Source: an uncultured Clostridia bacterium
GTDB taxonomy: Bacteria > Bacillota > Clostridia > Christensenellales > Borkfalkiaceae
Direction of reading: 5' to 3'
DNA: 64,000 bases
Assembly (NCBI GenBank): GCA_947629675.1
Contig: CANREM010000003.1
Span: 1 to 64,000 of the forward strand
How positions within the stretch are numbered: the stretch's first letter is position 1; every line of letters begins with the position of its first letter. The notes under the pieces are model-generated. The model saw only the letters and a program-made list of their open reading frames with translations, did no database searches and was not told the origin of the DNA. Position numbers and translations under genes: made by a program. Shown here one piece after another: positions 1 through 64,000 of the stretch.

Positions 1-42
1 AACGGAGTTCCTTTGTCATCCTTATCGGCAAAGCCTTCTATG

Positions 43-72
43 AACCCCCGGACTATCCGGGGGTTTTCTTTA
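43..72 (+). terminator. Intrinsic terminator-like hairpin
   Basis: A perfect 10-bp stem (43-52 with 56-65) closes a CTA loop and is followed by TTCTTTAT. It probably ends a gene lying left of the window. The loop context GACTATC and the flanking bases recur at 37172-37194 with a different stem sequence. Confidence 0.6.
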
Positions 73-81
73 TACAACAAA

Positions 82-113
82 GATCCCCCGGGATCATCTC
101 GGGGGATCATCGT
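82..113 (-). terminator. Hairpin ending the VanZ-like gene
   Basis: Bases 82-90 pair with 100-108 (9 bp, 9-nt loop). Read on the minus strand, the stem lies just past the stop of the VanZ-like gene and is followed by TTTGTTGT, an imperfect U-tract. It could work in both directions together with the hairpin at 43-65. Confidence 0.5.
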
Positions 114-127
114 TTATCGGGGCCTTT

Positions 128-1792
128 TCAGGGCCTCTTTTTTTTGCGCGATATGATCAATTTCACGAGCAAAAACACACCGTAGACGATGAGGAAGGCG
201 GGGGCATAGCCGCAAAAATCGATGCCGACGTCGCGCATGGACGCGCCCCTTCCCGCCGTGAAGATGGGCAGTTGCAAGATCTCCGTGATCCCCGCAAAGG
301 CAAACCCGACGAGAAGGAAGATGATGACAAAGAGGAGCCGCCGCTTCCAACTTCCCCTGTCGAAGGAGATCGCGACGCCCGCCGCGAGAATGCCGAGGAG
401 CAAAAACGCGCCGAAGTGCCCGAAGAGCTTGCGGATGAGGCGGCCGAACCCGCTCACGCCGTCACTGTAACGCTGCCGCTGCACCTTCAGAAGAAGGGTG
501 ATGCTCTCCGTCAAAGCTCCGCCGTCCTCCGAAAAATCGGGGTCGTCCGAGACGGTCACCGTGATGCACACTTCCTCCGCGGCGCGGGAGGGGAGAAGGG
601 TGCCCGCATCCGTCACCGTGACTGCGTCCGGCCGGTCGGAGGTGTATTTCACATAAAATTCCTCCGGCTCCGCAAGCACCTTGAGGGGAAATTCCCTCCC
701 CGCCGTCACGGTGAGAGCATAAACCCCGCCCGAAAGGGTGAGACCCTTTGCGCGAAGCTCCGCCCCGAGGGAGACGTTCGTAACTTCCACTTCCATCGAG
801 GAAGCGACGTCCCCGAAGGCATAGGCAGAAACGACGGCGCGCCCCTTTTTGATGGCGGTATATTCCCCGCTCTCCGCATCGACGGCGAGAACTTCGGGGC
901 AGGAACTCAAAAAGCGCACCGTCCGCTTGGTGCAATCCGCGGGGGAAAGAACGGTCAGAAATTTCCCATTATCGCCCGTATGAAGCGTTTCGTTTGCCGC
1001 ACGGAGGGGAAGGGAGAGGACAAGGCCCTCGGGCAGGATTTCCCCTTCGCCGAGGGTCTTTACGGTCAGCGAGATCTCATCTTTCAAGGTGACGTGATCG
1101 CCTTCTATCAGCGTTTCTGAGGTATAGATCGCGGACATGGTGGCCTCGCCCGCCGTCAAGGCATGCACGACGCCCTGTTCGTCGACGGTCGCTACGGAGG
1201 AGTCGCTGCTCGAAAATTTTACGGTAAAATCGCCCGCGGGCGAAAACTCTGCGATAAGGACCGCGCTCTCGCCCTCCTCGAGCGTATTCCCTCCCCCGAT
1301 GGAAAGGGTCAGCCTCTCCGGGACCGCCTCCCTGACGGTGAGGGTGAAGCGATCTTCCTGTCCGCTCTTTTCGAGCCGCGCCGAGACGACCGTCTCCCCA
1401 AGCCCGACGGCATAGATCTTGCCCCCGCGGATATATGCTACGCTCTCATCCTCCGTGTGCCATACGGCATTCCGGTAACCCACGGAGGTATTCTCGGGCG
1501 AAAAGCGCAGCCCGAGCGTCGCGCTCTCTCCGAGCAGCAAAGCAGCGTGTTCCTCCTCTTCGCCGCAGAGGGCGGTGATTTGTTTCGGGGGAACATCCTT
1601 TTCCTCCGCGCCGCCGAGCGATGTCATCACGTCGTCTACGACGTTTCCCACCGTCCCGCTCTGCGCGGAGGAAAGTTTCGCGGGGAGGAGGGACTGCACA
1701 CACAAAAAGACGCACTCTAAAAGAAAGAGCGTCAGAAAGACGATCTTTGCGATGAGTACGCCCCGCCTCTTTCCCGTTTTGCCTTTTTCCAT
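128..1792 (-). CDS. VanZ-like membrane protein with Ig-like (Big_2-type) insertion
   Basis: A 554-residue protein. An N-terminal membrane segment lies at about residues 11-32. About 415 residues follow that look like four bacterial Ig-like (Big_2) units, with repeated blocks such as SSDSSVATVDEQGVVHALTAG. The C-terminal 107 residues match the rest of a VanZ domain: KLFGHFGAFLLLG near 455, TEILQ at 503-507, AGR near 515 and RDVGIDFCG near 520-528, with three or four membrane segments. VanZ proteins are linked to low-level teicoplanin resistance and envelope functions; the role here is unknown. An in-frame ATG lies 27 codons upstream, but I chose 1792 because AGGGGA precedes it and it avoids the promoter region of divergent nrdR. 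The Ig modules presumably lie outside the membrane, since they split a VanZ domain between its first and second segments. Confidence 0.75.
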   Translation of the reverse strand: MEKGKTGKRRGVLIAKIVFLTLFLLECVFLCVQSLLPAKLSSAQSGTVGNVVDDVMTSLGGAEEKDVPPKQITALCGEEEEHAALLLGESATLGLRFSPENTSVGYRNAVWHTEDESVAYIRGGKIYAVGLGETVVSARLEKSGQEDRFTLTVREAVPERLTLSIGGGNTLEEGESAVLIAEFSPAGDFTVKFSSSDSSVATVDEQGVVHALTAGEATMSAIYTSETLIEGDHVTLKDEISLTVKTLGEGEILPEGLVLSLPLRAANETLHTGDNGKFLTVLSPADCTKRTVRFLSSCPEVLAVDAESGEYTAIKKGRAVVSAYAFGDVASSMEVEVTNVSLGAELRAKGLTLSGGVYALTVTAGREFPLKVLAEPEEFYVKYTSDRPDAVTVTDAGTLLPSRAAEEVCITVTVSDDPDFSEDGGALTESITLLLKVQRQRYSDGVSGFGRLIRKLFGHFGAFLLLGILAAGVAISFDRGSWKRRLLFVIIFLLVGFAFAGITEILQLPIFTAGRGASMRDVGIDFCGYAPAFLIVYGVFLLVKLIISRKKKRP

Positions 1793-1859
1793 CGTGATTT
1801 TCCCCTGCCCCAATATATTAACATACAAAAGAGGGGGTGTCAACATTTTCATAAAATCC

Positions 1860-1888
1860 TTTACAAACGGCATATATTGTGGTATAAT
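1860..1888 (+). promoter_or_regulatory. Sigma-A promoter of nrdR
   Basis: TTTACA (1860-1865), a 17-bp spacer and TATAAT (1883-1888) lie 30 bp before the nrdR start codon, which has an AGGGGA ribosome binding site. The divergent VanZ-like gene starts at 1792. Confidence 0.75.
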
Positions 1889-1918
1889 ACAGCAAAAGAC
1901 AAAAGATAGGGGAAAATT

Positions 1919-2389
1919 ATGCGCTGCCTTTATTGTAACTGCACGGAGAGCAAAGTCATCGATTCCCGTTCTGCCGACGACGACAGATCGATAAGACGCA
2001 GAAGGGAATGTATCGGCTGCGGGAGAAGGTTCACGACTTACGAGACCATCGAAGTCGCGCCCATTCTCGTCGTCAAAAACGACGGGACGCGTCAGGCTTA
2101 CGACATGACGAAGATCCGCCGCGGCATCATCAAATCCTGCGAAAAGCGGCCGGTGCCCGTCGAGAAGATCGACGCCCTCGTGGACGACATCACCAAGAAG
2201 GTGTATAACTCCATGGATCAGGAGATCTCCTCCAAGCAGATCGGCGAGATGGTCATGGACGGGCTGAAACAGCTCGACGAGGTCGCCTATGTGCGCTATG
2301 CCTCCGTCTACCGCTCCTTCAAGGACATCTCCTCCTTCATGGCGGAACTTCAGAGCATGATCGAGAAAAAGGAAAAAGAGGGCAAGTGA
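1919..2389 (+). CDS. nrdR: Transcriptional repressor NrdR
   Basis: This 156-residue protein has the full NrdR architecture. A four-cysteine zinc ribbon uses C3, C6, C31 and C34, followed by RRFTTYE. An ATP-cone domain then spans about residues 49-139 (KNDGTRQAYDMTKIRRGI). NrdR binds NrdR boxes upstream of ribonucleotide reductase genes and senses ATP/dATP through the cone. The length is normal for the family. It is first in an apparent operon with ispG, whose ATG shares a base with the nrdR stop. No ribonucleotide reductase gene is in the window, so its targets lie elsewhere. Confidence 0.95.
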   Translation: MRCLYCNCTESKVIDSRSADDDRSIRRRRECIGCGRRFTTYETIEVAPILVVKNDGTRQAYDMTKIRRGIIKSCEKRPVPVEKIDALVDDITKKVYNSMDQEISSKQIGEMVMDGLKQLDEVAYVRYASVYRSFKDISSFMAELQSMIEKKEKEGK

Positions 2390-3429
2390 TGCCGAAGAGA
2401 AAGCTATGTGTCGGCGGCGTGGAGCTGGGCGGGGGAAAGATCGCCGTCCAGAGCATGACGACGGAAAAGACGAGCGAGGTGGAAAGAAGCGTCACCTCCA
2501 TCCTTCGCCTCGAAGAGGCGGGGTGCGACATCGTGCGCGTCGCCGTTTCAGACGAAGAGGACGCGAGGGCCATCGCGAAGATCAAAGAACGCATCCATAT
2601 CCCGCTCGTCGCCGACATCCACTTTTCTCCGCGCCTTGCCGTCCTTTCCGCAGAGGCGGGGGCGGACAAACTGCGGGTAAACCCCGGCAACATCGGCGGG
2701 GAGAGGGAAATTTCCCTCGTCGCCGACGCCCTTCGCGCCCATCACATTCCCGTCCGCGTGGGGGCAAACACGGGGAGCATCGCGCCCGATTTCCTGCAAA
2801 AGTACGGCAGAAGTGCGGAAGCTCTCGTCGAGAGTGCCCTGCATGAGGCTGCCCTCTTCGAGAAGTTCGGCGTGCAAAATATCGTCCTCTCGGTGAAGGC
2901 CTCCGATGTCCCTTTGACGGTAAAGGCCTATACCATGCTCGCGGGCAGGACCTCATATCCGCTGCACGTGGGGGTCACCGAGGCGGGCGGGGGAGAGGCC
3001 GGGCTGATCAAGGGAAGCGTCGGGATCGGTGCCCTTCTTCTCGCGGGCATCGGCGACACCATCCGCGTCTCCCTCTCCGCCGATCCCGTCGAGGAGGTCC
3101 GGGCCGCACACGGCATCCTCCGTGCCTGCGGGCTGGAAAAGGACTTTGTCGAAGTGGTCTCCTGCCCGACCTGCGGTCGGTGCGAATACGACTGCATGGG
3201 GCTTTCCTCCCGCGTGCAGAGGCGGGTGGAGGGCGTCAGAAAGCCGCTCAAAGTCGCCGTGATGGGGTGCGTCGTCAACGGCCCCGGCGAGGCGAAAGAG
3301 TGCGACCTCGGCATCGCGGGCGGAAGAGAGTACTGCGTCATCTTCGAACGGGGGAAGGAGAACTTCCGCGTACAAAAAGATCTGGCCGAGGGCGTGTTTT
3401 TCGACCGTCTCGAGCAGCTTCTCAAATAA
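2389..3429 (+). CDS. ispG: 4-hydroxy-3-methylbut-2-enyl diphosphate synthase (flavodoxin)
   Basis: IspG/GcpE, 346 residues, makes HMBPP from MEcPP in the MEP isoprenoid pathway using a [4Fe-4S] cluster. The cluster cysteines are visible as CPTC (C259, C262) and C294 in GCVVNGPGEAKECDLG. The TIM-barrel part carries the typical LRVNPGNIG. The ATG at 2389 overlaps the nrdR stop; a GTG one codon earlier is less likely. In many Clostridia ispG sits just upstream of proS and polC, and here the next gene is a PolC-like protein, so the neighbourhood is conserved but shortened. Confidence 0.95.
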   Translation: MPKRKLCVGGVELGGGKIAVQSMTTEKTSEVERSVTSILRLEEAGCDIVRVAVSDEEDARAIAKIKERIHIPLVADIHFSPRLAVLSAEAGADKLRVNPGNIGGEREISLVADALRAHHIPVRVGANTGSIAPDFLQKYGRSAEALVESALHEAALFEKFGVQNIVLSVKASDVPLTVKAYTMLAGRTSYPLHVGVTEAGGGEAGLIKGSVGIGALLLAGIGDTIRVSLSADPVEEVRAAHGILRACGLEKDFVEVVSCPTCGRCEYDCMGLSSRVQRRVEGVRKPLKVAVMGCVVNGPGEAKECDLGIAGGREYCVIFERGKENFRVQKDLAEGVFFDRLEQLLK

Positions 3430-3459
3430 TCAACAAGCGATAATTTTTACGGAACGGAT

Positions 3460-4974
3460 ATGTCATCGAAGAGCATCGAATATCTTGAAGAGATCAGGAA
3501 GGCGGAGGGGCTTTCCCGCGCCGTCCTCAGAAAGATCGTGGTGGAAGGGGGCGAGGCCGTCTTTCACCTCGTCACCGATACGAATTATACGCAGGAGGAC
3601 GTCCGCTATGCGAGCGAGGTCTCCCGCCGCTATAGCAGCGGGCTGAACGCGACCGCGCGCGTCGTCAAGTCCGTCCCCGACGAGGAGGGCGTTCGCCGTG
3701 CGATCGCGGATATGCTCGGGGAAAAATTCCCCGCCTTCGCCGCCTTCGTCTCCCCCGGGGACATCTCCGTCTCTCTGGACAAGAGCGGGGGAAGGTTCTT
3801 CATCGGCGTGAGCGAGATCGAACGCGCCAAGGGGAAGGAGGACGGCATCGTGGACGCCGTCTCCGCCCGGCTCAACAGATCCTTCTGCGGCTATTGGACG
3901 GGGGAACTTCGCCCCGTGCAGAAGATCGGCGGCGAGATCGAAGGGGACGCACCGCCCCCCGAAGAATACATCGCTGCGCCCCGCTTTTTCGAGATCTGCA
4001 ACTTCTCCCCGATCGACGGTGCGGAAGTCTCGCACGCCATCTACATCGCCGACCTCGAGAAGGAGGTGCAAAATGTCAGCGTCTGCGGGACGATCGGCTA
4101 CATCGAGGAGCGGCAGTCGAAGAGCGGCAAGCCCTATTTTTCGTTGACCGTCGCCGATGCAACGGGGACGCTGCGCGCCCGCTACTTCCCCCGCAAGGCC
4201 GTGATCGAGAAGGTGCGGGCGATCTCCGAGGGGACGAGCGTCGTCCTTTCGGGGGACAACGAACTCTTCAACGGGAGCCTCTCCTTCCGAGCAAAGGCCA
4301 TCGACCTCGGCACCCCGCCCGAAGGGTTTGTGCCGATGGAGCGTCCCTCCCGTCCCGTTCCCGCAAGATACAGGACGGTCTTTCCCGCCCCCGCCTCCGA
4401 CCTCGTGCAGGCGGATCTCTTCGGCACGACGCCCCTCCCCCAAGATCTTAAAGAGGGCAAATTCGTCGTGTTCGACCTCGAGACGACCGGCCTCAACAAT
4501 ACCCCCGGCAGCGCGATGGACCACATCATCGAGGTGGGCGCGGTCAAGATCGAGGGGGGCGTCATCACGGAGAAATTCTCCACCTTCGTCGCCTGCCCCG
4601 TCAAGCTCTCGCAGGAAATTATTTCGCTCACGGGCATCAAAGATGAAATGCTCGTCGGCGCGCCCACTGTCGCCGACGTCCTCGCCGATTTCTACAAGTT
4701 CACTGCGGGCTGTACGCTTGTCGGCCACAACGTGCAGTTCGACTGCCGCTTCATCCGCTATTACGGCGAAAAGGAGGGGTTCCTCTTCGACCACCGCCAG
4801 ATCGACACCGTCACCTTTGCCCAGCAGATGCTGCGCCTTTCCAATTACAAACTCAACACCGTCGCGGATCACTTCGGCTTCACCTTCAACCACCACAGGG
4901 CGTACGACGACGCCTTCGTCACGGCGAAGATCTTCATCGAGCTTGTGCGGGAAAAGGGCGGCCTCCCGAGATGA
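3460..4974 (+). CDS. PolC-like N-terminal/OB/DEDDh-exonuclease protein lacking PHP and polymerase domains
   Basis: The 504 residues resemble only the front part of Gram-positive replicative polymerase PolC. A PolC-type N-terminal domain covers about 1-200. An OB fold covers about 205-290 (VSVCGTIGYIEERQ). A linker of about 45 residues follows, then a DEDDh 3'-5' exonuclease from about 335 to the end. Exo motifs look intact: FDLETTGL (D339, E341), GHNVQFD (D428) and HRAYDD (H479, D484). PHP, palm, fingers and thumb are absent, and the following 160 bp are promoter and leader of rimP. The position between ispG and rimP is exactly where polC normally lies. I infer a duplicated or reduced polC kept as a single-strand-binding exonuclease; a full polymerase must be encoded elsewhere. 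RNA as substrate is an alternative. Confidence 0.8.
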   Translation: MSSKSIEYLEEIRKAEGLSRAVLRKIVVEGGEAVFHLVTDTNYTQEDVRYASEVSRRYSSGLNATARVVKSVPDEEGVRRAIADMLGEKFPAFAAFVSPGDISVSLDKSGGRFFIGVSEIERAKGKEDGIVDAVSARLNRSFCGYWTGELRPVQKIGGEIEGDAPPPEEYIAAPRFFEICNFSPIDGAEVSHAIYIADLEKEVQNVSVCGTIGYIEERQSKSGKPYFSLTVADATGTLRARYFPRKAVIEKVRAISEGTSVVLSGDNELFNGSLSFRAKAIDLGTPPEGFVPMERPSRPVPARYRTVFPAPASDLVQADLFGTTPLPQDLKEGKFVVFDLETTGLNNTPGSAMDHIIEVGAVKIEGGVITEKFSTFVACPVKLSQEIISLTGIKDEMLVGAPTVADVLADFYKFTAGCTLVGHNVQFDCRFIRYYGEKEGFLFDHRQIDTVTFAQQMLRLSNYKLNTVADHFGFTFNHHRAYDDAFVTAKIFIELVREKGGLPR

Positions 4975-5015
4975 TCGAATTTCTTACAAATTTTTCCGAA
5001 ATTGCGTGTAAACGC

Positions 5016-5044
5016 TTGCATTTGCCTGTAAGATATGTTAAAAT
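5016..5044 (+). promoter_or_regulatory. Promoter of the rimP-nusA-infB operon
   Basis: TTGCAT (5016-5021), a 17-bp spacer and TAAAAT (5039-5044) fit a sigma-A promoter. Expected transcription start is near 5051, giving a leader of about 86 nt before rimP. Confidence 0.7.
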
Positions 5045-5070
5045 AAGATTACTTGATCGATGAAAAGAGA

Positions 5071-5101
5071 TTGAGAGCGGGTCGCCGCTCTCAATTCTTT
5101 T
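5071..5101 (+). promoter_or_regulatory. Leader hairpin with U-tract upstream of rimP
   Basis: A perfect 10-bp stem (5071-5080 with 5085-5094), a GTCG loop and then TTCTTTT form a terminator-like structure between promoter and first gene. This suggests attenuation. NusA-dependent autoregulation of nusA operons is known in other bacteria, so NusA control is a reasonable inference, but no antiterminator pairing was worked out. Confidence 0.55.
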
Positions 5102-5136
5102 GTAAGGGACTGCCCTGTTTCCGAAGGAGCAATAAG

Positions 5137-5592
5137 GTGAAAGTCAAACCCATTTCCGAGATCATAGCCTATCTCGCACCCATCGCAAAGGATACGGGCG
5201 TGGAGATCGTGGACGCCGCATGGGATATGCGCCGCCGCGCGCTCACCCTCTTTATCGACAAGGAGGGCGGCATGGATCTTGTGACCTGCGAGGCCTTCCA
5301 CCATGCCGTGGACGGTCCCCTCGACGAGCTGGATCCCACCTTCGGGGCGGCCTACACCCTCAACTGCTCCTCCCCGGGGCTGGACCGCCCGTTCAGGACG
5401 GAGCGCGACTTTGCCCGCCACATCGGCGAGAAGGTGGAAGTGCATCTCTATGCCCCCTTTGAGGGGAAGAAGTATTTCGAAGGGGAACTTTCCGCCTTTG
5501 AAGAGGGCAACGTCCTTCTTAAGACGGAGGAGGGTACGGTCTCCATTCCCTTCGAAAAGTGTTCGAAGGTCTGTCTTTTGATAGAAGTATAG
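5137..5592 (+). CDS. rimP: Ribosome maturation factor RimP
   Basis: A 151-residue RimP needed for 30S maturation. The N-terminal alpha/beta domain contains VEIVDAAWDMRRRALTLFID and the family signature CSSPGLDRPF near the middle. A C-terminal SH3-like barrel follows. I chose the GTG at 5137 (GGAG just upstream) because the frame extends up into the leader hairpin and an upstream ATG would lie at the promoter. It is the first gene of the nusA/infB operon. Confidence 0.93.
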   Translation: MKVKPISEIIAYLAPIAKDTGVEIVDAAWDMRRRALTLFIDKEGGMDLVTCEAFHHAVDGPLDELDPTFGAAYTLNCSSPGLDRPFRTERDFARHIGEKVEVHLYAPFEGKKYFEGELSAFEEGNVLLKTEEGTVSIPFEKCSKVCLLIEV

Positions 5593-5678
5593 AGATTTTT
5601 GCCCGCCGTTTCATGGCTCTTCGCATGGCGGCAGGCTCACAAAATAACATCACAACAAAAACATTTGGGAGAAAGGTT

Positions 5679-6770
5679 ATGGTCAACAAGGATTTCTTTG
5701 CGGCTCTTGCCGACTTGGAGCATGAACGCGGGATCGGCGAGGAGGTGTTTATAAACGCCCTCTCGAGTGCCCTCGCTTCCGCCTACAAGAAGCAGATGTT
5801 CGGCGAGACGGCCAATGTCGAAGTGCGGTTAAACCCCGAGAAGAGTACGATCCGTTTCTTCCTCGTGCGCACCGTCGTCGAGGATACCGACGAGGAGATC
5901 GCCGACGGGGAGATCATGCTCGAGGACGCGCTCGCGATCAAAAAGACGGCAAAGGTGGGGGATGTCCTTTCGGAGGAATTTGTCCCCAAGGACTTCTCGC
6001 GTATCGCCGCCCAGACCGCAAAGCAGGTCATTTTGCAGAAGATCCACGAGACGGAGCGCGACAACACCCTCTCCGAGTTCTCGGATAAAGAGGGCGAACT
6101 CATGACGGGCCTTGTACGCAAGGTGGAGGCCGCCAACGTCTACATCGAACTCGGCAAGGGTCAGGTCGAGGGCATCATGCTCCCGCAGGACAAGGTGCGC
6201 GGCGAACGCTATGTCACGGGCGAGAAGCTCAAAGTGTATGTGAAGAAGGTGAAGAGCGGCGGAAAGAACGCGCAGGTCCTCGTTTCCCGCGCGGCCCCCG
6301 GCCTCGTCAAACGCCTCTTCGAAGAGGAAGTGCCCGAGATAAAGGCGGGGACGGTCGTCATCAAGTCCGTCTCCCGTGAACCGGGGCACCGCACCAAGAT
6401 GGCGATCGCCACCATGGATCCCCGCGTGGATCCCGTGGGCGCATGCGTCGGCAACAAGGGCGCGCGCGTCAACGCCATCGTCGATGAGCTTGGCGGCGAG
6501 AAGATCGACATCATCCCGTGGAGCGAAAATCCTCTCGAATTCATCGCGAAGGCCTTGGCCCCCGCGGCTGTCCTCTCCGTGACGCAGACGGGGGAGCGGT
6601 CCGCGGTCGCAGTCGTCCCCGACGAAAAGCTCTCCCTCGCGATCGGAAGAGACGGACAGAACGCCCGCCTCGCCGCCCGTCTTACGGGCTGGAAGATCGA
6701 CGTCAAGAGCGAATCGGCGGCGGAGAAGATGGACCTTGCGACCCTTCCCGAAGAGGGTGGGGAGGAATAA
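5679..6770 (+). CDS. nusA: Transcription termination/antitermination factor NusA
   Basis: NusA, 363 residues, binds the RNA polymerase beta flap and RNA to modulate pausing, termination and antitermination. The N-terminal domain covers about 1-125, an S1 domain about 130-200 (LMTGLVRKVEAANVYIELGK) and two KH domains about 200-345 (ACVGNKGARVNAIVDELGGEKID, then LAIGRDGQNARLAARLTGWKID, each split here by its GxxG loop). It lacks the C-terminal acidic repeats of enterobacterial NusA, as is normal in Firmicutes. The ATG at 5679 follows GGGAGAAAGG. The stop abuts the rnpM start. Confidence 0.95.
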   Translation: MVNKDFFAALADLEHERGIGEEVFINALSSALASAYKKQMFGETANVEVRLNPEKSTIRFFLVRTVVEDTDEEIADGEIMLEDALAIKKTAKVGDVLSEEFVPKDFSRIAAQTAKQVILQKIHETERDNTLSEFSDKEGELMTGLVRKVEAANVYIELGKGQVEGIMLPQDKVRGERYVTGEKLKVYVKKVKSGGKNAQVLVSRAAPGLVKRLFEEEVPEIKAGTVVIKSVSREPGHRTKMAIATMDPRVDPVGACVGNKGARVNAIVDELGGEKIDIIPWSENPLEFIAKALAPAAVLSVTQTGERSAVAVVPDEKLSLAIGRDGQNARLAARLTGWKIDVKSESAAEKMDLATLPEEGGEE

Positions 6771-7046
6771 ATGACGGCGAAGGGCAAGATCCCCATGCGG
6801 ACATGCGTCGCTTGCCGCAAGGAGATGGAAAAGAGGGAGCTTCTGCGCATCGTGAGAACGCCGGAAGGGGAGGTTATGCTCGACTTTTCGGGAAGGCTCG
6901 CGGGGCGCGGGGCATACGTCTGCAAGACGGAGGCGTGCATCAGGCTCCTCGCAAAGAGGAAACCGCTCGCAAAGGTTTTCTCCGTGCCCGTTCCCGAGGA
7001 GGTCTATGCCCGCCTCGAGGAGGAATTCCTTGGCGCAAAAAATTAA
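6771..7046 (+). CDS. rnpM: RNase P modulator RnpM (YlxR)
   Basis: A 91-residue YlxR-family protein with the diagnostic RTCVACR near residue 10 and GRGAYVC near the middle. YlxR/RnpM binds RNase P RNA and modulates its activity in Bacillus subtilis. It starts at the base after the nusA stop and overlaps the next gene, as in the conserved operon. Confidence 0.9.
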   Translation: MTAKGKIPMRTCVACRKEMEKRELLRIVRTPEGEVMLDFSGRLAGRGAYVCKTEACIRLLAKRKPLAKVFSVPVPEEVYARLEEEFLGAKN

Positions 7047-7317
7047 AAGTTATTTGGGCTTTGCCCGCCGTGCGGGCAAACTCACCCTCGGGGTGAACGC
7101 GGCAAAAGCGGAGCGGGGGAGGGTATTCCTCCTCGTTGCCGACCGCGCCGCCTCGATGAATACCAAAAAAGAGATCGCCTCCCTTTCAGAGCGGTTTTCC
7201 TGCCCGCTCATAGAAGTGGAGGATCTCGCCTCTCTCACGGGCAAGGCATTTTGCAAACTTGCCGCCGTGCGGGAGGAACATCTCGCAGGCGCGATCTTGC
7301 AGGACATCAAAGAATAA
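7030..7317 (+). CDS. ylxQ: L7Ae/L30e-family RNA-binding protein YlxQ
   Basis: A 95-residue L7Ae-like protein (SYLGFARRAGKLTLGVN, then an alpha/beta fold with LVADRAASMNTKKEI). The family recognises kink-turn RNA and is a fixed partner of rnpM and infB. The start is unusual: a TTG at 7030, preceded by AGGAGG at 7018-7023, overlapping the 3' end of rnpM by 17 nt. This start gives the standard family N-terminus; an ATG at 7006 would add eight unrelated residues. Confidence 0.85.
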   Translation: MAQKIKSYLGFARRAGKLTLGVNAAKAERGRVFLLVADRAASMNTKKEIASLSERFSCPLIEVEDLASLTGKAFCKLAAVREEHLAGAILQDIKE

Positions 7318-7342
7318 CGATTCCGTTCAAACGGAGGAATGC

Positions 7343-9907
7343 ATGGCATACGAAAACATCGAAAAATTGGCCGTACTCAAGACGGACGAGGCGACCGCTT
7401 CCCTCAAGGAGACGCTCTCGAAGAGCGAGAAGAAGCTCTCCGAACTCCTCAAAAAGCTCGCGGCGGTAGAGGCCGCCGAGGCAAAACGCCGCGCCGAAGA
7501 GGCCGCAAAGAGGGAAGAGGAGGAGCGTCTCGCCGAGGAGGCGGCAAGAAAGGCCCGCGAGGAGGCGGAGGCCAGGCAAAAGGCCGAAGAGGAAAAGCGC
7601 GCCGAAGAGGAGCGCGAACAGGCGGCGGCAAAGAAGGAGGAGCCGAAGGCAAAGGCGCCTTCCGGGGAAGCTCCCGCAAAGCCCGCCGCAAAGCCTGCTC
7701 CCCAGACGCCCGCCGGATCCGCACAGGTCCTGCGGCCTCGCCGTCCGCAGGGCGGAACGGCTACTGCAACGCCCGCAGGGCAGAGGACCTTCCGCCCCGA
7801 CCAAAAGCAGGGCGCGCGGGCGACCTATACGCCTCCCGTCCGTCCGGGAACAGCGGCGGGAAGGCCCACCTTTGTCCCGAGGACACAGCCGCCCGCACGT
7901 CCCGGCATGGGCCAGCGTCCCATGGGCGGGGTGCGTCCCGCGCCCGTTCCCATTCCGACGGGTCCCCAGCGGAGAGAACCGCAGAAAAAGTTCGATAAAT
8001 CGTCGTATGTCGAAAAATCGCGCGGCCCCGCCAACAAGCGCGCCCTCCAGCGTCAGCAGGGGGCGAGCATCGGCGACTTCGACAAGGAGAGCGGATACAG
8101 GAAGGCCCGCTTCGGCAAGAAGGTGAGGAAGGAGACGCAGACCGTCAAAATTGACCATGCCGTCGTCACGAGCCGGGATATTCCCATCAAGGTCCTCTCC
8201 GAAAAGCTCGGCATCTCCGCCGTCGAGATCACCAAACGCCTCTTCAAGGAGGGCGTCATGAAGACGGTGAACGAATCGGTGGACTACGACAATGCCGCGT
8301 TCATCGCCCTCGAGCTTGGTATCGACCTCGAATACAGGCCGGAAAAGACCGCGGAGGAGACCCTCATCGAGGAACACGGGGCGGACGAAGGGGAGAACCT
8401 CGTCGTACGCGCTCCCGTCGTCACCGTCATGGGGCATGTCGATCACGGCAAGACCTCCCTTCTCGATAAGATAAGAAGTACCAACGTCACCGCCGGCGAG
8501 GCGGGCGGCATCACGCAGAGCATCGGTGCCTACACCGTCTCCCTTCCCGGGGACAGGAAGATCACCTTCATCGATACCCCCGGCCATGCGGCATTCACCG
8601 CCATGCGCGCAAGGGGCGCGAAGGTGACGGACATCGTCGTCCTCGTCGTTGCGGCGGACGACGGCATCATGCCCCAGACGGTGGAGGCGATCGACCATGC
8701 CAAGGCGGCAGGGGTCCCCATCATCGTCGCCATGAACAAGATGGATAAGCCCAACGTCTCCCCCGATAAGGTGAAGCAAGGGCTGATGAATTATGACCTC
8801 GTCCCCGAGGAATGGGGCGGCGACGTCATCGTCGTTCCCGTCTCCGCAAAGACGGGGGAGGGCATCGACGAGCTTTTGGAGAGCATCTATCTTCAGGCAG
8901 AGATGCAGGAGCTTCGCGCCAATCCCGACCGCCGTGCAAAGGGCGTCGTCATCGAGGCCAAGCTCGACAAGGGCAAGGGGCCGATGGCGAGCGTCCTCGT
9001 GCAGAACGGTACCCTCCGCACGGGCGACAACCTCATCTCGGGCACGACGATGGGCCGCGTCCGCGCCATGATCGACGATCAGGGCAGGACGGTCAAGGAG
9101 GCAGGGCCTTCCACCGCCGTCTCCGTCCTGGGCCTTGAGGACGTCCCGAATGCGGGCGACGCCATCTTCGCCGTCGAGGCCTCCCTCATGAAGAAGGTGC
9201 AGGAGGAGCGCAAGGACAAACAGCGTCAGTCCCTCGACCTGCAATCTTCGGGGAAGAAGTCCTTCGAGGAGATGTTCAAGGACATCGAGAGCGGGAACTT
9301 AAAGCACCTCAACGTCATCATCAAGGCGGACGTGCAAGGCTCCGTCGAGGCCGTCCGCGCCTCCCTCGAAAAGCTGGACAACGAGGAAGTCAAAGTCAAC
9401 GTCATCCGTGCGGCGGCGGGCGCGATCACCGAGAGCGACGTCTCCCTCGCGGACTCTTCGGGGGCACTCGTCATCGGCTTCAACGTGCGTCCCGACGCCA
9501 AGGCAAAGACGCTCGCGGAGCGCAGCCATGTGGAAGTGAGGATGTATCGCATCATCTACGAACTTCTCGACGAAATGGAGGCCATGCTCAAGGGCATGCT
9601 CGCCCCCAAATACAAGGAGACGCTCATCGGCAAGGCGGAAGTCCGCCAGACCTTCCAGGTCTCGGGCGTGGGCACCGTCGCAGGATGCCTCGTCGTGGAG
9701 GGAAGGCTCATCCGCGGCGGGAAGCTCCGCATCTACCGCGACAATATCATGATCGTCGAGGGCAACGCAAAGACCTTGAAACACTACAAGGATGAGGTGA
9801 AGGAGATCGCCGCGGGCCTCGAATGCGGCTGCGCGATCGAGGGCTTCAACGAAGTGCGTATCGGCGACTTCATCGAATGTTACCTCATCGAGGAGGTCAA
9901 GGCGTGA
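7343..9907 (+). CDS. infB: Translation initiation factor IF-2
   Basis: IF-2, 854 residues, is the GTPase that delivers initiator tRNA to the 30S subunit. An extended N-terminal region has a charged Ala/Glu/Lys helix (about 35-130) and a Pro/Arg-rich low-complexity stretch (about 130-240). An IF2-N module follows ([19 protein letters not shown]). The GTPase has GHVDHGKT at 364-371, the switch DTPGH and NKMDK. Domains II, III and the fMet-tRNA-binding IV follow. The start is the ATG at 7343 (MAYENIEKL) with GGAGG upstream; a frame opening further upstream lies inside ylxQ. The stop overlaps the rbfA GTG. Confidence 0.96.
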
Positions 9908-10263
9908 CACGGCGCACCGAGCGGCTGGACAGCGAACTGAGGAAGGAGATCTCCGCCATTTTATCGGGACCTCTGAAGGATCGGGACCCCCGCATCTCGG
10001 GGATCGTCAGCGTGACGGAGGTCATCGTCTCCCCCGACCTCAAGACCGCGAAGGTGTACCTGAGCGTATTCGGCGGCACCCCCGAGAAGAACAAAGAGAC
10101 CTTCTCCCTGATAAGAGAAAACGCGGGTTTCGTGAGAAAGCAGCTTGCAAGCGTCATGCGCCTTCGCACCGTGCCCGAACTCACCTTTTTGCCGGACGAG
10201 AGCTTCGAATACGGCGCGAAGATGGACAAGCTCTTCTCCGATCTACACAAGGACGACCAATGA
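9904..10263 (+). CDS. rbfA: Ribosome-binding factor A
   Basis: RbfA, 119 residues, is a KH-type 30S maturation factor. Family hallmarks are RTERLDSELRKEISAIL at the start and RDPRISGIVSVTEV near 30-45. The GTG at 9904 overlaps the infB stop, follows GAGGAGG and gives the normal N-terminus. Its stop overlaps the nrnA start codon, implying translational coupling. Confidence 0.93.
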   Translation: MTRRTERLDSELRKEISAILSGPLKDRDPRISGIVSVTEVIVSPDLKTAKVYLSVFGGTPEKNKETFSLIRENAGFVRKQLASVMRLRTVPELTFLPDESFEYGAKMDKLFSDLHKDDQ

Positions 10264-11228
10264 ACAGCATCGAAGAAATCGCAGGACTTCTCAAAACGAA
10301 AAAAAGCGCGGTCATCTTTACGCACATGCGGCCCGACGGCGACACCGTCGGCTGCGGCATGGCACTCGGCCGCGCTCTTTCTTTATGCGGCCTCAAAACA
10401 GAGGTCGTAAACGAGGGGGAGATCCCCGAGAAATTTTCCTACCTTCCCGCCGTGCGGGAGATCAAAAGAAGGCCCTCTCTGGACGCCGAGCTATACATCA
10501 CCGTCGATACGAGCAGCGAAGGGCGTCTCGGCCTTTTGGAGCAGACCTACCGCGCGGGGGCAAAGAGAAAGACGACCGTCAACATCGACCACCACATCTC
10601 CAACACCCGCTACGCAAAGTATAACTTCGTGCGCGAGCGTGCGAGCAATGCGGAGAACGTTGCGGAGCTTATTTCGGCCCTCGGCGTCAAAATCGAAAAA
10701 GAGATCGCCAACTTTTTGATGCTCGGCATGGTGACAGACACGGGCGGATTTTCGCACAGCGACGTCGGGGGGGAGACCTTCCGCACGGCTGCCCTCCTTT
10801 CAGACGGGGGCGCGAGCGTGCAAAGAGCTTCCTACGAGACGCTCGGCAGGCAGTCAAAGGAGCGCGCAGAGATGTATCTCGACGTCCTCCATAAGCTTCG
10901 CTTCCTCTCAAACGACGCCCTCGCCGTCGCCGTCATCTCCATGGCGGAGCTTTCCCGCTTCCGCCAAAAGCCGGACGCCACGGAGGGCATCGTGGACTTC
11001 GCCCTCACCATCGACCCCGTCGAAGTCAGCGTCTCCCTCCTCGAGGTGAGAAAGGGACAATATAAGGCCTCCTTCCGCTCCAAGGGAAAGGTGGACGTCA
11101 ACGCCGTCGCAAGGATCTTCGGCGGCGGCGGGCACAAACTTGCCTCGGGCTGCATGTTCTTCGGCGAAGAGGAGGACATCCTCGACAGGATCCGCTATGC
11201 CGTCTGGCAGCACATGGAGGACGCATGA
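10260..11228 (+). CDS. nrnA: DHH-family phosphoesterase NrnA (nanoRNase/pAp phosphatase)
   Basis: This 322-residue protein has DHH motifs THMRPDGDTVG (about 21-31), DTSSEGRLG and NIDHHISN (about 106-113), and a DHHA1 domain ending in GGGGHKLASGC. NrnA degrades 2-5 nt RNAs and dephosphorylates 3'-phosphoadenosine 5'-phosphate using manganese. It sits between rbfA and truB as in many Firmicutes, overlapping both by 4 nt. Confidence 0.9.
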   Translation: MNSIEEIAGLLKTKKSAVIFTHMRPDGDTVGCGMALGRALSLCGLKTEVVNEGEIPEKFSYLPAVREIKRRPSLDAELYITVDTSSEGRLGLLEQTYRAGAKRKTTVNIDHHISNTRYAKYNFVRERASNAENVAELISALGVKIEKEIANFLMLGMVTDTGGFSHSDVGGETFRTAALLSDGGASVQRASYETLGRQSKERAEMYLDVLHKLRFLSNDALAVAVISMAELSRFRQKPDATEGIVDFALTIDPVEVSVSLLEVRKGQYKASFRSKGKVDVNAVARIFGGGGHKLASGCMFFGEEEDILDRIRYAVWQHMEDA

Positions 11229-12058
11229 CGGGATTTTTGTGCGTCGATAAGCCGTCGGGGCGGTCCTCAGGCTTTATCGTCAACGTCATCAAAAGGATCA
11301 CGCAGACCCCCTGCGGCCACATGGGCACCCTCGACCCCTTCGCCTCGGGCGTCCTGCCCGTCGGGGTGGGAAATGCCACCCGCCTCTTCGAGTACTTCCT
11401 CTCCAAGAAGAAGACGTACCGCGCCACCTTCCGCTTCGGCGCGACGACGGACACGCTCGACCCCGAAGGGGAACCTTGCGTCGGCGGGGAAATTCCCTCC
11501 GAAGAGGAAATTTCGGCAGTCCTTCCCCGTTTTATGGGAGAGATCGAACAGGTCCCGCCCGCATACAGCGCGAAGAGCGTGGGGGGAAGGCGCAGCTACG
11601 AACTTGCAAGAAGGGGGGAGGAAGTGACCCTTGCCTCCAAAAAAGTGCAGATAGACGCCCTCAAGCTTCTCGGAAGAGAGGGGGAGGACGCCTTCGAATT
11701 CGAGATCACCTGCGGGGCGGGCACCTACATCCGAGCCATCGCCCGCGACCTTGCCGCCTCTTTGGGCACCCTCGGCTATTGCACCGCGCTCCGCCGTACG
11801 GCGAGCGGCATTTTCACCGAAAAGATGGCCGTTCCCTTTGAGGAGATCACCCCCGAAACATGGCAAAATTACCTCCTGCCCACGGACATGGTACTGCCAT
11901 TTTCCGTCATGGAGGTGGAGGACGCCCGTTTCTACAACGGCGTTGCGGTCCCCGTTGATGCCGCCGACGGCATCTATAAAATTTATCGCGACGGGCAGTT
12001 CTACGGCACGGGAGAAGTGGAAGGCGGCATCCTCCGCGCGGGGAAAAAGTTATGTTGA
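11225..12058 (+). CDS. truB: tRNA pseudouridine(55) synthase TruB
   Basis: TruB, 277 residues, makes pseudouridine 55 in the T-loop of tRNAs. The N-terminus FLCVDKPSGRSSG and the catalytic block GHMGTLDPFASGVLPVGVG (catalytic Asp within TLDP) are clear. The C-terminal part is short compared with PUA-containing TruB proteins. Start overlaps the nrnA stop; its end overlaps ribF by 7 nt. Confidence 0.95.
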   Translation: MTGFLCVDKPSGRSSGFIVNVIKRITQTPCGHMGTLDPFASGVLPVGVGNATRLFEYFLSKKKTYRATFRFGATTDTLDPEGEPCVGGEIPSEEEISAVLPRFMGEIEQVPPAYSAKSVGGRRSYELARRGEEVTLASKKVQIDALKLLGREGEDAFEFEITCGAGTYIRAIARDLAASLGTLGYCTALRRTASGIFTEKMAVPFEEITPETWQNYLLPTDMVLPFSVMEVEDARFYNGVAVPVDAADGIYKIYRDGQFYGTGEVEGGILRAGKKLC

Positions 12059-12939
12059 AGATCACGTTCGGCGAAAAACTCGACGTTCCCTGCGCCCTCG
12101 TCCTCGGCGGCTTCGACGGCCTGCACCTCGGCCACCGCGCCCTCCTCGATGCGGCGAAAAAGACGGACTTTCCCGTCTGTCTCTCGACGATGATCGGCGG
12201 CAAGGGGAAAGTGCTGTTCACGGCGTTGGAGCGGGAGCATCTCTTCTCATGCGCGGGCGTCGATCACATTCTCGAGATCCCATTCACGGAGGAGCTGAAA
12301 GAGACCTCGGCCGAAGATTTTCTCAAGAAGCTCTTCGAGACCATTCCCGCCGAAGTCGTCCTCTGCGGCGAAGATTTCCGCTTCGGAAGGGGGGCAAGAG
12401 GGACTGCCGAACTCCTCAAATGTTATGCAAAAACCGTGCTCATCCAAGAGACCGTGAAGATCGCAGCGAAGGAGAGCGGGCGGGTGGAAAAGCTCTCATC
12501 GACGCTCTGCAAAGCCCTCCTCGAAAGGGGGGATCTTCCCGCCCTCAATGCCTGCCTTGCGACGGACGACTTCTTCGGAAGCGCGTACTTTATCGAGGGC
12601 GAAGTGGAACACGGCCGCATGGTCGGCAGGACCTACGGCTTCCCGACGCTGAATCTGACACCTCCCGAGGAGAAACTTCTCCCTCCCGACGGCGTCTACG
12701 GCGGGCTTGCAGAAACGCCGAAGGGGAATTTCCCCATGATCCTCAACATCGGCGCGCGCCCCACATTCGGCGTCACGGAGCGGAAGCTCGAGGCATATTT
12801 GGACGGCTTTTCGGGCGATTTGTACGGAAAAAAAGTCCGCCTCTTCCCGACGCGCTTTTTCCGTCCCATCCGGAAATTCCCCTCCCCCGAAGCCCTCAAA
12901 TCACAACTCGAAAAAGACATATCAAAATTAAAAAATTGA
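12052..12939 (+). CDS. ribF: Bifunctional riboflavin kinase/FAD synthetase
   Basis: RibF, 295 residues, converts riboflavin to FMN and FAD. The N-terminal adenylyltransferase domain has GGFDGLHLGH (about 19-28) and the C-terminal flavokinase has GRTYGFPTLNL and PPDGVYGG. Both domains look complete. It ends the nusA/infB operon, matching Bacillus (ribC after truB). No FMN riboswitch is near, so expression follows the operon. Confidence 0.94.
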   Translation: MLKITFGEKLDVPCALVLGGFDGLHLGHRALLDAAKKTDFPVCLSTMIGGKGKVLFTALEREHLFSCAGVDHILEIPFTEELKETSAEDFLKKLFETIPAEVVLCGEDFRFGRGARGTAELLKCYAKTVLIQETVKIAAKESGRVEKLSSTLCKALLERGDLPALNACLATDDFFGSAYFIEGEVEHGRMVGRTYGFPTLNLTPPEEKLLPPDGVYGGLAETPKGNFPMILNIGARPTFGVTERKLEAYLDGFSGDLYGKKVRLFPTRFFRPIRKFPSPEALKSQLEKDISKLKN

Positions 12940-12956
12940 AACAGACAGGCTCGCTT

Positions 12957-13012
12957 GCCCACCCCTTGAGGGGTGGGTGTCACGGCTGCCTTTGCCGTGA
13001 CGGAAGGGGTGC
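12957..13012. repeat. Interspersed GC-rich palindromic repeat
   Basis: The segment holds CACCCCTTGAGGGGTGGGTG followed by GGCTGCCTTTGCCGTGACGG and AAGGGGTG. A close relative occurs at 36937-36990, and a diverged inverted one at about 37042-37098. It looks like a family of intergenic inverted-repeat elements rather than a gene. Confidence 0.75.
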
Positions 13013-13014
13013 CA

Positions 13015-13412
13015 ACCGCGTCATCCTGCCCCGCCGTCCACCGCGTCATCTTGAGCCGAAACGGCATCATGAAAACGTAACCGCGTCATCCTGAGCGGAG
13101 GCGAAGCCGAAGTCGAAGGATCCCCCCATACGAAGTCCGATGGCCACCTGTCATCCCGAGGCTCGAAGAGCCGAGAGGATCCCCCCATACGAAGTCCGCA
13201 TTGACCGCGTCATCCTGAGCCGCCATCCACCGCGTCATCCTGCCCCGCCGTCCCCCGCGTCATCTTGAGCCGAAACGGCATCATGAAAACGTAACCGCGT
13301 CATCCTGAGCGGAGGCGAAGCCGAAGTCGAAGGATCCCCCCATACGAAGTCCGATGGCCACCTGTCATCCCGAGGCTCGAAGAGCCGAGAGGATCCCCCC
13401 ATACGAAGTCCG
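13015..13412. repeat. 184-bp near-identical direct repeat pair built of REP-like units
   Basis: Bases 13015-13198 recur at 13229-13412 with one mismatch that I can see (13040 A versus 13254 C), separated by 30 bp. Each copy contains GTCATCCTGAGC...GAAGGATCC-type units and CATACGAAGTCCG, which also occur singly. I see no gene. The whole 12940-13468 stretch between ribF and the next gene is occupied by such repeats. Confidence 0.9.
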
Positions 13413-13468
13413 TCACCAAAAACGCGGCACCCATGTCCGCGACACACCCATCAGAAAAGGAGAAACCC

Positions 13469-14314
13469 ATGATAAAATTCGGTCCGAGCGGCAACAGCAT
13501 TTCCTTCGAGGAGGAGGGACACAGGCACACCGAAGAGGCCGCCCTCTTTGTCAAGAACAGAGGCCTCGACTGCTTCGAATATTCCTTCGGCCGCGGCATC
13601 CGCATGACGGAGGAGAAGGCCCGCTCGATCGGGGACGCTTTTCAGAAGGCCGGCGTCGAGATCTCCGTCCACGCGCCCTACTTCATCAACTTCGCCAACC
13701 CTGACGACGAGATGGCGGAAAAGTCCTACGGCTACGTTTTGGACAGCGCGAAAATGCTCAAACTTCTCGGCGGACACCGCCTCGTCTTTCACCCCGCCAC
13801 GCAGGGAAAGGACGACCGCGCCACAGCCGTCCTTCGCACCCTCGACCGTTTCAGGATCCTCCGCGATAAAATTTATCAAAGCGGCCTCGAGGACATCATG
13901 TTCTGCCCCGAGACGATGGGCAAGACCGCCCAGATAGGCACCGTCGAGGAGATCGCCGCCCTCTGCGAAGTGGACCCCGTATTCACCCCCTGCGTGGACT
14001 TCGGGCACGTGAACGCCCGCGAACAGGGCAGTCTCAAGCGGGAAGAGGACTACCTCGTCCGCCTCGAATATCTCATCTCCCGGCTGGGGTTTGCGCGCAT
14101 GCAGCACTTCCATGTGCATTTTTCCAAGATCCAATACGGGGCAAAGGGGGAGATACGGCACCTGACGTTTGCCGACACCGTCTACGGCCCCGAGTTCGAA
14201 CCCCTCGCCCGCGCCCTCAAGAAGCTCTCCCTCGAGCCGTACATCGTCTCCGAATCGGACGGCATGCAGGCCGAGGAGGCCGCCGAGATGAAGCGCGTCT
14301 ATGAGAGCGTATGA
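13469..14314 (+). CDS. TIM-barrel AP-endonuclease-2 (endonuclease IV-like) family protein
   Basis: The 281-residue protein follows the endonuclease IV / xylose-isomerase-like barrel. The order of putative metal ligands matches endonuclease IV: VHAPY (near 70), VFHP (near 110), PETMGK (near 147), CVDFGH (near 180), HVHFSK (near 215) and SESDG near 262. A DNA-repair AP endonuclease is therefore possible, but the sequence is diverged enough that a sugar isomerase/epimerase cannot be excluded. The ATG at 13469 follows AAAAGGAG. It stands alone between the repeats and the next promoter. Confidence 0.75.
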   Translation: MIKFGPSGNSISFEEEGHRHTEEAALFVKNRGLDCFEYSFGRGIRMTEEKARSIGDAFQKAGVEISVHAPYFINFANPDDEMAEKSYGYVLDSAKMLKLLGGHRLVFHPATQGKDDRATAVLRTLDRFRILRDKIYQSGLEDIMFCPETMGKTAQIGTVEEIAALCEVDPVFTPCVDFGHVNAREQGSLKREEDYLVRLEYLISRLGFARMQHFHVHFSKIQYGAKGEIRHLTFADTVYGPEFEPLARALKKLSLEPYIVSESDGMQAEEAAEMKRVYESV

Positions 14315-14355
14315 AGCTCTTCCCGACGCTTTCAACAACTTTTTCATAAAAACCG

Positions 14356-14384
14356 TTGACTTATAGGGGACTGTTTGTTATAAT
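14356..14384 (+). promoter_or_regulatory. Promoter of the M24 peptidase gene, probably giving leaderless mRNA
   Basis: TTGACT (14356-14361), a 17-bp spacer and TATAAT (14379-14384). Only six bases separate the -10 box from the ATG at 14391, so the expected transcription start coincides with the start codon. Confidence 0.75.
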
Positions 14385-14390
14385 ATGGGT

Positions 14391-15458
14391 ATGTTATCCG
14401 ATAAACTCAAGAAACTCTATGGGCAAGTTGCGGAATGCGGGGCGGAAGTCGCCGTCATCGAGAGCGATTTCCTCCGCAGATATGTCACCGGCTTCTATTC
14501 GACGGACGGCTACGTCGTCCTCGAAAAGGACGGATGCACCGTTGTCGCCGACCCCCGATACTTCGAGGCGGCGAAGAGGAAGTTCCATGGTGGCCGCATC
14601 CGCGTCGTGGAGGGGGCCATCCGCGAAGTTTTCGAACTTCTCAAGGGCTATACGAAGGTGGGCCTTCCCTATTCCTTCGTCACCGCCGCATCCCTTCGCA
14701 GATTCGAAGGGGAAGGATTGGAAACGGTGGACATAAGTTCCGCTCTCCGCGCGCAGATGCTCGTCAAAGAGGCGTGGGAGATGGACCGCATCGCCCGTGC
14801 CTGCGACATCGCGGAGGCAGCCTTCAACGAGCTTCTCGGCGACATCAAAGAGGGCATGACGGAGACGGACGTCGCCGCGATCCTGGAATACTATATGCGG
14901 GCATTCGGCGCGAGCGGGACCTCCTTCGATACCATCTGCGCCTTCGGCGCGAACGCCAGCATGCCGCACTACGAGACGGGCATGCGCAAACTCCGCTTCG
15001 GCGATCCCGTCCTCATCGACTTCGGTTGCAAGTACGAGGGGTACTGCTCGGACATCACCCGCACCTTCCTCTTCGGCGACGATAGAGATCACGAAGAGTT
15101 CAAGAAGGTCCACTCCATCGTCCTCCTCGCCCACGAGCTTGCGAAAGAGCGTATCGCCGCGGGCATGACGGGGAAGGAAGCGGACGCGATCGCCCGCCAC
15201 TATCTCGAGTCGAAGGGCCTCGGCGGCATGTTCACCCACTCCCTCGGCCACGGCGTCGGCCTCCAGATCCACGAGGCTCCCAATCTCTCGCCCCGCAGCG
15301 AGGACGTCTTGGAAAACGGGATGGTCTTTTCCATCGAGCCGGGCGTCTACATCCCCGGGGAAATGGGCATCCGCATCGAGGATACCGTCCGCCTTGCGGA
15401 CGGAAAAGTCCGCTCCTTTATGAGCGAGACGAGCCGCAAGGCACTCATTATTCTTTAA
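14391..15458 (+). CDS. M24 family Xaa-Pro dipeptidase/aminopeptidase
   Basis: The 355-residue protein has an N-terminal creatinase-like domain (about 1-125) and a C-terminal pita-bread metallopeptidase domain. The dinuclear metal site is visible: DFGCKYEGYCSDITR holds two aspartates, HSLGHGVGLQIHE a histidine, and SIEPGVY plus RIEDT two glutamates. It cleaves dipeptides or N-terminal residues before proline. I prefer the ATG at 14391 over the in-frame ATG at 14385, which lies inside the expected untranscribed spacer. No Shine-Dalgarno sequence precedes either. It lies directly upstream of efp, a common Firmicutes pairing. Confidence 0.9.
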   Translation: MLSDKLKKLYGQVAECGAEVAVIESDFLRRYVTGFYSTDGYVVLEKDGCTVVADPRYFEAAKRKFHGGRIRVVEGAIREVFELLKGYTKVGLPYSFVTAASLRRFEGEGLETVDISSALRAQMLVKEAWEMDRIARACDIAEAAFNELLGDIKEGMTETDVAAILEYYMRAFGASGTSFDTICAFGANASMPHYETGMRKLRFGDPVLIDFGCKYEGYCSDITRTFLFGDDRDHEEFKKVHSIVLLAHELAKERIAAGMTGKEADAIARHYLESKGLGGMFTHSLGHGVGLQIHEAPNLSPRSEDVLENGMVFSIEPGVYIPGEMGIRIEDTVRLADGKVRSFMSETSRKALIIL

Positions 15459-15499
15459 GTTCGGTTAAAAAATCGGTCAAACGATAAGGAGATACATTT

Positions 15500-16063
15500 A
15501 TGGCACAGATCTTGGCAGGCGATATCCGCAAGGGCACGACGTTCGAATACAAGAGCGGCGTCTACACCGTCGTCGAATTCCAGCACGTCAAGCCCGGCAA
15601 GGGCGCAGCATTCGTCCGTACGACGCTCAAGAACGTCGTCACGGGACAGGTCCTCTCGGACGAGACCTTCAACCCGACCGCAAAGCTCGAGACCGCGCAG
15701 GTCGAGACGAAGAAGATGACCTATTCCTACAACGACGGCGAATTCTACTACTTCATGGACGACGAATTCAACCTCACCCCCCTCAATCACGATCAGGTCG
15801 CCGATGCACTCAAATACATCCGCGAGAACGATATCGTCACCGTCCGTTTCCTCTATGACAACGCCTTCTCCGTCGAACCCGAGAATTTTGTCGAACTCAA
15901 AGTCATCGAAGCGGAACCGGGCGTCAAGGGCAACACCGCGACCAACGTCACCAAGGCGGCCAAGGTCGAGACGGGAGCCACCTTCCAGGTGCCGATGTTC
16001 GTCAACGAAGGGGACACCATCCGTATCGACACCCGCACGGGCGAATACATGTCGAGAGTGTAA
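15500..16063 (+). CDS. efp: Elongation factor P
   Basis: EF-P, 187 residues with three beta-barrel domains, relieves ribosome stalling at polyproline stretches. The tip loop near residues 29-36 reads VKPGKGAAF, so the conserved modifiable Lys is present. The C-terminus [17 protein letters not shown] is the family signature. AAGGAG precedes the ATG at 15500. It probably shares a transcript with the upstream M24 peptidase. Confidence 0.96.
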
Positions 16064-16064
16064 C

Positions 16065-16502
16065 ATGAGATTTGTCGCACAGCGCGTTTCGCATGCGACG
16101 CTTTCCGTAAACGGCACGCCCGTCTCCGAGATCGGATACGGGCTTATCGTTTATTTCGGCGTTCAGGCGGGGGACAGCGAGGAGAAGGTGGAAAAGTGCA
16201 TGCAGAAGGTGGCCGCCCTCCGCATCTTCGAGGACGAGGCGGGCAAGATGAACCTCTCCGTCCGGGAAATCAAGGGGGAAGTTCTCCTCGTCTCGCAGTT
16301 CACCCTCCTCGGCGATGCGTCGCACGGGAACAGGCCGAGCTTCACGCTTGCCGAGCGGCCCGGGCGCGCAAAGGAGCTTTACGACTACGCCCTCCGCTAT
16401 CTTACCGATCTGGGCGTTCCCACCCGCGGGGGAGTGTTCGGGGCGGACATGCACATCGAGCAAATCAACGAAGGCCCCGTCACGATCATCTTTGAGATCT
16501 GA
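16065..16502 (+). CDS. dtd: D-aminoacyl-tRNA deacylase
   Basis: Dtd, 145 residues, removes D-amino acids from mischarged tRNAs. The family motifs are complete: MRFVAQRVSHATLSVNG at the start, LLVSQFTLLGDASHGNRPSF near 77-96 (active-site SQxT) and the C-terminal NEGPVTIIFE (GP cis-Pro motif). It starts one base after the efp stop. Length is normal. Confidence 0.94.
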   Translation: MRFVAQRVSHATLSVNGTPVSEIGYGLIVYFGVQAGDSEEKVEKCMQKVAALRIFEDEAGKMNLSVREIKGEVLLVSQFTLLGDASHGNRPSFTLAERPGRAKELYDYALRYLTDLGVPTRGGVFGADMHIEQINEGPVTIIFEI

Positions 16503-16557
16503 ACTTTCTCAAAGCCTTCGGCAAATAAGGAAGGACAAGCTGTTTTTTGGAGGCAGT

Positions 16558-17421
16558 ATGGGACTTTTTTCCCGCATACGGGCGTTTTTTTCAAGGAAAA
16601 AGCCGCAGCCCGTCCTCGGCATCGCCCTCGGCAGCGGGGGCGCGAAGGGCATGGCGCATCTCGGCATCTTAAAGGCCTTTGAGGAGGAGGGCATCACCTT
16701 TTCCGTCGTCACGGGGGCGAGCATCGGCGCGATCGTCGGGGCACTCTATGCGCAGGGCTATTCCTCGGCGGACATGGTCGGCATCGTCGAGAGCCTCAAT
16801 ACAAAGGAATTTGCAAAGAATTTGCGGCCCTTTGCCGATCTCTCCTTTGCCGAGAGCTATCTCTCTCCCTATGTCGAGGGGGATATTTCCGAGCTGAAAA
16901 AGCCCTTCGCGGCCTCCGTCACCGATGCAAAGAGCAACCGGAACGTCATATTGCGTTCGGGAAAGACCGCCCGCGCCCTCACCGCCTCAGCCGCAATCCC
17001 GCCCTTTTTCCGCGGAGTGGAAATCGACGGGGTCAAATACTACGACGGCGCGTTCTCCAACGCCGTTCCCGCCGACGCCTGCAAGGACCTCGGCGCGGAG
17101 TTTGTCGTCGGCGTCGATCTCGCCGCCTTCACCCGTCCTGAGGAGGAGAAGGGGAGGCTGAAAAAACTTTTAGGCTCTGCGATCAGCGCGATGACCCCCG
17201 TAAAATACCTCGACGACTGCCGCACGCGGGGCTATGAACATTCGGATTTCATGCTTCGGCCGAATCTTCTTTCCTTCAGCGCGACTGACGTCTCCCGCGG
17301 TGCCATGGCGGAGATGTACGAAGTGGGATACAGGGAGGCAAAGGAGCATATGGCGGAGATCAGGGCCGCCATCGAAGAGGCAGCACGTGGAAAAAAGAAA
17401 GAGAGAAAAAAGCGCGGCTGA
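16558..17421 (+). CDS. Patatin-like phospholipase
   Basis: The 287-residue protein has the patatin oxyanion hole GSGGAKGMAHLG (about 26-37), the nucleophile elbow GASIGA (about 58-63) and the catalytic DGA motif (YDGAFSNAVP). These make up a Ser-Asp dyad lipid acyl hydrolase. There is a basic N-terminus but no clear signal peptide. GGAGG precedes the ATG at 16558. Its 3' end overlaps the next gene by 35 nt. A second patatin is at 33167. Confidence 0.88.
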   Translation: MGLFSRIRAFFSRKKPQPVLGIALGSGGAKGMAHLGILKAFEEEGITFSVVTGASIGAIVGALYAQGYSSADMVGIVESLNTKEFAKNLRPFADLSFAESYLSPYVEGDISELKKPFAASVTDAKSNRNVILRSGKTARALTASAAIPPFFRGVEIDGVKYYDGAFSNAVPADACKDLGAEFVVGVDLAAFTRPEEEKGRLKKLLGSAISAMTPVKYLDDCRTRGYEHSDFMLRPNLLSFSATDVSRGAMAEMYEVGYREAKEHMAEIRAAIEEAARGKKKERKKRG

Positions 17422-18427
17422 TCCCGCAAAAGAATTGGAGGAGATCAAGGCGATCTCCGAAAAGCGCGGCAAAAGGCTCTCCCGCCGCAGACTGATAAAA
17501 AAGTTCGCCGTCTATTTTTCCTCCGCCGCGGCCGTCCTTGCCATCGCTATCCTTGCCTACTTCTTTCCCTACCGCGACCTTCTTCCCGCTCTCGCCGTTC
17601 CCGCACGCGGGGAAGGGGAGACGCGCATCCATTTCATCGACGTGGGGGAAGGGGACGCGACCCTCGTGGAATTTTCGAGCGGGGACGCCCTCCTCATCGA
17701 TGCCGGGTGCGGCGATTTTTTGAATAGCCAAAAGATCCTCCGCTACCTTCGCGGGGTAAACTTTCGCACCCTCTCCGTTGTCGCGACGCACTCGGACGGG
17801 GATCACTGCGGCGGCATTGCGGATGTTCTGAAAGAATTCAAGACGGAGAAGCTCTATCTCCCCGTCATTCCCGCCGAGACGGGCGCGTACCAAAGGATGC
17901 TCGACGCCGCCGGGGATAAGAAGATCCCCTTGGGCAAGCTCACCCGCTACGATACCATCGAGGACACCTCGGGCGCGTACATCGTCTGCCTTTCGCCGCA
18001 CGCGATCGACGAGACGGACGAGAACGACGCCTCTGCGCTTCTGTATATGAATGTCGGGGGGATCGATCTCCTCTTCGGCGCGGACATCTCCTCCGTGCGG
18101 GAGAGAAGATTGCTCGATGAATACGCACTCGACCCCACCATTTTCGATAGCGGGAACTGCAAAGTGGACCTATCAAGCATCGACATTCTCCGTGTCTCGC
18201 ATCACGGCTCGGCCTATTCCTCGGACGGGGAGTGGCTCAGCCTCCTCAATGCGGAGATGGCGGTCATCTCCTGCGGGGAGGACAACCGCTATGCGCACCC
18301 CTCGGAGGAGGCGGTGGGACGTCTCGCCGCCAACACAAATGAGATCTATCGCACGGACGAGACCGGCGACATCGTCGTCACCATTTCGGACGGCGCGTAT
18401 TCCGCCCAAATTCTGGGCAAACGGTGA
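17387..18427 (+). CDS. Membrane-anchored ComEC-like metallo-beta-lactamase-fold hydrolase
   Basis: About 346 residues from a GTG start that overlaps the patatin gene; AGAGG lies 6-7 nt upstream. A very basic N-terminus and one membrane segment (near 42-65) are followed by an exported beta-lactamase domain: HFIDVGEGDATLVE, THSDGDHCGGI (HxxxDH ligands) and LRVSHHGSAYS. This matches the ComEC-type lactamase domain, which in competence proteins is a proposed exonuclease. No ComEC channel domain is present. The role is open: extracellular nuclease or phosphodiesterase. The start is the least certain part. Confidence 0.78.
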   Translation: MEKRKREKSAADPAKELEEIKAISEKRGKRLSRRRLIKKFAVYFSSAAAVLAIAILAYFFPYRDLLPALAVPARGEGETRIHFIDVGEGDATLVEFSSGDALLIDAGCGDFLNSQKILRYLRGVNFRTLSVVATHSDGDHCGGIADVLKEFKTEKLYLPVIPAETGAYQRMLDAAGDKKIPLGKLTRYDTIEDTSGAYIVCLSPHAIDETDENDASALLYMNVGGIDLLFGADISSVRERRLLDEYALDPTIFDSGNCKVDLSSIDILRVSHHGSAYSSDGEWLSLLNAEMAVISCGEDNRYAHPSEEAVGRLAANTNEIYRTDETGDIVVTISDGAYSAQILGKR

Positions 18428-18436
18428 GGAGAAACA

Positions 18437-19528
18437 ATGAGGATCACGACTTCGGGAGAATCGCACGGCAGGGGCCTCTTCGCGATCATAGAGGGGCTTC
18501 CCCATGGCCTTGTCTTGGACATGGGTGCCATTGACGACGCCATCGCCCTTCGTCAGAGGGGCTTCGGAAGGGGAGCGAGGCAGGACATCGAGTGCGACAA
18601 AGTTGAGATTTTGAGCGGCGTTTTTCAAGGACAAACGACGGGCAGTCCCGTATGCCTCGCCATTTGGAACAAGGACGAAAAAGAGCTTCCTCCTCTCACG
18701 GCGGTGCGCCCCGGGCACGCCGACCTTGCGGGAGCGTTGAAATTCAACACTTTGGACGCGCGGCAAATTTCCGAGCGTGCCTCCGCCCGCGAGACCGCCA
18801 TTCGTGTGGCGGCGGGGGAGATCTGCCGCCAGTGCCTTGCCGCCCTCGGCATTCATATCTCGGGCTATGTCGTCTCCATCGGCCGTGTCAAGGACGAGGG
18901 GACCTATCCCTTTGAAACGCTCTCCTCCCGAGACGGCGAGACGGGGATGCTCGATAGCGAACGTTCTCTCCTCGCAAAGGCGGAGATCGCAAACTGCCGT
19001 GAAGAGGGCGACACCCTCGGCGGCGTCTGCGAGGTGCGCGTGAAGGGCATTAGAAGCGGCTTCGGAAGCTGCATGACGCATGCGGAAAAGCTGGACGCCC
19101 GCCTTGCCTCTGCGGTTTTGAGCATACAGGCCGCGAAGGGCGTGGAGCTGGGCGCGGGCTTTGCGGGATGTGCGATGCGCGGAAGTGATTTCCACGACGA
19201 AATTTTTTACGAAGATGGGCGGGGATATTATCGCAAAACCAATCGCGCAGGCGGCATCGAGGGCGGCATGTCGAACGGGGAGGAAATTGTTCTTCGCGCC
19301 GCGATGAAGCCGCTCCCCACCCTTCGGCGCGGCCTTCAAACCGTCGATATTTGCACGAAACATCCCACGCTTGCCGCGGCGGAGCGGGGGGATACCTGCG
19401 CCGTCTTTGCTTTCGAGCGCGTCGTGGAGAGCGTTGTCGCCTCCGAGCTTTGCGCCGCCGTCCTCGAACGGTTGGGCGGGGAAAGTGTCGATCTTCTCAA
19501 AAAACGCTACGGGGAGCTGCCCCAATGA
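18437..19528 (+). CDS. aroC: Chorismate synthase
   Basis: AroC, 363 residues, makes chorismate from EPSP with reduced FMN. Family motifs are GESHGRGLFAIIEGLPHGL at the start, RQRGFGRGARQ, and RASARETAIRVAAGE mid-protein. It is the first gene of a tight aro cluster (aroC-B-E-Q-K-SDR) with 4-nt overlaps throughout. GAGGAG precedes the ATG. Confidence 0.96.
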   Translation: MRITTSGESHGRGLFAIIEGLPHGLVLDMGAIDDAIALRQRGFGRGARQDIECDKVEILSGVFQGQTTGSPVCLAIWNKDEKELPPLTAVRPGHADLAGALKFNTLDARQISERASARETAIRVAAGEICRQCLAALGIHISGYVVSIGRVKDEGTYPFETLSSRDGETGMLDSERSLLAKAEIANCREEGDTLGGVCEVRVKGIRSGFGSCMTHAEKLDARLASAVLSIQAAKGVELGAGFAGCAMRGSDFHDEIFYEDGRGYYRKTNRAGGIEGGMSNGEEIVLRAAMKPLPTLRRGLQTVDICTKHPTLAAAERGDTCAVFAFERVVESVVASELCAAVLERLGGESVDLLKKRYGELPQ

Positions 19529-20553
19529 GCGATCTGCATTTCAAAAGCGAAAAGAGCGTCTTATTCCCCGTAGACGCCTTCAAAGAACTTCCCGCCCATA
19601 TCGAGGGCAGGCCCTTTTTTGTCACGGACGAAAACGTCTCCTCCCTCTACAAAGACCGCATTGAGGATGCCCTCAAGACGAAGGACGGCTATACCATGTC
19701 CGCGGGTGAGGCTTCAAAAACGCCCGAGACCCTCCTTCGCATCCTCGGGCAATTGAAGGAAAATAACCTCACGCGCCGCGACACCCTCGTCGCGGTCGGC
19801 GGCGGTGTCGTGGGGGACGTCGCAGGCCTTGCCGCGGCCCTCTACATGCGCGGCATGCACTTTTTGTATGTTCCGACCACCCTCCTTTCCGACGTCGATG
19901 CCGCCATCGGCGGAAAGAACGCGGTAAATTTTTGCGGCGTAAAAAACCTTCTCGGCACCTTCTATGCCCCCGATCATGTCCTCATCGATCCCGCATTTTT
20001 ACACACCCTTCCCCGCCGCGAACTTCGTTGCGGTCTCGGCGAGATCGTCAAACACGCCGCCCTGTGCGAAGAGCTTTTTGACAAATTGAATGTGCAAAGA
20101 GACCTCTTCGACCTGGAATTTCTCTCCTCGCTCATCCCGCAGAATATTGCGATCAAACGCCGCTTTGTCGAGGCCGATCCCCTGGACAGAGATGTTCGCC
20201 GTGCCCTCAATCTCGGGCACACGACTGCGCACGCCATCGAGCTTGCGGGGACGCATCTCTCCCATGGCGAATGCGTCCTCTGCGGCATCCGCATCGAGGC
20301 GGAGCTTGCAAGGTGGCACTGCGCCGCAGACGAAGGCTATCTCGACGAACTCGATGCTCTCGTCAAGCGCGTTTTGGGGGAGAGCAACTGTGACTTCGAC
20401 CTATCCCTCGCCGCCCGCCTCGCCCGCTTCGACAAGAAGAACGGGGAAAACATCGTCTGCATCTGCCCGAAGGCGAGGGGGGAATATGTGCGATTGGAGC
20501 TTGCGCCCGAGGAGTATGAAAAGGAACTTCTCGAGATCGGAGGCGCGCTGTGA
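19525..20553 (+). CDS. aroB: 3-dehydroquinate synthase
   Basis: AroB, 342 residues, converts DAHP to 3-dehydroquinate using NAD and a divalent metal. GGGVVGDVAGLAAALYMRG (about 92-110), PTTLLSDVDAAIGGKN and GLGEIVKHA are diagnostic, and NLGHTTAHAIE carries metal-binding His. The ATG at 19525 overlaps the aroC stop; the longer open frame inside aroC is an artefact. Confidence 0.96.
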   Translation: MSDLHFKSEKSVLFPVDAFKELPAHIEGRPFFVTDENVSSLYKDRIEDALKTKDGYTMSAGEASKTPETLLRILGQLKENNLTRRDTLVAVGGGVVGDVAGLAAALYMRGMHFLYVPTTLLSDVDAAIGGKNAVNFCGVKNLLGTFYAPDHVLIDPAFLHTLPRRELRCGLGEIVKHAALCEELFDKLNVQRDLFDLEFLSSLIPQNIAIKRRFVEADPLDRDVRRALNLGHTTAHAIELAGTHLSHGECVLCGIRIEAELARWHCAADEGYLDELDALVKRVLGESNCDFDLSLAARLARFDKKNGENIVCICPKARGEYVRLELAPEEYEKELLEIGGAL

Positions 20554-21383
20554 TCCGCCTCGCCGTCGTCGGGGCGGACGTCTCCCGCTCTTTAAGCCCC
20601 GCCTTCCACACCTTCCTCATGAGAGAGCATTTCCGCACGGAATGTTCCTATGAGAAGGTGAGCATCCCCGAGCGCGACTTCCACACCCGCATCGAGGAAT
20701 TTTTCGAACGCTACGACGGCCTGAATGTGACCGTCCCCTATAAGGAGGAAATTCTCTCCCACCTTCATTCCGTCGAGGGGGTGGCAAGCGAGCTTGCCGC
20801 CGTCAATACCGTCCTCACGAAGGCGCGGAAGGGGTTCAACACGGACGAAGCGGGATTTTCCCTCATGCTCTTAGACGCGGGCATGGATGTCGCAAAAAAT
20901 CGCGTCCTCGTACTCGGCGCGGGCGGGGCGGGCAGAAGCGTCGCTCACGCCCTTGTCCAAGCAGGGGCAAACGTCTATGTCTACGAGAAGAACGCTTCCC
21001 GCCTCGGGGAGTTTCATCGCCGCCTTCCCGCCTTCACCCCGCTCAAAGTCCTCCCCGAGGGTAGCTTCGACCTTGTCATAAACTGCACGGGCGTGGGGAG
21101 CCGCAAGACGGAGGGAACGCTTCCCACCGTCCGCTTTGCGGAAAGAGAGGAGAGTGCAGAGAGCATCTTGCAATTTTCGGGCGGTGCCGTCGATCTCATC
21201 TACGAGCCGCCCCTCACCGAATTTTTGCGCGTCGCAAAAGGATACGGAAAGCCCATTTTGAGCGGCGAAGGGATGCTCTTTTTTCAAGCGTATTATGCGG
21301 ACTGCATCTTTCTCGGAGAGCAGGCCTCCGAAGAAGAGGCCCGCGCACTCTATAGACAATATAAGGATAGGGAGAACACATGA
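20550..21383 (+). CDS. aroE: Shikimate dehydrogenase
   Basis: AroE, 277 residues, reduces 3-dehydroshikimate with NADPH. SRSLSPAFH near residue 13 binds shikimate, NVTVPYKEE carries the catalytic Lys, and GAGGAGRSVAHAL is the nucleotide-binding loop. It starts with GTG overlapping the aroB stop. Length is normal. Confidence 0.95.
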   Translation: MIRLAVVGADVSRSLSPAFHTFLMREHFRTECSYEKVSIPERDFHTRIEEFFERYDGLNVTVPYKEEILSHLHSVEGVASELAAVNTVLTKARKGFNTDEAGFSLMLLDAGMDVAKNRVLVLGAGGAGRSVAHALVQAGANVYVYEKNASRLGEFHRRLPAFTPLKVLPEGSFDLVINCTGVGSRKTEGTLPTVRFAEREESAESILQFSGGAVDLIYEPPLTEFLRVAKGYGKPILSGEGMLFFQAYYADCIFLGEQASEEEARALYRQYKDRENT

Positions 21384-21802
21384 AGATCTTGATCATCAAC
21401 GGCGTCAACCTCGGCCTCACGGGAATCCGCGAGCGGAAGATCTACGGGGACGAGACCCTCGAGGAGATGAATGCGAAAATAAGGGCATTCGCCGAGGAGA
21501 GGGGGCACGAAGTGGACTTCTTTCAAAGCGACATCGAGGGGGAGATCTGCACCGAGATCGGGAAGGCCTCCTCCCGCTATGACGGCGTCGTCATCAACGC
21601 GGGGGCATATTCGCACTATTCCATCGCCATCCGTGACGCCCTCGCTGCCCTGTATATCCCCGCCGTCGAGGTGCATATGTCCAACCTTCTCTCCCGCGAA
21701 CCTTTCCGCCAGACCTCCGTTCTTTCGGAGGTATGCAAGGGAACGGTGTTCGGCTTCGGCATGAAGGGCTACCTTTTAGCCTTGGAGAGCTTCTTTTTAT
21801 GA
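21380..21802 (+). CDS. aroQ: Type II 3-dehydroquinate dehydratase
   Basis: AroQ, 140 residues, a dodecameric dehydratase. INGVNLGLTGIRERKIYG contains the catalytic Arg/Tyr region (NLN of relatives is NLG here), INAGAYSHYSIAIRDAL the active-site Asn and Tyr, and VEVHMSN the catalytic His region. It overlaps aroE and aroK by 4 nt each. Confidence 0.94.
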   Translation: MKILIINGVNLGLTGIRERKIYGDETLEEMNAKIRAFAEERGHEVDFFQSDIEGEICTEIGKASSRYDGVVINAGAYSHYSIAIRDALAALYIPAVEVHMSNLLSREPFRQTSVLSEVCKGTVFGFGMKGYLLALESFFL

Positions 21803-22293
21803 ACTATGTCCTCATCGGCATGCCGGGGGCGGGCAAGACAACGGTCGGGAAACTTCTCTCCCATATGACGGGGAGGAGATTTGCGGATACCGACGAAGTG
21901 CTGGCCGCCCGCTTCGGCGACATTTCCGCCCTCTTTTCAAAGAGGGGGGAAGCGTTCTTCCGCGCGGAGGAGAGAAAGCTCTGCCGCGAGATCTCGGAGA
22001 AAGACGGCCTTATCATCGCAACGGGCGGCGGAACGATCTCCGACCCCGAAAACATCGCCGCTCTCCGGCAAAACGGCACGCTGATCTTCCTTCGCGCCCG
22101 CGTTGAAACGCTCGTCTCCCGCCTGCAAACTTCTCCCTCGCGCCCCCTTCTTCAGGGGGACTTGGAGGAGCGGTTAAGGCACTTGGAAGGGGAGAGAGGG
22201 GAGCAATACCTTCGGGCGGCGCATCTTGTCATCGACACGGACGGCCTTTCTTTAGAGGCCGTCGCACAAAAAGTTTTGGAGGGCATCGCATGA
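21799..22293 (+). CDS. aroK: Shikimate kinase
   Basis: AroK, 164 residues. The P-loop is GMPGAGKTTVG (about 7-17). FADTDEVL holds the shikimate-binding Asp, the RGEAFFRAEE block and ATGGG the substrate-binding loop. It phosphorylates shikimate using ATP. ATG at 21799 overlaps the aroQ stop. The next pathway gene, aroA (EPSP synthase), is not in the cluster or window. Confidence 0.93.
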   Translation: MNYVLIGMPGAGKTTVGKLLSHMTGRRFADTDEVLAARFGDISALFSKRGEAFFRAEERKLCREISEKDGLIIATGGGTISDPENIAALRQNGTLIFLRARVETLVSRLQTSPSRPLLQGDLEERLRHLEGERGEQYLRAAHLVIDTDGLSLEAVAQKVLEGIA

Positions 22294-22988
22294 AATACGC
22301 ACTCATCTCGGGCGGCACGCGGGGCATCGGCCTCGCCGTCGCGAAGAAGTTCTTCGAGGAGGGCTACATTGTCCGCGCACTCTATTCCTCCGACGAGGAG
22401 GACGCAAAAAGGGCGGCAGAGCTTCTTCCCCATGTGCAATTCGTAAGAGCGGACGTCTCCGATGAGGCCGCCGTGAAGGAGGCGTTAGAGGATCTTCCCC
22501 ACATCGACGTCCTCGTTGCAAACGCCGGCGTCGCCCTTTATTCGCAGGTGCAGGACACTTCCTTCGGGGAATACCGCCGCGTCATGGACGTGAATATGGG
22601 GGGCGTCTTTCTCCTCTGCAAACACGCCCTCAAAAAGATGCTCTCCCTTGGCGGTTCCATTGTCACCGTCTCCTCCGTCTGGGGGGAGAAGGGGGGAAGC
22701 TGCGAGAGCGTCTACTCCGCATCCAAGGGGGCGGTCATCGCCTTCACGAAGGCTCTCGCAAAGGAGCTTGCCCCCTCTTTGATCCGCGTAAACTGCGTCC
22801 TCCCGGGCGTCATCGATACGCGCATGAATGCCCGTTTCGCAGGGGATGAACGCACCGCCCTCATAAGGGAGATCCCGCTTTCGCGCATGGGAACGGCCGG
22901 AGAGGTCGCCTCCGCCGTATTCTTTCTGGCGGAGAGCGCGTATATCACAGGCCAGACGCTTTGCGTAGACGGGGGATTTTCCCTCTGA
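22290..22988 (+). CDS. SDR-family oxidoreductase (FabG-like)
   Basis: A 232-residue classical short-chain dehydrogenase. SGGTRGIG is the Rossmann glycine motif, NAGV follows, the active-site Ser lies in TVSSVWG and YSASK is the YxxxK pair. The C-terminus TGQTLCVDGGFSL matches FabG-type reductases. It is translationally coupled to aroK and ends the aro cluster; its substrate is unknown. FabG activity is possible, but no other fatty-acid gene is nearby. Confidence 0.85.
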   Translation: MKYALISGGTRGIGLAVAKKFFEEGYIVRALYSSDEEDAKRAAELLPHVQFVRADVSDEAAVKEALEDLPHIDVLVANAGVALYSQVQDTSFGEYRRVMDVNMGGVFLLCKHALKKMLSLGGSIVTVSSVWGEKGGSCESVYSASKGAVIAFTKALAKELAPSLIRVNCVLPGVIDTRMNARFAGDERTALIREIPLSRMGTAGEVASAVFFLAESAYITGQTLCVDGGFSL

Positions 22989-23123
22989 AATGCGGCAAAA
23001 TACGCGCCTGCATAGTACAATGCGTGACATAATGATAAAAAAACGGGTAATTTTGGAAATTTTCGGAAAAAATTTCTCTAAAAAAGAGGAGTTTTTTTCA
23101 TTTCGTGCGAAATAAAGAATGTG

Positions 23124-24128
23124 ATGAAAGAAATGATAAAAGAAAAAACTTTTGAAAAGGAAGCGGCGTTTCTCGCGCCGTACGCAACACACTCGAATGC
23201 GACGCGCGGCAGAGTGCGCGAAGAGGAGCCTTGCGCCATGCGCACCGACTTCCAGCGCGACCGCGACCGCATCATCTATTCCAAGGCGTTCCTTCGCCTC
23301 AAGAATAAGACGCAGGTGTTCTTCGCGCCCGACGGGGATCACTACATGTCCCGCCTCACGCACACCCTCGATGTGAGCCAGATCGCCCGCTCCATTGCGC
23401 GCGGTCTCTCCCTCAACGAGGACCTCTGCGAGGCGATCGCCCTCGGCCACGACCTCGGCCACACGCCCTTCGGCCATGTGGGGGAGAGGGTACTCGACCG
23501 CGTCTCCTCCTGCGGCTTCCACCACCACGAGCAGTCCCTCCGCGTCGTGGACAGGCTGGAAAAGGACGGCAGGGGCCTCAACCTCACCTATGAGGTGCGG
23601 AGCGGGATCCTGAATCACACTCCCGCGGGCCATCCCGAGACGCCCGAGGCGGAGATCGTCCGCATGGCCGATCTCATCGCCTACATCAACCACGACATCG
23701 AGGACGCCGTCCGCGCGGGGTATTTAAGGAAGGAGGACCTTCCCAAAGGTCCCATCTCCCTTCTCGGCAGCCGCAGCTCCGAGCGCATCAACTCCGTCAT
23801 CGAGGACGTCCTTTGCGAATCGCAGGGTTCCCCCGACGTCAGGATGTCTGCCGGAATGCAGGCCGCCCTCTCCGAACTTCGCACCTTCATGTTCGTCAAT
23901 GTCTACGAACAGGCGAACAAGATCATACAGGAGAGTGCTGAGCGCATGCTCGGCGCGCTCTATACATATTTCATGCAAAAGCCCGAAGAACTTCCCGCCC
24001 TCTATCTTACCGTTGCGAAGGAGGAAGGGGAGCCGCGCGCCGTGTGCGACTATCTCTCCTCCATGACGGACAGATACGCGATCGGCCTCTTCAAACAGCT
24101 CTTCGTGCCGCGCGAGGGGGTCGTATGA
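23124..24128 (+). CDS. Deoxyguanosinetriphosphate triphosphohydrolase-like HD protein
   Basis: About 334 residues of the dGTPase/HD family. RTDFQRDRDRIIYSKAFLRL is the family signature. HD-domain ligands are RLTHTLDVSQIARSIA and GHDLGHTPFGHVGE. It hydrolyses dNTPs or a related nucleotide. The start is uncertain: ATG 23124, ATG 23133 and GTG 23121 are all in frame and none has a good ribosome binding site. The preceding 130 bp are A/T-rich and hold a weak stem-loop plus T-run near 23075-23099. Its stop overlaps dnaG; a dgt-like gene before dnaG is a known Firmicutes arrangement. Confidence 0.88.
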   Translation: MKEMIKEKTFEKEAAFLAPYATHSNATRGRVREEEPCAMRTDFQRDRDRIIYSKAFLRLKNKTQVFFAPDGDHYMSRLTHTLDVSQIARSIARGLSLNEDLCEAIALGHDLGHTPFGHVGERVLDRVSSCGFHHHEQSLRVVDRLEKDGRGLNLTYEVRSGILNHTPAGHPETPEAEIVRMADLIAYINHDIEDAVRAGYLRKEDLPKGPISLLGSRSSERINSVIEDVLCESQGSPDVRMSAGMQAALSELRTFMFVNVYEQANKIIQESAERMLGALYTYFMQKPEELPALYLTVAKEEGEPRAVCDYLSSMTDRYAIGLFKQLFVPREGVV

Positions 24129-25909
24129 TCGGGGGAGATTTTTCCGATTTTTTGCGCATCCTCAAGGAAAAGAACGACATCGTAGACGTCATCGGCTCCT
24201 ATGTGAAGCTCGAGCGGCGGGGATACAGCTATTGGGCATGTTGTCCCTTTCACCACGAAAAGACGCCCTCCTTCGCCGTCAACGCCGCCGACAGGTACTA
24301 TCACTGCTTCGGCTGCGGGAAGTCGGGGGACGTTATCACCTTCATAAAGGAATACGAGAACGTCGATTTCCGGCAGGCGGTGGAGATCCTTGCCGCCCGT
24401 GCCGGGCTGGAAGTTCCCGCCCTCGACGACCGCTCCGCCGAGGAGGCCGCCGAGAAGAAGAAAAAGCGGGACAGGCTGTATGCCCTCATGCGGGATGCGG
24501 CACGCTTTTATCTCAACAACCTCTATTCGGGCAGGGCGGATCCGCACATGGAATACATCGCAAAGCGCGGCCTTTCGCCCTCGACGATGAAGAAGTTCGG
24601 GCTGGGGGCGTCGCTCGACTACAGCGGCCTTCCCGCCTACCTTCTTGCACAGGGCTACACCCCCGAGGAGTGCGTCGAGAGCGGCGCGTGCGTCAAAACG
24701 GACGACGGCAGGCTCATCGATGCGGAGGGGGAACGCCTCATCATCCCCATCATCAACAACCTGGACGAAGTCATCGCCTTCGGCGGGCGGGTCCTCAGGC
24801 CCACCGACCGTGCAAAATATAAGAACACCCGCGAGACCATCCTCTTCAACAAGAGCAAAAATCTTTTCAACATCAATCTCGTCAAGAAGGAAAAGCGGGC
24901 GGGCGGGATCCCCAGCCTCATCATGGTGGAGGGGTACATGGACACCATCTCCCTCTATCAGGCGGGATTTCATAACGTCGTCGCGAGCATGGGCACCTCC
25001 CTCACGAAGGAACAGGCAAGGCTGTGCAAGCGATATACGGAAAGCGTATATATCAGCTACGACGGCGACTTTGCGGGGCAGAAGGCAAACCTCCGCGGCC
25101 TCGACATCTTAAAGGACGAGGGGCTGAAAGTGCGCGTCGTCCCCCTGCCCGACGGGCTGGATCCCGACGACGTCGTGAGGACGCAGGGAGAAGCAGGCTA
25201 TCAGAGCTGCCTCGACAAGGCGATGCCGCTCATCGATTTCCGCATCCTCGCCGCGCAGAGGAAGTACGACCTTTCCGACGAATACGAAAAAAGGGAATTT
25301 GTGGGCGAAGCTCTTGCCATCGTCAAAGAGGCGGAGACGGAGACGGAGCGCGAACAGCTCCTTCGCCGCATCTCCGAACTTTCTGGCGTCAGCAACGCCG
25401 CCCTCGTGCGCGACCTCGACAGGAGCGTCCCGAAGAAGAGGACGGAGGGGGAAAAGGCTCCCCCGCGCGAGGAGAGCGCGGACGGGGACAAGAAGGCCGC
25501 ACGCTTCGTGCTTGCCTGCTGTCTTTTGTCCAAACCGTATGCCATGGACGAGGACCTTTCCGCCCTCGATTTTGCGGATGAGGAACATCAAACGATCGCC
25601 CGCTATATCATGGACGGGAGGAAGGCGGGCGGATTCCGCCTCGCGGGACTCTTTGACATCATGTCCCCCGACGGGGAACTTTCCGAGATCCTCAACCTCG
25701 ACTTCGGTGACGAACTCGAAGGGGAGCGGGCGGAGAAATATTTCCGGGGTTGCAAACAGACCTTGGAGCGGCGGTCGCTTCTTTTACGTATCGCAAAGGA
25801 GCGCGCCCTCTTCGAAGAGGCTACGACGCAGGAGGAGAGAAGAGAAATTCTTCTGCGCATCAACGAATACACGAAGAAACTCAATCAGCTCAGGAAACAA
25901 GGGAGGTAG
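24125..25909 (+). CDS. dnaG: DNA primase
   Basis: DnaG, 594 residues. The N-terminal CHC2 zinc finger reads CPFHHEKTPSF and YHCFGCGKSGD (about 40-68). The RNA-polymerase core and TOPRIM domain follow (MVEGYMDTISLYQAG; YDGDFAGQKA). The C-terminal helicase-binding region is short and divergent. It synthesises RNA primers and partners with DnaB, encoded at 47982. ATG 24125 overlaps the upstream stop, and rpoD follows after 3 bp, preserving the macromolecular-synthesis operon. Confidence 0.95.
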   Translation: MIGGDFSDFLRILKEKNDIVDVIGSYVKLERRGYSYWACCPFHHEKTPSFAVNAADRYYHCFGCGKSGDVITFIKEYENVDFRQAVEILAARAGLEVPALDDRSAEEAAEKKKKRDRLYALMRDAARFYLNNLYSGRADPHMEYIAKRGLSPSTMKKFGLGASLDYSGLPAYLLAQGYTPEECVESGACVKTDDGRLIDAEGERLIIPIINNLDEVIAFGGRVLRPTDRAKYKNTRETILFNKSKNLFNINLVKKEKRAGGIPSLIMVEGYMDTISLYQAGFHNVVASMGTSLTKEQARLCKRYTESVYISYDGDFAGQKANLRGLDILKDEGLKVRVVPLPDGLDPDDVVRTQGEAGYQSCLDKAMPLIDFRILAAQRKYDLSDEYEKREFVGEALAIVKEAETETEREQLLRRISELSGVSNAALVRDLDRSVPKKRTEGEKAPPREESADGDKKAARFVLACCLLSKPYAMDEDLSALDFADEEHQTIARYIMDGRKAGGFRLAGLFDIMSPDGELSEILNLDFGDELEGERAEKYFRGCKQTLERRSLLLRIAKERALFEEATTQEERREILLRINEYTKKLNQLRKQGR

Positions 25910-25912
25910 AGC

Positions 25913-26968
25913 ATGAACATGACGGAAGAAAAAATGAACGATCTCATCCTCGGGATCGCGTCGGAATACAAGATGAAGGGGAGCATCTCCACGAATGCCC
26001 TCTGCGACGCGCTCGAAAAATATGACCTCTCGCCCCAGCAGATGGAGCGGGTCTACAAGGTCTTGCCCGAAATGGGCATCACCGTCTATGATGAGGACGA
26101 GCGTGACCGCGAACTCTTCGAACAGGCCCTCTCGGATATCGGGCTGGACGATCCCGTCAAGATGTATCTCAAAGACATCGGCAGGGTCCCGCTCCTTTCG
26201 GGAGACGAAGAGATCGAACTCGCCCGCAGGATGCAGGAGGGGGACGAGGCCGCGAAGCGTCGTCTCTCCGAGGCAAACCTTCGCCTCGTCGTCTCCATCG
26301 CAAAGCGGTACGTCGGGCGCGGCATGCTCTTTTTGGACCTCATACAGGAGGGGAATTTGGGCCTCATGAAGGCGGTGGAGAAGTTCGACTATCAGAAGGG
26401 CTTCAAGTTCTCCACCTATGCGACATGGTGGATCCGCCAGAGCATCACCCGTGCGATCGCCGACCAGGCCCGCACGATCCGCATCCCCGTCCACATGGTG
26501 GAGACCATCAACAAACTCACCCGCGTCTCGCGCATGCTCCTCCAGGAGAACGGCCGTGAGCCGACCCCCGAGGAGATCGCCGTTGCAATGGGCATCGACG
26601 CGCAGAAGGTCATCGAGATCCAGAAGATCGCACAGGATCCCGTCTCCTTGGAGACCCCCATCGGCGAGGAGGAGGATTCGCATCTCGGCGACTTCATCGA
26701 GGACGACAAGACGCAGACCCCGGGGGACAGCGTCACCTCCATCATGCTCAAGGAACAGCTCCTCGGCGTCCTCGACACCCTCACCCCCCGCGAGGAGAAG
26801 GTCTTGCGCCTCCGCTACGGCATCGATGACGGCAAGCCCCGTACCCTCGAGGAAGTGGGCAGGGAGTTCAACGTGACGCGTGAACGCATCCGCCAGATCG
26901 AGGCGAAGGCCTTGAGGAAACTCCGCCATCCCTCGCGGAGCAAGAAACTGCGCGACTTTCTCAACTGA
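25913..26968 (+). CDS. rpoD: Primary sigma factor RpoD (sigma A)
   Basis: Sigma A, 351 residues. Region 1.1 is reduced to about 80 residues. Regions 1.2 to 4 are complete: [51 protein letters not shown] (2.3-2.4), and the C-terminal helix-turn-helix with [20 protein letters not shown]. It recognises the TTGACA/TATAAT promoters noted throughout this window. GGGAGG precedes the ATG. Confidence 0.96.
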
Positions 26969-27651
26969 TGAAGGAGCGTATTTCGAATATCTGCTCCCTG
27001 CTCTCCAAGGCAGAAGTCTTTGCCGACGTCGGCTGTGACCACGGCTATATGGCGGAGTATATGCTCCGAAACGGCCTCTGCGGGAAGGCGTATATCACCG
27101 ACATCAGCGCGAAGAGCCTCAAAAAGGCGGAGACGCTTCTCGCCCGGTATATCGCCGATGGACGGTGCATCCCCATCGTCTCCGACGGTCTCGACGGCAT
27201 TCCCGAAAAATGTGACTTCGTCCTCATTGCGGGAATGGGCGGCGAGGAGATCGTCAAAATTTTATCCCGCGCATACATCCCTTCCCGCTTTCTCTTCCAG
27301 CCCATGAAGAACAGCGAGAAGCTCCGCCGCTACCTCGTCGAAAAAAGGGCGAAGATCGAGCGCGACTACACCTTCTCCGAGGGGACAAGCTCTCGCAAAT
27401 ACTACGACCTCATTGCAGGGTCGGCAGACGGGGGAGATACATATTCGGAGCGGGAGTTCCGCTTCGGGCGGGACAATCTCAAAGGCTGTTCTTATCCCTT
27501 CCTTTTGCAAATGCAGGAGGAACTCGAAAAGACGGAGGAAAGACTTTCTTTTGCAGACAGCGAAGAGGGGAGAACTTCCCTTCTCAACAGAAAACAAGAA
27601 CTAAAGGAGACCATCCATGAAGTGCAAGCAAATCTACGAGATCGCAAATAG
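26968..27651 (+). CDS. trmK: tRNA (adenine(22)-N1)-methyltransferase
   Basis: TrmK, 227 residues. The SAM-binding motif is FADVGCDHGYMAEYM (about 19-33), and IAGMGGEEIVKIL is the conserved catalytic-region motif. The family's C-terminal coiled coil is present. The ATG overlaps the rpoD stop and its end overlaps the Nif3-like gene by 35 nt, as in Bacillus (sigA-yqfN-yqfO). Confidence 0.93.
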   Translation: MKERISNICSLLSKAEVFADVGCDHGYMAEYMLRNGLCGKAYITDISAKSLKKAETLLARYIADGRCIPIVSDGLDGIPEKCDFVLIAGMGGEEIVKILSRAYIPSRFLFQPMKNSEKLRRYLVEKRAKIERDYTFSEGTSSRKYYDLIAGSADGGDTYSEREFRFGRDNLKGCSYPFLLQMQEELEKTEERLSFADSEEGRTSLLNRKQELKETIHEVQANLRDRK

Positions 27652-28399
27652 CCTCGCACCCTTCTCCCTCTCCGAGGAATACATAAAAAAGCTCGGCTAT
27701 CACGACAACAGCGGAATTATCCTCGACTGCGGGGAGGAGATCCGGGGCATCGTCTTTTCGCTCGACCTCTCCAAAGCGGCCGTCTCCGCCGCAAAGAATG
27801 CGGGGGCGAACTGCATCTTCACCCATCATCCCGCCATCTGGAAGGGCGTCATGAAGCTCGAAGAGGGGGGAAATGCAGACAACATCCTGACCTGCATCCG
27901 CGAGAAGATCTCCGTTCTCTCCGCACATCTCAATCTCGATGCCGCGCCGGGCGGGATCGACGAGAGCCTCATGAAGGGGCTGGGCGGAGAGAAACCGCTC
28001 GCCGTTTACGAAGAGCTGACGGGCGGCGGGTACGGCAGAGTGTATACCGTGGAGAGAAGCACCCTCGAGGAATTTGTGGAAAGGGCAAAAGACACCTTTT
28101 CGACAGATCGGGTCATCTCCTACGGCAGCAAGAAGGTGCGGAAGGTGGCAAGTTTCTGCGGCGGCGGCTTTGAGGAAGGCTCTCTCGCCTTTGCCATCGA
28201 AAAGGGCGCGGACACCATCGTCTCCTCGGATGCAAAGCACCATCTCATCGCGGAGGCGGTGGAAAGGGGACTCAACGTCGTCCTCCTCACCCACTACGCC
28301 GCGGAAAACTACGGATTTTTGCGCTTTGCGGCGCGCATGAAGTCAGAACTTCGCGGGAGCGTCCCCGTCTATTCGTTCACGGACGCCCGTTTGATTTGA
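27617..28399 (+). CDS. Nif3-like dinuclear metal centre protein (YqfO type)
   Basis: A 260-residue Nif3/NGG1p family protein. Conserved metal-ligand segments are FTHHPAIWKG, SAHLNLDAAPGGID and HYAAENYGF near the C-terminus. The middle YqfO insertion is lacking, so this is the short form. Biochemical role is not settled in the family (often labelled GTP cyclohydrolase I type 2). AAGGAG precedes the ATG, which lies within the end of trmK. Confidence 0.9.
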   Translation: MKCKQIYEIANSLAPFSLSEEYIKKLGYHDNSGIILDCGEEIRGIVFSLDLSKAAVSAAKNAGANCIFTHHPAIWKGVMKLEEGGNADNILTCIREKISVLSAHLNLDAAPGGIDESLMKGLGGEKPLAVYEELTGGGYGRVYTVERSTLEEFVERAKDTFSTDRVISYGSKKVRKVASFCGGGFEEGSLAFAIEKGADTIVSSDAKHHLIAEAVERGLNVVLLTHYAAENYGFLRFAARMKSELRGSVPVYSFTDARLI

Positions 28400-28428
28400 G
28401 CAAAAATAAATAAGGAGCAACACATATT

Positions 28429-29127
28429 ATGCCTGTATCGAAGGAACTTTTGGAATATCAGAAGGTGGACGGCTCGCTTCGCAAGATCGAGCAGGAGATC
28501 GCCTCGAGCGAGGAGCGCAAAAAATACTTGCAGGCGCGCAAGGTGATGAAGACCGCCCTCGACAAGCTCGACGCCCTCGACCGCCACGCCGCCGAACTCA
28601 TCCGTCTTCGCGAGGAGCTTTCCGCAAAGGCGGAGGAGACGAGCAAGAAACTCGAGGAGTACGACGAGATCGACGAACTTCTGGATGAGGGCGCGGACGT
28701 CGCCTTCTACAAGAAGAACGCACAGGGGCTTTTGGAACATCTTCGCTCCGTCAAGGCGGAGCTTACCAAACTTCTCTCCGAGATCGATGCCATCACCGCC
28801 GAATACAAGAAGCTCATGGAGCAGGGCAAACAGGCGAACAAGGTCTACAAGGAGAACAAGGAGAAGGCGGAAAAGATCGAGGGCTCGCATGCGGGCGACA
28901 TGAAGGAGATCAAGGCAAAGCTCGCCGAGATCGGAAAAAATATCGACCCCAAGATCCTCGAATATTACAATAGTAAGCGGAAAGAGGGCATTTTTCCCGT
29001 CGTCGTGCCGCTGAGCGACTGGATGTGCGTGTGCGGCGTCGAACTTCCCCTTCTGCACAGGAGCGAACTTGCGGGCGGCAACATGATCGAGTGCGAACAT
29101 TGCCGCAGGCTCATCTATAAGCAATAA
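28429..29127 (+). CDS. Coiled-coil zinc-ribbon protein (CT398-like)
   Basis: The 232-residue protein is almost all alpha-helical coiled coil (about 1-175, rich in Lys, Glu and Leu) and ends in a C4 zinc ribbon: CVCG near 203 and CEHC near 223. This arrangement matches the zf-RING_7/CT398 family found beside nif3 genes. Function is unknown; nucleic-acid or secretion-related roles have been suggested for relatives. AAGGAG lies 12 nt before the ATG. Confidence 0.85.
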   Translation: MPVSKELLEYQKVDGSLRKIEQEIASSEERKKYLQARKVMKTALDKLDALDRHAAELIRLREELSAKAEETSKKLEEYDEIDELLDEGADVAFYKKNAQGLLEHLRSVKAELTKLLSEIDAITAEYKKLMEQGKQANKVYKENKEKAEKIEGSHAGDMKEIKAKLAEIGKNIDPKILEYYNSKRKEGIFPVVVPLSDWMCVCGVELPLLHRSELAGGNMIECEHCRRLIYKQ

Positions 29128-29160
29128 CATGAGGCGCGGCCGACCGCATACCATGAAGGT

Positions 29161-30156
29161 ATGCAAAATGTTCTTGCAGTCGTCGATCTCCGAAGGTTGA
29201 GGCGCAACGCCGCGCTCATAAAAAGTTATGCGAAAAGGCCGCTCATCGCCGTCGTGAAGGACGACGCCTACGGCCACGGTGCCATCCGAATTGCACACGC
29301 GCTTTCAGACATGGTATGGGCGTTTGCCGTCGCGACCGTGGACGAGGGGATGGAACTTCGCACCGCGGGCATCCAAAACGACATCCTCGTCCTCACCCCG
29401 CCGACAACGCATTCCGAGGTCATCCGGATGCTATTTCACGACCTCACGGCGACGCTCTCATCCACAAGGTTTTTCCACCTCTTGAGGGGGCTTGAGGGCG
29501 TGCGGGCGCACATCGCTGTCAACACGGGGATGAACCGCTACGGGGTCCGCCCCTCACAGCTCTCACAACTTCTCAATGCGGCATGCTTGCACAAGGTGCG
29601 CATCGAGGGCGTCTATTCCCATCTCTTCGCACCTTCAGAGACAGACGCACTTGCCGGGCAGAGTGCAATTTTCGTTTCCGCATGCGAGAGAGTGAAGAGG
29701 TATTTCCCGCATGCCGTCTGCCACCTTTCGGCAACGGGCGGCATGCTGAAAGGGGCGTGCTTCGACGCTGTCCGCGCGGGCATTTCCCTCTACGGCTATC
29801 TTCCCGAAGGCTTCGAAAATTCGCTCTCCGTGCGGCCCGTCATGAAGCTCTACGCGACGGCCGTCGAGAGCAGGAGACGGGTGGGGAGCGGCGCGGGCTA
29901 CAACTTTGCCCCCGAAAACGCCACACATTTTCACACCCTCCGCGTCGGCTACGGCGACGGATTTTTCCGCGAAGGAGGGCTTGGTTCCGTCGGAAATCTC
30001 TGCATGGACGCCTGTGTGCGCGAAGGGAAGGCAAAAGCGGGCCGCCGCGTTCTCATCTTGAAGGACGCCGCCGCATACGCAAAGGAACACCGCACCACCG
30101 CCTACGAGGTGCTTGTCCGCATCGGAGCGAGGGCGGAGAAGAAGTATATAACCTGA
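29161..30156 (+). CDS. alr: Alanine racemase
   Basis: Alr, 331 residues, is a PLP enzyme supplying D-alanine for peptidoglycan. The PLP lysine is K33 in VVKDDAYGHGA. The second catalytic Tyr is likely Y247 in GSGAGYNFAP, with substrate-site motifs GYGDGFFRE and GNLCMDACV. It is shorter than typical (360-390), missing part of the C-terminal barrel. A gene with a full C-terminal domain might exist elsewhere. The ribosome binding site is weak (GAAGG directly before ATG). Confidence 0.9.
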   Translation: MQNVLAVVDLRRLRRNAALIKSYAKRPLIAVVKDDAYGHGAIRIAHALSDMVWAFAVATVDEGMELRTAGIQNDILVLTPPTTHSEVIRMLFHDLTATLSSTRFFHLLRGLEGVRAHIAVNTGMNRYGVRPSQLSQLLNAACLHKVRIEGVYSHLFAPSETDALAGQSAIFVSACERVKRYFPHAVCHLSATGGMLKGACFDAVRAGISLYGYLPEGFENSLSVRPVMKLYATAVESRRRVGSGAGYNFAPENATHFHTLRVGYGDGFFREGGLGSVGNLCMDACVREGKAKAGRRVLILKDAAAYAKEHRTTAYEVLVRIGARAEKKYIT

Positions 30157-30175
30157 AGTTTACAGGAGAAAGTTT

Positions 30176-30709
30176 TTGCGCATCATTGCAGGAAAACACC
30201 GCGGCAGGGTACTTGCCGCCTTCAAGGGGGAGAGCGTCCGTCCGACCTCCGACCGCGTGAAGGAATCGCTCTTCCAGATCCTCTCCGAAAGGCTCGTCGG
30301 CGCGCGCGTTCTCGACCTCTTTGCGGGGAGCGGCGCGCTCGGTCTCGAGGCCCTCTCCCGCGGGGCAAAGTACGTCGTATTCAACGACGTCTCCCGCGAG
30401 AGCCTTGCCCTCTGCAAAAAGAATCTTGTTGCCCTTCACGAGGAGGGGGAACTGCACGCGCAGAACTTTTCCGAGTGCCTTAAGACGGTCTCGGGGAAAT
30501 TCGACCTCATCTTCGCCGATCCGCCCTACAGAGAGAATTTCACGGAGGAGATCCTGCGCCTTGTAGCGGAGCGAAACCTTTTGAATGAGGGCGGGCTTGT
30601 CGTCTTGGAGAGCGAGCGGGAGGAAGCGGCCCCCGAAGGGTGGGAAGTCGTTGATAAACGCCTCTACGGCAGGACGAAGATCTACATGTTCCAAAGGAGC
30701 AACTTATGA
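30176..30709 (+). CDS. rsmD: 16S rRNA (guanine(966)-N2)-methyltransferase RsmD
   Basis: RsmD, 177 residues. RIIAGKHRGR at the N-terminus, RPTSDRVKESLF, VLDLFAGSGALGLEALSRGA (SAM site; quoted in part) and the catalytic FADPPY are all present. It starts with TTG at 30176, preceded by AGGAGAAAG; this is the family's usual N-terminus (MRIIAG). It overlaps coaD by 4 nt, as in ylbH-ylbI of Bacillus. Confidence 0.94.
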   Translation: MRIIAGKHRGRVLAAFKGESVRPTSDRVKESLFQILSERLVGARVLDLFAGSGALGLEALSRGAKYVVFNDVSRESLALCKKNLVALHEEGELHAQNFSECLKTVSGKFDLIFADPPYRENFTEEILRLVAERNLLNEGGLVVLESEREEAAPEGWEVVDKRLYGRTKIYMFQRSNL

Positions 30710-31182
30710 AAAAGTGTGTATTCGCGGGCACCTTCGACCCGTTCACCGTCGGCCATGAGGACACGGTCAGAAAGGCCCTCACCCTCTTCGACGAGGTGGT
30801 CATCGCCGTCGCGGAGAATAGGAAGAAGCAATGCCTCTTTTCTATAGAAGAGCGTGCGGAGATGATCCGCTCCGTCTTTGAGGGGGAGCCGCGCGTCAAG
30901 GTCGTCATCTGGGAGGGGGTCATCGTCGGCCTCCTCAAGAAAGAGCATACGCCCTTCTATGTCCGCGGCATCCGCAATACCGTCGATCTCGAATACGAGA
31001 CGGCCGATTTCTATGCGAGCCGCGATCTCGATAGTGAGTTTGTCGAACTCTTCATCCCCGCCGAACAGCAATACCGCCACATCAGTTCCACCCTCGTCAA
31101 AAACGCCATCTCCTTCGGCACAGACTTTTCGTCCTATGTGCCCGAGGCGGTCTATACCTATATCAAGAAGAGAAACGCATAA
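30706..31182 (+). CDS. coaD: Phosphopantetheine adenylyltransferase
   Basis: CoaD, 158 residues, forms dephospho-CoA in coenzyme A synthesis. GTFDPFTVGH (about 8-17) is the nucleotidyltransferase motif, and YVRGIRNTVDLEYE and ISSTLVKNAISFG are CoaD-specific. Overlaps rsmD; the next gene starts after 1 bp. Confidence 0.95.
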   Translation: MKKCVFAGTFDPFTVGHEDTVRKALTLFDEVVIAVAENRKKQCLFSIEERAEMIRSVFEGEPRVKVVIWEGVIVGLLKKEHTPFYVRGIRNTVDLEYETADFYASRDLDSEFVELFIPAEQQYRHISSTLVKNAISFGTDFSSYVPEAVYTYIKKRNA

Positions 31183-31183
31183 G

Positions 31184-32206
31184 ATGTTTACAAGGCAGAT
31201 ACGCATCCCTTCGGCAGAAGAGATCAGAGAAGAACTTCCGATGACGCCCGCCCTCCGTGCCATAAAAAAAGAGCGGGAAAGGCTCATCGAGGATGTATTG
31301 ACGGGGAGATCGCAAAAATTTCTCCTCATCGTCGGCCCGTGTTCCGCACACGAGCCGTCTGCCGTTTTGGAGTACGTTCGCCGTCTTTTGGCACTTCAGG
31401 AAGAGACTTCGGAAAAACTCGTCCTCATTCCCCGCATCTATACGGACAAGCCCCGCTCCAAGGGAGTGGGCTATAAGGGGATGTTCTTCCAGCCCGACCC
31501 CGAAGAGGGGGAGGACATCCTCCGCGGCATCAGGGCGAGCAGAACGCTCCACCTTCGCGCCGTGGAGGAAAGCGGCCTCACCGCGGCGGACGAGATGCTC
31601 TTCCCCGAGAATATCTCCTATCTCGACGACGTCTTGGGCTATGTCGCAGTGGGGGCGCGCTCGGGCGAAAACCCGCTCCACCGCCTCGTCGCGAGCGGGC
31701 TGGACCTTCCCGTCGGCTTCAAAAACCCGATGAGCGGCTGCGTGCAGGCGATGCTCAACTCCGTCTATGCCGCAACGAGGAAACAGACCTTCCTTCTCGG
31801 CGGATGGCAGGTGGAAACTTCGGGCAACCCCCTTGCCCACGCAATTCTTCGCGGCAGGGTGGACGAGGAGGGGAGAGACGTCCCCAATTACTCGGAAGAT
31901 GTCATCGAAAAGGCGGCCGCTTGTTTCGAAGAGCTTGCCATTCCCGCCCCCGCCCTCATCGTGGACGTCAATCACTCCAATTCGGGCAAGCAGTTCGAAA
32001 GAGAGATCCCCATCGCAAGGGAGATCATGGGGATGAGGAAGTCCTCCGAAGTCTGTAAAAAAGTTATCAAGGGCCTCATGATCGAGAGCTTCCTCGAGGA
32101 GGGGAGGCAGGACCGCGCCCTCGCGTTCGGCAGGTCTATCACCGATCCCTGCCTCGGCTGGGCGGACACCGAGCGGCTCATCCTCGAGATCGCAGAAAAG
32201 GTCTAA
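31184..32206 (+). CDS. 3-deoxy-7-phosphoheptulonate (DAHP) synthase, class I
   Basis: A 340-residue class I (AroFGH-type) DAHP synthase, the entry step of the shikimate pathway. LIVGPCSAHEP, PRIYTDKPRSKGVGYKG, GFKNPMSGCVQ and VDVNHSNSGKQ are conserved active-site blocks. It sits between coaD and ylbJ, apart from the aro cluster at 18.4-22.3 kb. It starts one base after coaD with no clear Shine-Dalgarno sequence, so reading through from coaD seems likely. The N-terminal regulatory tail is of the AroFGH sort. Confidence 0.94.
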   Translation: MFTRQIRIPSAEEIREELPMTPALRAIKKERERLIEDVLTGRSQKFLLIVGPCSAHEPSAVLEYVRRLLALQEETSEKLVLIPRIYTDKPRSKGVGYKGMFFQPDPEEGEDILRGIRASRTLHLRAVEESGLTAADEMLFPENISYLDDVLGYVAVGARSGENPLHRLVASGLDLPVGFKNPMSGCVQAMLNSVYAATRKQTFLLGGWQVETSGNPLAHAILRGRVDEEGRDVPNYSEDVIEKAAACFEELAIPAPALIVDVNHSNSGKQFEREIPIAREIMGMRKSSEVCKKVIKGLMIESFLEEGRQDRALAFGRSITDPCLGWADTERLILEIAEKV

Positions 32207-33135
32207 AAGAGGGCGAGCGACAGGCAAAAGCATATCCCCGCCGAGCATACCCCCTGCAAAAGTTTTACCGCGAAAAAGGGGAGCATCTTCACCCCCGCCC
32301 GCGTGAGAAAGGCCGCCTGTTGAACGAGGACGCACACCCCGCCGAACGTCACGAAAAAACAGCTCAAAGCGGCGGATAGCGGCGAGGGAGAGCCGGAGAG
32401 CGCGGCGCACCCCGTTGTCATCTCCAAAAGCCCGCAAAGAAGTGTCGTGACCGCGGGCGGGACGCAAAAAGCGGCACCCATGTCCGAGATCATCGCCCCA
32501 AAAGCGTAAAAAATTGCGATCGCTGCACCCACGCAGAGGACGGAGAGAACGGCGTTTAAGAGGGTATCCGAAAGGTCAATATTCTTTGCGGGAAGTCGCA
32601 ATTCTTTTTTCCGCTCATATCGCTTTCCGATGCGGAGAAGCAGGCAAACAAGCCAGATCCCCGCAAGGTGCGAGGCATATAAGATATACCCTATGGCGGC
32701 GTTTTTCCACATCCCGCACCCGACGGCACCGACAAGGAATGCAGGCCCCGACGTCGTCGCGAGGGCCGCCACGCGGAACCTCTCTTTCTCCTCCAGCCTT
32801 CCGTTTTCCGCAAGGTCCATCACCGTCCGCGCGCCCACGGGATAGCCCGAGAGCGCGGAAAGAAGGGCGGCGCATCCGCCCTCGCCCGAGACCGCGAACA
32901 GCTTTCCCATGACGGGGGAGAGAAGATGGGTGACCTTTCTGTAGACGGGAAGACGGGTGAGGATGGCGGTGAGGAACATAAAGGGCAGTGTCGCGGGGAG
33001 AACGCTCACGGCCCACAACTTTATCCCGTCGAAAACTTTCCCCGCATAGCGCGCGGGGAAACAGAGAAAAAGAATAAGGCTCAAAAGTATCGTGAGGGTA
33101 AGGAGGGCGCGGCCCGCCCGTCTTGCGATCTTCAT
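32203..33135 (-). CDS. ylbJ: YlbJ-like sporulation/Gate-domain membrane protein
   Basis: About 310 residues with around eight hydrophobic segments and the nucleoside-recognition (Gate) family look: LSPVMGKLFAVSGEGGCAAL, SGYPVGARTVMDL and a repeated second half. YlbJ is a sporulation membrane protein in Bacillus, lying next to coaD and a patatin gene; the same partners are here, but ylbJ is inverted and converges on the DAHP synthase, overlapping it by 4 nt. It is shorter than Bacillus YlbJ. I took the Met at 33135 because upstream codons are shadows of the divergent patatin gene; no good ribosome binding site is visible. Confidence 0.75.
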   Translation of the reverse strand: MKIARRAGRALLTLTILLSLILFLCFPARYAGKVFDGIKLWAVSVLPATLPFMFLTAILTRLPVYRKVTHLLSPVMGKLFAVSGEGGCAALLSALSGYPVGARTVMDLAENGRLEEKERFRVAALATTSGPAFLVGAVGCGMWKNAAIGYILYASHLAGIWLVCLLLRIGKRYERKKELRLPAKNIDLSDTLLNAVLSVLCVGAAIAIFYAFGAMISDMGAAFCVPPAVTTLLCGLLEMTTGCAALSGSPSPLSAALSCFFVTFGGVCVLVQQAAFLTRAGVKMLPFFAVKLLQGVCSAGICFCLSLALF

Positions 33136-33166
33136 ATTCAAACGGTATGCAAGGAAGTGGTGGAAT

Positions 33167-33958
33167 ATGAGAAAGAAACTCGGCTTCGCGCTTGGCGCGG
33201 GAGGCTCCCGCGGCGTGGCGCACATCGGCTTTTTACAGGCAATGGAGGAGCATGGCATCCGTCCCGACTTCATCGCGGGTAGCTCCATGGGCGCGGTCGT
33301 CGGCGGCGTGTATGCGGCGGGCGTCTCCCCCGAGAAGATGCACGCCCTCGTCAAGGACCTGAAGCTCCGCAGTATCGCCTCCGTAAACTCCGTACCCATC
33401 CGCAAGAACGGCCTCATGAAGATGAAGCGGGCGAGAAAGCTCCTTGCCTCCGTGATGGGGGAGAGGACGTTCGAAGAGCTGCAAATTCCCTTTTCCTGCG
33501 TTGCGACCGACCTTCTGCAGGGGGAGAGCGTCCGCCTTGCAGAGGGGAACGTCATCGACGCCATCATCGCCTCCAGCTCCATCCCGGGGATCTTCACCCC
33601 CGCAAAGATCGGCGAGTACGAGATGCTCTCCGACGGCGGTATCTTAGACCGCGTCCCCGCACGGGCCGTCAAGGAGATGGGCGCGGACGTCGTCGTCGCG
33701 GTGGATGTCCTCGGCAGTCTCATGGAGAAGAAGTCTACGGGGAAACTCGTCAACACCTTCCTCCGCTATATCGACGTGATGGACTCCCGCATCACCCTTT
33801 TGGAACGGGGGAGAAGGGAGTATATCTCCCTCTGGCTGGAGCCGGATCTCGGCGGAATGGACCAATATAAACTCAAGCAGACGGAGTTTGCCTACAAGCG
33901 GGGCTACGAGCTTGGAAACGAACATGCGGAGGAGATCAGAAGGCTCATAGAGCATTGA
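33167..33958 (+). CDS. Patatin-like phospholipase (YlbK/RssA type)
   Basis: A 263-residue patatin of the YlbK/RssA kind. It has GAGGSRGVAHIG (oxyanion hole, about 9-20), GSSMGAVVGG (nucleophile Ser, about 37-46) and SDGGILDRVPA (DGG form of the Asp motif). No signal peptide. AAGGAAGTGG precedes the ATG. It is divergent from ylbJ with only 31 bp between start codons, so their promoters must overlap. A strong terminator follows. Confidence 0.88.
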   Translation: MRKKLGFALGAGGSRGVAHIGFLQAMEEHGIRPDFIAGSSMGAVVGGVYAAGVSPEKMHALVKDLKLRSIASVNSVPIRKNGLMKMKRARKLLASVMGERTFEELQIPFSCVATDLLQGESVRLAEGNVIDAIIASSSIPGIFTPAKIGEYEMLSDGGILDRVPARAVKEMGADVVVAVDVLGSLMEKKSTGKLVNTFLRYIDVMDSRITLLERGRREYISLWLEPDLGGMDQYKLKQTEFAYKRGYELGNEHAEEIRRLIEH

Positions 33959-33987
33959 GGCCCGATCTCTACAAAACTTCATTTTTC

Positions 33988-34016
33988 GGCATTTCCCGAC
34001 AGGAAATGCCTTTTTT
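33988..34016 (+). terminator. Intrinsic terminator after the patatin gene
   Basis: GGCATTTCC (33988-33996) pairs with GGAAATGCC (34002-34010) around a 5-nt loop, followed by six T. It isolates the patatin gene from the spoIIGA operon. Confidence 0.85.
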
Positions 34017-34058
34017 CGTGCCACGAAAGCATTTATAATGCCCCTTACGGAGCGGGAA

Positions 34059-34856
34059 ATGGTCGTCTACATCGAGTATGCGTTTCTCGAAAACTTCATG
34101 ATCGACGGGGCACTCTTGTTCCTCGCCTTAAAGTGCGCAAGGGAAAGAGCGAAGTGGTACCGCCTGCTTCCCGCCGCCCTTTTGGGGGCGGTGGAGGCCA
34201 TCGTATATCCGCTCCTTCCGCTCCCCGTCTGGGCGGGGTATCTCGTCAAAATTCTCTTTGGCCTCCTCCTTCCCATCATTGCCGTGAGCGGAAAAAAATT
34301 CACGCCCTATCTTGTCACGGCGGCCGCCTTTCTCTTTTTCACCTTCGCCCTCGGAGGACTTCTCACGGCGGTCTATTCCTTCTTCAAAGTCAGCTATCGC
34401 GAGGGAGAGGGGTATCTCATCGGCCGCGCTCCCGCGGGTCTCGTCCTCGGGGGGACGCTCGTCTTTTGCATCGCCGCATTTCTCCTTGTCAGACGCTTCT
34501 ACCGCTTCGGAAGGCTCAAAAGAAACCTTCTCCCCTGCACCCTCACGGCGGGGGGCCGCGACGTCCATTGGCAGGGCTTTGTGGACAGCGGGAATATGCT
34601 CACCTTCCGCGGAAAGCCCGTCTGTGTCGTCTCGCCCGCGGCGATCTTCGCCCTCTTCGGCCGGGGTGCAAAGGAGGAGGGAAGGATGACCGTCACGACC
34701 GTCAACGGCACAAAGAATTCCCCCGTGTTCGCATGCGAGAAAATGTGCATCACGGCGGGGAAGAAGAGCCTTTTGCGGGAGGGCGTTTACCTCACCGTCG
34801 GCGATGTCGGAAGCAAATATCAGCTCATCTTGAGCAGCGCGCTCATGGAGGCGTAA
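34059..34856 (+). CDS. spoIIGA: Sigma-E processing peptidase SpoIIGA
   Basis: About 265 residues. Five hydrophobic segments in the first 150 residues are followed by an aspartic-protease-like domain with FVDSGNML (active Asp about D176) and a C-terminal beta-rich part. SpoIIGA sits in the sporulation septum and cleaves pro-sigma-E on a signal from the forespore. The ATG at 34059 (MVVYIEYAFLENF) has the family N-terminus and a GGAGCGGG site; an upstream ATG at 34038 lies in a TATAAT sequence (34034-34039) that is probably the -10 box. sigE starts directly after the stop. Confidence 0.88.
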   Translation: MVVYIEYAFLENFMIDGALLFLALKCARERAKWYRLLPAALLGAVEAIVYPLLPLPVWAGYLVKILFGLLLPIIAVSGKKFTPYLVTAAAFLFFTFALGGLLTAVYSFFKVSYREGEGYLIGRAPAGLVLGGTLVFCIAAFLLVRRFYRFGRLKRNLLPCTLTAGGRDVHWQGFVDSGNMLTFRGKPVCVVSPAAIFALFGRGAKEEGRMTVTTVNGTKNSPVFACEKMCITAGKKSLLREGVYLTVGDVGSKYQLILSSALMEA

Positions 34857-35567
34857 ATGAAGATCTTTTCCAGATTGCTCGCATATCTTCTCTCCAAAAA
34901 GGGGAGCGAAAACGTCGTCCACTACCTCTGCGGCAACGAGGCACTGCCGCTCCCTCTCTCACAGGAGGAGGAGACGGAGATGCTCGGAAAACTCGAGCGC
35001 GGGGAGGACGCCGAACGCATCAAGGCGATGCTCATCGAGCACAACCTCCGCCTCGTCGTCTACATCTCCCGCAAGTTCGAAAACACGGGCGTGGACGGGG
35101 ACGACCTCATCTCCATCGGCACGATCGGCCTCATCAAGGCGATCGGCTCCTTCCGCTCGGACAAGAACATCAAGCTCGCCACCTATGCCTCCCGCTGTAT
35201 CGAAAATGAGATCCTGATGTATCTCCGCCGCACGGCGAGGCTGAAGAGCGAGATCTCCTTCGACGAGCCGATCAACTCCGACTTCGAGGGGAACGAACTG
35301 CTCCTTTCCGACATCCTCGGCACCGACTGCGAGACGGTGTACGGCGGCGTGGAATCGGGGGTGGAGAAGGAGCTTCTCCGCGACGCCCTCTCCAAACTTC
35401 CCGATAGGGAGCGCAAGATCATGTATATGCGCTTCGGCCTCGGCGGCGGGGAGGAGATGACGCAAAAGGACGTCGCCGACGCCCTCGGCATCTCCCAGAG
35501 CTACATATCCCGCCTCGAGAAGAAGATCATCGAACGGCTCAAAAAGGAGATCTCCAAACTCGTATAG
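34857..35567 (+). CDS. sigE: Sporulation sigma factor sigma-E (precursor)
   Basis: A 236-residue sigma factor. The first 30 or so residues ([19 protein letters not shown]) are the hydrophobic pro-sequence, ahead of the NEALPLPLS region where SpoIIGA cleaves. Region 2 reads [20 protein letters not shown] and [15 protein letters not shown]; region 4 ends in [20 protein letters not shown]. It directs early mother-cell transcription. ATG 34857 follows the spoIIGA stop immediately. Confidence 0.95.
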
Positions 35568-35621
35568 AAATTTTGCCGCATAACTTTTTGCAAGCTGCAG
35601 ACACTTACCTGAAAGATACAT

Positions 35622-35645
35622 AAGAAGCGTTGCTTCTTTCGGAGG
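35622..35645 (+). promoter_or_regulatory. Hairpin abutting the sigG ribosome binding site
   Basis: AAGAAGC (35622-35628) pairs with GCTTCTT (35632-35638) around GTT, two bases before GGAGG (35641-35645) of sigG. A leader hairpin that dampens sigG translation has been described in Bacillus subtilis, so this may be an analogous device. Confidence 0.5.
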
Positions 35646-35650
35646 TAAAG

Positions 35651-36421
35651 ATGCAGAGCAGAGTGAGTATTTGCGGCGTGGACACGGCGGGGCTTCCAAA
35701 GCTCTCGCAGAAGGAGAACGAGGAGCTGATGGTGCGCCTCAAGGCGGGAGACAAGGCCGCCCGCGAGAAGTTCATCGTGGGGAACATGCGCCTCGTCCTA
35801 TCCCTCGTAAAGAGGTTTTGGGCAAAGAACGCGCATGCGGACGACGTCTTTCAGGCGGGCTGTGTGGGGCTAATCAAGGCCATCGAGAACTTCGACCTTT
35901 CCTTCAACGTGAAGTTCTCCACCTATGCCGTCCCCATGATCATGGGGGAGATGAAGCGGTATCTGCGCGACGGGAACTCCCTCCGCGTCTCCCGCTCCAT
36001 CCGCGACACCGCCTACCGCATCCTCAAGGTGCGGGAGAGCATCGAGGAGCGCGACGAGGAGGCGACGATCGAAAAGATCGCAAAGGAGATGGAGGTGCAG
36101 GAGCGGGAAGTCGTCTACTGCCTCGACGCCATCTCCGATCCCGTCTCCATCTATGAGCCGGTCTACAATAAGTCGGGGGACACCTTGCAGCTTTTGGACC
36201 AGCTCTGCGACGAGACGCAGAGCGACGAGGTATGGACGGAGCGCGTCGCCCTCCGCGACGCCATCCTGCGCCTCACGGACAGGGAGCAGAAAATTTTGCG
36301 CCTTCGCTACTTCGAGGGAAAGACGCAGACGGAGATCTCGGCGGAAGTGGGCATCTCACAAGCACAGGTCTCCCGCCTCGAAAAGAACGCCCTCGAGTGC
36401 CTCAAGCGGGAAATTTCTTGA
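35651..36421 (+). CDS. sigG: Sporulation sigma factor sigma-G
   Basis: A 256-residue late-forespore sigma factor. The N-terminus (MQSRVSICGVDTAGLPKLS) is the sigma-G type that binds SpoIIAB/CsfB-like regulators. Regions 2 (GNMRLVLSLVKRFWAKN, AGCVGLIKAIENFDLS), 3 and 4 (EVGISQAQVSRLEKNALECL) are intact. The ATG at 35651 follows GGAGG. Placement after sigE repeats the Bacillus order. Confidence 0.94.
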   Translation: MQSRVSICGVDTAGLPKLSQKENEELMVRLKAGDKAAREKFIVGNMRLVLSLVKRFWAKNAHADDVFQAGCVGLIKAIENFDLSFNVKFSTYAVPMIMGEMKRYLRDGNSLRVSRSIRDTAYRILKVRESIEERDEEATIEKIAKEMEVQEREVVYCLDAISDPVSIYEPVYNKSGDTLQLLDQLCDETQSDEVWTERVALRDAILRLTDREQKILRLRYFEGKTQTEISAEVGISQAQVSRLEKNALECLKREIS

Positions 36422-36461
36422 AAATCGTCAAAATCCGAAAAGTTTCGGCATATAGTACGAT

Positions 36462-36791
36462 GTGGAAACGAGCTATTGCGAACTCAAAAAGAAGGAGACG
36501 GTCAACCTCATCGACGGCAAACGCCTCGGGAAGATCACCGACGTCGTCTTTACCTTTCCGGATGGGAAGGTGCTTGGCGTCGTCGTACCCGGGTCGAAGG
36601 GCTTTCACTTCGGAAGGGCGGACCTCTTTATCGACCTTGCCTGCGTCAAGAAGATCGGCGTAGACGTCATTTTCGTCGAAGTGAGATCCGCGCCCAAACC
36701 CGAAAAAAAGAGGGGCAAGTGGGAGGAAGCACCTCCGCCTCCGCCCCCGCCCCGCCATGGGGACAGAAGAGACTACGGTGAATATGAATAA
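36462..36791 (+). CDS. YlmC/YmxH family PRC-barrel sporulation protein
   Basis: A 109-residue protein whose first 80 residues form a PRC-barrel (KKKETVNLIDGKRLGKITDV, VVPGSKGFHFG), typical of YlmC/YmxH proteins found by sigG. The tail is Pro/Arg-rich and ends in acidic residues. The start is GTG at 36462 with no ribosome binding site; CATATAGTA at 36449-36457 resembles a sporulation or sigma-A -10 box only five bases upstream, so a leaderless start is possible. Function is not known. Confidence 0.8.
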   Translation: METSYCELKKKETVNLIDGKRLGKITDVVFTFPDGKVLGVVVPGSKGFHFGRADLFIDLACVKKIGVDVIFVEVRSAPKPEKKRGKWEEAPPPPPPPRHGDRRDYGEYE

Positions 36792-36799
36792 AAAGTAAC

Positions 36800-36830
36800 C
36801 CGTCGGCTTAGCCGGCGGTTCTTCATTTTC
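36800..36830 (+). terminator. Terminator after the sporulation block
   Basis: CCGTCGGC (36800-36807) pairs with GCCGGCGG (36811-36818), loop TTA, followed by TTCTTCATTTT. It lies 9 bp past the YmxH-like stop. Confidence 0.65.
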
Positions 36831-36929
36831 GGGCATAGCCCTTGATTACTAGTCCGTGCGCCACGCGCACATGTGACGACCTGCCAGTCGGCGCGATTGT
36901 TACTTGCGACCCGTCCCAACGGGTCTTTA

Positions 36930-37100
36930 TCCTTGCCCACCCCTCGAGGGGTGGGTGGCACAGCTGCCCTTGCCGTGACGGAAGGGGTGTCGTTTATATT
37001 GCGGTGATGTTTCGACACGCGCGTACCGCGCGGCTCAACATGACGAATAGAATAACACCCCCTCAGTCTCGGCTTCGCCTCGACAGCTCCCCCTCAAGGG
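36930..37100. repeat. Composite inverted-repeat intergenic element
   Basis: The left arm (about 36937-36990) holds CACCCCTCGAGGGGTGGGTG and GCCGTGACGGAAGGGGTG. The right arm (about 37042-37098) is a diverged reverse complement (CACCCCCTCAGTCTCGGCTT; CCCCCTCAAGGGGCAGCCAA). About 50 bp between them contain GATGTTTCGACACGCG and GCTCAACATGAC, itself a common short palindromic unit. It looks like a non-autonomous MITE/REP-type element. The rest of 36792-37296 contains only hairpins and terminators. Confidence 0.7.
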
Positions 37101-37171
37101 GCAGCCAAGGGACATTCTTCCCTTTCATTTCTCTACATTTCTTTTTCTGTTCATCGGCATAGCCTCTTTTG

Positions 37172-37200
37172 AACCACGCGACTATCGCGTGGTTTTCGTT
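37172..37200 (+). terminator. Terminator-like hairpin, second copy of the GACTATC family
   Basis: A perfect 10-bp stem (37172-37181 with 37185-37194), loop CTA, then TTCGTTT. Loop and flanks (TCGGCATAGCCTCTTTTGAA before, TACAACAAAA after) match the hairpin at 43-65, while the stem sequence differs by paired changes. Confidence 0.6.
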
Positions 37201-37207
37201 TACAACA

Positions 37208-37236
37208 AAAAACGGCGTGAAATCGCCGTTTTTACG
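37208..37236. terminator. Bidirectional terminator
   Basis: AAAAACGGCG (37208-37217) pairs with CGCCGTTTTT (37224-37233) around TGAAAT. The A/T ends give U-tracts on both strands, so it can end the minus-strand DnaD-like gene as well as plus-strand transcription. Confidence 0.8.
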
Positions 37237-37296
37237 CTTTTATAGAGTACTATGCGTGGCATAATCGATTGATTTTCCTGTTATCTTCTCGTTTTC

Positions 37297-39012
37297 TCAA
37301 GATTTTTGATAGCAGTCGCACGCCCTTCCGTCCGGCAAAAATCCCGTGTCCGAACACTTCGTGCAGACGAACTTCGGCGTGAAATCGCGCTCCGAGAGTC
37401 GGAGCCTTGCAAGTGCTTCCGCCCGTTCTCTTCTCGCCTCTTCGACGCGCGCTTCGATCTCGGGAAGGGTATGGGGGGAGAAGATCTCCGCCTTGGCAAG
37501 TTCGATCTCTCCCTTCTTGATCGCGGACTCCGCCCGTACGAACTGTTCGTCCCGCGCGGCGATCGCCTGTGCCCGCTCCACGTGGCGCATGGCATTCTGC
37601 CTCCTCACCGCATAGAAGCGTTCGCGCTCGCTCCTTGCGTCTGCGGCGACGGCCGCCTCCGATCTGACGGCGGGGGAAACCTGCGGACGGGCGGCCTCCT
37701 TTTCGGGGATCTCGGAGGGGGTAAACGCTCCCTGCCGCTTCCACTCCGAGAGGAGCTTGTTCATGTAGGGAAGAGGGGAGGAGGCTGCCGCGCTCCGCCT
37801 TGCCGCCTCGAGGATCATCTCGTCCGAGAAGTTCCAGCTCCGCCACACCGCCACCATGTCGAGTGCGGCCTTCGTTTTTTTGATGACTCCGCACACCGAT
37901 TGGATGGAGCCGAGGAGCTTGAGCTGCCGATCCCTTGCATTGCAGTAGTCGCGCACCCCCGCCTCGTCCACGATGCCGCCGAAATACATCTCGTCGAGCA
38001 AGGAATCCATCTCCGAAAATCCGTAGGAAAGGTGCATACAGAGGGTGGCAACGAGGGTAAGGCTGGCCTCGTCATAGCCGCGCTCCGTCCATTTCTCCGC
38101 ATATTCCTCCGCATAGGGGCGGGGGTTCTGCACTTTGACGCCGAGCTTTCTCGCGACCTTAAAGACGATGGAGGTCAGCTCTTCCCTTCTCGCAAGGTAT
38201 TCTCTTGCGTCCGCCTCGGAGGTGGCGTCCTTCTCGATGAGTTCGGAAATCAAGGCGTCGAGGGTCGCAAGCGAGCCTTTTTTCAGCGTCTCGCAGCAGG
38301 CATAGACGACGGAGTAGGAAACGCCCGCCTTTTCCCACTTTTCGAGGAGGTCGTAGTCCCCGTCCTGCGGCTTTCTGAAGATGCCGAGGAGGGTGAAGAT
38401 GCGGGAGAGTTCCTTTTCGTGGACATTGAAGTCGGCAAGTTCCGCCTCCACCTGTTCGTATGTAAATTTATAGCTCTTTGCGAGTTTTTCCGCCTTGTTG
38501 AGAATGTGCGAAGAGGAGAGGCGCGCCCCGTCCTTTTTCGCACAGTAGTCTACGACGAGGAGGAAGGCCTCCTGTTCCATCGGGGTGTTTTCCAAAAATT
38601 CGAGGACGCGCTGCTGCTCGTAGGGGCGAAGGTCCTTTCCCGCCCTTTGCAGAATTTTGAAGAGTTCGCGGTTGAACTCGAGATACTTCTCCGCGCGGAT
38701 GGGTTTGGGCTTTCCGACGGCCGCCGAAACGGGCAGATATTCGATGTAAAGGGGATCGCGGGAGAGAATTTGCACGAGGCCGCATTCCTCCCAGAAGCCG
38801 AAGATGTCCACAAGTTTTTTTGCGGGAATGCGCAGAAGTTTTGCCGTGCTCTCCGCATCGAATTCCTGTGCGCAGTTGCAGAGATACAGCCCATAGAGAT
38901 AGGCGCGGACGGCGTCCCCGCTTGCCTCGGGCAGATACTTTGTGATGAACTCGTTTTCAATGCTCGTGAAACTGCGCTTTGTAAAGTCCTTGGAAAAGGC
39001 GCAAAACGACAT
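37297..39012 (-). CDS. DnaD-domain primosomal protein with C-terminal helicase-loader-type cysteine motif
   Basis: A 571-residue protein. The N-terminal winged-helix region (about 1-110, SIENEFITKYLPEASGDAVR) and helical DnaD-like modules (about 120-400; YGFSEMDSLLDEMYFGG, AVWRSWNFSDEMILEAAR) match DnaD/DnaB_2 primosome proteins that help load helicase. The last 20 residues carry CTKCSDTGFLP followed by CDCYQ, the four-cysteine motif that normally opens the AAA+ helicase loader DnaI/DnaC. No AAA+ domain follows before the stop, and none starts nearby. It looks like a fusion of DnaD protein to the loader's zinc-binding head. GGAGGAG precedes the ATG. A helicase (dnaB) is at 47982. Confidence 0.8.
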   Translation of the reverse strand: MSFCAFSKDFTKRSFTSIENEFITKYLPEASGDAVRAYLYGLYLCNCAQEFDAESTAKLLRIPAKKLVDIFGFWEECGLVQILSRDPLYIEYLPVSAAVGKPKPIRAEKYLEFNRELFKILQRAGKDLRPYEQQRVLEFLENTPMEQEAFLLVVDYCAKKDGARLSSSHILNKAEKLAKSYKFTYEQVEAELADFNVHEKELSRIFTLLGIFRKPQDGDYDLLEKWEKAGVSYSVVYACCETLKKGSLATLDALISELIEKDATSEADAREYLARREELTSIVFKVARKLGVKVQNPRPYAEEYAEKWTERGYDEASLTLVATLCMHLSYGFSEMDSLLDEMYFGGIVDEAGVRDYCNARDRQLKLLGSIQSVCGVIKKTKAALDMVAVWRSWNFSDEMILEAARRSAAASSPLPYMNKLLSEWKRQGAFTPSEIPEKEAARPQVSPAVRSEAAVAADARSERERFYAVRRQNAMRHVERAQAIAARDEQFVRAESAIKKGEIELAKAEIFSPHTLPEIEARVEEARRERAEALARLRLSERDFTPKFVCTKCSDTGFLPDGRACDCYQKS

Positions 39013-39050
39013 CAGATCTCCTCCGAAAAACCTATGGTTTTTCTGCTCTC

Positions 39051-39096
39051 AACATAGGTCACAACGCTTGCTTTTTTCAAACAGGCGTTGTATAAT
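39051..39096. promoter_or_regulatory. Overlapping divergent promoters of the DnaD-like gene and sbcD
   Basis: Plus strand: TTGCTT (39068-39073), 17 bp, TATAAT (39091-39096) for sbcD. Minus strand: TTGAAA (39080-39075), 18 bp, TATGTT (39056-39051) for the DnaD-like gene. The -35 boxes nearly touch. In the minus-strand leader, AAAAACC (39026-39032) and GGTTTTT (39036-39042) form a small hairpin before the ribosome binding site. Confidence 0.6.
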
Positions 39097-39171
39097 AGTA
39101 TAGCATGACCGCCCGGAAAAAGCAATGCGTTTTCCCGCGGCAAAAAAATTTTTCTTGAAGAACAAGCGAGC

Positions 39172-40326
39172 ATGAAGATCTTACATACATCCGATTGGCA
39201 TCTCGGGAAGCGTCTCATGGAGCGCGAACGCCTTTCCGAACAGGCAGAGGTCATGGAGGAGATCGTCTCCGTCTGCGAGGAAAAGGGGGTCGAACTCGTC
39301 CTCATCGCAGGGGACATCTTCGATACCTATCTCCCTTCCGCAGAGGCGGAGGAACTGTTTTTTGCCACCGTCAAGAAGCTCGCAAAGGGCCGTGCGGTCG
39401 TCATCATCGCAGGCAATCACGACGACGGGGTGCGCCTTTCGGCGTCCTCGCCTCTCGCGGCGGAAGAGGGGGTCTACCTCTTCGGCGGACATAACGCTCC
39501 GCCCGCCGTGGGGAATGGCCCCGTCCGCGCCGCCGAAACGGGGAAAAACTATGTCATCATCCAAAACGGCAAGGGGGAGCGCGTCTACATCAACGCCTTT
39601 CCCTATCCCAACGAGGCGCGCCTCAAGGAGATGAAAAGCGACGAGAGCTACACCGAAAAGACCGTCCGCCGCATCGCGGAGGGGGAGGAACGCTACGACG
39701 GCAGCATGCCCTACATCCTCGCCGCCCACCTCTTCGTATCGGGCGCGGAGACCTCTTCGAGCGAGCGCGACATCTCCCTCGGCGGTGCCCGCGTCGTCCC
39801 CGCCGACATTCTCCCGAAGAGCGGCTATACCGCCCTCGGCCACATCCATAAGCTCCAGAAGGTCGCCGAAAACGCCTACTACAGCGGCGCGATCCTGCAA
39901 TACGCCTTCGACGAGGCGAATACGGACAAGTGTCTCCTCCTTCTCGAAACGAAGGGGTCGAAGGTGGAACTTACAGAGAAGATCCCCTTGAAATCGGGCA
40001 AAAAGCTCGTCCGTTTAGAGGCAAACGGGGCGGGTGCCGCCGTCGAACTCCTCAAAAAATATTCCGATGTCTTTATCGAACTCACCCTGCACCTTACCTC
40101 CCCGCTCACCGCGGCGGAGACGGAGGCCCTCCGGGAGGCAAACGATGGGCTGATCTCCCTCAGGACGGAGGTCATTGGCGGAGAGCAGGAGGACATCGTC
40201 TCCCGCGCAGACCTCAATGCAGGGGAACTATTCACGCAATACTACCGCAGCATGTACGGGCAAGAGCCGGACGCCGACATCAGGACGCTCTTTCTGCAGC
40301 TTCTCGGGGAAGGAGGGGAGAAATGA
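39172..40326 (+). CDS. sbcD: Exonuclease SbcCD subunit D
   Basis: SbcD/Mre11, 384 residues. Phosphoesterase motifs are complete: HTSDWHLGK (4-12), AGDIFDTYLPS, IIAGNHDDGVRL and, later, GYTALGHIHKLQ. With SbcC it forms an ATP-dependent nuclease that opens DNA hairpins and processes blocked ends. The start codon lacks a strong Shine-Dalgarno sequence. The stop overlaps sbcC. Confidence 0.94.
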   Translation: MKILHTSDWHLGKRLMERERLSEQAEVMEEIVSVCEEKGVELVLIAGDIFDTYLPSAEAEELFFATVKKLAKGRAVVIIAGNHDDGVRLSASSPLAAEEGVYLFGGHNAPPAVGNGPVRAAETGKNYVIIQNGKGERVYINAFPYPNEARLKEMKSDESYTEKTVRRIAEGEERYDGSMPYILAAHLFVSGAETSSSERDISLGGARVVPADILPKSGYTALGHIHKLQKVAENAYYSGAILQYAFDEANTDKCLLLLETKGSKVELTEKIPLKSGKKLVRLEANGAGAAVELLKKYSDVFIELTLHLTSPLTAAETEALREANDGLISLRTEVIGGEQEDIVSRADLNAGELFTQYYRSMYGQEPDADIRTLFLQLLGEGGEK

Positions 40327-42896
40327 GGCCGATCTATCTGGAATTTTGCGGCGTCAACTCCTTCTCGGAGCCGGCGAAAATCAACTTTGACGAACTTCTC
40401 GAGTACGGCATCTTCGGCATCTTCGGGGACACAGGCTCGGGAAAGAGTACCATCCTCGACTGCATCGGCTTTGCCCTCTTCGGGGCGGTCAGCCGTTCCC
40501 GCACGGGGAGCATCGCGGACATCATCAATTACCGTCAGGACGCCGCCTACGTCAAATTCGAATTTTCCATCGTCTGCGGCGGGAAGCGCAAGACCTTCCG
40601 CGTGGAGCGCGAACTCAAGCGCAAGAACGCCTCGCAGACCGTCCATGTCTATGAGGCGGGGGAGAATGGCTATGTCGCCGTCGCCGACGGCTGCCGCGAG
40701 AGCAACGCCTTCCTTCTCGACGTCATCGGGCTGGAACAGCGCGATTTCGAGAAGTGCATCGCCCTGCCGCAGGGGGAATTTGCACAGTTCGTCAAGGCCC
40801 AGCGGGGGGAGCGGCTCAAGCTCGTCTCACGCCTTTTTGACCTCGAGGCATACGGCGAACAGCTCACGAGGAAGGTGAATAGATACTGCGCCGATGCCGC
40901 AAAGGAGCGGGCGGTCGCAGAGGCCAAACTCGAGCCGTATGCGGACGTCTCGGAGGAGAAGAACAAAGCTCTTTCCGAGGAGATCGAACGTCTCCGCAAG
41001 GAGGAAGCGGGGGCAAGAGCGGCCTTCTTTGCCGCACAGGAGGAGGAGAAGAAGCTCACGATCCTCTTCGGAAAGCGGGAGGAGGCGGAGCGCAACGAAG
41101 CGATCCTTCGCACGCTGGAGGCAAAGCGGGAGGAGATGGAGGAACTCGGCCGCGAGATCGACCGCCTCGAAAAGGCCGCCCGCGTTCTCTCGATAGAGAG
41201 GGAGGGGGCAGAGCTTCGCGCCCGCCACGACCGCGCAACGGAGGACCTCGGGCGCGCAAAGGAAAAACTTACCGGGGCAGAGAGCGTCCTCTCCTCTTTG
41301 GAGGGCTACGACGACGAGGCCGCGGAGAGGGAAATAGAAGGTCTCACGGAGCTTTTAACGAAGGCCGTCTCCGCCGAGGAGATCCGCATCTCCTGCTCCC
41401 GCGCCGAAAAGCGGCTTGCGGAGATCGCGGGAGAGCTTGCCAGGGAGCGGGAACGCTTCAAGGGATTTGATTACGACCAAGAGAGAGCGTCGCTCGAAGA
41501 AGAACTCGACGCCCTCGGTGCGGGCGATCCGCTCGAATATGTGGAAAAACACGGCAAGGGCGCACTCTTTTTCGAAGAGTACGACAAGTTTGCGGGAGAG
41601 CTGGAAACGCTCGCCTCCCGCCATAGAGAAATTCAGGAGGACGCCTCTCCCCTCATCGGGAGCTACCGGAAAGAAGCGGAGAGGGGTCGTATCGCAAGAA
41701 GCACGCTCGGGGAGGATCTCGAAGCGGCGCGCCGCGCGTCCGAGGATGTCCGCCGCCGCCTTCAGATGCTCGAACAGCAGAAGGGACGGTGCGATCTGCA
41801 CGTGCGGCAGGTACAACAGCTCGGCGACGAATTTACCCGCCTCAAGGGGGAGATCGAGGGCTATCGTGCCCGCCTCGGGGACGCCCCGGACAGGAAGGCG
41901 GTAGAGGAAAAACTCCTCCTTTGCAAGCGCGTCCGCAGGGAACAGACGGAAAAGATCTCCCGCGCAAAGGAGACGCACGCCGCGGCAAAGACGCAGCTCG
42001 CCGCCGCCGAGGAGCGGGTGCGGGGGACTTCGGCCGCCTTGGAGGACGGGCGCAGACGCTTCCGCGCCGCCCTCGATGAGGGAGGGTTCCAAAGTCTCGA
42101 GGAGGCAAAGACGCTCTCCGCAAAGCACGGGGATCCCTTGGAGGCAAAGAGAGGGCTGGACGGCTATCGGGCACAGCTCTCCGCAGCACTTGCAAGAAAG
42201 AAGGAATACGAAGGCATCGACTTTTCCGCCGCCACGAAAGAGACCCTGCAGGCCGCTTCCGACGGGTGCGCCCAGCTCGAGACGCAGCTTGCCGCCGTCA
42301 CCCGCCGCGTCGCCCTTGCGGAGGGGGACTTGGAGCGCGGCGTCCGCTCCCTCGAGATAAAGAAACAGCTGGAAGGAGAGCTTGCCGCCGTCAAAAGAAA
42401 GAGCGAGCTTTCCGAGAAACTCAAGAGCCTTCTCGACGGCAATAAATTCATGGAATACGTCGCGGAGGAATATCTGCAGACGGTCGCAAAGAACGCGAGC
42501 GGGAGGCTACTCTCCCTCACGGACGGCAGATATTTTCTGCGCTACGAAGGGGGCTTTTTTGTCGGAGACAACTTCAACGGCGGAAAGCTCCGCGGGGTAC
42601 ACACCCTCTCGGGCGGAGAGACCTTCCTCGTCTCCCTCTCCCTCGCGCTTGCGCTCGGGGCGGAGATCTGTTCGCGGTCGCTGCGTCCCATCGAATTTTT
42701 CTTCCTCGACGAGGGGTTCGGCACCCTCGACGCCCACCTCGTGGACACGGTGATGGACAGCCTCGAAAAACTTCGCGGGGAACATTTCTCCATCGGCATC
42801 ATCTCGCATGTCGAGGAGCTGAAACACAGGATCGACAGAAAACTCTGCGTCGTCAAGGCGACGGAAAAGCAGGGTTCGAAAATAACGGTGGAATGA
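40323..42896 (+). CDS. sbcC: Exonuclease SbcCD subunit C (short form without CxxC hook)
   Basis: SbcC, 857 residues, an SMC-like ATPase. Walker A is GDTGSGKST at 35-43. Two long coiled-coil arms rich in Glu, Arg and Ala follow (about 190-430 and 450-730). The C-terminal lobe has the signature TLSGGETFLVSLSLALALG, then FFFLDEGFGTLD (Walker B, D-loop). The protein is 150-300 residues shorter than usual SbcC. I find no CxxC motif at the coiled-coil apex, only a lone Cys in KGRCDLHV. ATG 40323 overlaps the sbcD stop. Confidence 0.92.
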   Translation: MRPIYLEFCGVNSFSEPAKINFDELLEYGIFGIFGDTGSGKSTILDCIGFALFGAVSRSRTGSIADIINYRQDAAYVKFEFSIVCGGKRKTFRVERELKRKNASQTVHVYEAGENGYVAVADGCRESNAFLLDVIGLEQRDFEKCIALPQGEFAQFVKAQRGERLKLVSRLFDLEAYGEQLTRKVNRYCADAAKERAVAEAKLEPYADVSEEKNKALSEEIERLRKEEAGARAAFFAAQEEEKKLTILFGKREEAERNEAILRTLEAKREEMEELGREIDRLEKAARVLSIEREGAELRARHDRATEDLGRAKEKLTGAESVLSSLEGYDDEAAEREIEGLTELLTKAVSAEEIRISCSRAEKRLAEIAGELARERERFKGFDYDQERASLEEELDALGAGDPLEYVEKHGKGALFFEEYDKFAGELETLASRHREIQEDASPLIGSYRKEAERGRIARSTLGEDLEAARRASEDVRRRLQMLEQQKGRCDLHVRQVQQLGDEFTRLKGEIEGYRARLGDAPDRKAVEEKLLLCKRVRREQTEKISRAKETHAAAKTQLAAAEERVRGTSAALEDGRRRFRAALDEGGFQSLEEAKTLSAKHGDPLEAKRGLDGYRAQLSAALARKKEYEGIDFSAATKETLQAASDGCAQLETQLAAVTRRVALAEGDLERGVRSLEIKKQLEGELAAVKRKSELSEKLKSLLDGNKFMEYVAEEYLQTVAKNASGRLLSLTDGRYFLRYEGGFFVGDNFNGGKLRGVHTLSGGETFLVSLSLALALGAEICSRSLRPIEFFFLDEGFGTLDAHLVDTVMDSLEKLRGEHFSIGIISHVEELKHRIDRKLCVVKATEKQGSKITVE

Positions 42897-42905
42897 GGTA
42901 AAAGT

Positions 42906-44585
42906 TTGGCTAATGTGATCTTGACACCCGTCACGCTCTGGAGGGATTTCGACGACACCCTCCCGCCCGAAGAGGAGATCCTCTCCGAGAGGAGACAGCG
43001 GGGCATCATCTATCGCGACGTCACCTTCCTCGGAAGGGAGACGGGGCAGGGCCGCGTAAAAGTTTACGCGCGCTATATCTTCCCCGCGGAGGCGGTGAAG
43101 TTTCCCGTCGTCATGATCCTCTTCGAGGCGGGACTTCCCTTCGACGAGAGCTTTATCGCACGCTTTGTAAAGGACGGCTACGGCGTCCTCGCGGTGGACT
43201 ATTGCGGACAGCGGCCCGAGAGCCTCTATACCGAATACCCGAAGTGCATCGACTATGCCAACTTCGTCCGCGCCGGGCGGCGGCTCGAACATTGCGACGA
43301 TACCGCCAAAGAGACCTCGTGGTACGAATGGGCGGCGGTCGCCCGCTATGCGGTAAAATATCTTCGCGCAAAGGAGGAGGTGGCCTCCGTCGGTGCGATC
43401 GGCCTTCGGACGGGGGGCGAAGTTCTCTTCAAGATCGCACCCTATGCCGCACTCGACTGTATGGTCTCCGTCTGTGCGGCGGGATGGCTCGCCTACCGCG
43501 GCATCGAGAAGTTCGGCGGCGAACGCCAGCCGGAATTCGACGAGGAGAGGCACCGCTTCATCGCGGGCATCGATTCGCAGAGCTACGCGCCCCACATCGC
43601 CTGCCCCGTTTTGCTTCTCTCCGCCATCAACGACAAGGCGTATAACTACGACCGCGTCTGGGATACCTTCTCCCAGATCGCGCCCGCCGTCGAAAAGGCA
43701 CTCCTCTATTCCGCGCACGGAAACGGCCTTCTCGGCACCCATTCCCTCAAGGACATCGATCTATTCCTCGCAAAACACCTCAGGAGGCGGGACGTCTTTG
43801 TCTCCCGTCCCATCGACTTTTCCATCGAGGAGAACAAGAAAGGGGAACTTCTCGTCCGCGCGAAATTCGATCCCAAGGGGGAGATCAAGGAATTCGGCAT
43901 CTTCTATACGGAGAACGTCGCCGCCTTCAAGACCCGCGACTGGACGCGTGTACTCGGCTCGCACGACGACCTCAGGCGGGGCGAGGGGACCGTCCCGCTC
44001 CCGCTCTATTCGGGAAGCAGCGAAGCCCTCGTCTATGCCTTCGTGAACTATGCAAACGACTTTTCCGTCACATCCAAGATCTCCGAGATCCATGTGACAA
44101 AGACATACGCAAACTCCAATCGGCTGAGCAGGATCCTCTATTCGGAGGAGGACGGCAGGAACGGTTTCACCTCCTTCCGCCGCCGTGCCCGCGCCGTCGC
44201 CGACTGTTTTGCCGAGGACCCCATGGCGATCAAAAATCTCCCCGGGTTCGGCGGGATCAAGGGCATTGCCGTCGGCTCGGGCATCATCTCCTACCGCGTG
44301 GGAGAGCCTCGCTTCCGTCCGCCCGAAGGGGTGTCCTTCCGCTTCGACGCATGGTCCAAGGTGAACACCCGCCTCAAAGTCGTATTCTACCGCGACGAAG
44401 AGGAGCTTGCGGGCTTCGGCTGCGAGATCCCGATCGCGGGCGGCGGCAAATGGAAGGGGATCCTCCTGGAGAGTTCCGACCTCAAATCGGAGACGGGCAT
44501 CCAGCTCGGCAGCTTCAACGGCGTCGTCTCCGTCGTCTTTATGTCGGATGACGAAGTTCTCATCAACAATGTTCTTTGGATCTGA
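42906..44585 (+). CDS. Alpha/beta-hydrolase-fold protein with degenerate nucleophile and C-terminal beta domain
   Basis: A 559-residue protein starting with TTG (GAGGTAAAAG upstream). The first 300 residues resemble acetyl-xylan-esterase/dienelactone-hydrolase folds: YARYIFPAEAVKFPVVMILF, DGYGVLAVDYCGQRPESLY. The nucleophile elbow reads GLRTGG (166-171), so the serine of GxSxG is an arginine. Candidate acid and base remain (D243 in AINDKAYN, H271 in SAHGNG). Residues about 300-559 look beta-rich, perhaps carbohydrate-binding-like. No signal peptide or membrane segment. It may be a non-catalytic relative or use another mechanism. It sits between sbcC and lepB without obvious functional link. 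Confidence 0.65.
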   Translation: MANVILTPVTLWRDFDDTLPPEEEILSERRQRGIIYRDVTFLGRETGQGRVKVYARYIFPAEAVKFPVVMILFEAGLPFDESFIARFVKDGYGVLAVDYCGQRPESLYTEYPKCIDYANFVRAGRRLEHCDDTAKETSWYEWAAVARYAVKYLRAKEEVASVGAIGLRTGGEVLFKIAPYAALDCMVSVCAAGWLAYRGIEKFGGERQPEFDEERHRFIAGIDSQSYAPHIACPVLLLSAINDKAYNYDRVWDTFSQIAPAVEKALLYSAHGNGLLGTHSLKDIDLFLAKHLRRRDVFVSRPIDFSIEENKKGELLVRAKFDPKGEIKEFGIFYTENVAAFKTRDWTRVLGSHDDLRRGEGTVPLPLYSGSSEALVYAFVNYANDFSVTSKISEIHVTKTYANSNRLSRILYSEEDGRNGFTSFRRRARAVADCFAEDPMAIKNLPGFGGIKGIAVGSGIISYRVGEPRFRPPEGVSFRFDAWSKVNTRLKVVFYRDEEELAGFGCEIPIAGGGKWKGILLESSDLKSETGIQLGSFNGVVSVVFMSDDEVLINNVLWI

Positions 44586-44645
44586 AATGAAACGCAATTT
44601 ACTCACAACGCACCGAAAGGCATTCGGCATGCGAACGGAGGGGAT

Positions 44646-45305
44646 ATGACAGAGCGTCCCGAACTTCTGGACCCGCGAAAGAAAAAACGCTCCGGGCCGC
44701 TTTGGTCGCTTCTCTACGTCCTGATCGCCCTCATCATCATCTTTCTTGTCGGCCTTCTCCTCGTGACGACCCGCTATCTCAACGTCGAGGTCTCTGGCGC
44801 GTCCATGGAGAACACCATCTATGACGGAGCAAACCTCTATGCCGCCAAATACAGCGGAAAGGCAGAGCGGGGCGACATCGTCGTCATAGACGTCTCCGAC
44901 ATCAAGCATTTCCACGGAAAGGGAAGCGACGTCTATATCATCAAACGGCTCATCGGCGTGGAGGGGGACAAGATCCGCATAGACAGCGGCGAGGTGTATA
45001 TCACCTATGCGGGAACGGAGGAGGAAGTCCTCTTTCCCGACCCCTATGCAAAAGGGGAGACGACGCCGCGCCCCAACGCCCGGGACGGCTTTCTCTACAC
45101 GGAATGGACGCTCCAGGAGGGGGAGATCTTCGTCCTCGGCGACAACCGTACGGTGTCGGACGATTCCCGCGTCGTGGGGCCGCTCCCGAGGGACAAGATC
45201 ATCGGCGTCGTTCTCGATTGGAATTTCCGCTCTCCCGAAGGTTGGGAGGCATTCTCGAGCGCGTTCATCAAAATGTATCTCGACATCGTTCGATTTTTCT
45301 CATAA
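44646..45305 (+). CDS. lepB: Signal peptidase I
   Basis: A 219-residue type I signal peptidase. One N-terminal membrane anchor (about 18-40), then the catalytic SGASMENTI (S53) and YIIKRLIG (K100) dyad, and the GDNRTVSDDSR box. It cleaves signal peptides outside the membrane. GGAGGGG precedes the ATG. The size fits Gram-positive Sip proteins, with a somewhat longer insert after box D. Confidence 0.94.
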   Translation: MTERPELLDPRKKKRSGPLWSLLYVLIALIIIFLVGLLLVTTRYLNVEVSGASMENTIYDGANLYAAKYSGKAERGDIVVIDVSDIKHFHGKGSDVYIIKRLIGVEGDKIRIDSGEVYITYAGTEEEVLFPDPYAKGETTPRPNARDGFLYTEWTLQEGEIFVLGDNRTVSDDSRVVGPLPRDKIIGVVLDWNFRSPEGWEAFSSAFIKMYLDIVRFFS

Positions 45306-45327
45306 AACATCGCTAAAGGAGGAATTT

Positions 45328-46170
45328 ATGGATATCCAGCTCACTGCAGACAGCACCTGCGATTTAGGCGATAACGCCGTACTTCGCGGCGTCGCCTTGA
45401 TGCCGCTCTTTGTGATTTTGGGTGCGGACACCTATCTCGACGGCGTGGACATCACCCCGCAGGACATCTTCGACCATGTGCAAAAGACGGGCAAGCTTCC
45501 CAAGACCGCCGCACCCAGTGCGGAGGAGTACGCGGATTTCTTCCGTCCCTATGTGGAAGCGGGCAAGACGGTCATCCACTTCAACATCTCTTCGAAGTCC
45601 TCCTCCGCCCATTCCTACGCATCGGAGGGGGCAAAGCAGTTCGGCGAAAAGGTCATCGTCATCGACACGAAGGCCCTCTCTTCCGGGCAGGGACTTCTCG
45701 TCATGAAGGCCTCGGACATGCTCCGGGAGGGGAAGAGCGCGAAGGAGATCGCTGAGGCAGTCAATGCCCTCCGCCCGCTCGTCAACACCTCCTTCATTCC
45801 CGACCGCCTCGACTATCTCTTCAAGGGGGGAAGATGCTCACGCATGCAGATGTACGGGGCAAACCTCCTCAAGATCCATCCCCTCATCGAGATGGAGGAC
45901 GGGCAGCTCGTGGCGGACAGGAAGTACCGCGGCAGCATGCAGAAGTGCATCGCAAGCTACATCGACGACTTGGCGGCGCAATATCCCTCCTACGACGATA
46001 CGCGCTGCTTTATCACCCACAGCACGGCAGACCCCGAACTCGTTGCCTTCGCAAAGGAGAAGGTCGCCGAAAAGTTCCGCTTCAAGGAAGTCCTCGAGAC
46101 AGTCGCAGGCTCCGTCATTACCGGCCACTGCGGCAGAAACACCTTGGGCGTGCTCTTTATCGCAAAATAA
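45328..46170 (+). CDS. DegV family fatty-acid-binding protein
   Basis: DegV (FakB-like), 280 residues. The N-terminal TADSTCDL binds the fatty-acid carboxylate, FNISSKSSSAHSYA is the second head-group loop and PDRLDYLFKGGRCSR is the family signature. GHCGRNTLGVLF closes the protein. Such proteins deliver fatty acids to FakA kinase; no fakA is in this window. AAGGAGG lies ideally before the ATG. Confidence 0.92.
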   Translation: MDIQLTADSTCDLGDNAVLRGVALMPLFVILGADTYLDGVDITPQDIFDHVQKTGKLPKTAAPSAEEYADFFRPYVEAGKTVIHFNISSKSSSAHSYASEGAKQFGEKVIVIDTKALSSGQGLLVMKASDMLREGKSAKEIAEAVNALRPLVNTSFIPDRLDYLFKGGRCSRMQMYGANLLKIHPLIEMEDGQLVADRKYRGSMQKCIASYIDDLAAQYPSYDDTRCFITHSTADPELVAFAKEKVAEKFRFKEVLETVAGSVITGHCGRNTLGVLFIAK

Positions 46171-46187
46171 TTTTCAGGAGAAAAAAG

Positions 46188-47957
46188 ATGGAAAGAAAGG
46201 ACGTACCCGAACAATACAAATGGCGTGTTTGCGACATTTTCCAAAGTGACGGCGAATGGGAAAAGGCTTTTTCGGAGCTTGAGAAGAAGATAGACTTTGC
46301 CCGTTTCAAGGGGACGCTCTCAAATGCAGAGAACATCCTCGCCTACTTCCGTGCGGATGAGGCGTTTTCAAAGGAACTTCTCCGCGTCTATCTCTATGCC
46401 TTTTTGAAGCACGACGAGGATGTGCGCGTCACGAAGTACGGCTCCTATATGGCGAAGGTCATCAGCCTTCTCACCCGTGTGGGACAGGAGACCGCCTTTG
46501 CCATCCCCGAAATAACAGCCCTTCCCGACGAGACCCTTCTCACCCTCGCCAAGGACGAACGTCTCAAAGATCACGACTATCTGCTCCGCCGCCTCATTGC
46601 GGAGAAGAAACACATCCTCTCGGAGAAGGAGGAACGCCTTTTGGCGCAGGTGAACGAGTCGCTTGACGTCGCAAACGACGTGTTCGAGATGCTCGACAAC
46701 GCCGAGCTTGACCTTCCCGAAATAGAATACGAGGGGGCAAAAACCCGCCTCTCTCACGGCCTCTACAGCGTCATTATGAACGGTTCGGACAGGGCAAAGA
46801 GGAAGGAGGCGTACGAAAAGTACTATGCCGCCTACCGCAAGATCATCGGCACGCTCGCAACGACCTACTTCGGAAACGTGAAGGGGGACATCTTCCTTGC
46901 CCGTGCCCGAGGATATAAAAACTGCCTCGAAAAGGCTCTCTTCGAAGAGGACGTCGATGGCGGCGTCTACCAAAATCTCATCGACTGCGTAGACGAGGCG
47001 ACCCCGCTCATGCACCGCTATATGCAGCTCCGCAAGCGCGTCCTCGGCTACGATAAGATGTATATGTACGACATCTATCCCTCCCTCGTGGAGGACGCCG
47101 ACCTGAAACTTTCCTACGAGGAGGCTTATGAACTCGTCCTCAAGGGGCTTTCTCCCCTCGGAAAGGAGTATATCGATCTCCTGAAGAAGGGCCGCGACGA
47201 GGGCTGGATCGACGTCTGCGAGACGGAGGGGAAGAAGGGCGGTGCCTATTCCATCGGTATGTACGGCTTCCATCCCTATGTCCTACTGAACTATCAGAAG
47301 ACGACGCACGACGTCTTTACCATCGCCCACGAGATGGGGCATTCCCTCCATTCCTACTATTCCAATTGCATGCAGCCCTATGCGAAGTCGGAGTATAAGA
47401 TCTTCGTCGCGGAAGTCGCAAGCACGGTCAACGAAGTACTGCTCCTCAAATATCTTTTGAGGACCACCGAGGACGAGAAGCTCAAGAAGTATCTTCTCAA
47501 TTACTTCATGGACATGATCCGCACGACGCTCTTCCGCCAGACGCAGTTCGCCGAATTCGAGGAGAGGGCGCATGCGATGGCGGAGGGGGGAGAGCCGCTC
47601 AATAAGGACAACCTCTCCGAACTGTATCTCTCCCTCAACAAGAAATACTACGGCGACGCCGTCATCCACGACGAAAATATTGCCATCGAATGGGTGCGCA
47701 TCCCGCACTTCTACCGCTCCTTCTACGTCTACAAATATGCGACGGGCATCACCGCCGCGATCTGCATCGCAAACCGCATCCTCCGCGAAGGGGAAAAGGC
47801 GGTGGAGGACTACAAGCGGTTCCTCTCGGGCGGATGTTCGCAAGATCCCGTCTCGCTCCTGCGCATCGCGGGGGCAGACCTCGCCACAAAGGAGCCGTTC
47901 AAGGCGGCCATGGCGGAATTCAAAGACGCCCTCGAGGCCTTTGAAGCACTCTCTTGA
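46188..47957 (+). CDS. pepF: Oligoendopeptidase F
   Basis: PepF, 589 residues, an M3B zinc oligopeptidase of the cytoplasm. The zinc motif is HEMGH at 381-385, followed by a downstream Glu in FVAEVASTVNEVLL. N-terminal helical region and C-terminal YRSFYVYKYATG block are typical. Ribosome binding site CAGGAG. The longer open frame overlapping degV upstream is not coding. Confidence 0.94.
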   Translation: MERKDVPEQYKWRVCDIFQSDGEWEKAFSELEKKIDFARFKGTLSNAENILAYFRADEAFSKELLRVYLYAFLKHDEDVRVTKYGSYMAKVISLLTRVGQETAFAIPEITALPDETLLTLAKDERLKDHDYLLRRLIAEKKHILSEKEERLLAQVNESLDVANDVFEMLDNAELDLPEIEYEGAKTRLSHGLYSVIMNGSDRAKRKEAYEKYYAAYRKIIGTLATTYFGNVKGDIFLARARGYKNCLEKALFEEDVDGGVYQNLIDCVDEATPLMHRYMQLRKRVLGYDKMYMYDIYPSLVEDADLKLSYEEAYELVLKGLSPLGKEYIDLLKKGRDEGWIDVCETEGKKGGAYSIGMYGFHPYVLLNYQKTTHDVFTIAHEMGHSLHSYYSNCMQPYAKSEYKIFVAEVASTVNEVLLLKYLLRTTEDEKLKKYLLNYFMDMIRTTLFRQTQFAEFEERAHAMAEGGEPLNKDNLSELYLSLNKKYYGDAVIHDENIAIEWVRIPHFYRSFYVYKYATGITAAICIANRILREGEKAVEDYKRFLSGGCSQDPVSLLRIAGADLATKEPFKAAMAEFKDALEAFEALS

Positions 47958-47981
47958 AATCTCACATAAGGAAGTACCACA

Positions 47982-49427
47982 ATGCCCAACAATCAAATGC
48001 CGCACAATCTTGACGCCGAAGCAGCCCTTCTCGGGTGTCTCCTCATCGACGAGGTCGTGCAGTCGGAGATCTTGGAATCGCTCCGCGAGGAGGACTTCTA
48101 CCAGGAATCCCATAGGCTCATCCTTGCCGCCATGAAGAAGGTATTCGGCGGCCACAAGACGGTGGACGTCGTCACTCTCACCGATCAGCTCGACCGCGAC
48201 GGAGAGCTTGTCCGTGCGGGTGGTCTGCAGGCGGTCACCGAACTCTCGGAGAACACGCCCTCGGCGGCCAATTATAAACAATATCTCGCAATCGTAAGGA
48301 GGGACAGCATCAACCGCGCCCTCATCCGTGCGAGCCGCGACATTATCGAGAACAGCCAGAAGGGCGTCGAGGAACGCGACGCCATCGCCTATGCCGAAAA
48401 GCTCGTCTACGACATCTCCCGCCAGCAGGACGGGACGATGCTCACAGGTCTTTCGGACGGGGCCGTCATCCACGAAGTCATCAAAAAATTCGAAGATATC
48501 CAGGGCGATCCCAACGCCTTCCGCGGACTTGAGACGGGATTCAAGCACCTCGACCGCATCACGAACGGTCTGCAGAAGTCCGACCTCATCGTCATCGCCG
48601 CCCGACCCGGCATGGGCAAGACGTCGCTCGCCATGAACCTTGTCGAGAACGCCTGTTTGCGCAAGGGGAAGGTCGCGGCAGTATTCTCCCTCGAAATGCC
48701 CCGCGTGCAGATCGTGCAGAGGCTGCTCTGCGCGCATGCGGGCGTGAGCATGGAGAAGGCTCTCTCGGGAAAACTCGTCCAAAAGGAATGGAAGAATTTG
48801 ATGCTCGCGGGGGATCGCCTTCAGAAGAGTAAGATCTATATCGACGACTCCTCCCGCGTGACGCCCGCCGAGATCCTCTCCAAATGCAGGAGGCTTGCGG
48901 CGAGCGAAGGGGGTCTCGACCTCGTCATGATCGACTACATCCAGCTCATGGGCGGCGAGGCGAAATACAACGGTTCCGACTTCAACCGCCAGCAGGAGAT
49001 CGCCTCCATCACCCGTGACCTCAAGATCATGGCGAAGGAACTCAACGTCCCCGTCATCGCGCTCTCCCAGCTCCGCCGTATCCAGACGAAGGAACCGCAG
49101 CTCTCCGACCTCCGCGAATCGGGGGCGATCGAGCAGGACGCGGACATCGTCATGTTCATCAACCGTCCCGACGTCACCGCTACGCAGGAGGACTTGGCGC
49201 GGGGCAACGTCGTAAAGGGAGCGGCGGAACTCGTCATCGCAAAGCACAGGAACGGCCCGCTCGGCCGTATCCAGCTCCGCTTCCTGGGCGAGACCACCCG
49301 CTTTGTTGACGTGGACGATCAGGACCGCCCGACGGAGGAGCCGATCTTCTCCAAAAAGTCTGAGGAGGAACTTCCCTCGGCGGAGGAGGCCTTCCCTCCG
49401 CAATCGGACGACGGGATCCCGTACTGA
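47982..49427 (+). CDS. dnaB: Replicative DNA helicase DnaB
   Basis: The DnaB-type hexameric helicase (DnaC in Bacillus naming), 481 residues. The N-terminal domain (PHNLDAEAALLGCLL) leads to a RecA-fold motor with the Walker A motif ARPGMGKTSLAMN, then LVMIDYIQLMGG (Walker B) and QLRRIQTKEPQLSDLRESG (arginine finger region). The acidic tail is low complexity. AAGGAAG precedes the ATG. Confidence 0.96.
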   Translation: MPNNQMPHNLDAEAALLGCLLIDEVVQSEILESLREEDFYQESHRLILAAMKKVFGGHKTVDVVTLTDQLDRDGELVRAGGLQAVTELSENTPSAANYKQYLAIVRRDSINRALIRASRDIIENSQKGVEERDAIAYAEKLVYDISRQQDGTMLTGLSDGAVIHEVIKKFEDIQGDPNAFRGLETGFKHLDRITNGLQKSDLIVIAARPGMGKTSLAMNLVENACLRKGKVAAVFSLEMPRVQIVQRLLCAHAGVSMEKALSGKLVQKEWKNLMLAGDRLQKSKIYIDDSSRVTPAEILSKCRRLAASEGGLDLVMIDYIQLMGGEAKYNGSDFNRQQEIASITRDLKIMAKELNVPVIALSQLRRIQTKEPQLSDLRESGAIEQDADIVMFINRPDVTATQEDLARGNVVKGAAELVIAKHRNGPLGRIQLRFLGETTRFVDVDDQDRPTEEPIFSKKSEEELPSAEEAFPPQSDDGIPY

Positions 49428-49430
49428 AAA

Positions 49431-50423
49431 ATGGAGACGCGCATTCTCAAAGCGGAGGGGGATGCCCTCAAGGAGGCGGCCGCCCTCATCAGGAAGGGCG
49501 AGGTCGTCGCCTTCCACACCGAGACGGTGTACGGCCTCGGCGCGAATGCCTTTTCGGATGAAGCGGTAAAAAGCATCTTTTCCCTCAAGGGAAGGCCTGC
49601 GGATAACCCGCTCATCGTGCATGTCCACCAAGGCTATGACATCGGAAAGCTCCTTGACGGCGAACCGCCCTATGCAAAGGTCCTCCGGCGCGCCTTTCTT
49701 CCGGGGCCGCTCACGATGGTATATCCCTCAAAGGGGAAGGTCTCGAAGTTTGTCTCCTGCGGCCTTCCGACCCTCGCCATCCGCGTCCCGTCCTCACCCG
49801 CGGCACAGGCATTTCTTCGGGAAGCGGACCTTCCCGTCGCCGCGCCCAGCGCGAATATTTCCAAACACGTCTCGCCCGTCACCGCGCAGCACGTCTTTGA
49901 TGATTTCAACGGGAAGATCCCGCTCATCCTCGACGGCGGCGCATGCACGGGCGGCATCGAAAGCACCGTCCTCGATTGCACGGGAACGGTTCCGCAGATC
50001 TTGCGCGAGGGTCTTGTGACCCGCGAGATGATCGCCTCCGTCGCGGGGGAGTGCGGTGTCTACCATGCGGCAGTTGGGGAGAAGCCGAAAAGTCCCGGCA
50101 TGGCGTATAAGCACTATTCTCCCCGTTGCCGCACCGCGTATGTCAAAACTTTCGGGGAGGCAACTTCTCTCTATGACGAGGAGGAGACAAAGGGCGGGAA
50201 GCCCTGCATCCTCTGCGAGAGCGGCCTTATATCCCGCCTCGGCGGAAGATGTTTTCTCGACCTCGGAGCAAGCGGAGAGGAGATGGCACAGCGTCTCTAC
50301 GCGCTCCTTCGGAGGGCGGAGAGGACGGCGACCCTCCTCATCGGAATTGCCCCCTCCATGGAGGGCGGCGTGATGGCGGGCGTTCTCAACCGCCTGACAA
50401 GGGCGTTCGGAGGGGATGTATGA
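49431..50423 (+). CDS. tsaC: Threonylcarbamoyl-AMP synthase (Sua5 type)
   Basis: A 330-residue Sua5-type protein (YwlC). The YrdC domain covers about 1-205 (KGRPADNPLIVHV, LPVAAPSANISKHVSPV), followed by a linker (KSPGMAYKHYSP) and the C-terminal Sua5 domain. It makes TC-AMP for t6A37 of tRNAs. It begins 3 bp after dnaB with no separate strong ribosome binding site, and overlaps the phosphatase gene. Confidence 0.93.
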   Translation: METRILKAEGDALKEAAALIRKGEVVAFHTETVYGLGANAFSDEAVKSIFSLKGRPADNPLIVHVHQGYDIGKLLDGEPPYAKVLRRAFLPGPLTMVYPSKGKVSKFVSCGLPTLAIRVPSSPAAQAFLREADLPVAAPSANISKHVSPVTAQHVFDDFNGKIPLILDGGACTGGIESTVLDCTGTVPQILREGLVTREMIASVAGECGVYHAAVGEKPKSPGMAYKHYSPRCRTAYVKTFGEATSLYDEEETKGGKPCILCESGLISRLGGRCFLDLGASGEEMAQRLYALLRRAERTATLLIGIAPSMEGGVMAGVLNRLTRAFGGDV

Positions 50424-50869
50424 AGCACAGGACGATTTTATTTGTATGCACGGGCAACACCTGCCGTTCTCCCATGGCGGAGGCGGCGATGCGCGTCGAG
50501 CTGAAAAAGAAGAAGATCCGCTGGTATCGCGTGCAGTCCGCGGGGCTAAAGACGGAAAACGGGCACCCCATGTCCGCGAATGCCATGCAGGCTCTTTCGG
50601 AAGCGAAGGTAAAATTTGCCCCCGATTTCACCTCGAAGATTCTCACAAAGGAGATGGTCGAAGAGGCATATATGGTCATCTGCATGACGGAAAATCAGCG
50701 CGCCGCCTTAAAAGACTTTCCAAACGTGACCAGCTTTTATGCACTCTGCGGAAGGGAGATCCCCGACCCCTTCGGGCAGGGGATAGACGTCTACCGCGTG
50801 ACCCTCCGCACCATCCGCGAATGTATGCCCCTCGTCGTACGGCTTGTCTGCCCTCCCTTGGAGGAATGA
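50420..50869 (+). CDS. Low-molecular-weight protein arginine/tyrosine phosphatase (YwlE-like)
   Basis: 149 residues with the LMW-PTP signature VCTGNTCRSPMAE (P-loop CTGNTCRS, about 10-17) and the C-terminal general acid in IPDPFGQG. The Thr in the P-loop third position is typical of YwlE, the protein-arginine phosphatase. The order ywlC-ywlE-rpiB is the same as in Bacillus. A matching McsB kinase is not visible in this window. Confidence 0.88.
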   Translation: MKHRTILFVCTGNTCRSPMAEAAMRVELKKKKIRWYRVQSAGLKTENGHPMSANAMQALSEAKVKFAPDFTSKILTKEMVEEAYMVICMTENQRAALKDFPNVTSFYALCGREIPDPFGQGIDVYRVTLRTIRECMPLVVRLVCPPLEE

Positions 50870-50897
50870 CCCAAACTTCTCATTTCGGAGATCATTT

Positions 50898-51350
50898 ATG
50901 AAGATTGCCATCGCATGCGATCACGGCGGCCTTTGCCGCAAACAGCAAATTGCAGCCTACCTTGAAAAGGAGGGGTACGAAGTAATGGACTTCGGAACAA
51001 GCTCCCCCGATTCCTGCGACTATCCCGATTTCGCACTCCCCGCGGCCGAAGCGGTCGCAAAAAAAACGTGCGAGAGGGGGATCCTCGTCTGCACGACGGG
51101 CATCGGCATGTGCATCGCCGCAAACAAGGTGCGGGGCGTCCGTTGCGCGCTCTGCACGGAGGAACACGGGGCGGAGATGTCCCGCCTCCACAACGATGCG
51201 AACATGCTCGCCCTCGGCGCGGCCATGGTGGACGAAGACAAAGCTCTTTCCATCGTCAAGACTTTCCTCGAGACGAATTTCTCGGGGGAGGACCGTCACA
51301 TGCGCCGCATTCAAAAAATTTCCGACATCGAACAGTCACACCTTATTTAG
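50898..51350 (+). CDS. rpiB: Ribose-5-phosphate isomerase B
   Basis: RpiB, 150 residues. KIAIACDHGG at the start, DFGTSSPDSCDYPDFA, the active-site Cys in GILVCTTGIGMCIAANKVRGVRCAL (quoted here only as the family block) and RLHNDANMLALG are conserved. It interconverts ribose 5-phosphate and ribulose 5-phosphate. GGAG precedes the ATG. Confidence 0.94.
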   Translation: MKIAIACDHGGLCRKQQIAAYLEKEGYEVMDFGTSSPDSCDYPDFALPAAEAVAKKTCERGILVCTTGIGMCIAANKVRGVRCALCTEEHGAEMSRLHNDANMLALGAAMVDEDKALSIVKTFLETNFSGEDRHMRRIQKISDIEQSHLI

Positions 51351-51371
51351 CACTTTGCGGAGGACACCTCC

Positions 51372-52922
51372 TTGCTCAAAAAGGCACTTTGCGATAAGAT
51401 CAAAGAATCGCTCTCTTCCATTTTACCCATTGCACTCATCGTAGTCGCCTTGTCCATCGTCCTGATCCCGCTCGACGCAGGATTTTTTGTGCTGTTCCTC
51501 ATCGGCGTCCTCCTTCTCATTCTGGGGATGGGGCTATTCACGCAGGGGGCGGACATGTCCATGCTCGTCATCGGCGAGAAGATCGGCTCCGCCATGACGA
51601 AGTCCAAAAAAGTTTGGCTCATCGCGCTCCTCTCCTTCATCATCGGCGTCATCGTGACGATCGCCGAACCCGACTTGCAGATCCTCGCGCGCCAGGTTCC
51701 CGCGGTCGCGGAGAGGACGCCGCTCGGCAATTACCTGCTCATCATCGTCGTTGCGGGAGGCGTCGGTATCTTCCTCGTCATCGCGATGCTCCGCATCATC
51801 TTGAAGATCCGCCTCTCCATCCTTCTCATCGCCTTCTACGCGATCGCGTTCATCCTCTGTATCTTTGTCTCGCCCTCCTTCTGGGCGGTCTCCTTCGATG
51901 CGGGCGGTGTGACGACGGGGCCGATGACCGTCCCGTTCATCATCTCTCTCGGCGTCGGCGTCGCCTCCCTGCGGGCGGGGAAGGGGAGCAGGGACGACTC
52001 TTTCGGCCTTGTCGCCCTCTCGAGCGTGGGGCCGGTCGTCGCAACGCTCATCCTCGGCCTCATCTTTAAGGCGAACGGGATCGAGTACGACATCGACAGC
52101 GCGCTCAGGATTCCCGCGGGCGTCGGGACCACCCGAGACGTCCTCTATGAATATGCGGAAGGTTTCCGCGTCCATGCGATGGATGTCGCCGTCGCAGTCA
52201 GTCCCATCATCATCTTCTTTCTCATCTTCGAACTCGCCACCCGTTCCTTCAAAAAACGGCAAGTCCTCCGCATCCTCTTCGGCTTCATCTATACATACGC
52301 GGGGCTTGTCCTCTTTCTCACGGGGGCGAATACGGGCTTCATGCCGGTAGGGAGGATGATCGGTGAAGAACTCGGTCGCATTGCGGGAGGGTGGCTCCTC
52401 ATTCCCGCAGGCATGCTCATCGGCTACTTCGTTGTTGCGGCGGAACCCGCGGTGCACGTCCTCAACAAGCAGGTGGAGCGCATATCGGCGGGTGCCGTCT
52501 CCGAGAGGGCGATGAAGCGCGCCCTCTGCATCGGCGTCTCCATCTCACTCGGTCTCGCCATGGTGCGCGTTCTAACGCACATCAATATCTTATGGATCCT
52601 GCTCCCCGGCTACGGCGTCGCGCTCCTTCTCACCTTCTTTGCGCCGCCGCTCTACACGGGCATCGCGTTCGACTCGGGCGGTGTCGCGAGCGGGGCAATG
52701 GTGTCATCCTTCGTCCTGCCGCTCGCCTTCGGCGCGTGCTATGCCTTAAACGGCGGGTCGCAGTTTATCATGACGGACGCCTTCGGCTGCGTCGCATTCG
52801 TCGCCCTGACGCCGCTCATCACCATTCAGATACTCGGCATCTACCACCGCATCAAGACGCGCAAGATCAAGCGCAACTTCATCGCGGCAGAAGAAAAAAT
52901 TCTCATCTACGAGGTGGATTGA
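51372..52922 (+). CDS. DUF1538 multispanning membrane protein
   Basis: A 516-residue membrane protein with about twelve hydrophobic segments in two homologous halves. Paired motifs show the duplication: TIAEPDLQILARQVP versus VAAEPAVHVLNKQVE, and FDAGGVTTGPMTVPFI versus FDSGGVASGAMVSSFVLP. This is the DUF1538 family. It starts with TTG at 51372 after GGAGGACACCTCC. The next gene, coupled by a TGATG overlap, is a PII-like protein, so I infer a regulated transporter; its substrate is unknown. Confidence 0.88.
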   Translation: MLKKALCDKIKESLSSILPIALIVVALSIVLIPLDAGFFVLFLIGVLLLILGMGLFTQGADMSMLVIGEKIGSAMTKSKKVWLIALLSFIIGVIVTIAEPDLQILARQVPAVAERTPLGNYLLIIVVAGGVGIFLVIAMLRIILKIRLSILLIAFYAIAFILCIFVSPSFWAVSFDAGGVTTGPMTVPFIISLGVGVASLRAGKGSRDDSFGLVALSSVGPVVATLILGLIFKANGIEYDIDSALRIPAGVGTTRDVLYEYAEGFRVHAMDVAVAVSPIIIFFLIFELATRSFKKRQVLRILFGFIYTYAGLVLFLTGANTGFMPVGRMIGEELGRIAGGWLLIPAGMLIGYFVVAAEPAVHVLNKQVERISAGAVSERAMKRALCIGVSISLGLAMVRVLTHINILWILLPGYGVALLLTFFAPPLYTGIAFDSGGVASGAMVSSFVLPLAFGACYALNGGSQFIMTDAFGCVAFVALTPLITIQILGIYHRIKTRKIKRNFIAAEEKILIYEVD

Positions 52923-53716
52923 TGGGAAGAAAAGTTCGCATCCGCCCGAAAATTTTATCCAATGCACCCGTAACGCGCGACCTCGCCTCGGGGACGCTCC
53001 GTCCGAAACTCCTTGTGAGCATCGTCAATCTGAAGGACGAGAAGCGGCTCAAGGAGATCTTGGATGACTGTTCGGTGGGCATCACCTATCAACTCACGGG
53101 GACGGGCACGGCGCAGTCCGCCGTACTCGATTACCTCGGCATCGCCGAAACGGAGAAAGCCGTCCTCTTCTCCCTCTTTCCCGAATCGGACGAGGAGACC
53201 GTCTTGCGGCTTTTACGGGAAGAGATGACCTTATACCTTGCGGGAAAGGGGATCTCCTTCACCATTCCGCTTGCGGGCGTCTCGCAGACGGTGGCGGACG
53301 GCATCACGGGAGCGGCGACCAATAAAGTCATGGAGGGGAGCAAGATCATGAGAAGTTCGGATAGAAAATATGACCTCATCGTCGCCTGCGTCGGGGCGAA
53401 TTTTATCGAGACGGCAGTAGACGCCGCCCGTTCCAAGGGCGCGGCGGGGGGAACGTTCATCAGCGGCCGCGCGATGCAGAACGCCAAGGCGGAACAGTTC
53501 GTGGGCATCTCCCTCGTGAAGGAGCAGGAAGTGCTTTTGATCCTCTCGAGAAAGGAGGCAACGCCCGAGATCATGGCAGCCCTTTCGGACAGCGTCGGGG
53601 CGCAGACGGAGGCCGCGGGAGTCATCTTTTCCCTTCCTGTAGACAGGACGGCGGGCATCTCCGCCGCGGAGGAGACAGAACTTGCCTTGGCTTCAGACGG
53701 GGAGGAAAAAGCATGA
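52922..53716 (+). CDS. Tandem PII-like regulatory protein partnered with DUF1538
   Basis: A 264-residue protein with two PII-like ferredoxin-fold units: about 27-125 (PKLLVSIVNLKDEKRLKEIL) and about 145-250 (ARSKGAAGGTFISGR; ILSRKEATPEIMAAL; EAAGVIFSLPVD). The second unit has the C-terminal PII features, the first is more degenerate. No uridylylation Tyr loop is obvious. PII relatives beside membrane proteins usually gate transport in response to nucleotides. Overlaps the genes on both sides. Confidence 0.82.
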   Translation: MGRKVRIRPKILSNAPVTRDLASGTLRPKLLVSIVNLKDEKRLKEILDDCSVGITYQLTGTGTAQSAVLDYLGIAETEKAVLFSLFPESDEETVLRLLREEMTLYLAGKGISFTIPLAGVSQTVADGITGAATNKVMEGSKIMRSSDRKYDLIVACVGANFIETAVDAARSKGAAGGTFISGRAMQNAKAEQFVGISLVKEQEVLLILSRKEATPEIMAALSDSVGAQTEAAGVIFSLPVDRTAGISAAEETELALASDGEEKA

Positions 53717-54396
53717 GCCGCCTCATCCTCATCGGCGGGGGAGAACTCAAAGAGCGGGAAACTTACACGATCGACGCCTACATCGCCGAAGAGGCGAGAA
53801 ACATTGCGGGCGATCGGCGGCCTACGGGACTCTTCATCCCCACCGCCAGCCACGACTGCATGCCATACTATAATACCTTCCACAAGGTGTATACGGGACT
53901 GTTCGACATCAAGACGGACGTCGCCTTGACGGTCGGAAGGGAATTGGATCCCCAAAAAATGGCGGCAAAGTTCGAGAGGGCGGATTTTCTCTACGTCGGC
54001 GGGGGCAACACCGTCTTTATGCTCGAAAAGTGGCGGGAGAGCGGACTTCTTGCTTACATCGAAAAGTTTTACAAAGAGGGGAAGCTCATCTGCGGGCTGT
54101 CCGCGGGAGCAATATGCTGGTTCGAGGACATGTATTCCGACTCCGTCATCGAGGGAGAATACGCAATGCACAAGGGCCTCGGCTGGGTGAAGGGGAAAAT
54201 TTCTCCCCATTATGACGAAAGAATGCTTGACTTCGACAAGATCGTCCTGTATAATAAAGAATGCGCGTGGGGTCTCGAGAGCCGCGCCGCACTCGAGATG
54301 AAGGACGGCAAGCCCGTTTGCAGCATATCGAGCGGCGGCAAAGTGTGGATGCTCGACGGCTCCGACGGGGAGAACCTCGTCAAAAGGCAGTTTTGA
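53713..54396 (+). CDS. Peptidase S51 / cyanophycinase-like protein
   Basis: 227 residues of the S51 (peptidase E / cyanophycinase) superfamily with a class-I amidotransferase-like fold. VGGGNTVFMLEKW precedes the nucleophile Ser in GLSAGAICWFED. The C-terminus is shortened. It removes terminal acidic residues from peptides in relatives. GGGGAGG lies before the ATG, and its start overlaps the PII-like gene, so the three genes 51372-54396 form one operon. Confidence 0.83.
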   Translation: MSRLILIGGGELKERETYTIDAYIAEEARNIAGDRRPTGLFIPTASHDCMPYYNTFHKVYTGLFDIKTDVALTVGRELDPQKMAAKFERADFLYVGGGNTVFMLEKWRESGLLAYIEKFYKEGKLICGLSAGAICWFEDMYSDSVIEGEYAMHKGLGWVKGKISPHYDERMLDFDKIVLYNKECAWGLESRAALEMKDGKPVCSISSGGKVWMLDGSDGENLVKRQF

Positions 54397-54513
54397 CCGC
54401 GCGCTTCGGCCCCCGTGCCGAATAAAAGTAGCGGGCAAGGTTGCCGCAAAAAGCGGCGCAGCGGGTTTGACCTCCGCCTCGGCGTTTTTCCCGTGCCGAG
54501 TAAAAGTGACGGG
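54392..54513 (+). repeat. Two copies of a short repeat between the S51 gene and tRNA-Leu
   Basis: TTTGACC...TTCGGCC...CCCGTGCCGAATAAAAGTAG (54392-54435) recurs as TTTGACC...CTCGGCG...CCCGTGCCGAGTAAAAGTGA (54466-54513). The first copy overlaps the S51 stop codon. I see no gene or clear promoter here; a promoter for the tRNA must lie in this area or upstream. Confidence 0.6.
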
Positions 54514-54521
54514 ATCCATAT

Positions 54522-54604
54522 GCGGATGTGGCGAAATTGGCAGACGCGCAGGTTTCAGGTTCCTGTGGGAGACCATGCAGGTTCAAGTCCTGTCATCCGC
54601 ACCA
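54522..54604 (+). tRNA. tRNA-Leu (anticodon CAG)
   Basis: The acceptor stem GCGGATG/CATCCGC is perfect and CCA is encoded (54602-54604). The anticodon loop TTCAGGT gives CAG, decoding CUG. The variable arm has a short stem (TGG-GAGA-CCA), as expected of class II tRNALeu. The T-arm loop is TTCAAGT. The 31-39 pair is U-U. Its last 21 bases are repeated exactly at 54787-54807. Confidence 0.95.
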
Positions 54605-54643
54605 AAGCGGCGGGAGAGGCAACAGCCTCTCCCGCCGCTTTGG
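54602..54643 (+). terminator. Very strong hairpin directly at the tRNA 3' end, without U-tract
   Basis: A 19-bp perfect stem (54602-54620 with 54625-54643), loop AACA, starts with the CC of the tRNA's CCA. No run of T follows, so it may act in RNA processing or stability rather than as a classic terminator. Confidence 0.7.
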
Positions 54644-54807
54644 TATGAAACGAACACATGACAGGACTTGAGGGTGGAGACGATTGCGGGAGCAATCGGT
54701 TTGCGGGCGAATTGTTTGATTACAACAAAAGTTTGCCGCAAACTTGACAATTGATAATTGTCAACCGGGGCGCGCCGCCAAAGGCGCAAGTCCTGTCATC
54801 CGCACCA
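54605..54807. repeat. Hairpin cassette flanked by a 21-bp duplication of the tRNA 3' end
   Basis: Bases 54584-54604 (end of the tRNA) recur exactly at 54787-54807. Between them lie 182 bp made mostly of perfect hairpins: 54602-54643, CGATTGC/GCAATCG (54681-54698), AAGTTTG/CAAACTT (54729-54745), TTGACAATT/AATTGTCAA (54744-54764) and GCGCC/GGCGC (54772-54787). ATGACAGGACTTG (54658-54670) is the reverse complement of part of the duplicated tRNA end. No coding frame is convincing. The tandem att-like arrangement suggests a past insertion at the tRNA. Confidence 0.85.
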
Positions 54808-54811
54808 CTTG

Positions 54812-54849
54812 GAACGTAAGTTGAACCATTTCAGCTTGCGTTCTTTTTT
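54812..54849 (+). terminator. Intrinsic terminator distal to the tRNA-end duplicate
   Basis: Bases 54812-54825 pair with 54830-54843 (14 pairs including G-U), loop CCAT, followed by six T (54844-54849). It is probably the original terminator of the tRNA-Leu gene, now separated by the cassette. Confidence 0.85.
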
Positions 54850-54854
54850 ATTGC

Positions 54855-54880
54855 AAAAAGCGAGGGCAAACAGTCCTCGC
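54855..54880 (-). terminator. Terminator of the TfoX-N gene
   Basis: GCGAGG (54860-54865) pairs with CCTCGC (54875-54880). On the minus strand the stem is followed by TTTTT, 24 bp past the TfoX-like stop. Confidence 0.7.
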
Positions 54881-54904
54881 CTTTATATTTCGCTAAATTG
54901 AAAT

Positions 54905-55222
54905 TTACCTCTTTTTCATCTTCGGCATTGGAAGGTCATCATACATGGCCTCAAATAATCCTGTCAAATAAACCTTATCGTCCACATTGTCCACATTGAG
55001 CATTTCCTTTGCACCCTCATATGGCAAGGAATACTCTGCTTGGGGCAAATATGCGATTGCAGATCTCACGGGGTATACGAGCAATCTATTATCGTAGATA
55101 CCACCGACAAGTTTGCCTCGATAGTAGATCAGAAATTCACCCATCATAGGCTTGTAGGTGATGTCCTCTAATTCGGATAATTGTTCCAAAATGAAATTCA
55201 AATATTCCTTGCTGGACGGCAT
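54905..55222 (-). CDS. TfoX N-terminal domain protein
   Basis: A 105-residue protein matching the stand-alone TfoX-N domain: SKEYLNFILEQLSELEDITY, KPMMGEFLIYYRGKLVGGI (each within the first 45 residues) and a short basic tail KMKKR. TfoX regulates competence in Haemophilus, but isolated N-terminal domains are of unknown role. The gene is less G+C-rich than its neighbours, hinting at recent acquisition. GGAGAG precedes the ATG and TATAAT on the minus strand lies at 55256-55251. Confidence 0.85.
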   Translation of the reverse strand: MPSSKEYLNFILEQLSELEDITYKPMMGEFLIYYRGKLVGGIYDNRLLVYPVRSAIAYLPQAEYSLPYEGAKEMLNVDNVDDKVYLTGLFEAMYDDLPMPKMKKR

Positions 55223-55252
55223 GATCTCTCCGTTAAATTACCTTTATCAAAT

Positions 55253-55310
55253 TATATCATAATTACAGGATAAGTATTTCATAATTACAAGATAATGATT
55301 TCATAATGAA
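55253..55310. repeat. Short A/T-rich tandem repeat upstream of the TfoX-N gene
   Basis: TCATAATTACAGGATAAGTA, TCATAATTACAAGATAATGA and a partial TCATAATGAAA follow one another with a period of about 21 bp. The unusual A/T content suggests a regulatory or foreign segment. Confidence 0.65.
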
Positions 55311-56221
55311 AAGGAAAGTTTTTCCGCATCTGTCTGTTTCCGCTTATAGGGGACGGGCAATGCTTTCCGTTCGGGCGGGGTGGCTTTATGCAGAAAGACT
55401 GCACAAAAATCCGCGACAAAATTCTTTCTGTCGAAGATCGCCCCCAAGACAAAGGCGATGAACGTGATGCCGTAATAGAGGGGAATGGCATACCACAGAA
55501 CGGGCGTATAGACCCTTCCCGCGCCTCCGAGGAAGATCGAGGGGGAGAGAACTTCCACCGCAGCGATGAGGGCGTTGAAGGGGGAATTGTTTGCGGGCGG
55601 CCCCATAAGCCCCGCGGCATTGGCGGACATGAGGCTCTGATAGAGATCGGAAGCGGCTCCTCTATCCGTCATGAGCAGGACGATGGTATTGTTGAGAAGA
55701 ATGAAGGCGAGCATGCCGACAAAGTACAGCCCGAACTTCCAACCGTCCCGATGACAAAACTCTGTCCTCTTCCAGAGTACGGGGAGCAGGGAGGTCATGA
55801 AAAGAAGTTCATGACAGGTATAAAAGCGGATAAATTCCCAGATGACGTTCGGCGCGAAGATATTTTTCCCAAAGAACCAAAACGGGACGATGAGGGCGAC
55901 CGCCCCCGAGATCGATCCCACATAGGCGATGAATTGCCGCGCACTTCTGCTTTTTCCGAAGTGGAAGAGGGGAGAAAAGAGGATGAGGAAGGCACAGATG
56001 TTGTAGGCCGTGTTGTCGAGATGAAGCCCCCGGGAGAAGATATGCGGATAGATGATGTGCTTGAAAAAGTGCTGAAGGATGTTGAGGGCCATGAGGAGGA
56101 TGATGACGTTGCGCTTTGTCACTTCCGAAGCATGGCGGAGTGGGAAATAGACCGCAAAGACAAGCCCCGCCGAGACGAGCAAGACCAGGATATGGGAAGC
56201 GGAAAAAACCTCAAGGACCAT
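55301..56221 (-). CDS. YwaF/TMEM164-like integral membrane protein
   Basis: About 306 residues with seven or eight membrane segments (FSASHILVLLVSAGLVFAVY at the start, then LNILQHFFKHIIYPHI and FYTCHELLFMTSLLPVLWK). The pattern of His and Arg in the first helices fits the TIGR02206/YwaF family. The annotated ATG at 56257 overlaps the -10 box of the promoter, so I place the start at the in-frame ATG 56221, preceded by GGAGAAATACGGG. Function is unknown. It is monocistronic. Confidence 0.78.
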   Translation of the reverse strand: MVLEVFSASHILVLLVSAGLVFAVYFPLRHASEVTKRNVIILLMALNILQHFFKHIIYPHIFSRGLHLDNTAYNICAFLILFSPLFHFGKSRSARQFIAYVGSISGAVALIVPFWFFGKNIFAPNVIWEFIRFYTCHELLFMTSLLPVLWKRTEFCHRDGWKFGLYFVGMLAFILLNNTIVLLMTDRGAASDLYQSLMSANAAGLMGPPANNSPFNALIAAVEVLSPSIFLGGAGRVYTPVLWYAIPLYYGITFIAFVLGAIFDRKNFVADFCAVFLHKATPPERKALPVPYKRKQTDAEKLSFSL

Positions 56222-56255
56222 CCCGTATTTCTCCGAAAGTAAAAATAATATCTTC

Positions 56256-56285
56256 ATTATAGCGGACGACCGCTATAAAAGTCAA
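56256..56285 (-). promoter_or_regulatory. Promoter of the YwaF-like gene with palindromic operator
   Basis: On the minus strand TTGACT (56285-56280), an 18-bp spacer and TATAAT (56261-56256). The spacer contains the inverted repeat TATAGCGG (56258-56265) / CCGCTATA (56270-56277), arms separated by 4 bp and overlapping the -10 box. This is a good candidate repressor site. Confidence 0.7.
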
Positions 56286-56616
56286 CTGCTTTTCGACGGC
56301 GCGTAATACGTAACGTCCTCATCTCGACATAGGTGACCCGCTTCATCCTGAGAGAGCGTAGCGACCGAAGGATCCCGAGGATGAAAACATGGACTTTGAT
56401 ATACAGTACGGTGCTTCCAAATAACGTCATGTTGAGCTTGTCGAAACATCACCTTATTTTATAATGCGGCGATGCTTCAACTACGTTCAGCATGACGATT
56501 CAGAAGCATTCCGACTTCGTAATTCGGGATTCTTCGGCTTTGCCTACTTCGGGGCTTTGCCCCTCGTGCCGCCCTTAGATAACGATCAGAAAGTGCGGGC
56601 GGGGCAGAATGACGCT
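56286..56616. repeat. Degenerate REP-like repeats
   Basis: The interval holds several short palindromic units: CTTCATCCTGAGAGAGCG ... CCGAAGGATCC near 56342-56377, GTCATGTTGAGCTTGTCGAA near 56428, and GCTTCAACTACGTTCAGCAT near 56472. These are relatives of the units at 13.0-13.4 kb. No gene or strong terminator is apparent. Confidence 0.6.
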
Positions 56617-57732
56617 TCACTTCTTCCCGATAAATATGAGCGGCACGAGCATTTCGCCGGGGGTGAGCGCGGCATGGTGCCCCTTGAAATGGTGGGAGAG
56701 GGCATGGTGGAGCATGACCTTGTCCGTTTTGGCTACAGCGATAAAGTCCCCGAGAAGGGCGGCATGTTCTCCTGAAATCTCTCCGAAGAAGTTCTCACGC
56801 ACGAGTTTTTCGGACGGAATGAGTTCAAAGTCTTGCCCGTATCTTTCCCTGAAATAGGCCTTGAACTTCTCCGCGCAGCCCTCCTTTAGCTTGAAAGCCG
56901 TTGCGCGGGAGTCGAGATAGGGCGGCCACAAGAGCATGGAGAAAAGCACCTCATCCCGATAGATCTCGATATTTTCGCCGATATCGACCTGTCCATGGTC
57001 GGCGGAGATGATAAGAAGGGTATCATCAAGGCTTGCAAAGAGGTTTTCCAACCCCTCATTGAGCTTCTCGATGAGCGTCTTTGCCTCCATGGAAGTCACG
57101 CCGAAGCGGTGCATGGTGGCGTCAGGTTCGTCGAAGTAGGCATAGATGAACTGCTTCCCGTCCATTCCGCAGATGTTTCCGATGATGGAGAGCATCTCCC
57201 CGAAATCTCCCCACACATAGCGGTTTTCATCGTCGCCGTCCCAATAGGCGGGGACGACCGCGCTCGCCCTTCGACCCTTCAGCCCTTTATAGAAGGGGAC
57301 GACGGGGAGTTTTCTCTTCACAAATCCCTTCTCGATCGGGATGCGGGTGGAAGATTCCGTCTCGGGGAAGAGGTCCACGCTCTTTGCGATCTCCTCGAAG
57401 TAAAGGCTCCACCCGAGCCAGCCGTGTTCCATCGGATATTTCCCCGTGAGAAAGCTGGTCGTCGCGCATGCCGTGGTGGAGGGAAAGACGGTGGTGAGAA
57501 CATCCTGCATGTTTCTTCTGAGGAAGCTCTCCTCGGGCAAATTGACCTCCATCGGATGGACGCCGAAGGCATCCAAAATGAGGAACACGATATTTTTATA
57601 ATTTTTCCGAAGCTCCTCTTTTAAGACAGGAAGAAGGGGCTTCCCTGTCGGAAGTCCCAAATGCTCTGCCAGCGTCGCCGTCAGAGAGACGATGCTGTGC
57701 GAAAAATCAGGTTTGACAAACTCCTTTCTCAC
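56617..57732 (-). CDS. Alkaline-phosphatase-superfamily (nucleotide pyrophosphatase/phosphodiesterase) protein
   Basis: A 371-residue protein with type I phosphodiesterase features. Metal ligand D lies in FLILDAFG near 53, the nucleophile region is FPSTTACATTSFLTGKYP near 83-100, DEPDATMHRFG holds two more ligands, and ISADHGQ a further pair. No signal peptide, so it acts in the cytoplasm. The substrate could be a nucleotide, phosphonate or phosphoglycan. The start overlaps the smpB stop by 4 nt, making it the last gene of the secG-rnr-smpB unit. Confidence 0.82.
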   Translation of the reverse strand: MRKEFVKPDFSHSIVSLTATLAEHLGLPTGKPLLPVLKEELRKNYKNIVFLILDAFGVHPMEVNLPEESFLRRNMQDVLTTVFPSTTACATTSFLTGKYPMEHGWLGWSLYFEEIAKSVDLFPETESSTRIPIEKGFVKRKLPVVPFYKGLKGRRASAVVPAYWDGDDENRYVWGDFGEMLSIIGNICGMDGKQFIYAYFDEPDATMHRFGVTSMEAKTLIEKLNEGLENLFASLDDTLLIISADHGQVDIGENIEIYRDEVLFSMLLWPPYLDSRATAFKLKEGCAEKFKAYFRERYGQDFELIPSEKLVRENFFGEISGEHAALLGDFIAVAKTDKVMLHHALSHHFKGHHAALTPGEMLVPLIFIGKK

Positions 57733-58178
57733 ATTTCCTCCTTGGCGGCGCGATCCATCGCACGCTTTTGGTCGCGCTCCTTTAAGGCTTGTTTTTTGTC
57801 GTAGGTATGTTTGCCCTTGCAGAGAGCGATCTCCACCTTCACGAGGGCGTCCTTGAAGTAGATTTTGAGGGGAACGAGGGCAAACCCTCTCTCGTTGACC
57901 TTCCCAACGATCTTGGAGATCTCGATGCGGTGCAGAAGGAGCTTTCTGTCCCTCCTTGCATCGCGCGTAGAGAACGCACCGCTCTTGTCATAGATGGCGA
58001 TGTGCATGTTCTTGAGGAAGATCTCGCCGCCGCGCACTTCGCAGAAGCTTTCGCCGAGGGAGGCCTTCCCCGCACGGAGGGACTTCACTTCCGCGCCCTC
58101 GAGCGCGATGCCCGCCTCGTATTTCTCCTGTATGAAATATTCGAATGAGGCGGATTTATTGACTGCAATGATTTTCAT
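57729..58178 (-). CDS. smpB: SsrA-binding protein SmpB
   Basis: SmpB, 149 residues. KIIAVNKSASFEYFIQEKYE, GAEVKSLRAGKASLGESFCE and the C-terminal KGKHTYDKKQALKERDQKR are characteristic. It carries tmRNA to stalled ribosomes. I place the start at 58178, the usual N-terminus, with CGGGAG upstream; the 22 codons above are an extension into rnr. The ssrA gene itself is not seen in this window. Confidence 0.95.
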   Translation of the reverse strand: MKIIAVNKSASFEYFIQEKYEAGIALEGAEVKSLRAGKASLGESFCEVRGGEIFLKNMHIAIYDKSGAFSTRDARRDRKLLLHRIEISKIVGKVNERGFALVPLKIYFKDALVKVEIALCKGKHTYDKKQALKERDQKRAMDRAAKEEM

Positions 58179-58194
58179 ATGGCTCCCGATTTTT

Positions 58195-60264
58195 TCAGAT
58201 AAGGACGAATTGCACCCGCCGCGAAGAGAGGTCCGCATGTGCAACTTTGACCTTCACGGCCTGTCCGAGATGATAGATGTGTTTATTTCCCGTAAGGAGG
58301 AAGTGTTCCTCCTCGAATTCATAGCGGTCGAAAGGGAGCGTCTCAAGAGGAATGAAGCCCTCCACCCCGTTTTTCAGCTCTGCAAACAGCCCGAAGCTCG
58401 TCACGCCCGAAAGCACCGCGTCATACTCCTCGCCGACTTTATCCCGCATATACTCTGCGATATAGAGGTCGTCCGCATCGCGCTCTGCGTCCTGTGCATT
58501 GCGTTCGCACATGGAGGACTGCACGGATGCCTCCTTGACAAAGCTCTTATATTGCGCCCTCGTCGCGGCCCCGTCCTTGAGCATTCCCTTTATGATGCGG
58601 TGGATGCAGAGATCGGGATAGCGGCGGATGGGGGAGGTGAAGTGGCAATAGCTCTTTGAGGCAAGTCCGAAATGTCCGACATTTTCGGGGGAATAGCGCG
58701 CCTTCATCATGGAACGAAGCATCACTCTGTTGACGATGGGAAGGAGGGGCGAACCTTCGAGAGGGGTCAGAATGTTCTGATAGTCGCAGGGCTTGACATT
58801 TTCCGCATGGAATTTTGCGGGAATGCCGATCCCGTCGAGGTACTCCTTGAAGGATGTCGCCTTCTCCGCGGAGGGTTTCTCGTGAATACGGTAGATAAAG
58901 GGGGCGTCCATTTCCTCCATCATTTCTGCGACGCTCTCGTTTGCAAGCACCATGAAGCATTCGATCATCTCGTGCGCGAGCGTGCGCCCCTCATCGGGGA
59001 GGGAGATCTTGCCTTGATCGTATATGATCTTTACTTCCTTTGTATCGAGAGAGAGTCCGCCGCGCTCCGCTCTTGCCCTTTTGAGGATATTCGTCAGTTC
59101 CATTGCGGTGTCCACAAAGGGGAGGAGGCCGGGATATTTCCGGACGCTCTCCGCCCTGCGCACATACAGTTGCATGATCTCCGTATAGGTCATGCGGTGC
59201 CGGGAGCGGATGACGGAGGGGAGGAGCTTCTTGCCGAGGACTTTTCCGTCCCCATCGACGGTCATGATGCAGGAGAGGGTGAGACGGTCCACGCCCTCAT
59301 TCAGAGAGCATATGCCGTTCGAGAGTGCGGGCGGGAGCATGGGCAGGACGCGGTCGGGGAAATAGACGCTCGTCCCGCGGGCGAACGCCTCTCTGTCCAA
59401 TGGGGAATTGCGCCCGACATAGTGGCTGACGTCGGCGATGTGAACGCCGAGTTCGAACTTATCTCCCATCTTTTTGACGGAGATCGCGTCGTCGATGTCC
59501 CGCGTATCTTCGCCGTCCACCGTGACGATCAGCTCCCCGCGGAGATCTTCTCTTCCCTCCGTATCTTCCGCCCCGCGGCTCGCCGCCCGTTCGGCCGCAG
59601 CGAGGACTTCCTCGGGGAATTCCTCTTTGAGACCGCGCCCGCGGATGAGGGCAGCTTCTTCGGTAAACAGCTCCCCGCTTGTTCCGAGAATTTCAACGAT
59701 CTCGCCCGTTGGGGTGCGGCCCTCGAAGGAGGTTATTTTTGCGACCGCCTTTGCGCCGTTGCGGCAGCCGCTGTTCTTTGCAAAGGGGATGAAGATCTCG
59801 CGGTCGAAGCGTTTGTCATCGGGGTCGAGATAGCCCGCTCTGCGTGCGCGGTGATAGGTGCCGACGACCTCCTTGATGCCATGGGCAATGACGGCGAGGA
59901 CTTCTCCCTCATCGTCCGAACGCCCGCCTGTCTTGATGGCAAGGACGATGTCGCCGTGGATGGCACCGTTTAAGGCGCGGTGGGGGATAAAGAGATCTTC
60001 TGTCCCGCCCTCGGGGGTGAAGAAGCCGAATCCGCGCTCGTTGCCCGTGATGGTGCCCGTGAGCGCGCCGAACTGTTCCTTTGTCCCGAATCTCCCCAAG
60101 GAGTCGGTGAGAAGTTCTCCCTCACGCACAAGGGTGAGAAGAATTTTTTTGAGCGCGAAACTCTCCACCCGTCCCACATGGATGGCACGGGCGATCTGTT
60201 CGCAGGTGAAGAGGGGAAACGCGCCCTCTTTGATATTGGAAAGCAGAGTTTGTTTGATGTTCAA
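58195..60264 (-). CDS. rnr: Ribonuclease R
   Basis: RNase R, about 689 residues, a processive 3'-5' exoribonuclease. An N-terminal winged helix (EQIARAIHVGRVE), cold-shock domains (GERGFGFFTPEG-like block NERGFGFFTPEG), the RNB catalytic core (TVDGEDTRDIDDAISV with essential Asp residues) and a C-terminal S1 domain (VLSGVTSFGLFAELKNGVEG) are present. The best start is TTG at 60264 with AAAGGTGAG upstream, giving NIKQTLLSNIKEG. Tight order secG-rnr-smpB is classic. Confidence 0.94.
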   Translation of the reverse strand: MNIKQTLLSNIKEGAFPLFTCEQIARAIHVGRVESFALKKILLTLVREGELLTDSLGRFGTKEQFGALTGTITGNERGFGFFTPEGGTEDLFIPHRALNGAIHGDIVLAIKTGGRSDDEGEVLAVIAHGIKEVVGTYHRARRAGYLDPDDKRFDREIFIPFAKNSGCRNGAKAVAKITSFEGRTPTGEIVEILGTSGELFTEEAALIRGRGLKEEFPEEVLAAAERAASRGAEDTEGREDLRGELIVTVDGEDTRDIDDAISVKKMGDKFELGVHIADVSHYVGRNSPLDREAFARGTSVYFPDRVLPMLPPALSNGICSLNEGVDRLTLSCIMTVDGDGKVLGKKLLPSVIRSRHRMTYTEIMQLYVRRAESVRKYPGLLPFVDTAMELTNILKRARAERGGLSLDTKEVKIIYDQGKISLPDEGRTLAHEMIECFMVLANESVAEMMEEMDAPFIYRIHEKPSAEKATSFKEYLDGIGIPAKFHAENVKPCDYQNILTPLEGSPLLPIVNRVMLRSMMKARYSPENVGHFGLASKSYCHFTSPIRRYPDLCIHRIIKGMLKDGAATRAQYKSFVKEASVQSSMCERNAQDAERDADDLYIAEYMRDKVGEEYDAVLSGVTSFGLFAELKNGVEGFIPLETLPFDRYEFEEEHFLLTGNKHIYHLGQAVKVKVAHADLSSRRVQFVLI

Positions 60265-60331
60265 GATCTCACCTTTTTGATAAAAAAGCGGGTAAGCATG
60301 AAAGCTCACCCGTTATCGCTTGCAAGTTTCC

Positions 60332-60673
60332 TCAGGTGTTGAGGCCCCAGATCGCAGGGATCTGGATGATGAAGAAGATGACGGCACACACGCCGAGGAT
60401 GCCGAGAAGGATGAACGTCCAGAGCTTGAGCTTGGACTCGACGGAGCGGCCCTTATTCTTCCCGTAGAAGGTCTCGCTCGAGCCGCCGAGTGCGTCGATG
60501 CCCTGCGAGTTACCCGGGGTGGCCATGACGAGTATGATCGCTGCGAGGGCCGCAAGCCCCATGAGGATGATAAAGATGAGACTGACTGCACGGTATGCCG
60601 TGTATGAGGCGTTGTTCCCGCCGAACGTCTCGGCTTTGATGAGAAGATCGGACACAAATGAAAGCAAATTCAT
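60332..60673 (-). CDS. secG: Protein-export membrane protein SecG
   Basis: A 113-residue SecG. Two membrane helices: about 28-51 (AVSLIFIILMGLAALAAIIL) and about 85-107. The loop has GIDALGGSSETFYGKNKGRS, the SecG signature. It supports SecYE translocation. About 35 extra residues at the N-terminus precede the first helix. AAAGGA lies before the ATG. Confidence 0.92.
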   Translation of the reverse strand: MNLLSFVSDLLIKAETFGGNNASYTAYRAVSLIFIILMGLAALAAIILVMATPGNSQGIDALGGSSETFYGKNKGRSVESKLKLWTFILLGILGVCAVIFFIIQIPAIWGLNT

Positions 60674-60710
60674 AGCGTTTTTTTCCTTTTATGACCAAAA
60701 TACAAATGTA

Positions 60711-60739
60711 AGTATAGCATAGTTCGCAAAAAATGACAA
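60711..60739 (-). promoter_or_regulatory. Promoter of secG-rnr-smpB
   Basis: Minus strand TTGTCA (60739-60734), 17 bp, TATACT (60716-60711) with an extended -10 TG one base upstream. Transcription would start about 30 nt before the secG ATG. Confidence 0.7.
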
Positions 60740-60803
60740 CTTATTTTTACTTTTTTTCGGAAAAATTTAAGGAAAACATTTTCGCGCCGTCTCCCTCCGA
60801 CCG

Positions 60804-60832
60804 TTGACAAATCACCTTTCGGATAGTATAAT
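60804..60832 (+). promoter_or_regulatory. Consensus sigma-A promoter of gltX-thyA-folA
   Basis: TTGACA (60804-60809), exactly 17 bp, TATAAT (60827-60832): a perfect consensus. The leader of about 65 nt is too short for a T-box. Confidence 0.88.
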
Positions 60833-60903
60833 AAATTTTATGGGCAAACTGCCTTTGTTTTGCCCCGGAGAAACATCGACTCAAGCACGCACAAGGAGAA
60901 CAT

Positions 60904-62541
60904 ATGAACTACAAAGCACTTGCAGAGCGGCTTCTTCCCGGAGAATATCCTCCGCTTTCCCGGTACGAGGAGAAATACCCGCCGCGCGACCTTCCCGATG
61001 GGGCGGAGGTCACCCGTCTCGCTCCTTCGCCTACGGGATTTATCCACCTCGGGAACCTCTTTGCCGCCATCGCAAACGAGCGCATCGCCCATAGAAGCGG
61101 CGGCGTCTTGTATCTTCGCATCGAGGATACCGACCTCAAACGCAAGGTGGACGGAGCGGTGGAGGCCGTCATCAACGCCCTCAGATATTTCGATATCAAG
61201 TTCGACGAGGGCGCAGAGATCGGCGGCGACGAGACGTATGCTCCTTGGTATCAGAGGGAGCGTGCCGAAATGTACCGCGCCTTTGCAAAGCACCTCATCG
61301 AAGAGGGGAGGGCATATCCCTGTTTTTGCACGGAGGAGGAACTTTCCGCTCTTCGCGAGGAACAGACTCAAAGGAAGGAGATCACGGGCTACTACGGAAA
61401 GTATGCGAAGTGCCGCAACCTCTCCGAGGAGGAGATCTATCGCAACCTCGATGCGGGGAAACCCTTTGTCATCCGTCTGCGCTCCATGGGAGATCCCGCG
61501 AATAAGATAAAATTCCGCGACGCCGTGAAGGGGGAGATCACCGTCACCGAGAACGATCAGGACGTCGTCATCTTAAAGTCGGACGGCATTCCCACCTACC
61601 ACTTCGCCCACGCCATTGACGACCATTTCATGCGCACGACGCTCGTCATCCGCGGGGAGGAGTGGCTCGCGAGCCTTCCCATCCACATCGAACTCTTCGA
61701 CGTCCTCGGCTTCCGTCGCCCGCGCTACGGGCACAACTGCTCGCTCATGAAGCAGGACGGCGAGACCAGAAGAAAGCTCTCCAAGCGCAAGGACCCCGAG
61801 CTTTCTTTGGAGTTCTACCGGAAGGAGGGGTACTTTGCCCGCGCCGTCAAAATTTACATGCTCACCCTCCTCAATTCCAACTTCGAGGAGTGGTACCAAA
61901 AGAACCCCGACGCTCCCCTCGAGGAGTTTCCCTTCAAGGTGGAAAAGATGTCAAAATCGGGGTCGCTCTTCGATCTCGATAAGCTCAACGACATCTCTAA
62001 AAACGAGCTATCGAAGCTGTCGGTTGCGGACATGGGTGCCTTCTTGAAGGTCTGGGCGGAGGAATTTGGCACCGAGGAGCAGCGGCATTATTTCGATGAT
62101 GAGGAAAAGCTCTCCCGCGTCCTTGCCCTCTGCATGGGGGTGGGCGGAAAGAAGAGGAGAAAGGATTTTATGACCGCCTCGCAGGCGATGGAGACTATCC
62201 GCTACTTCTTCGAGCGCACCCCGCGCACGGACGAATACCGTGTGGAAAAGGCGGAACGGTGCGGCATTCTTTCCGACTTCCTCGCGACTTACAGCCCCGC
62301 GGACGATGCACAGGTTTGGTTTGAAAAGGTGAAGGCGATCGCGGGAAAACACGGCTTTGCGACGGATATGAAGGAATATAAGCTCTCCCCCGAAAGTTTC
62401 AAAGGGAGCGTCGCCGACGTTGCCGAGGTTCTGCGCATCGCGACGACGGGCAGGGCGAACACCCCCGACCTTTGGACCATCATGCAGATCTTGGGCGAGA
62501 ATGAAGTACACGGAAGATTAGAGAAGGCAAAAGATGAGTAA
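60904..62541 (+). CDS. gltX: Glutamyl-tRNA synthetase
   Basis: GltX, 545 residues. The class I HIGH-like motif is APSPTGFIHLGN near 40-51 and the KMSKS-like motif RKLSKRKDPE near 297. EDTDLKRKVDGAVEAV is GluRS-typical. About 38 residues precede the usual start of the Rossmann fold, an N-terminal extension relative to many GltX. The C-terminal anticodon-binding cage is complete. AAGGAG precedes the ATG. Overlaps thyA by 8 nt. Confidence 0.94.
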   Translation: MNYKALAERLLPGEYPPLSRYEEKYPPRDLPDGAEVTRLAPSPTGFIHLGNLFAAIANERIAHRSGGVLYLRIEDTDLKRKVDGAVEAVINALRYFDIKFDEGAEIGGDETYAPWYQRERAEMYRAFAKHLIEEGRAYPCFCTEEELSALREEQTQRKEITGYYGKYAKCRNLSEEEIYRNLDAGKPFVIRLRSMGDPANKIKFRDAVKGEITVTENDQDVVILKSDGIPTYHFAHAIDDHFMRTTLVIRGEEWLASLPIHIELFDVLGFRRPRYGHNCSLMKQDGETRRKLSKRKDPELSLEFYRKEGYFARAVKIYMLTLLNSNFEEWYQKNPDAPLEEFPFKVEKMSKSGSLFDLDKLNDISKNELSKLSVADMGAFLKVWAEEFGTEEQRHYFDDEEKLSRVLALCMGVGGKKRRKDFMTASQAMETIRYFFERTPRTDEYRVEKAERCGILSDFLATYSPADDAQVWFEKVKAIAGKHGFATDMKEYKLSPESFKGSVADVAEVLRIATTGRANTPDLWTIMQILGENEVHGRLEKAKDE

Positions 62542-63364
62542 AGCAGATCTCATATTTATTGAAAATTGCAAGGACATCCTTGAAAACGGCACTTGGGATA
62601 CGAACCTTTCCGTCCGTCCTCATTGGGAGGACGGAACCCCCGCGCACACGGTGAAGAAATTCGGCATCGTCAACCGCTACGATCTCCGCGAGGAGTTTCC
62701 GATCTTGACCCTCCGCCGCACCGCCTTCAAGAGCTGCATCGACGAACTTCTCTGGATCTGGCAAAAGAAGAGCAACAACATCCGTGACCTTCGCTCTCAC
62801 ATCTGGGACAGCTGGGCGGACGAGAACGGCTCCATCGGCAAGGCGTACGGCTATCAGCTCGGCGTCAAACATGAATACAAAGAGGGGATGTTCGACCAAG
62901 TCGACCGCGTTCTCTATGATTTGAAGCATGACCCCGCCTCCCGCAGGATCCTCACGAACATCTTTAATTTTGAGGACCTTCACGAGATGCACCTCTACCC
63001 CTGTGCCTACTCCATGACCTTCAACGTCTCGGGGGACACCTTGAACGGCATCCTCAACCAACGCTCGCAGGATATGCTCACGGCGAACAATTGGAATGTC
63101 GTGCAGTACAGCATCCTTCTCATCATGATGGCGCAGGTGAGCGGCCTGAAGGTAGGCGAACTTGTGCATGTCATCGCCGACGCGCACATCTACGATCGGC
63201 ATGTCCCCATCGTCGAGGAGATGATAAAGAGGGCACCCATGTCCGCGCCCAAGCTCTCGGTAGACGATTCCATCACCAATTTTTACGACTTCACGACGGA
63301 TAGCTTCAAGCTGGAAAATTACGAGTTCCACCCGCTTGACGCAAAGATCCCCGTCGCCATTTAG
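62534..63364 (+). CDS. thyA: Thymidylate synthase
   Basis: ThyA, 276 residues, methylates dUMP with methylene-tetrahydrofolate. The catalytic Cys is C157 in HLYPCAYSMTFNV, NQRSQDMLTANNWNV binds substrate, and DAHIYDRHVP is the conserved C-terminal block. Its product dihydrofolate is recycled by the next gene (folA). Confidence 0.96.
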   Translation: MSKADLIFIENCKDILENGTWDTNLSVRPHWEDGTPAHTVKKFGIVNRYDLREEFPILTLRRTAFKSCIDELLWIWQKKSNNIRDLRSHIWDSWADENGSIGKAYGYQLGVKHEYKEGMFDQVDRVLYDLKHDPASRRILTNIFNFEDLHEMHLYPCAYSMTFNVSGDTLNGILNQRSQDMLTANNWNVVQYSILLIMMAQVSGLKVGELVHVIADAHIYDRHVPIVEEMIKRAPMSAPKLSVDDSITNFYDFTTDSFKLENYEFHPLDAKIPVAI

Positions 63365-63377
63365 GAAGGAAAAGAGG

Positions 63378-63872
63378 ATGCGCGCCATTTTTCATGCAGA
63401 CAAAAATTGGGGCGTCGGCAGGGCGAACTCGCTCATGTTCGATCTCCCCAAGGATATGAAGTTTTTCCGCGAGACCACGTGGGGGAAGGTCGTCGTCATG
63501 GGGCTGAACACCCTTCGATCCCTCCCCGGGGGAAAGCCGCTCAAAAACCGCACGAACATCCTCCTCTGTCCCGAGACGCAGGAGGGGATCACGACCGTCC
63601 ACGACCTCAAAGAGCTGTTTGAGGCGTTGAAGAATTTCCCCGAAGAGGACGTCTTTATCATCGGCGGGGCGAGCGTCTACCGCGCGCTTCTTCCCTATTG
63701 CACGGAAGTACTCGTGACAAAGGTGGACGCGGACGGCGGCGCGGATGTGTTCGTCCCGGACCTCGACGCGGATCCTTCCTTTGCGCTCATAAAGGAGAGC
63801 GCGCCCGAGGAGGACAACGGGTACACCATCCGCTTCTGCACCTACCGAAACGAGAACGTCAAAAGCATATAA
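63378..63872 (+). CDS. folA: Dihydrofolate reductase
   Basis: DHFR, 164 residues. DKNWGVGRANSLMFDLPKDMK carries the substrate-site acidic region (Asp in LMFDLP; quoted in parts in relatives), VVVMGLNTLRSLPGGKPL the NADPH site and FIIGGASVYRALLPYC the second glycine motif. It regenerates tetrahydrofolate after ThyA. AAGAGG precedes the ATG. Confidence 0.94.
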   Translation: MRAIFHADKNWGVGRANSLMFDLPKDMKFFRETTWGKVVVMGLNTLRSLPGGKPLKNRTNILLCPETQEGITTVHDLKELFEALKNFPEEDVFIIGGASVYRALLPYCTEVLVTKVDADGGADVFVPDLDADPSFALIKESAPEEDNGYTIRFCTYRNENVKSI

Positions 63873-63880
63873 GCAGTAAG

Positions 63881-63907
63881 ACGGTTTGTTCGCGCAAGCC
63901 GTTTTTT
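63881..63907 (+). terminator. Terminator after folA
   Basis: ACGGTTTG (63881-63888) pairs with CAAGCCGT (63895-63902), one G-T pair, followed by T (63902-63907). The last two T are also the first bases of the next promoter's -35 box. Confidence 0.85.
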
Positions 63908-63935
63908 GACAGGGAAAAAAATTTTGTGATATAAT
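63906..63935 (+). promoter_or_regulatory. Promoter of the last, probably leaderless, gene
   Basis: TTGACA (63906-63911), 18 bp, TATAAT (63930-63935). The next ATG is at 63942, six bases after the -10 box, as at 14379-14391. Confidence 0.8.
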
Positions 63936-63941
63936 AAAAAT

Positions 63942-64000
63942 ATGGATACCAAAGAGTGCAGGGCAGACGACATCCTTTTGGAGCCGCTCGAGGCCTACAA
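63942..64000 (+). CDS. Partial gene of unknown function, cut by the window end
   Basis: Only the first 19-20 residues are visible (MDTKECRADDILLEPLEAY). There is no Shine-Dalgarno sequence before the ATG, but a strong promoter ends 6 nt upstream. Nothing can be said about the function. Confidence 0.6.
   Translation, partial: MDTKECRADDILLEPLEAY

What the first reader, a model, noticed from the sequence alone, without database searches (positions are those of the whole stretch)
54584..54807. Exact 21-bp duplication of the tRNA-Leu 3' end flanking a 182-bp cassette
The last 21 bases of tRNA-Leu (54584-54604) recur perfectly at 54787-54807, and a strong terminator (54812-54849) follows the second copy. 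This is the classic att signature of integration into a tRNA, with the element having reconstituted the proximal tRNA end and displaced the original terminator. Yet only 182 bp lie between the copies, with no gene, integrase or cargo. Either a very small non-autonomous element or a remnant of a deleted island is present.
Basis: partly seen in the sequence, partly recalled or inferred. Interest (0 to 1): 0.75.

Follow-up and report, generated by a model that had tools for sequence, protein, structure and literature searches.

The report
Tiny elements wearing tRNA-matched arms
The repeat is one copy of a family of about 200-letter non-coding elements that sit at the ends of many different tRNA genes in gut bacteria, each carrying a short mirror copy of its own tRNA while the rest of the element resembles its sisters in the same genome.

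Summary
The 21-bp repeat is real, and so is the insertion: with 203 bp left out, the window matches a congener's empty site at 139 of 143 positions. It is no lone remnant. Six related units lie in this genome; 44 of 121 sampled genomes of its family match. Inspected units sit behind 15 kinds of tRNA gene and tmRNA. Each has a terminator-like hairpin, an inverted 13-14-nt copy of the local tRNA, a ~115-nt four-hairpin core, and the direct 20-21-nt tRNA copy. The two tRNA-derived arms close a covarying five-helix fold. The striking result is decoupling: cores resemble others of the same genome and not those at the same tRNA elsewhere; arms follow only the tRNA. In one genome the core is identical (114/114) behind a partial tRNA-Pro and a tRNA-Ser with different arms. 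Best reading: a non-autonomous mini-element at the tRNA T-loop whose antisense arm is rewritten to match each target. Enzyme and rewriting step are unknown; gene conversion of old copies is the main rival. No Rfam family matched and no paper found in limited searches describes it.

The parts
54522..54604 (+). tRNA-Leu(cag), intact, CCA encoded
   Evidence: ARAGORN; RF00005 match
54584..54604 (+). proximal copy of the tRNA 3' segment (C56-A76; position numbers by inference)
54601..54644 (.). T1, 20-bp perfect hairpin that includes the tRNA ACCA; terminator-like; absent from the empty site of G009
54645..54657 (+). linker with an ACGAAYAC-like motif that recurs before the inverted arm in many, not all, units
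   Evidence: direct reading
54658..54671 (+). inverted arm: exact reverse complement of 14 tRNA bases (T-loop 6, T-stem 5, acceptor 3)
54681..54698 (+). core hairpin H1
   Evidence: fold, covariation
54699..54743 (+). core hairpin H2: near-invariant GTTTGCG/CGCAAAC stem around a variable loop of about 30 nt
54744..54764 (+). core hairpin H3, sequence variable, pairing kept
54772..54787 (+). core hairpin H4, near-invariant, next to the arm duplex
54787..54807 (+). distal direct copy of the tRNA 3' segment; bases 54788-54799 pair with the inverted arm (stem P1)
54812..54849 (.). T2, native terminator of the tRNA, found directly behind the tRNA in the empty site of G009

Best explanation
A family of non-autonomous, non-coding mini-elements of about 200 bp that insert at the T-loop / 3' end of tRNA and tmRNA genes, leave a working tRNA and a 20-21-bp direct copy downstream, and carry a 13-14-nt antisense arm that matches the host tRNA. 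The two arms pair and close a four-hairpin core. Shown: precise insertion at one locus by an empty-site alignment and at a second by reading the junctions; the five-helix fold; near-exact arms; cores alike within a genome across tRNAs, arms alike by tRNA only. Inferred: the core spreads between tRNA genes, and on arrival the arm is written anew from the target (for instance by copying the target arm across the folded strand), so that the closing stem is rebuilt at each new site. A site-specific recombinase acting in trans is the likeliest insertion agent, in the manner of a cis-mobilizable element; which one is not known.
For: Filled versus empty site at tRNA-Leu(cag): 139 of 143 positions alike, upstream protein 190 of 227. 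tRNA-Ser(cga) is empty in the own genome; of six filled Ser(cga) loci looked at, three (G002, G119, G166) have the same terminator start behind the direct copy. Fold: 96.0% of 853 cells paired versus 81.8% in shuffles and 32-44% when partners are slid; 22 of 39 pairs with changes on both sides. In the 51 of 94 units with a tRNA or tmRNA called within 70 nt upstream, the inverted arm is exact over 13 nt in 43 and complementarity does not go past base 14 in 49. Cores, with labels mended and 6 of 79 units dropped: mean identity 0.754 within a genome at different tRNAs against 0.696 with genome labels shuffled (0 of 2000 reach it); same tRNA in different genomes 0.703 against 0.695 (365 of 2000). 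Arms the reverse: same tRNA 0.875 against 0.648 (0 of 2000), same genome 0.648 against 0.628 (240 of 2000) (first pass, same outcome). The variable H2 loop and H3 alone cluster by genome, not by tRNA. G166: core identical over 114 nt behind a partial tRNA-Pro (L091) and an intact tRNA-Ser(cga) (L168) with different arms and T1. Motif survey not chosen for arms: 84 places, arm with at most 1 mismatch in 60, tRNA or tmRNA within 2.5 kb upstream in 53. Tandem arrays and truncated copies.
Against: No transposition was observed and no enzyme is tied to the element. In 31 genomes (20 carriers, 11 without a full-length match) none of four families tracks it: reverse transcriptase 5 of 20 and 2 of 11, Y1 transposase 6 of 20 and 1 of 11, serine recombinase 18 of 20 and 9 of 11, tyrosine recombinase all 31. 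Gene conversion confined to the core could also make cores alike within a genome. H1 alone does not cluster significantly by genome (p 0.096). Eight of 51 first units have arm mismatches within 13 nt; 22 of 51 show no perfect 21-nt copy where the model ends, though two of these (L002, L065) have an exact copy further down. T1, the linker and the T2 region are weakly alike both by genome and by tRNA. In the motif survey 19 of 84 places show no arm and 31 no tRNA, 13 of these near a contig start. The model was built from units picked for their arms. Genomes are mostly MAGs and many contigs end inside units, so some junctions (L169, L170, L171 in G166) may be misassembled.
Confidence: 0.55

Rival explanations
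1. Old vertically inherited units behind many tRNAs whose cores are homogenised within each genome by gene conversion, while selection keeps the arm paired to the local direct copy; little or no present mobility.
For: Homology between loci ends at the arms, so conversion tracts would be confined to the core; hairpin H3 variants recur in core types of otherwise different sequence (direct reading), as mosaics would.
Against: Clean empty sites exist at tRNA-Leu(cag) and tRNA-Ser(cga) within the genus, occupancy is patchy (44 of 121 genomes of the family), and the units had to reach 15 kinds of tRNA gene and tmRNA with a matching arm nearly each time. Core similarity keeps no significant trace of the tRNA (365 of 2000 shuffles).
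Confidence: 0.25
2. A structured RNA with a regulatory role for its tRNA: read-through of T1 makes an RNA whose antisense arm can pair either with the tRNA T-arm or with the decoy copy downstream.
For: Strong conserved fold; wobble pairs on the tRNA-sense strand exceed the mirror mismatch (GT 62, AC 31 over the aligned units; 33 and 14 in the best 70); some units keep only the pairing part of the direct copy; the whole region can refold around the arm.
Against: Patchy occurrence, tandem arrays, decayed copies and empty sites point to a dispensable element. Wobble pairs are rare (62 of 3306 cells). No Rfam family at gathering score. T1 lies before the arm, so most transcripts should stop first (inference).
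Confidence: 0.13
3. Integron-like cassette: the folded strand acts as a recombination site whose closing stem is made by the two arms, and cassettes bring the tRNA 3' half along.
For: Arms are inverted 13-nt repeats around a folded insert; insertion point at the T-loop; arrays of units of nearly equal length at one tRNA; downstream units need not restore the tRNA, and some have truncated copies.
Against: No integron integrase was searched for; the core sequence is conserved, unlike the variable loops of attC sites (recalled). It does not explain how one core comes to have different arms. The modest wobble excess lies on the tRNA-sense strand.
Confidence: 0.12
4. Remnant of a deleted genomic island.
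For: Larger islands with integrase or serine recombinase genes sit at the same tRNA ends (L055, L204, L226, L243).
Against: Same-build units behind many tRNAs in many genomes; in the island loci read, the island lies between tRNA part and T1, so the unit is separate from it.
Confidence: 0.03

Closest known systems
ssrA-specific genomic islands of Dehalococcoides (serine recombinase DsiB; PMC3146451, passages seen)
   Same: Insertion in the T-loop, 20-bp direct copies of the RNA gene 3' end, tandem accretion; the authors say islands without integration genes might be cis-mobilizable elements
   Different: Islands with genes, at tmRNA; the passages seen mention no inverted arm (the word 'inverted' does not occur in the main text) and no folded core; here many tRNAs, about 200 bp, no gene
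Integron gene cassettes / attC sites (recalled)
   Same: Folded site closed by complementary arms, arrays at a fixed entry point
   Different: Core sequence conserved here, arms equal the local tRNA, no integrase shown
REP/MITE-type repeats (recalled)
   Same: Short, non-coding, palindromic, several copies per genome, no own enzyme
   Different: At tRNA/tmRNA ends, long tRNA-derived direct copy, target-matched internal arm
RNA-guided mobile systems (TnpB/IscB omega RNA, IS110 bridge RNA; recalled)
   Same: A short stretch complementary to the target is set in a conserved folded scaffold
   Different: No transposase or nuclease gene inside the element; guide action is untested

Membership tests
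tRNA-integrating genomic island / cis-mobilizable element | Direct copy of the tRNA 3' end on both sides and an empty site in relatives | tested here: met
tRNA-integrating genomic island / cis-mobilizable element | Own or parental integrase specific for that tRNA | tested here: inconclusive
   No gene inside the unit; none of four recombinase, transposase and reverse transcriptase families tracks the units; a parental integrase elsewhere is not excluded
MITE | Fixed terminal inverted repeats shared with a transposase-bearing parent | tested here: not met
   The inverted arms vary with the tRNA and are not fixed ends; a parent element was not systematically sought
REP/RAYT | Y1 transposase in the genome | tested here: not met
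   Own genome and 13 others of 20 carriers have none
Retroelement / SINE-like | Reverse transcriptase available in carrier genomes | tested here: not met
   RVT_1 in 5 of 20 carriers, the own genome among them; earlier activity cannot be excluded
Integron cassette | attC-like site recombined by IntI | not tested
   Fold is attC-like only in outline; no IntI search was made
Known Rfam RNA family | Match above the gathering score | tested here: not met
   In the stretches searched only tRNA and tmRNA reach it; Clostridiales-1 scores 20.8 bits against 48
RNA-guided transposon | Guide RNA action with a nuclease or recombinase | not testable with these tools
   Needs experiments

The most novel reading that the evidence does not exclude
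A mobile element that reprograms itself on landing: a constant folded scaffold moves from one tRNA gene to another and a 13-nt antisense arm inside it is rewritten from the new target, so the closing stem is rebuilt at each site.
Probability: 0.35. Interest if true: 0.92.

Novelty: categorically new. Interest (0 to 1): 0.78.

Why it matters
Mobile elements at tRNA genes are usually tied to one tRNA through their integrase (recalled). Here one kind of scaffold is found behind 15 kinds of tRNA gene and tmRNA, mostly with an arm that equals the local tRNA while the scaffold follows the genome. If the arm is rewritten on arrival, this is a new way for an element to change target, and the enzyme that does it would be worth having. 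Even under the gene-conversion reading it is an undescribed family, as far as my searches go, of structured repeats at tRNA ends, and it may account for contig breaks at tRNA genes in these genomes (inference).

Tried and rejected
Remnant of a deleted island: rejected, since units of the same build are widespread. Known RNA family: nothing but tRNA and tmRNA at gathering scores. Retrotransposition by a resident reverse transcriptase and movement by a resident Y1 transposase: disfavoured. Viral carriage: the core motif has no exact match in the viral contigs. T-box-like reading of GGGTGG: dropped, because that stretch does not vary with the tRNA end. The first covariance model R1 had a structure string shifted by one to two columns and was not used for any search; R2 replaced it. 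The first labelling treated some arms as separate tRNAs (two tmRNA units of G034 among them); one search mends the labels, drops 6 of 79 units (three doubtful ones of G166, one of them also without an assignable arm, and three more without an assignable arm) and gives the same outcome with a smaller core effect (0.754 against 0.696 instead of 0.768 against 0.694). Searches were not repeated with the mended labels. Apparent chimeras in G166 (L169, L170, L171) could show unit-to-unit recombination but may be assembly errors and carry no weight. In G078 the tRNA-Leu(tag) unit has an arm that fits its own tRNA and the neighbouring tRNA-Leu(caa) about equally (direct reading); not decisive. Paper searches that ran; I saw listings with titles and starts of abstracts, and passages of PMC3146451 and PMC2267715. 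Nothing listed names this family. The library holds only openly licensed papers.

Full report
OBSERVATION. The window carries tRNA-Leu(cag) at 54522-54604. The last 21 bases recur at 54787-54807 with 182 bp between. Directly behind the tRNA lies a 20-bp perfect hairpin (T1), and at 54658-54671 the reverse complement of 14 tRNA bases; neither is in the finding. A second hairpin (T2) follows the distal copy.

A FAMILY, NOT A SINGLE CASE. A search of the own genome (1.57 Mb, 37 contigs) with the locus found related stretches elsewhere. With a covariance model the own genome has six units: behind tRNA-Leu(cag), Leu(tag), Val(cac), Ser(gga), Ser(tga) and tmRNA; 31 tRNA matches pass the family cut-off in this genome. 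Own genome included, 44 of 121 sampled genomes of the same family match at E up to 1e-4, in 12 of 18 genera; in the order 19 of 248 at E up to 0.001; in the class 4 of 341, all four in the own family. The viral contigs gave none. In the 84 motif places of those 80 loci, an inverted arm with at most one mismatch lies upstream in 60; five places lie too near a contig start to tell, 19 have none; a tRNA or tmRNA lies within 2.5 kb upstream in 53, and 31 show none, of which 13 are within 260 bp of a contig start. In several of the 16 such loci that I read, an island or a partial tRNA lies between. Kinds of gene seen with units: tRNA-Leu(cag, tag, aag), Ser(gga, cga, tga, gct), Pro(cgg, agg), Val(cac), Gly(ccc), Arg(acg, ccg), Thr(cgt) and tmRNA, and tRNA-Lys(ctt), where the arm is poor (L203).

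ANATOMY. Order: tRNA, T1 hairpin, short linker, inverted arm, core of about 115 nt, direct copy, terminator. Of 94 model hits, 51 have a tRNA or tmRNA called within 70 nt upstream. In these the arm is exact over 13 nt in 43; base 14 matches in 34; the next base does in only 2. The arm covers T-loop, T-stem 3' strand and two to three acceptor bases; the direct copy begins at C56 or R57 and runs to the CCA without mismatch in 29 of 51. Of the other 22, L002 and L065 carry inserts and have an exact copy further down; in several only the part that pairs with the arm is kept.

FOLD. An alignment of 22 units (of 32 found, those of near-standard length, one per array) folds into a closing stem of the two arms (P1) and four hairpins. 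On the given structure 96.0% of 853 cells pair, 22 of 39 pairs show changes on both sides (shuffled mean 13.3), and the covariation score is 0.389 against 0.118 in shuffles and at most 0.068 when slid. The arm stem contributes much of this because it follows the tRNA; H1 and H3 also covary; the H2 and H4 stems are nearly invariant. The window copy folds better than all 200 shuffles as RNA (z -5.4), and its other strand does as DNA (z -6.5). Mismatches over the aligned units (identical rows once): GT 62, AC 31 of 3306 cells; in the best 70 units 33 and 14. This leans to the tRNA-sense strand, but the cells are not independent and wobble pairs are rare.

INSERTION. At tRNA-Leu(cag), leaving out the 203 bp gives a sequence 139 of 143 alike to congener G009, whose upstream protein is 190 of 227 identical. 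Other Leu(cag) loci without a unit exist in congeners but have other downstream sequence. At tRNA-Ser(cga) the own genome is empty; of six filled loci looked at, G002, G119 and G166 have the same start of the native terminator behind the direct copy, the other three do not.

DECOUPLING OF CORE AND ARM. From 94 model hits in 77 loci I kept 79 of length 138-155. First pass, one representative per genome and tRNA label (72): cores 0.768 within a genome at different tRNAs against 0.694 with shuffled genome labels (0 of 2000); same tRNA in different genomes 0.695 against 0.691 (819 of 2000). Some labels were arms of tRNAs not called by the program; after assigning 11 such labels by their tails, and dropping 6 of 79 units, 65 representatives from 28 genomes give 0.754 against 0.696 (0 of 2000) and 0.703 against 0.695 (365 of 2000). 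The arm gives the reverse: same tRNA 0.875 against 0.648 (0 of 2000), same genome 0.648 against 0.628 (240 of 2000). T1, linker and T2 region are weakly alike in both ways. In G166 the 114-nt core is identical behind a partial tRNA-Pro 3' part (L091, no intact tRNA called) and an intact tRNA-Ser(cga) (L168), while arm and T1 differ. So the core belongs to the genome and the arm to the tRNA.

WIDER KIN. Weaker model hits led to a second core type in another family of the order (handles f16/g42) and in a second genus of the own family, with the same order of parts. The two types are therefore related. Of 19 loci from that search that I inspected, 10 show a tRNA with an inverted arm of at most 2 mismatches downstream (two of them overlap on one contig); 9 do not.

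ENZYME. In 31 genomes of the genus (20 carriers; 11 without a full-length match, one of which, G216, has a truncated unit), reverse transcriptase is found in 5 and 2, Y1 transposase in 6 and 1, serine recombinase in 18 and 9, tyrosine recombinase in all. None tracks the units. Reverse transcription and Y1 action are disfavoured; a recombinase in trans remains possible. Larger elements with tyrosine or serine recombinase genes lie at the same tRNA ends.

MECHANISM. Most likely: the unit inserts at the T-loop, leaves a working tRNA 3' half, and the other half remains as the direct copy. Closest printed parallel: islands of Dehalococcoides in tmRNA, with 20-bp copies and an insertion point in the T-loop, with a serine recombinase (PMC3146451, passages seen). 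What has no parallel that I know is the inverted arm that equals the target while the scaffold is constant. I infer that it is copied from the target, perhaps by synthesis across the folded strand; this step is not shown. Gene conversion of the core between old units would give part of the same pattern and is the main rival.

NOVELTY. No Rfam family reaches its gathering score apart from tRNA and tmRNA, and nothing listed in the paper searches named under Tried and rejected describes it; the library lacks most subscription journals. I rate it categorically new because for each known family considered at least one defining feature was not met, inconclusive or untested, with the caution that mobility itself is inferred.

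Noticed in passing
window 54412-54435 and 54490-54513: A 24-nt direct repeat (88% alike, spacing 78) lies just upstream of the tRNA-Leu; a similar stretch precedes the tRNA in G009 (L084).
   Followed up: no
L002 (own genome C14), L065, L066, L083: A second palindromic repeat of about 100 nt (GGCTCCC...TTTTGGGA...GAGGAG...CGACGAG) is set into the H3 region of several units and similar stretches occur elsewhere, for instance repeatedly in L071 (direct reading).
   Followed up: partly
L055, L048, L258, L243: Frames ending at a partial tRNA end (GTGCACCA or GCGCCA) in front of T1; in L055 and L243 they match serine recombinase domains: larger elements integrate between the tRNA and the unit.
   Followed up: partly
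L204, L221, L226: Phage_integrase proteins are encoded upstream of units, with partial tRNA 3' parts between.
   Followed up: partly
L242: A reverse transcriptase (RVT_1) is encoded close upstream of a unit whose tRNA was not found in reach.
   Followed up: partly
L169, L170, L171 (G166): Left and right tRNA parts of units do not match each other; recombination between units or assembly error.
   Followed up: partly
L079 (G006): Minimal repeats that keep only the two arms and hairpin H4 behind tRNA-Gly(ccc), in tandem.
   Followed up: no
L140, L084, L153, L182: Native terminators of similar sequence (GACGTAAGTTGAAC or AACGTAAGTTGAAC) follow several different tRNA genes.
   Followed up: no
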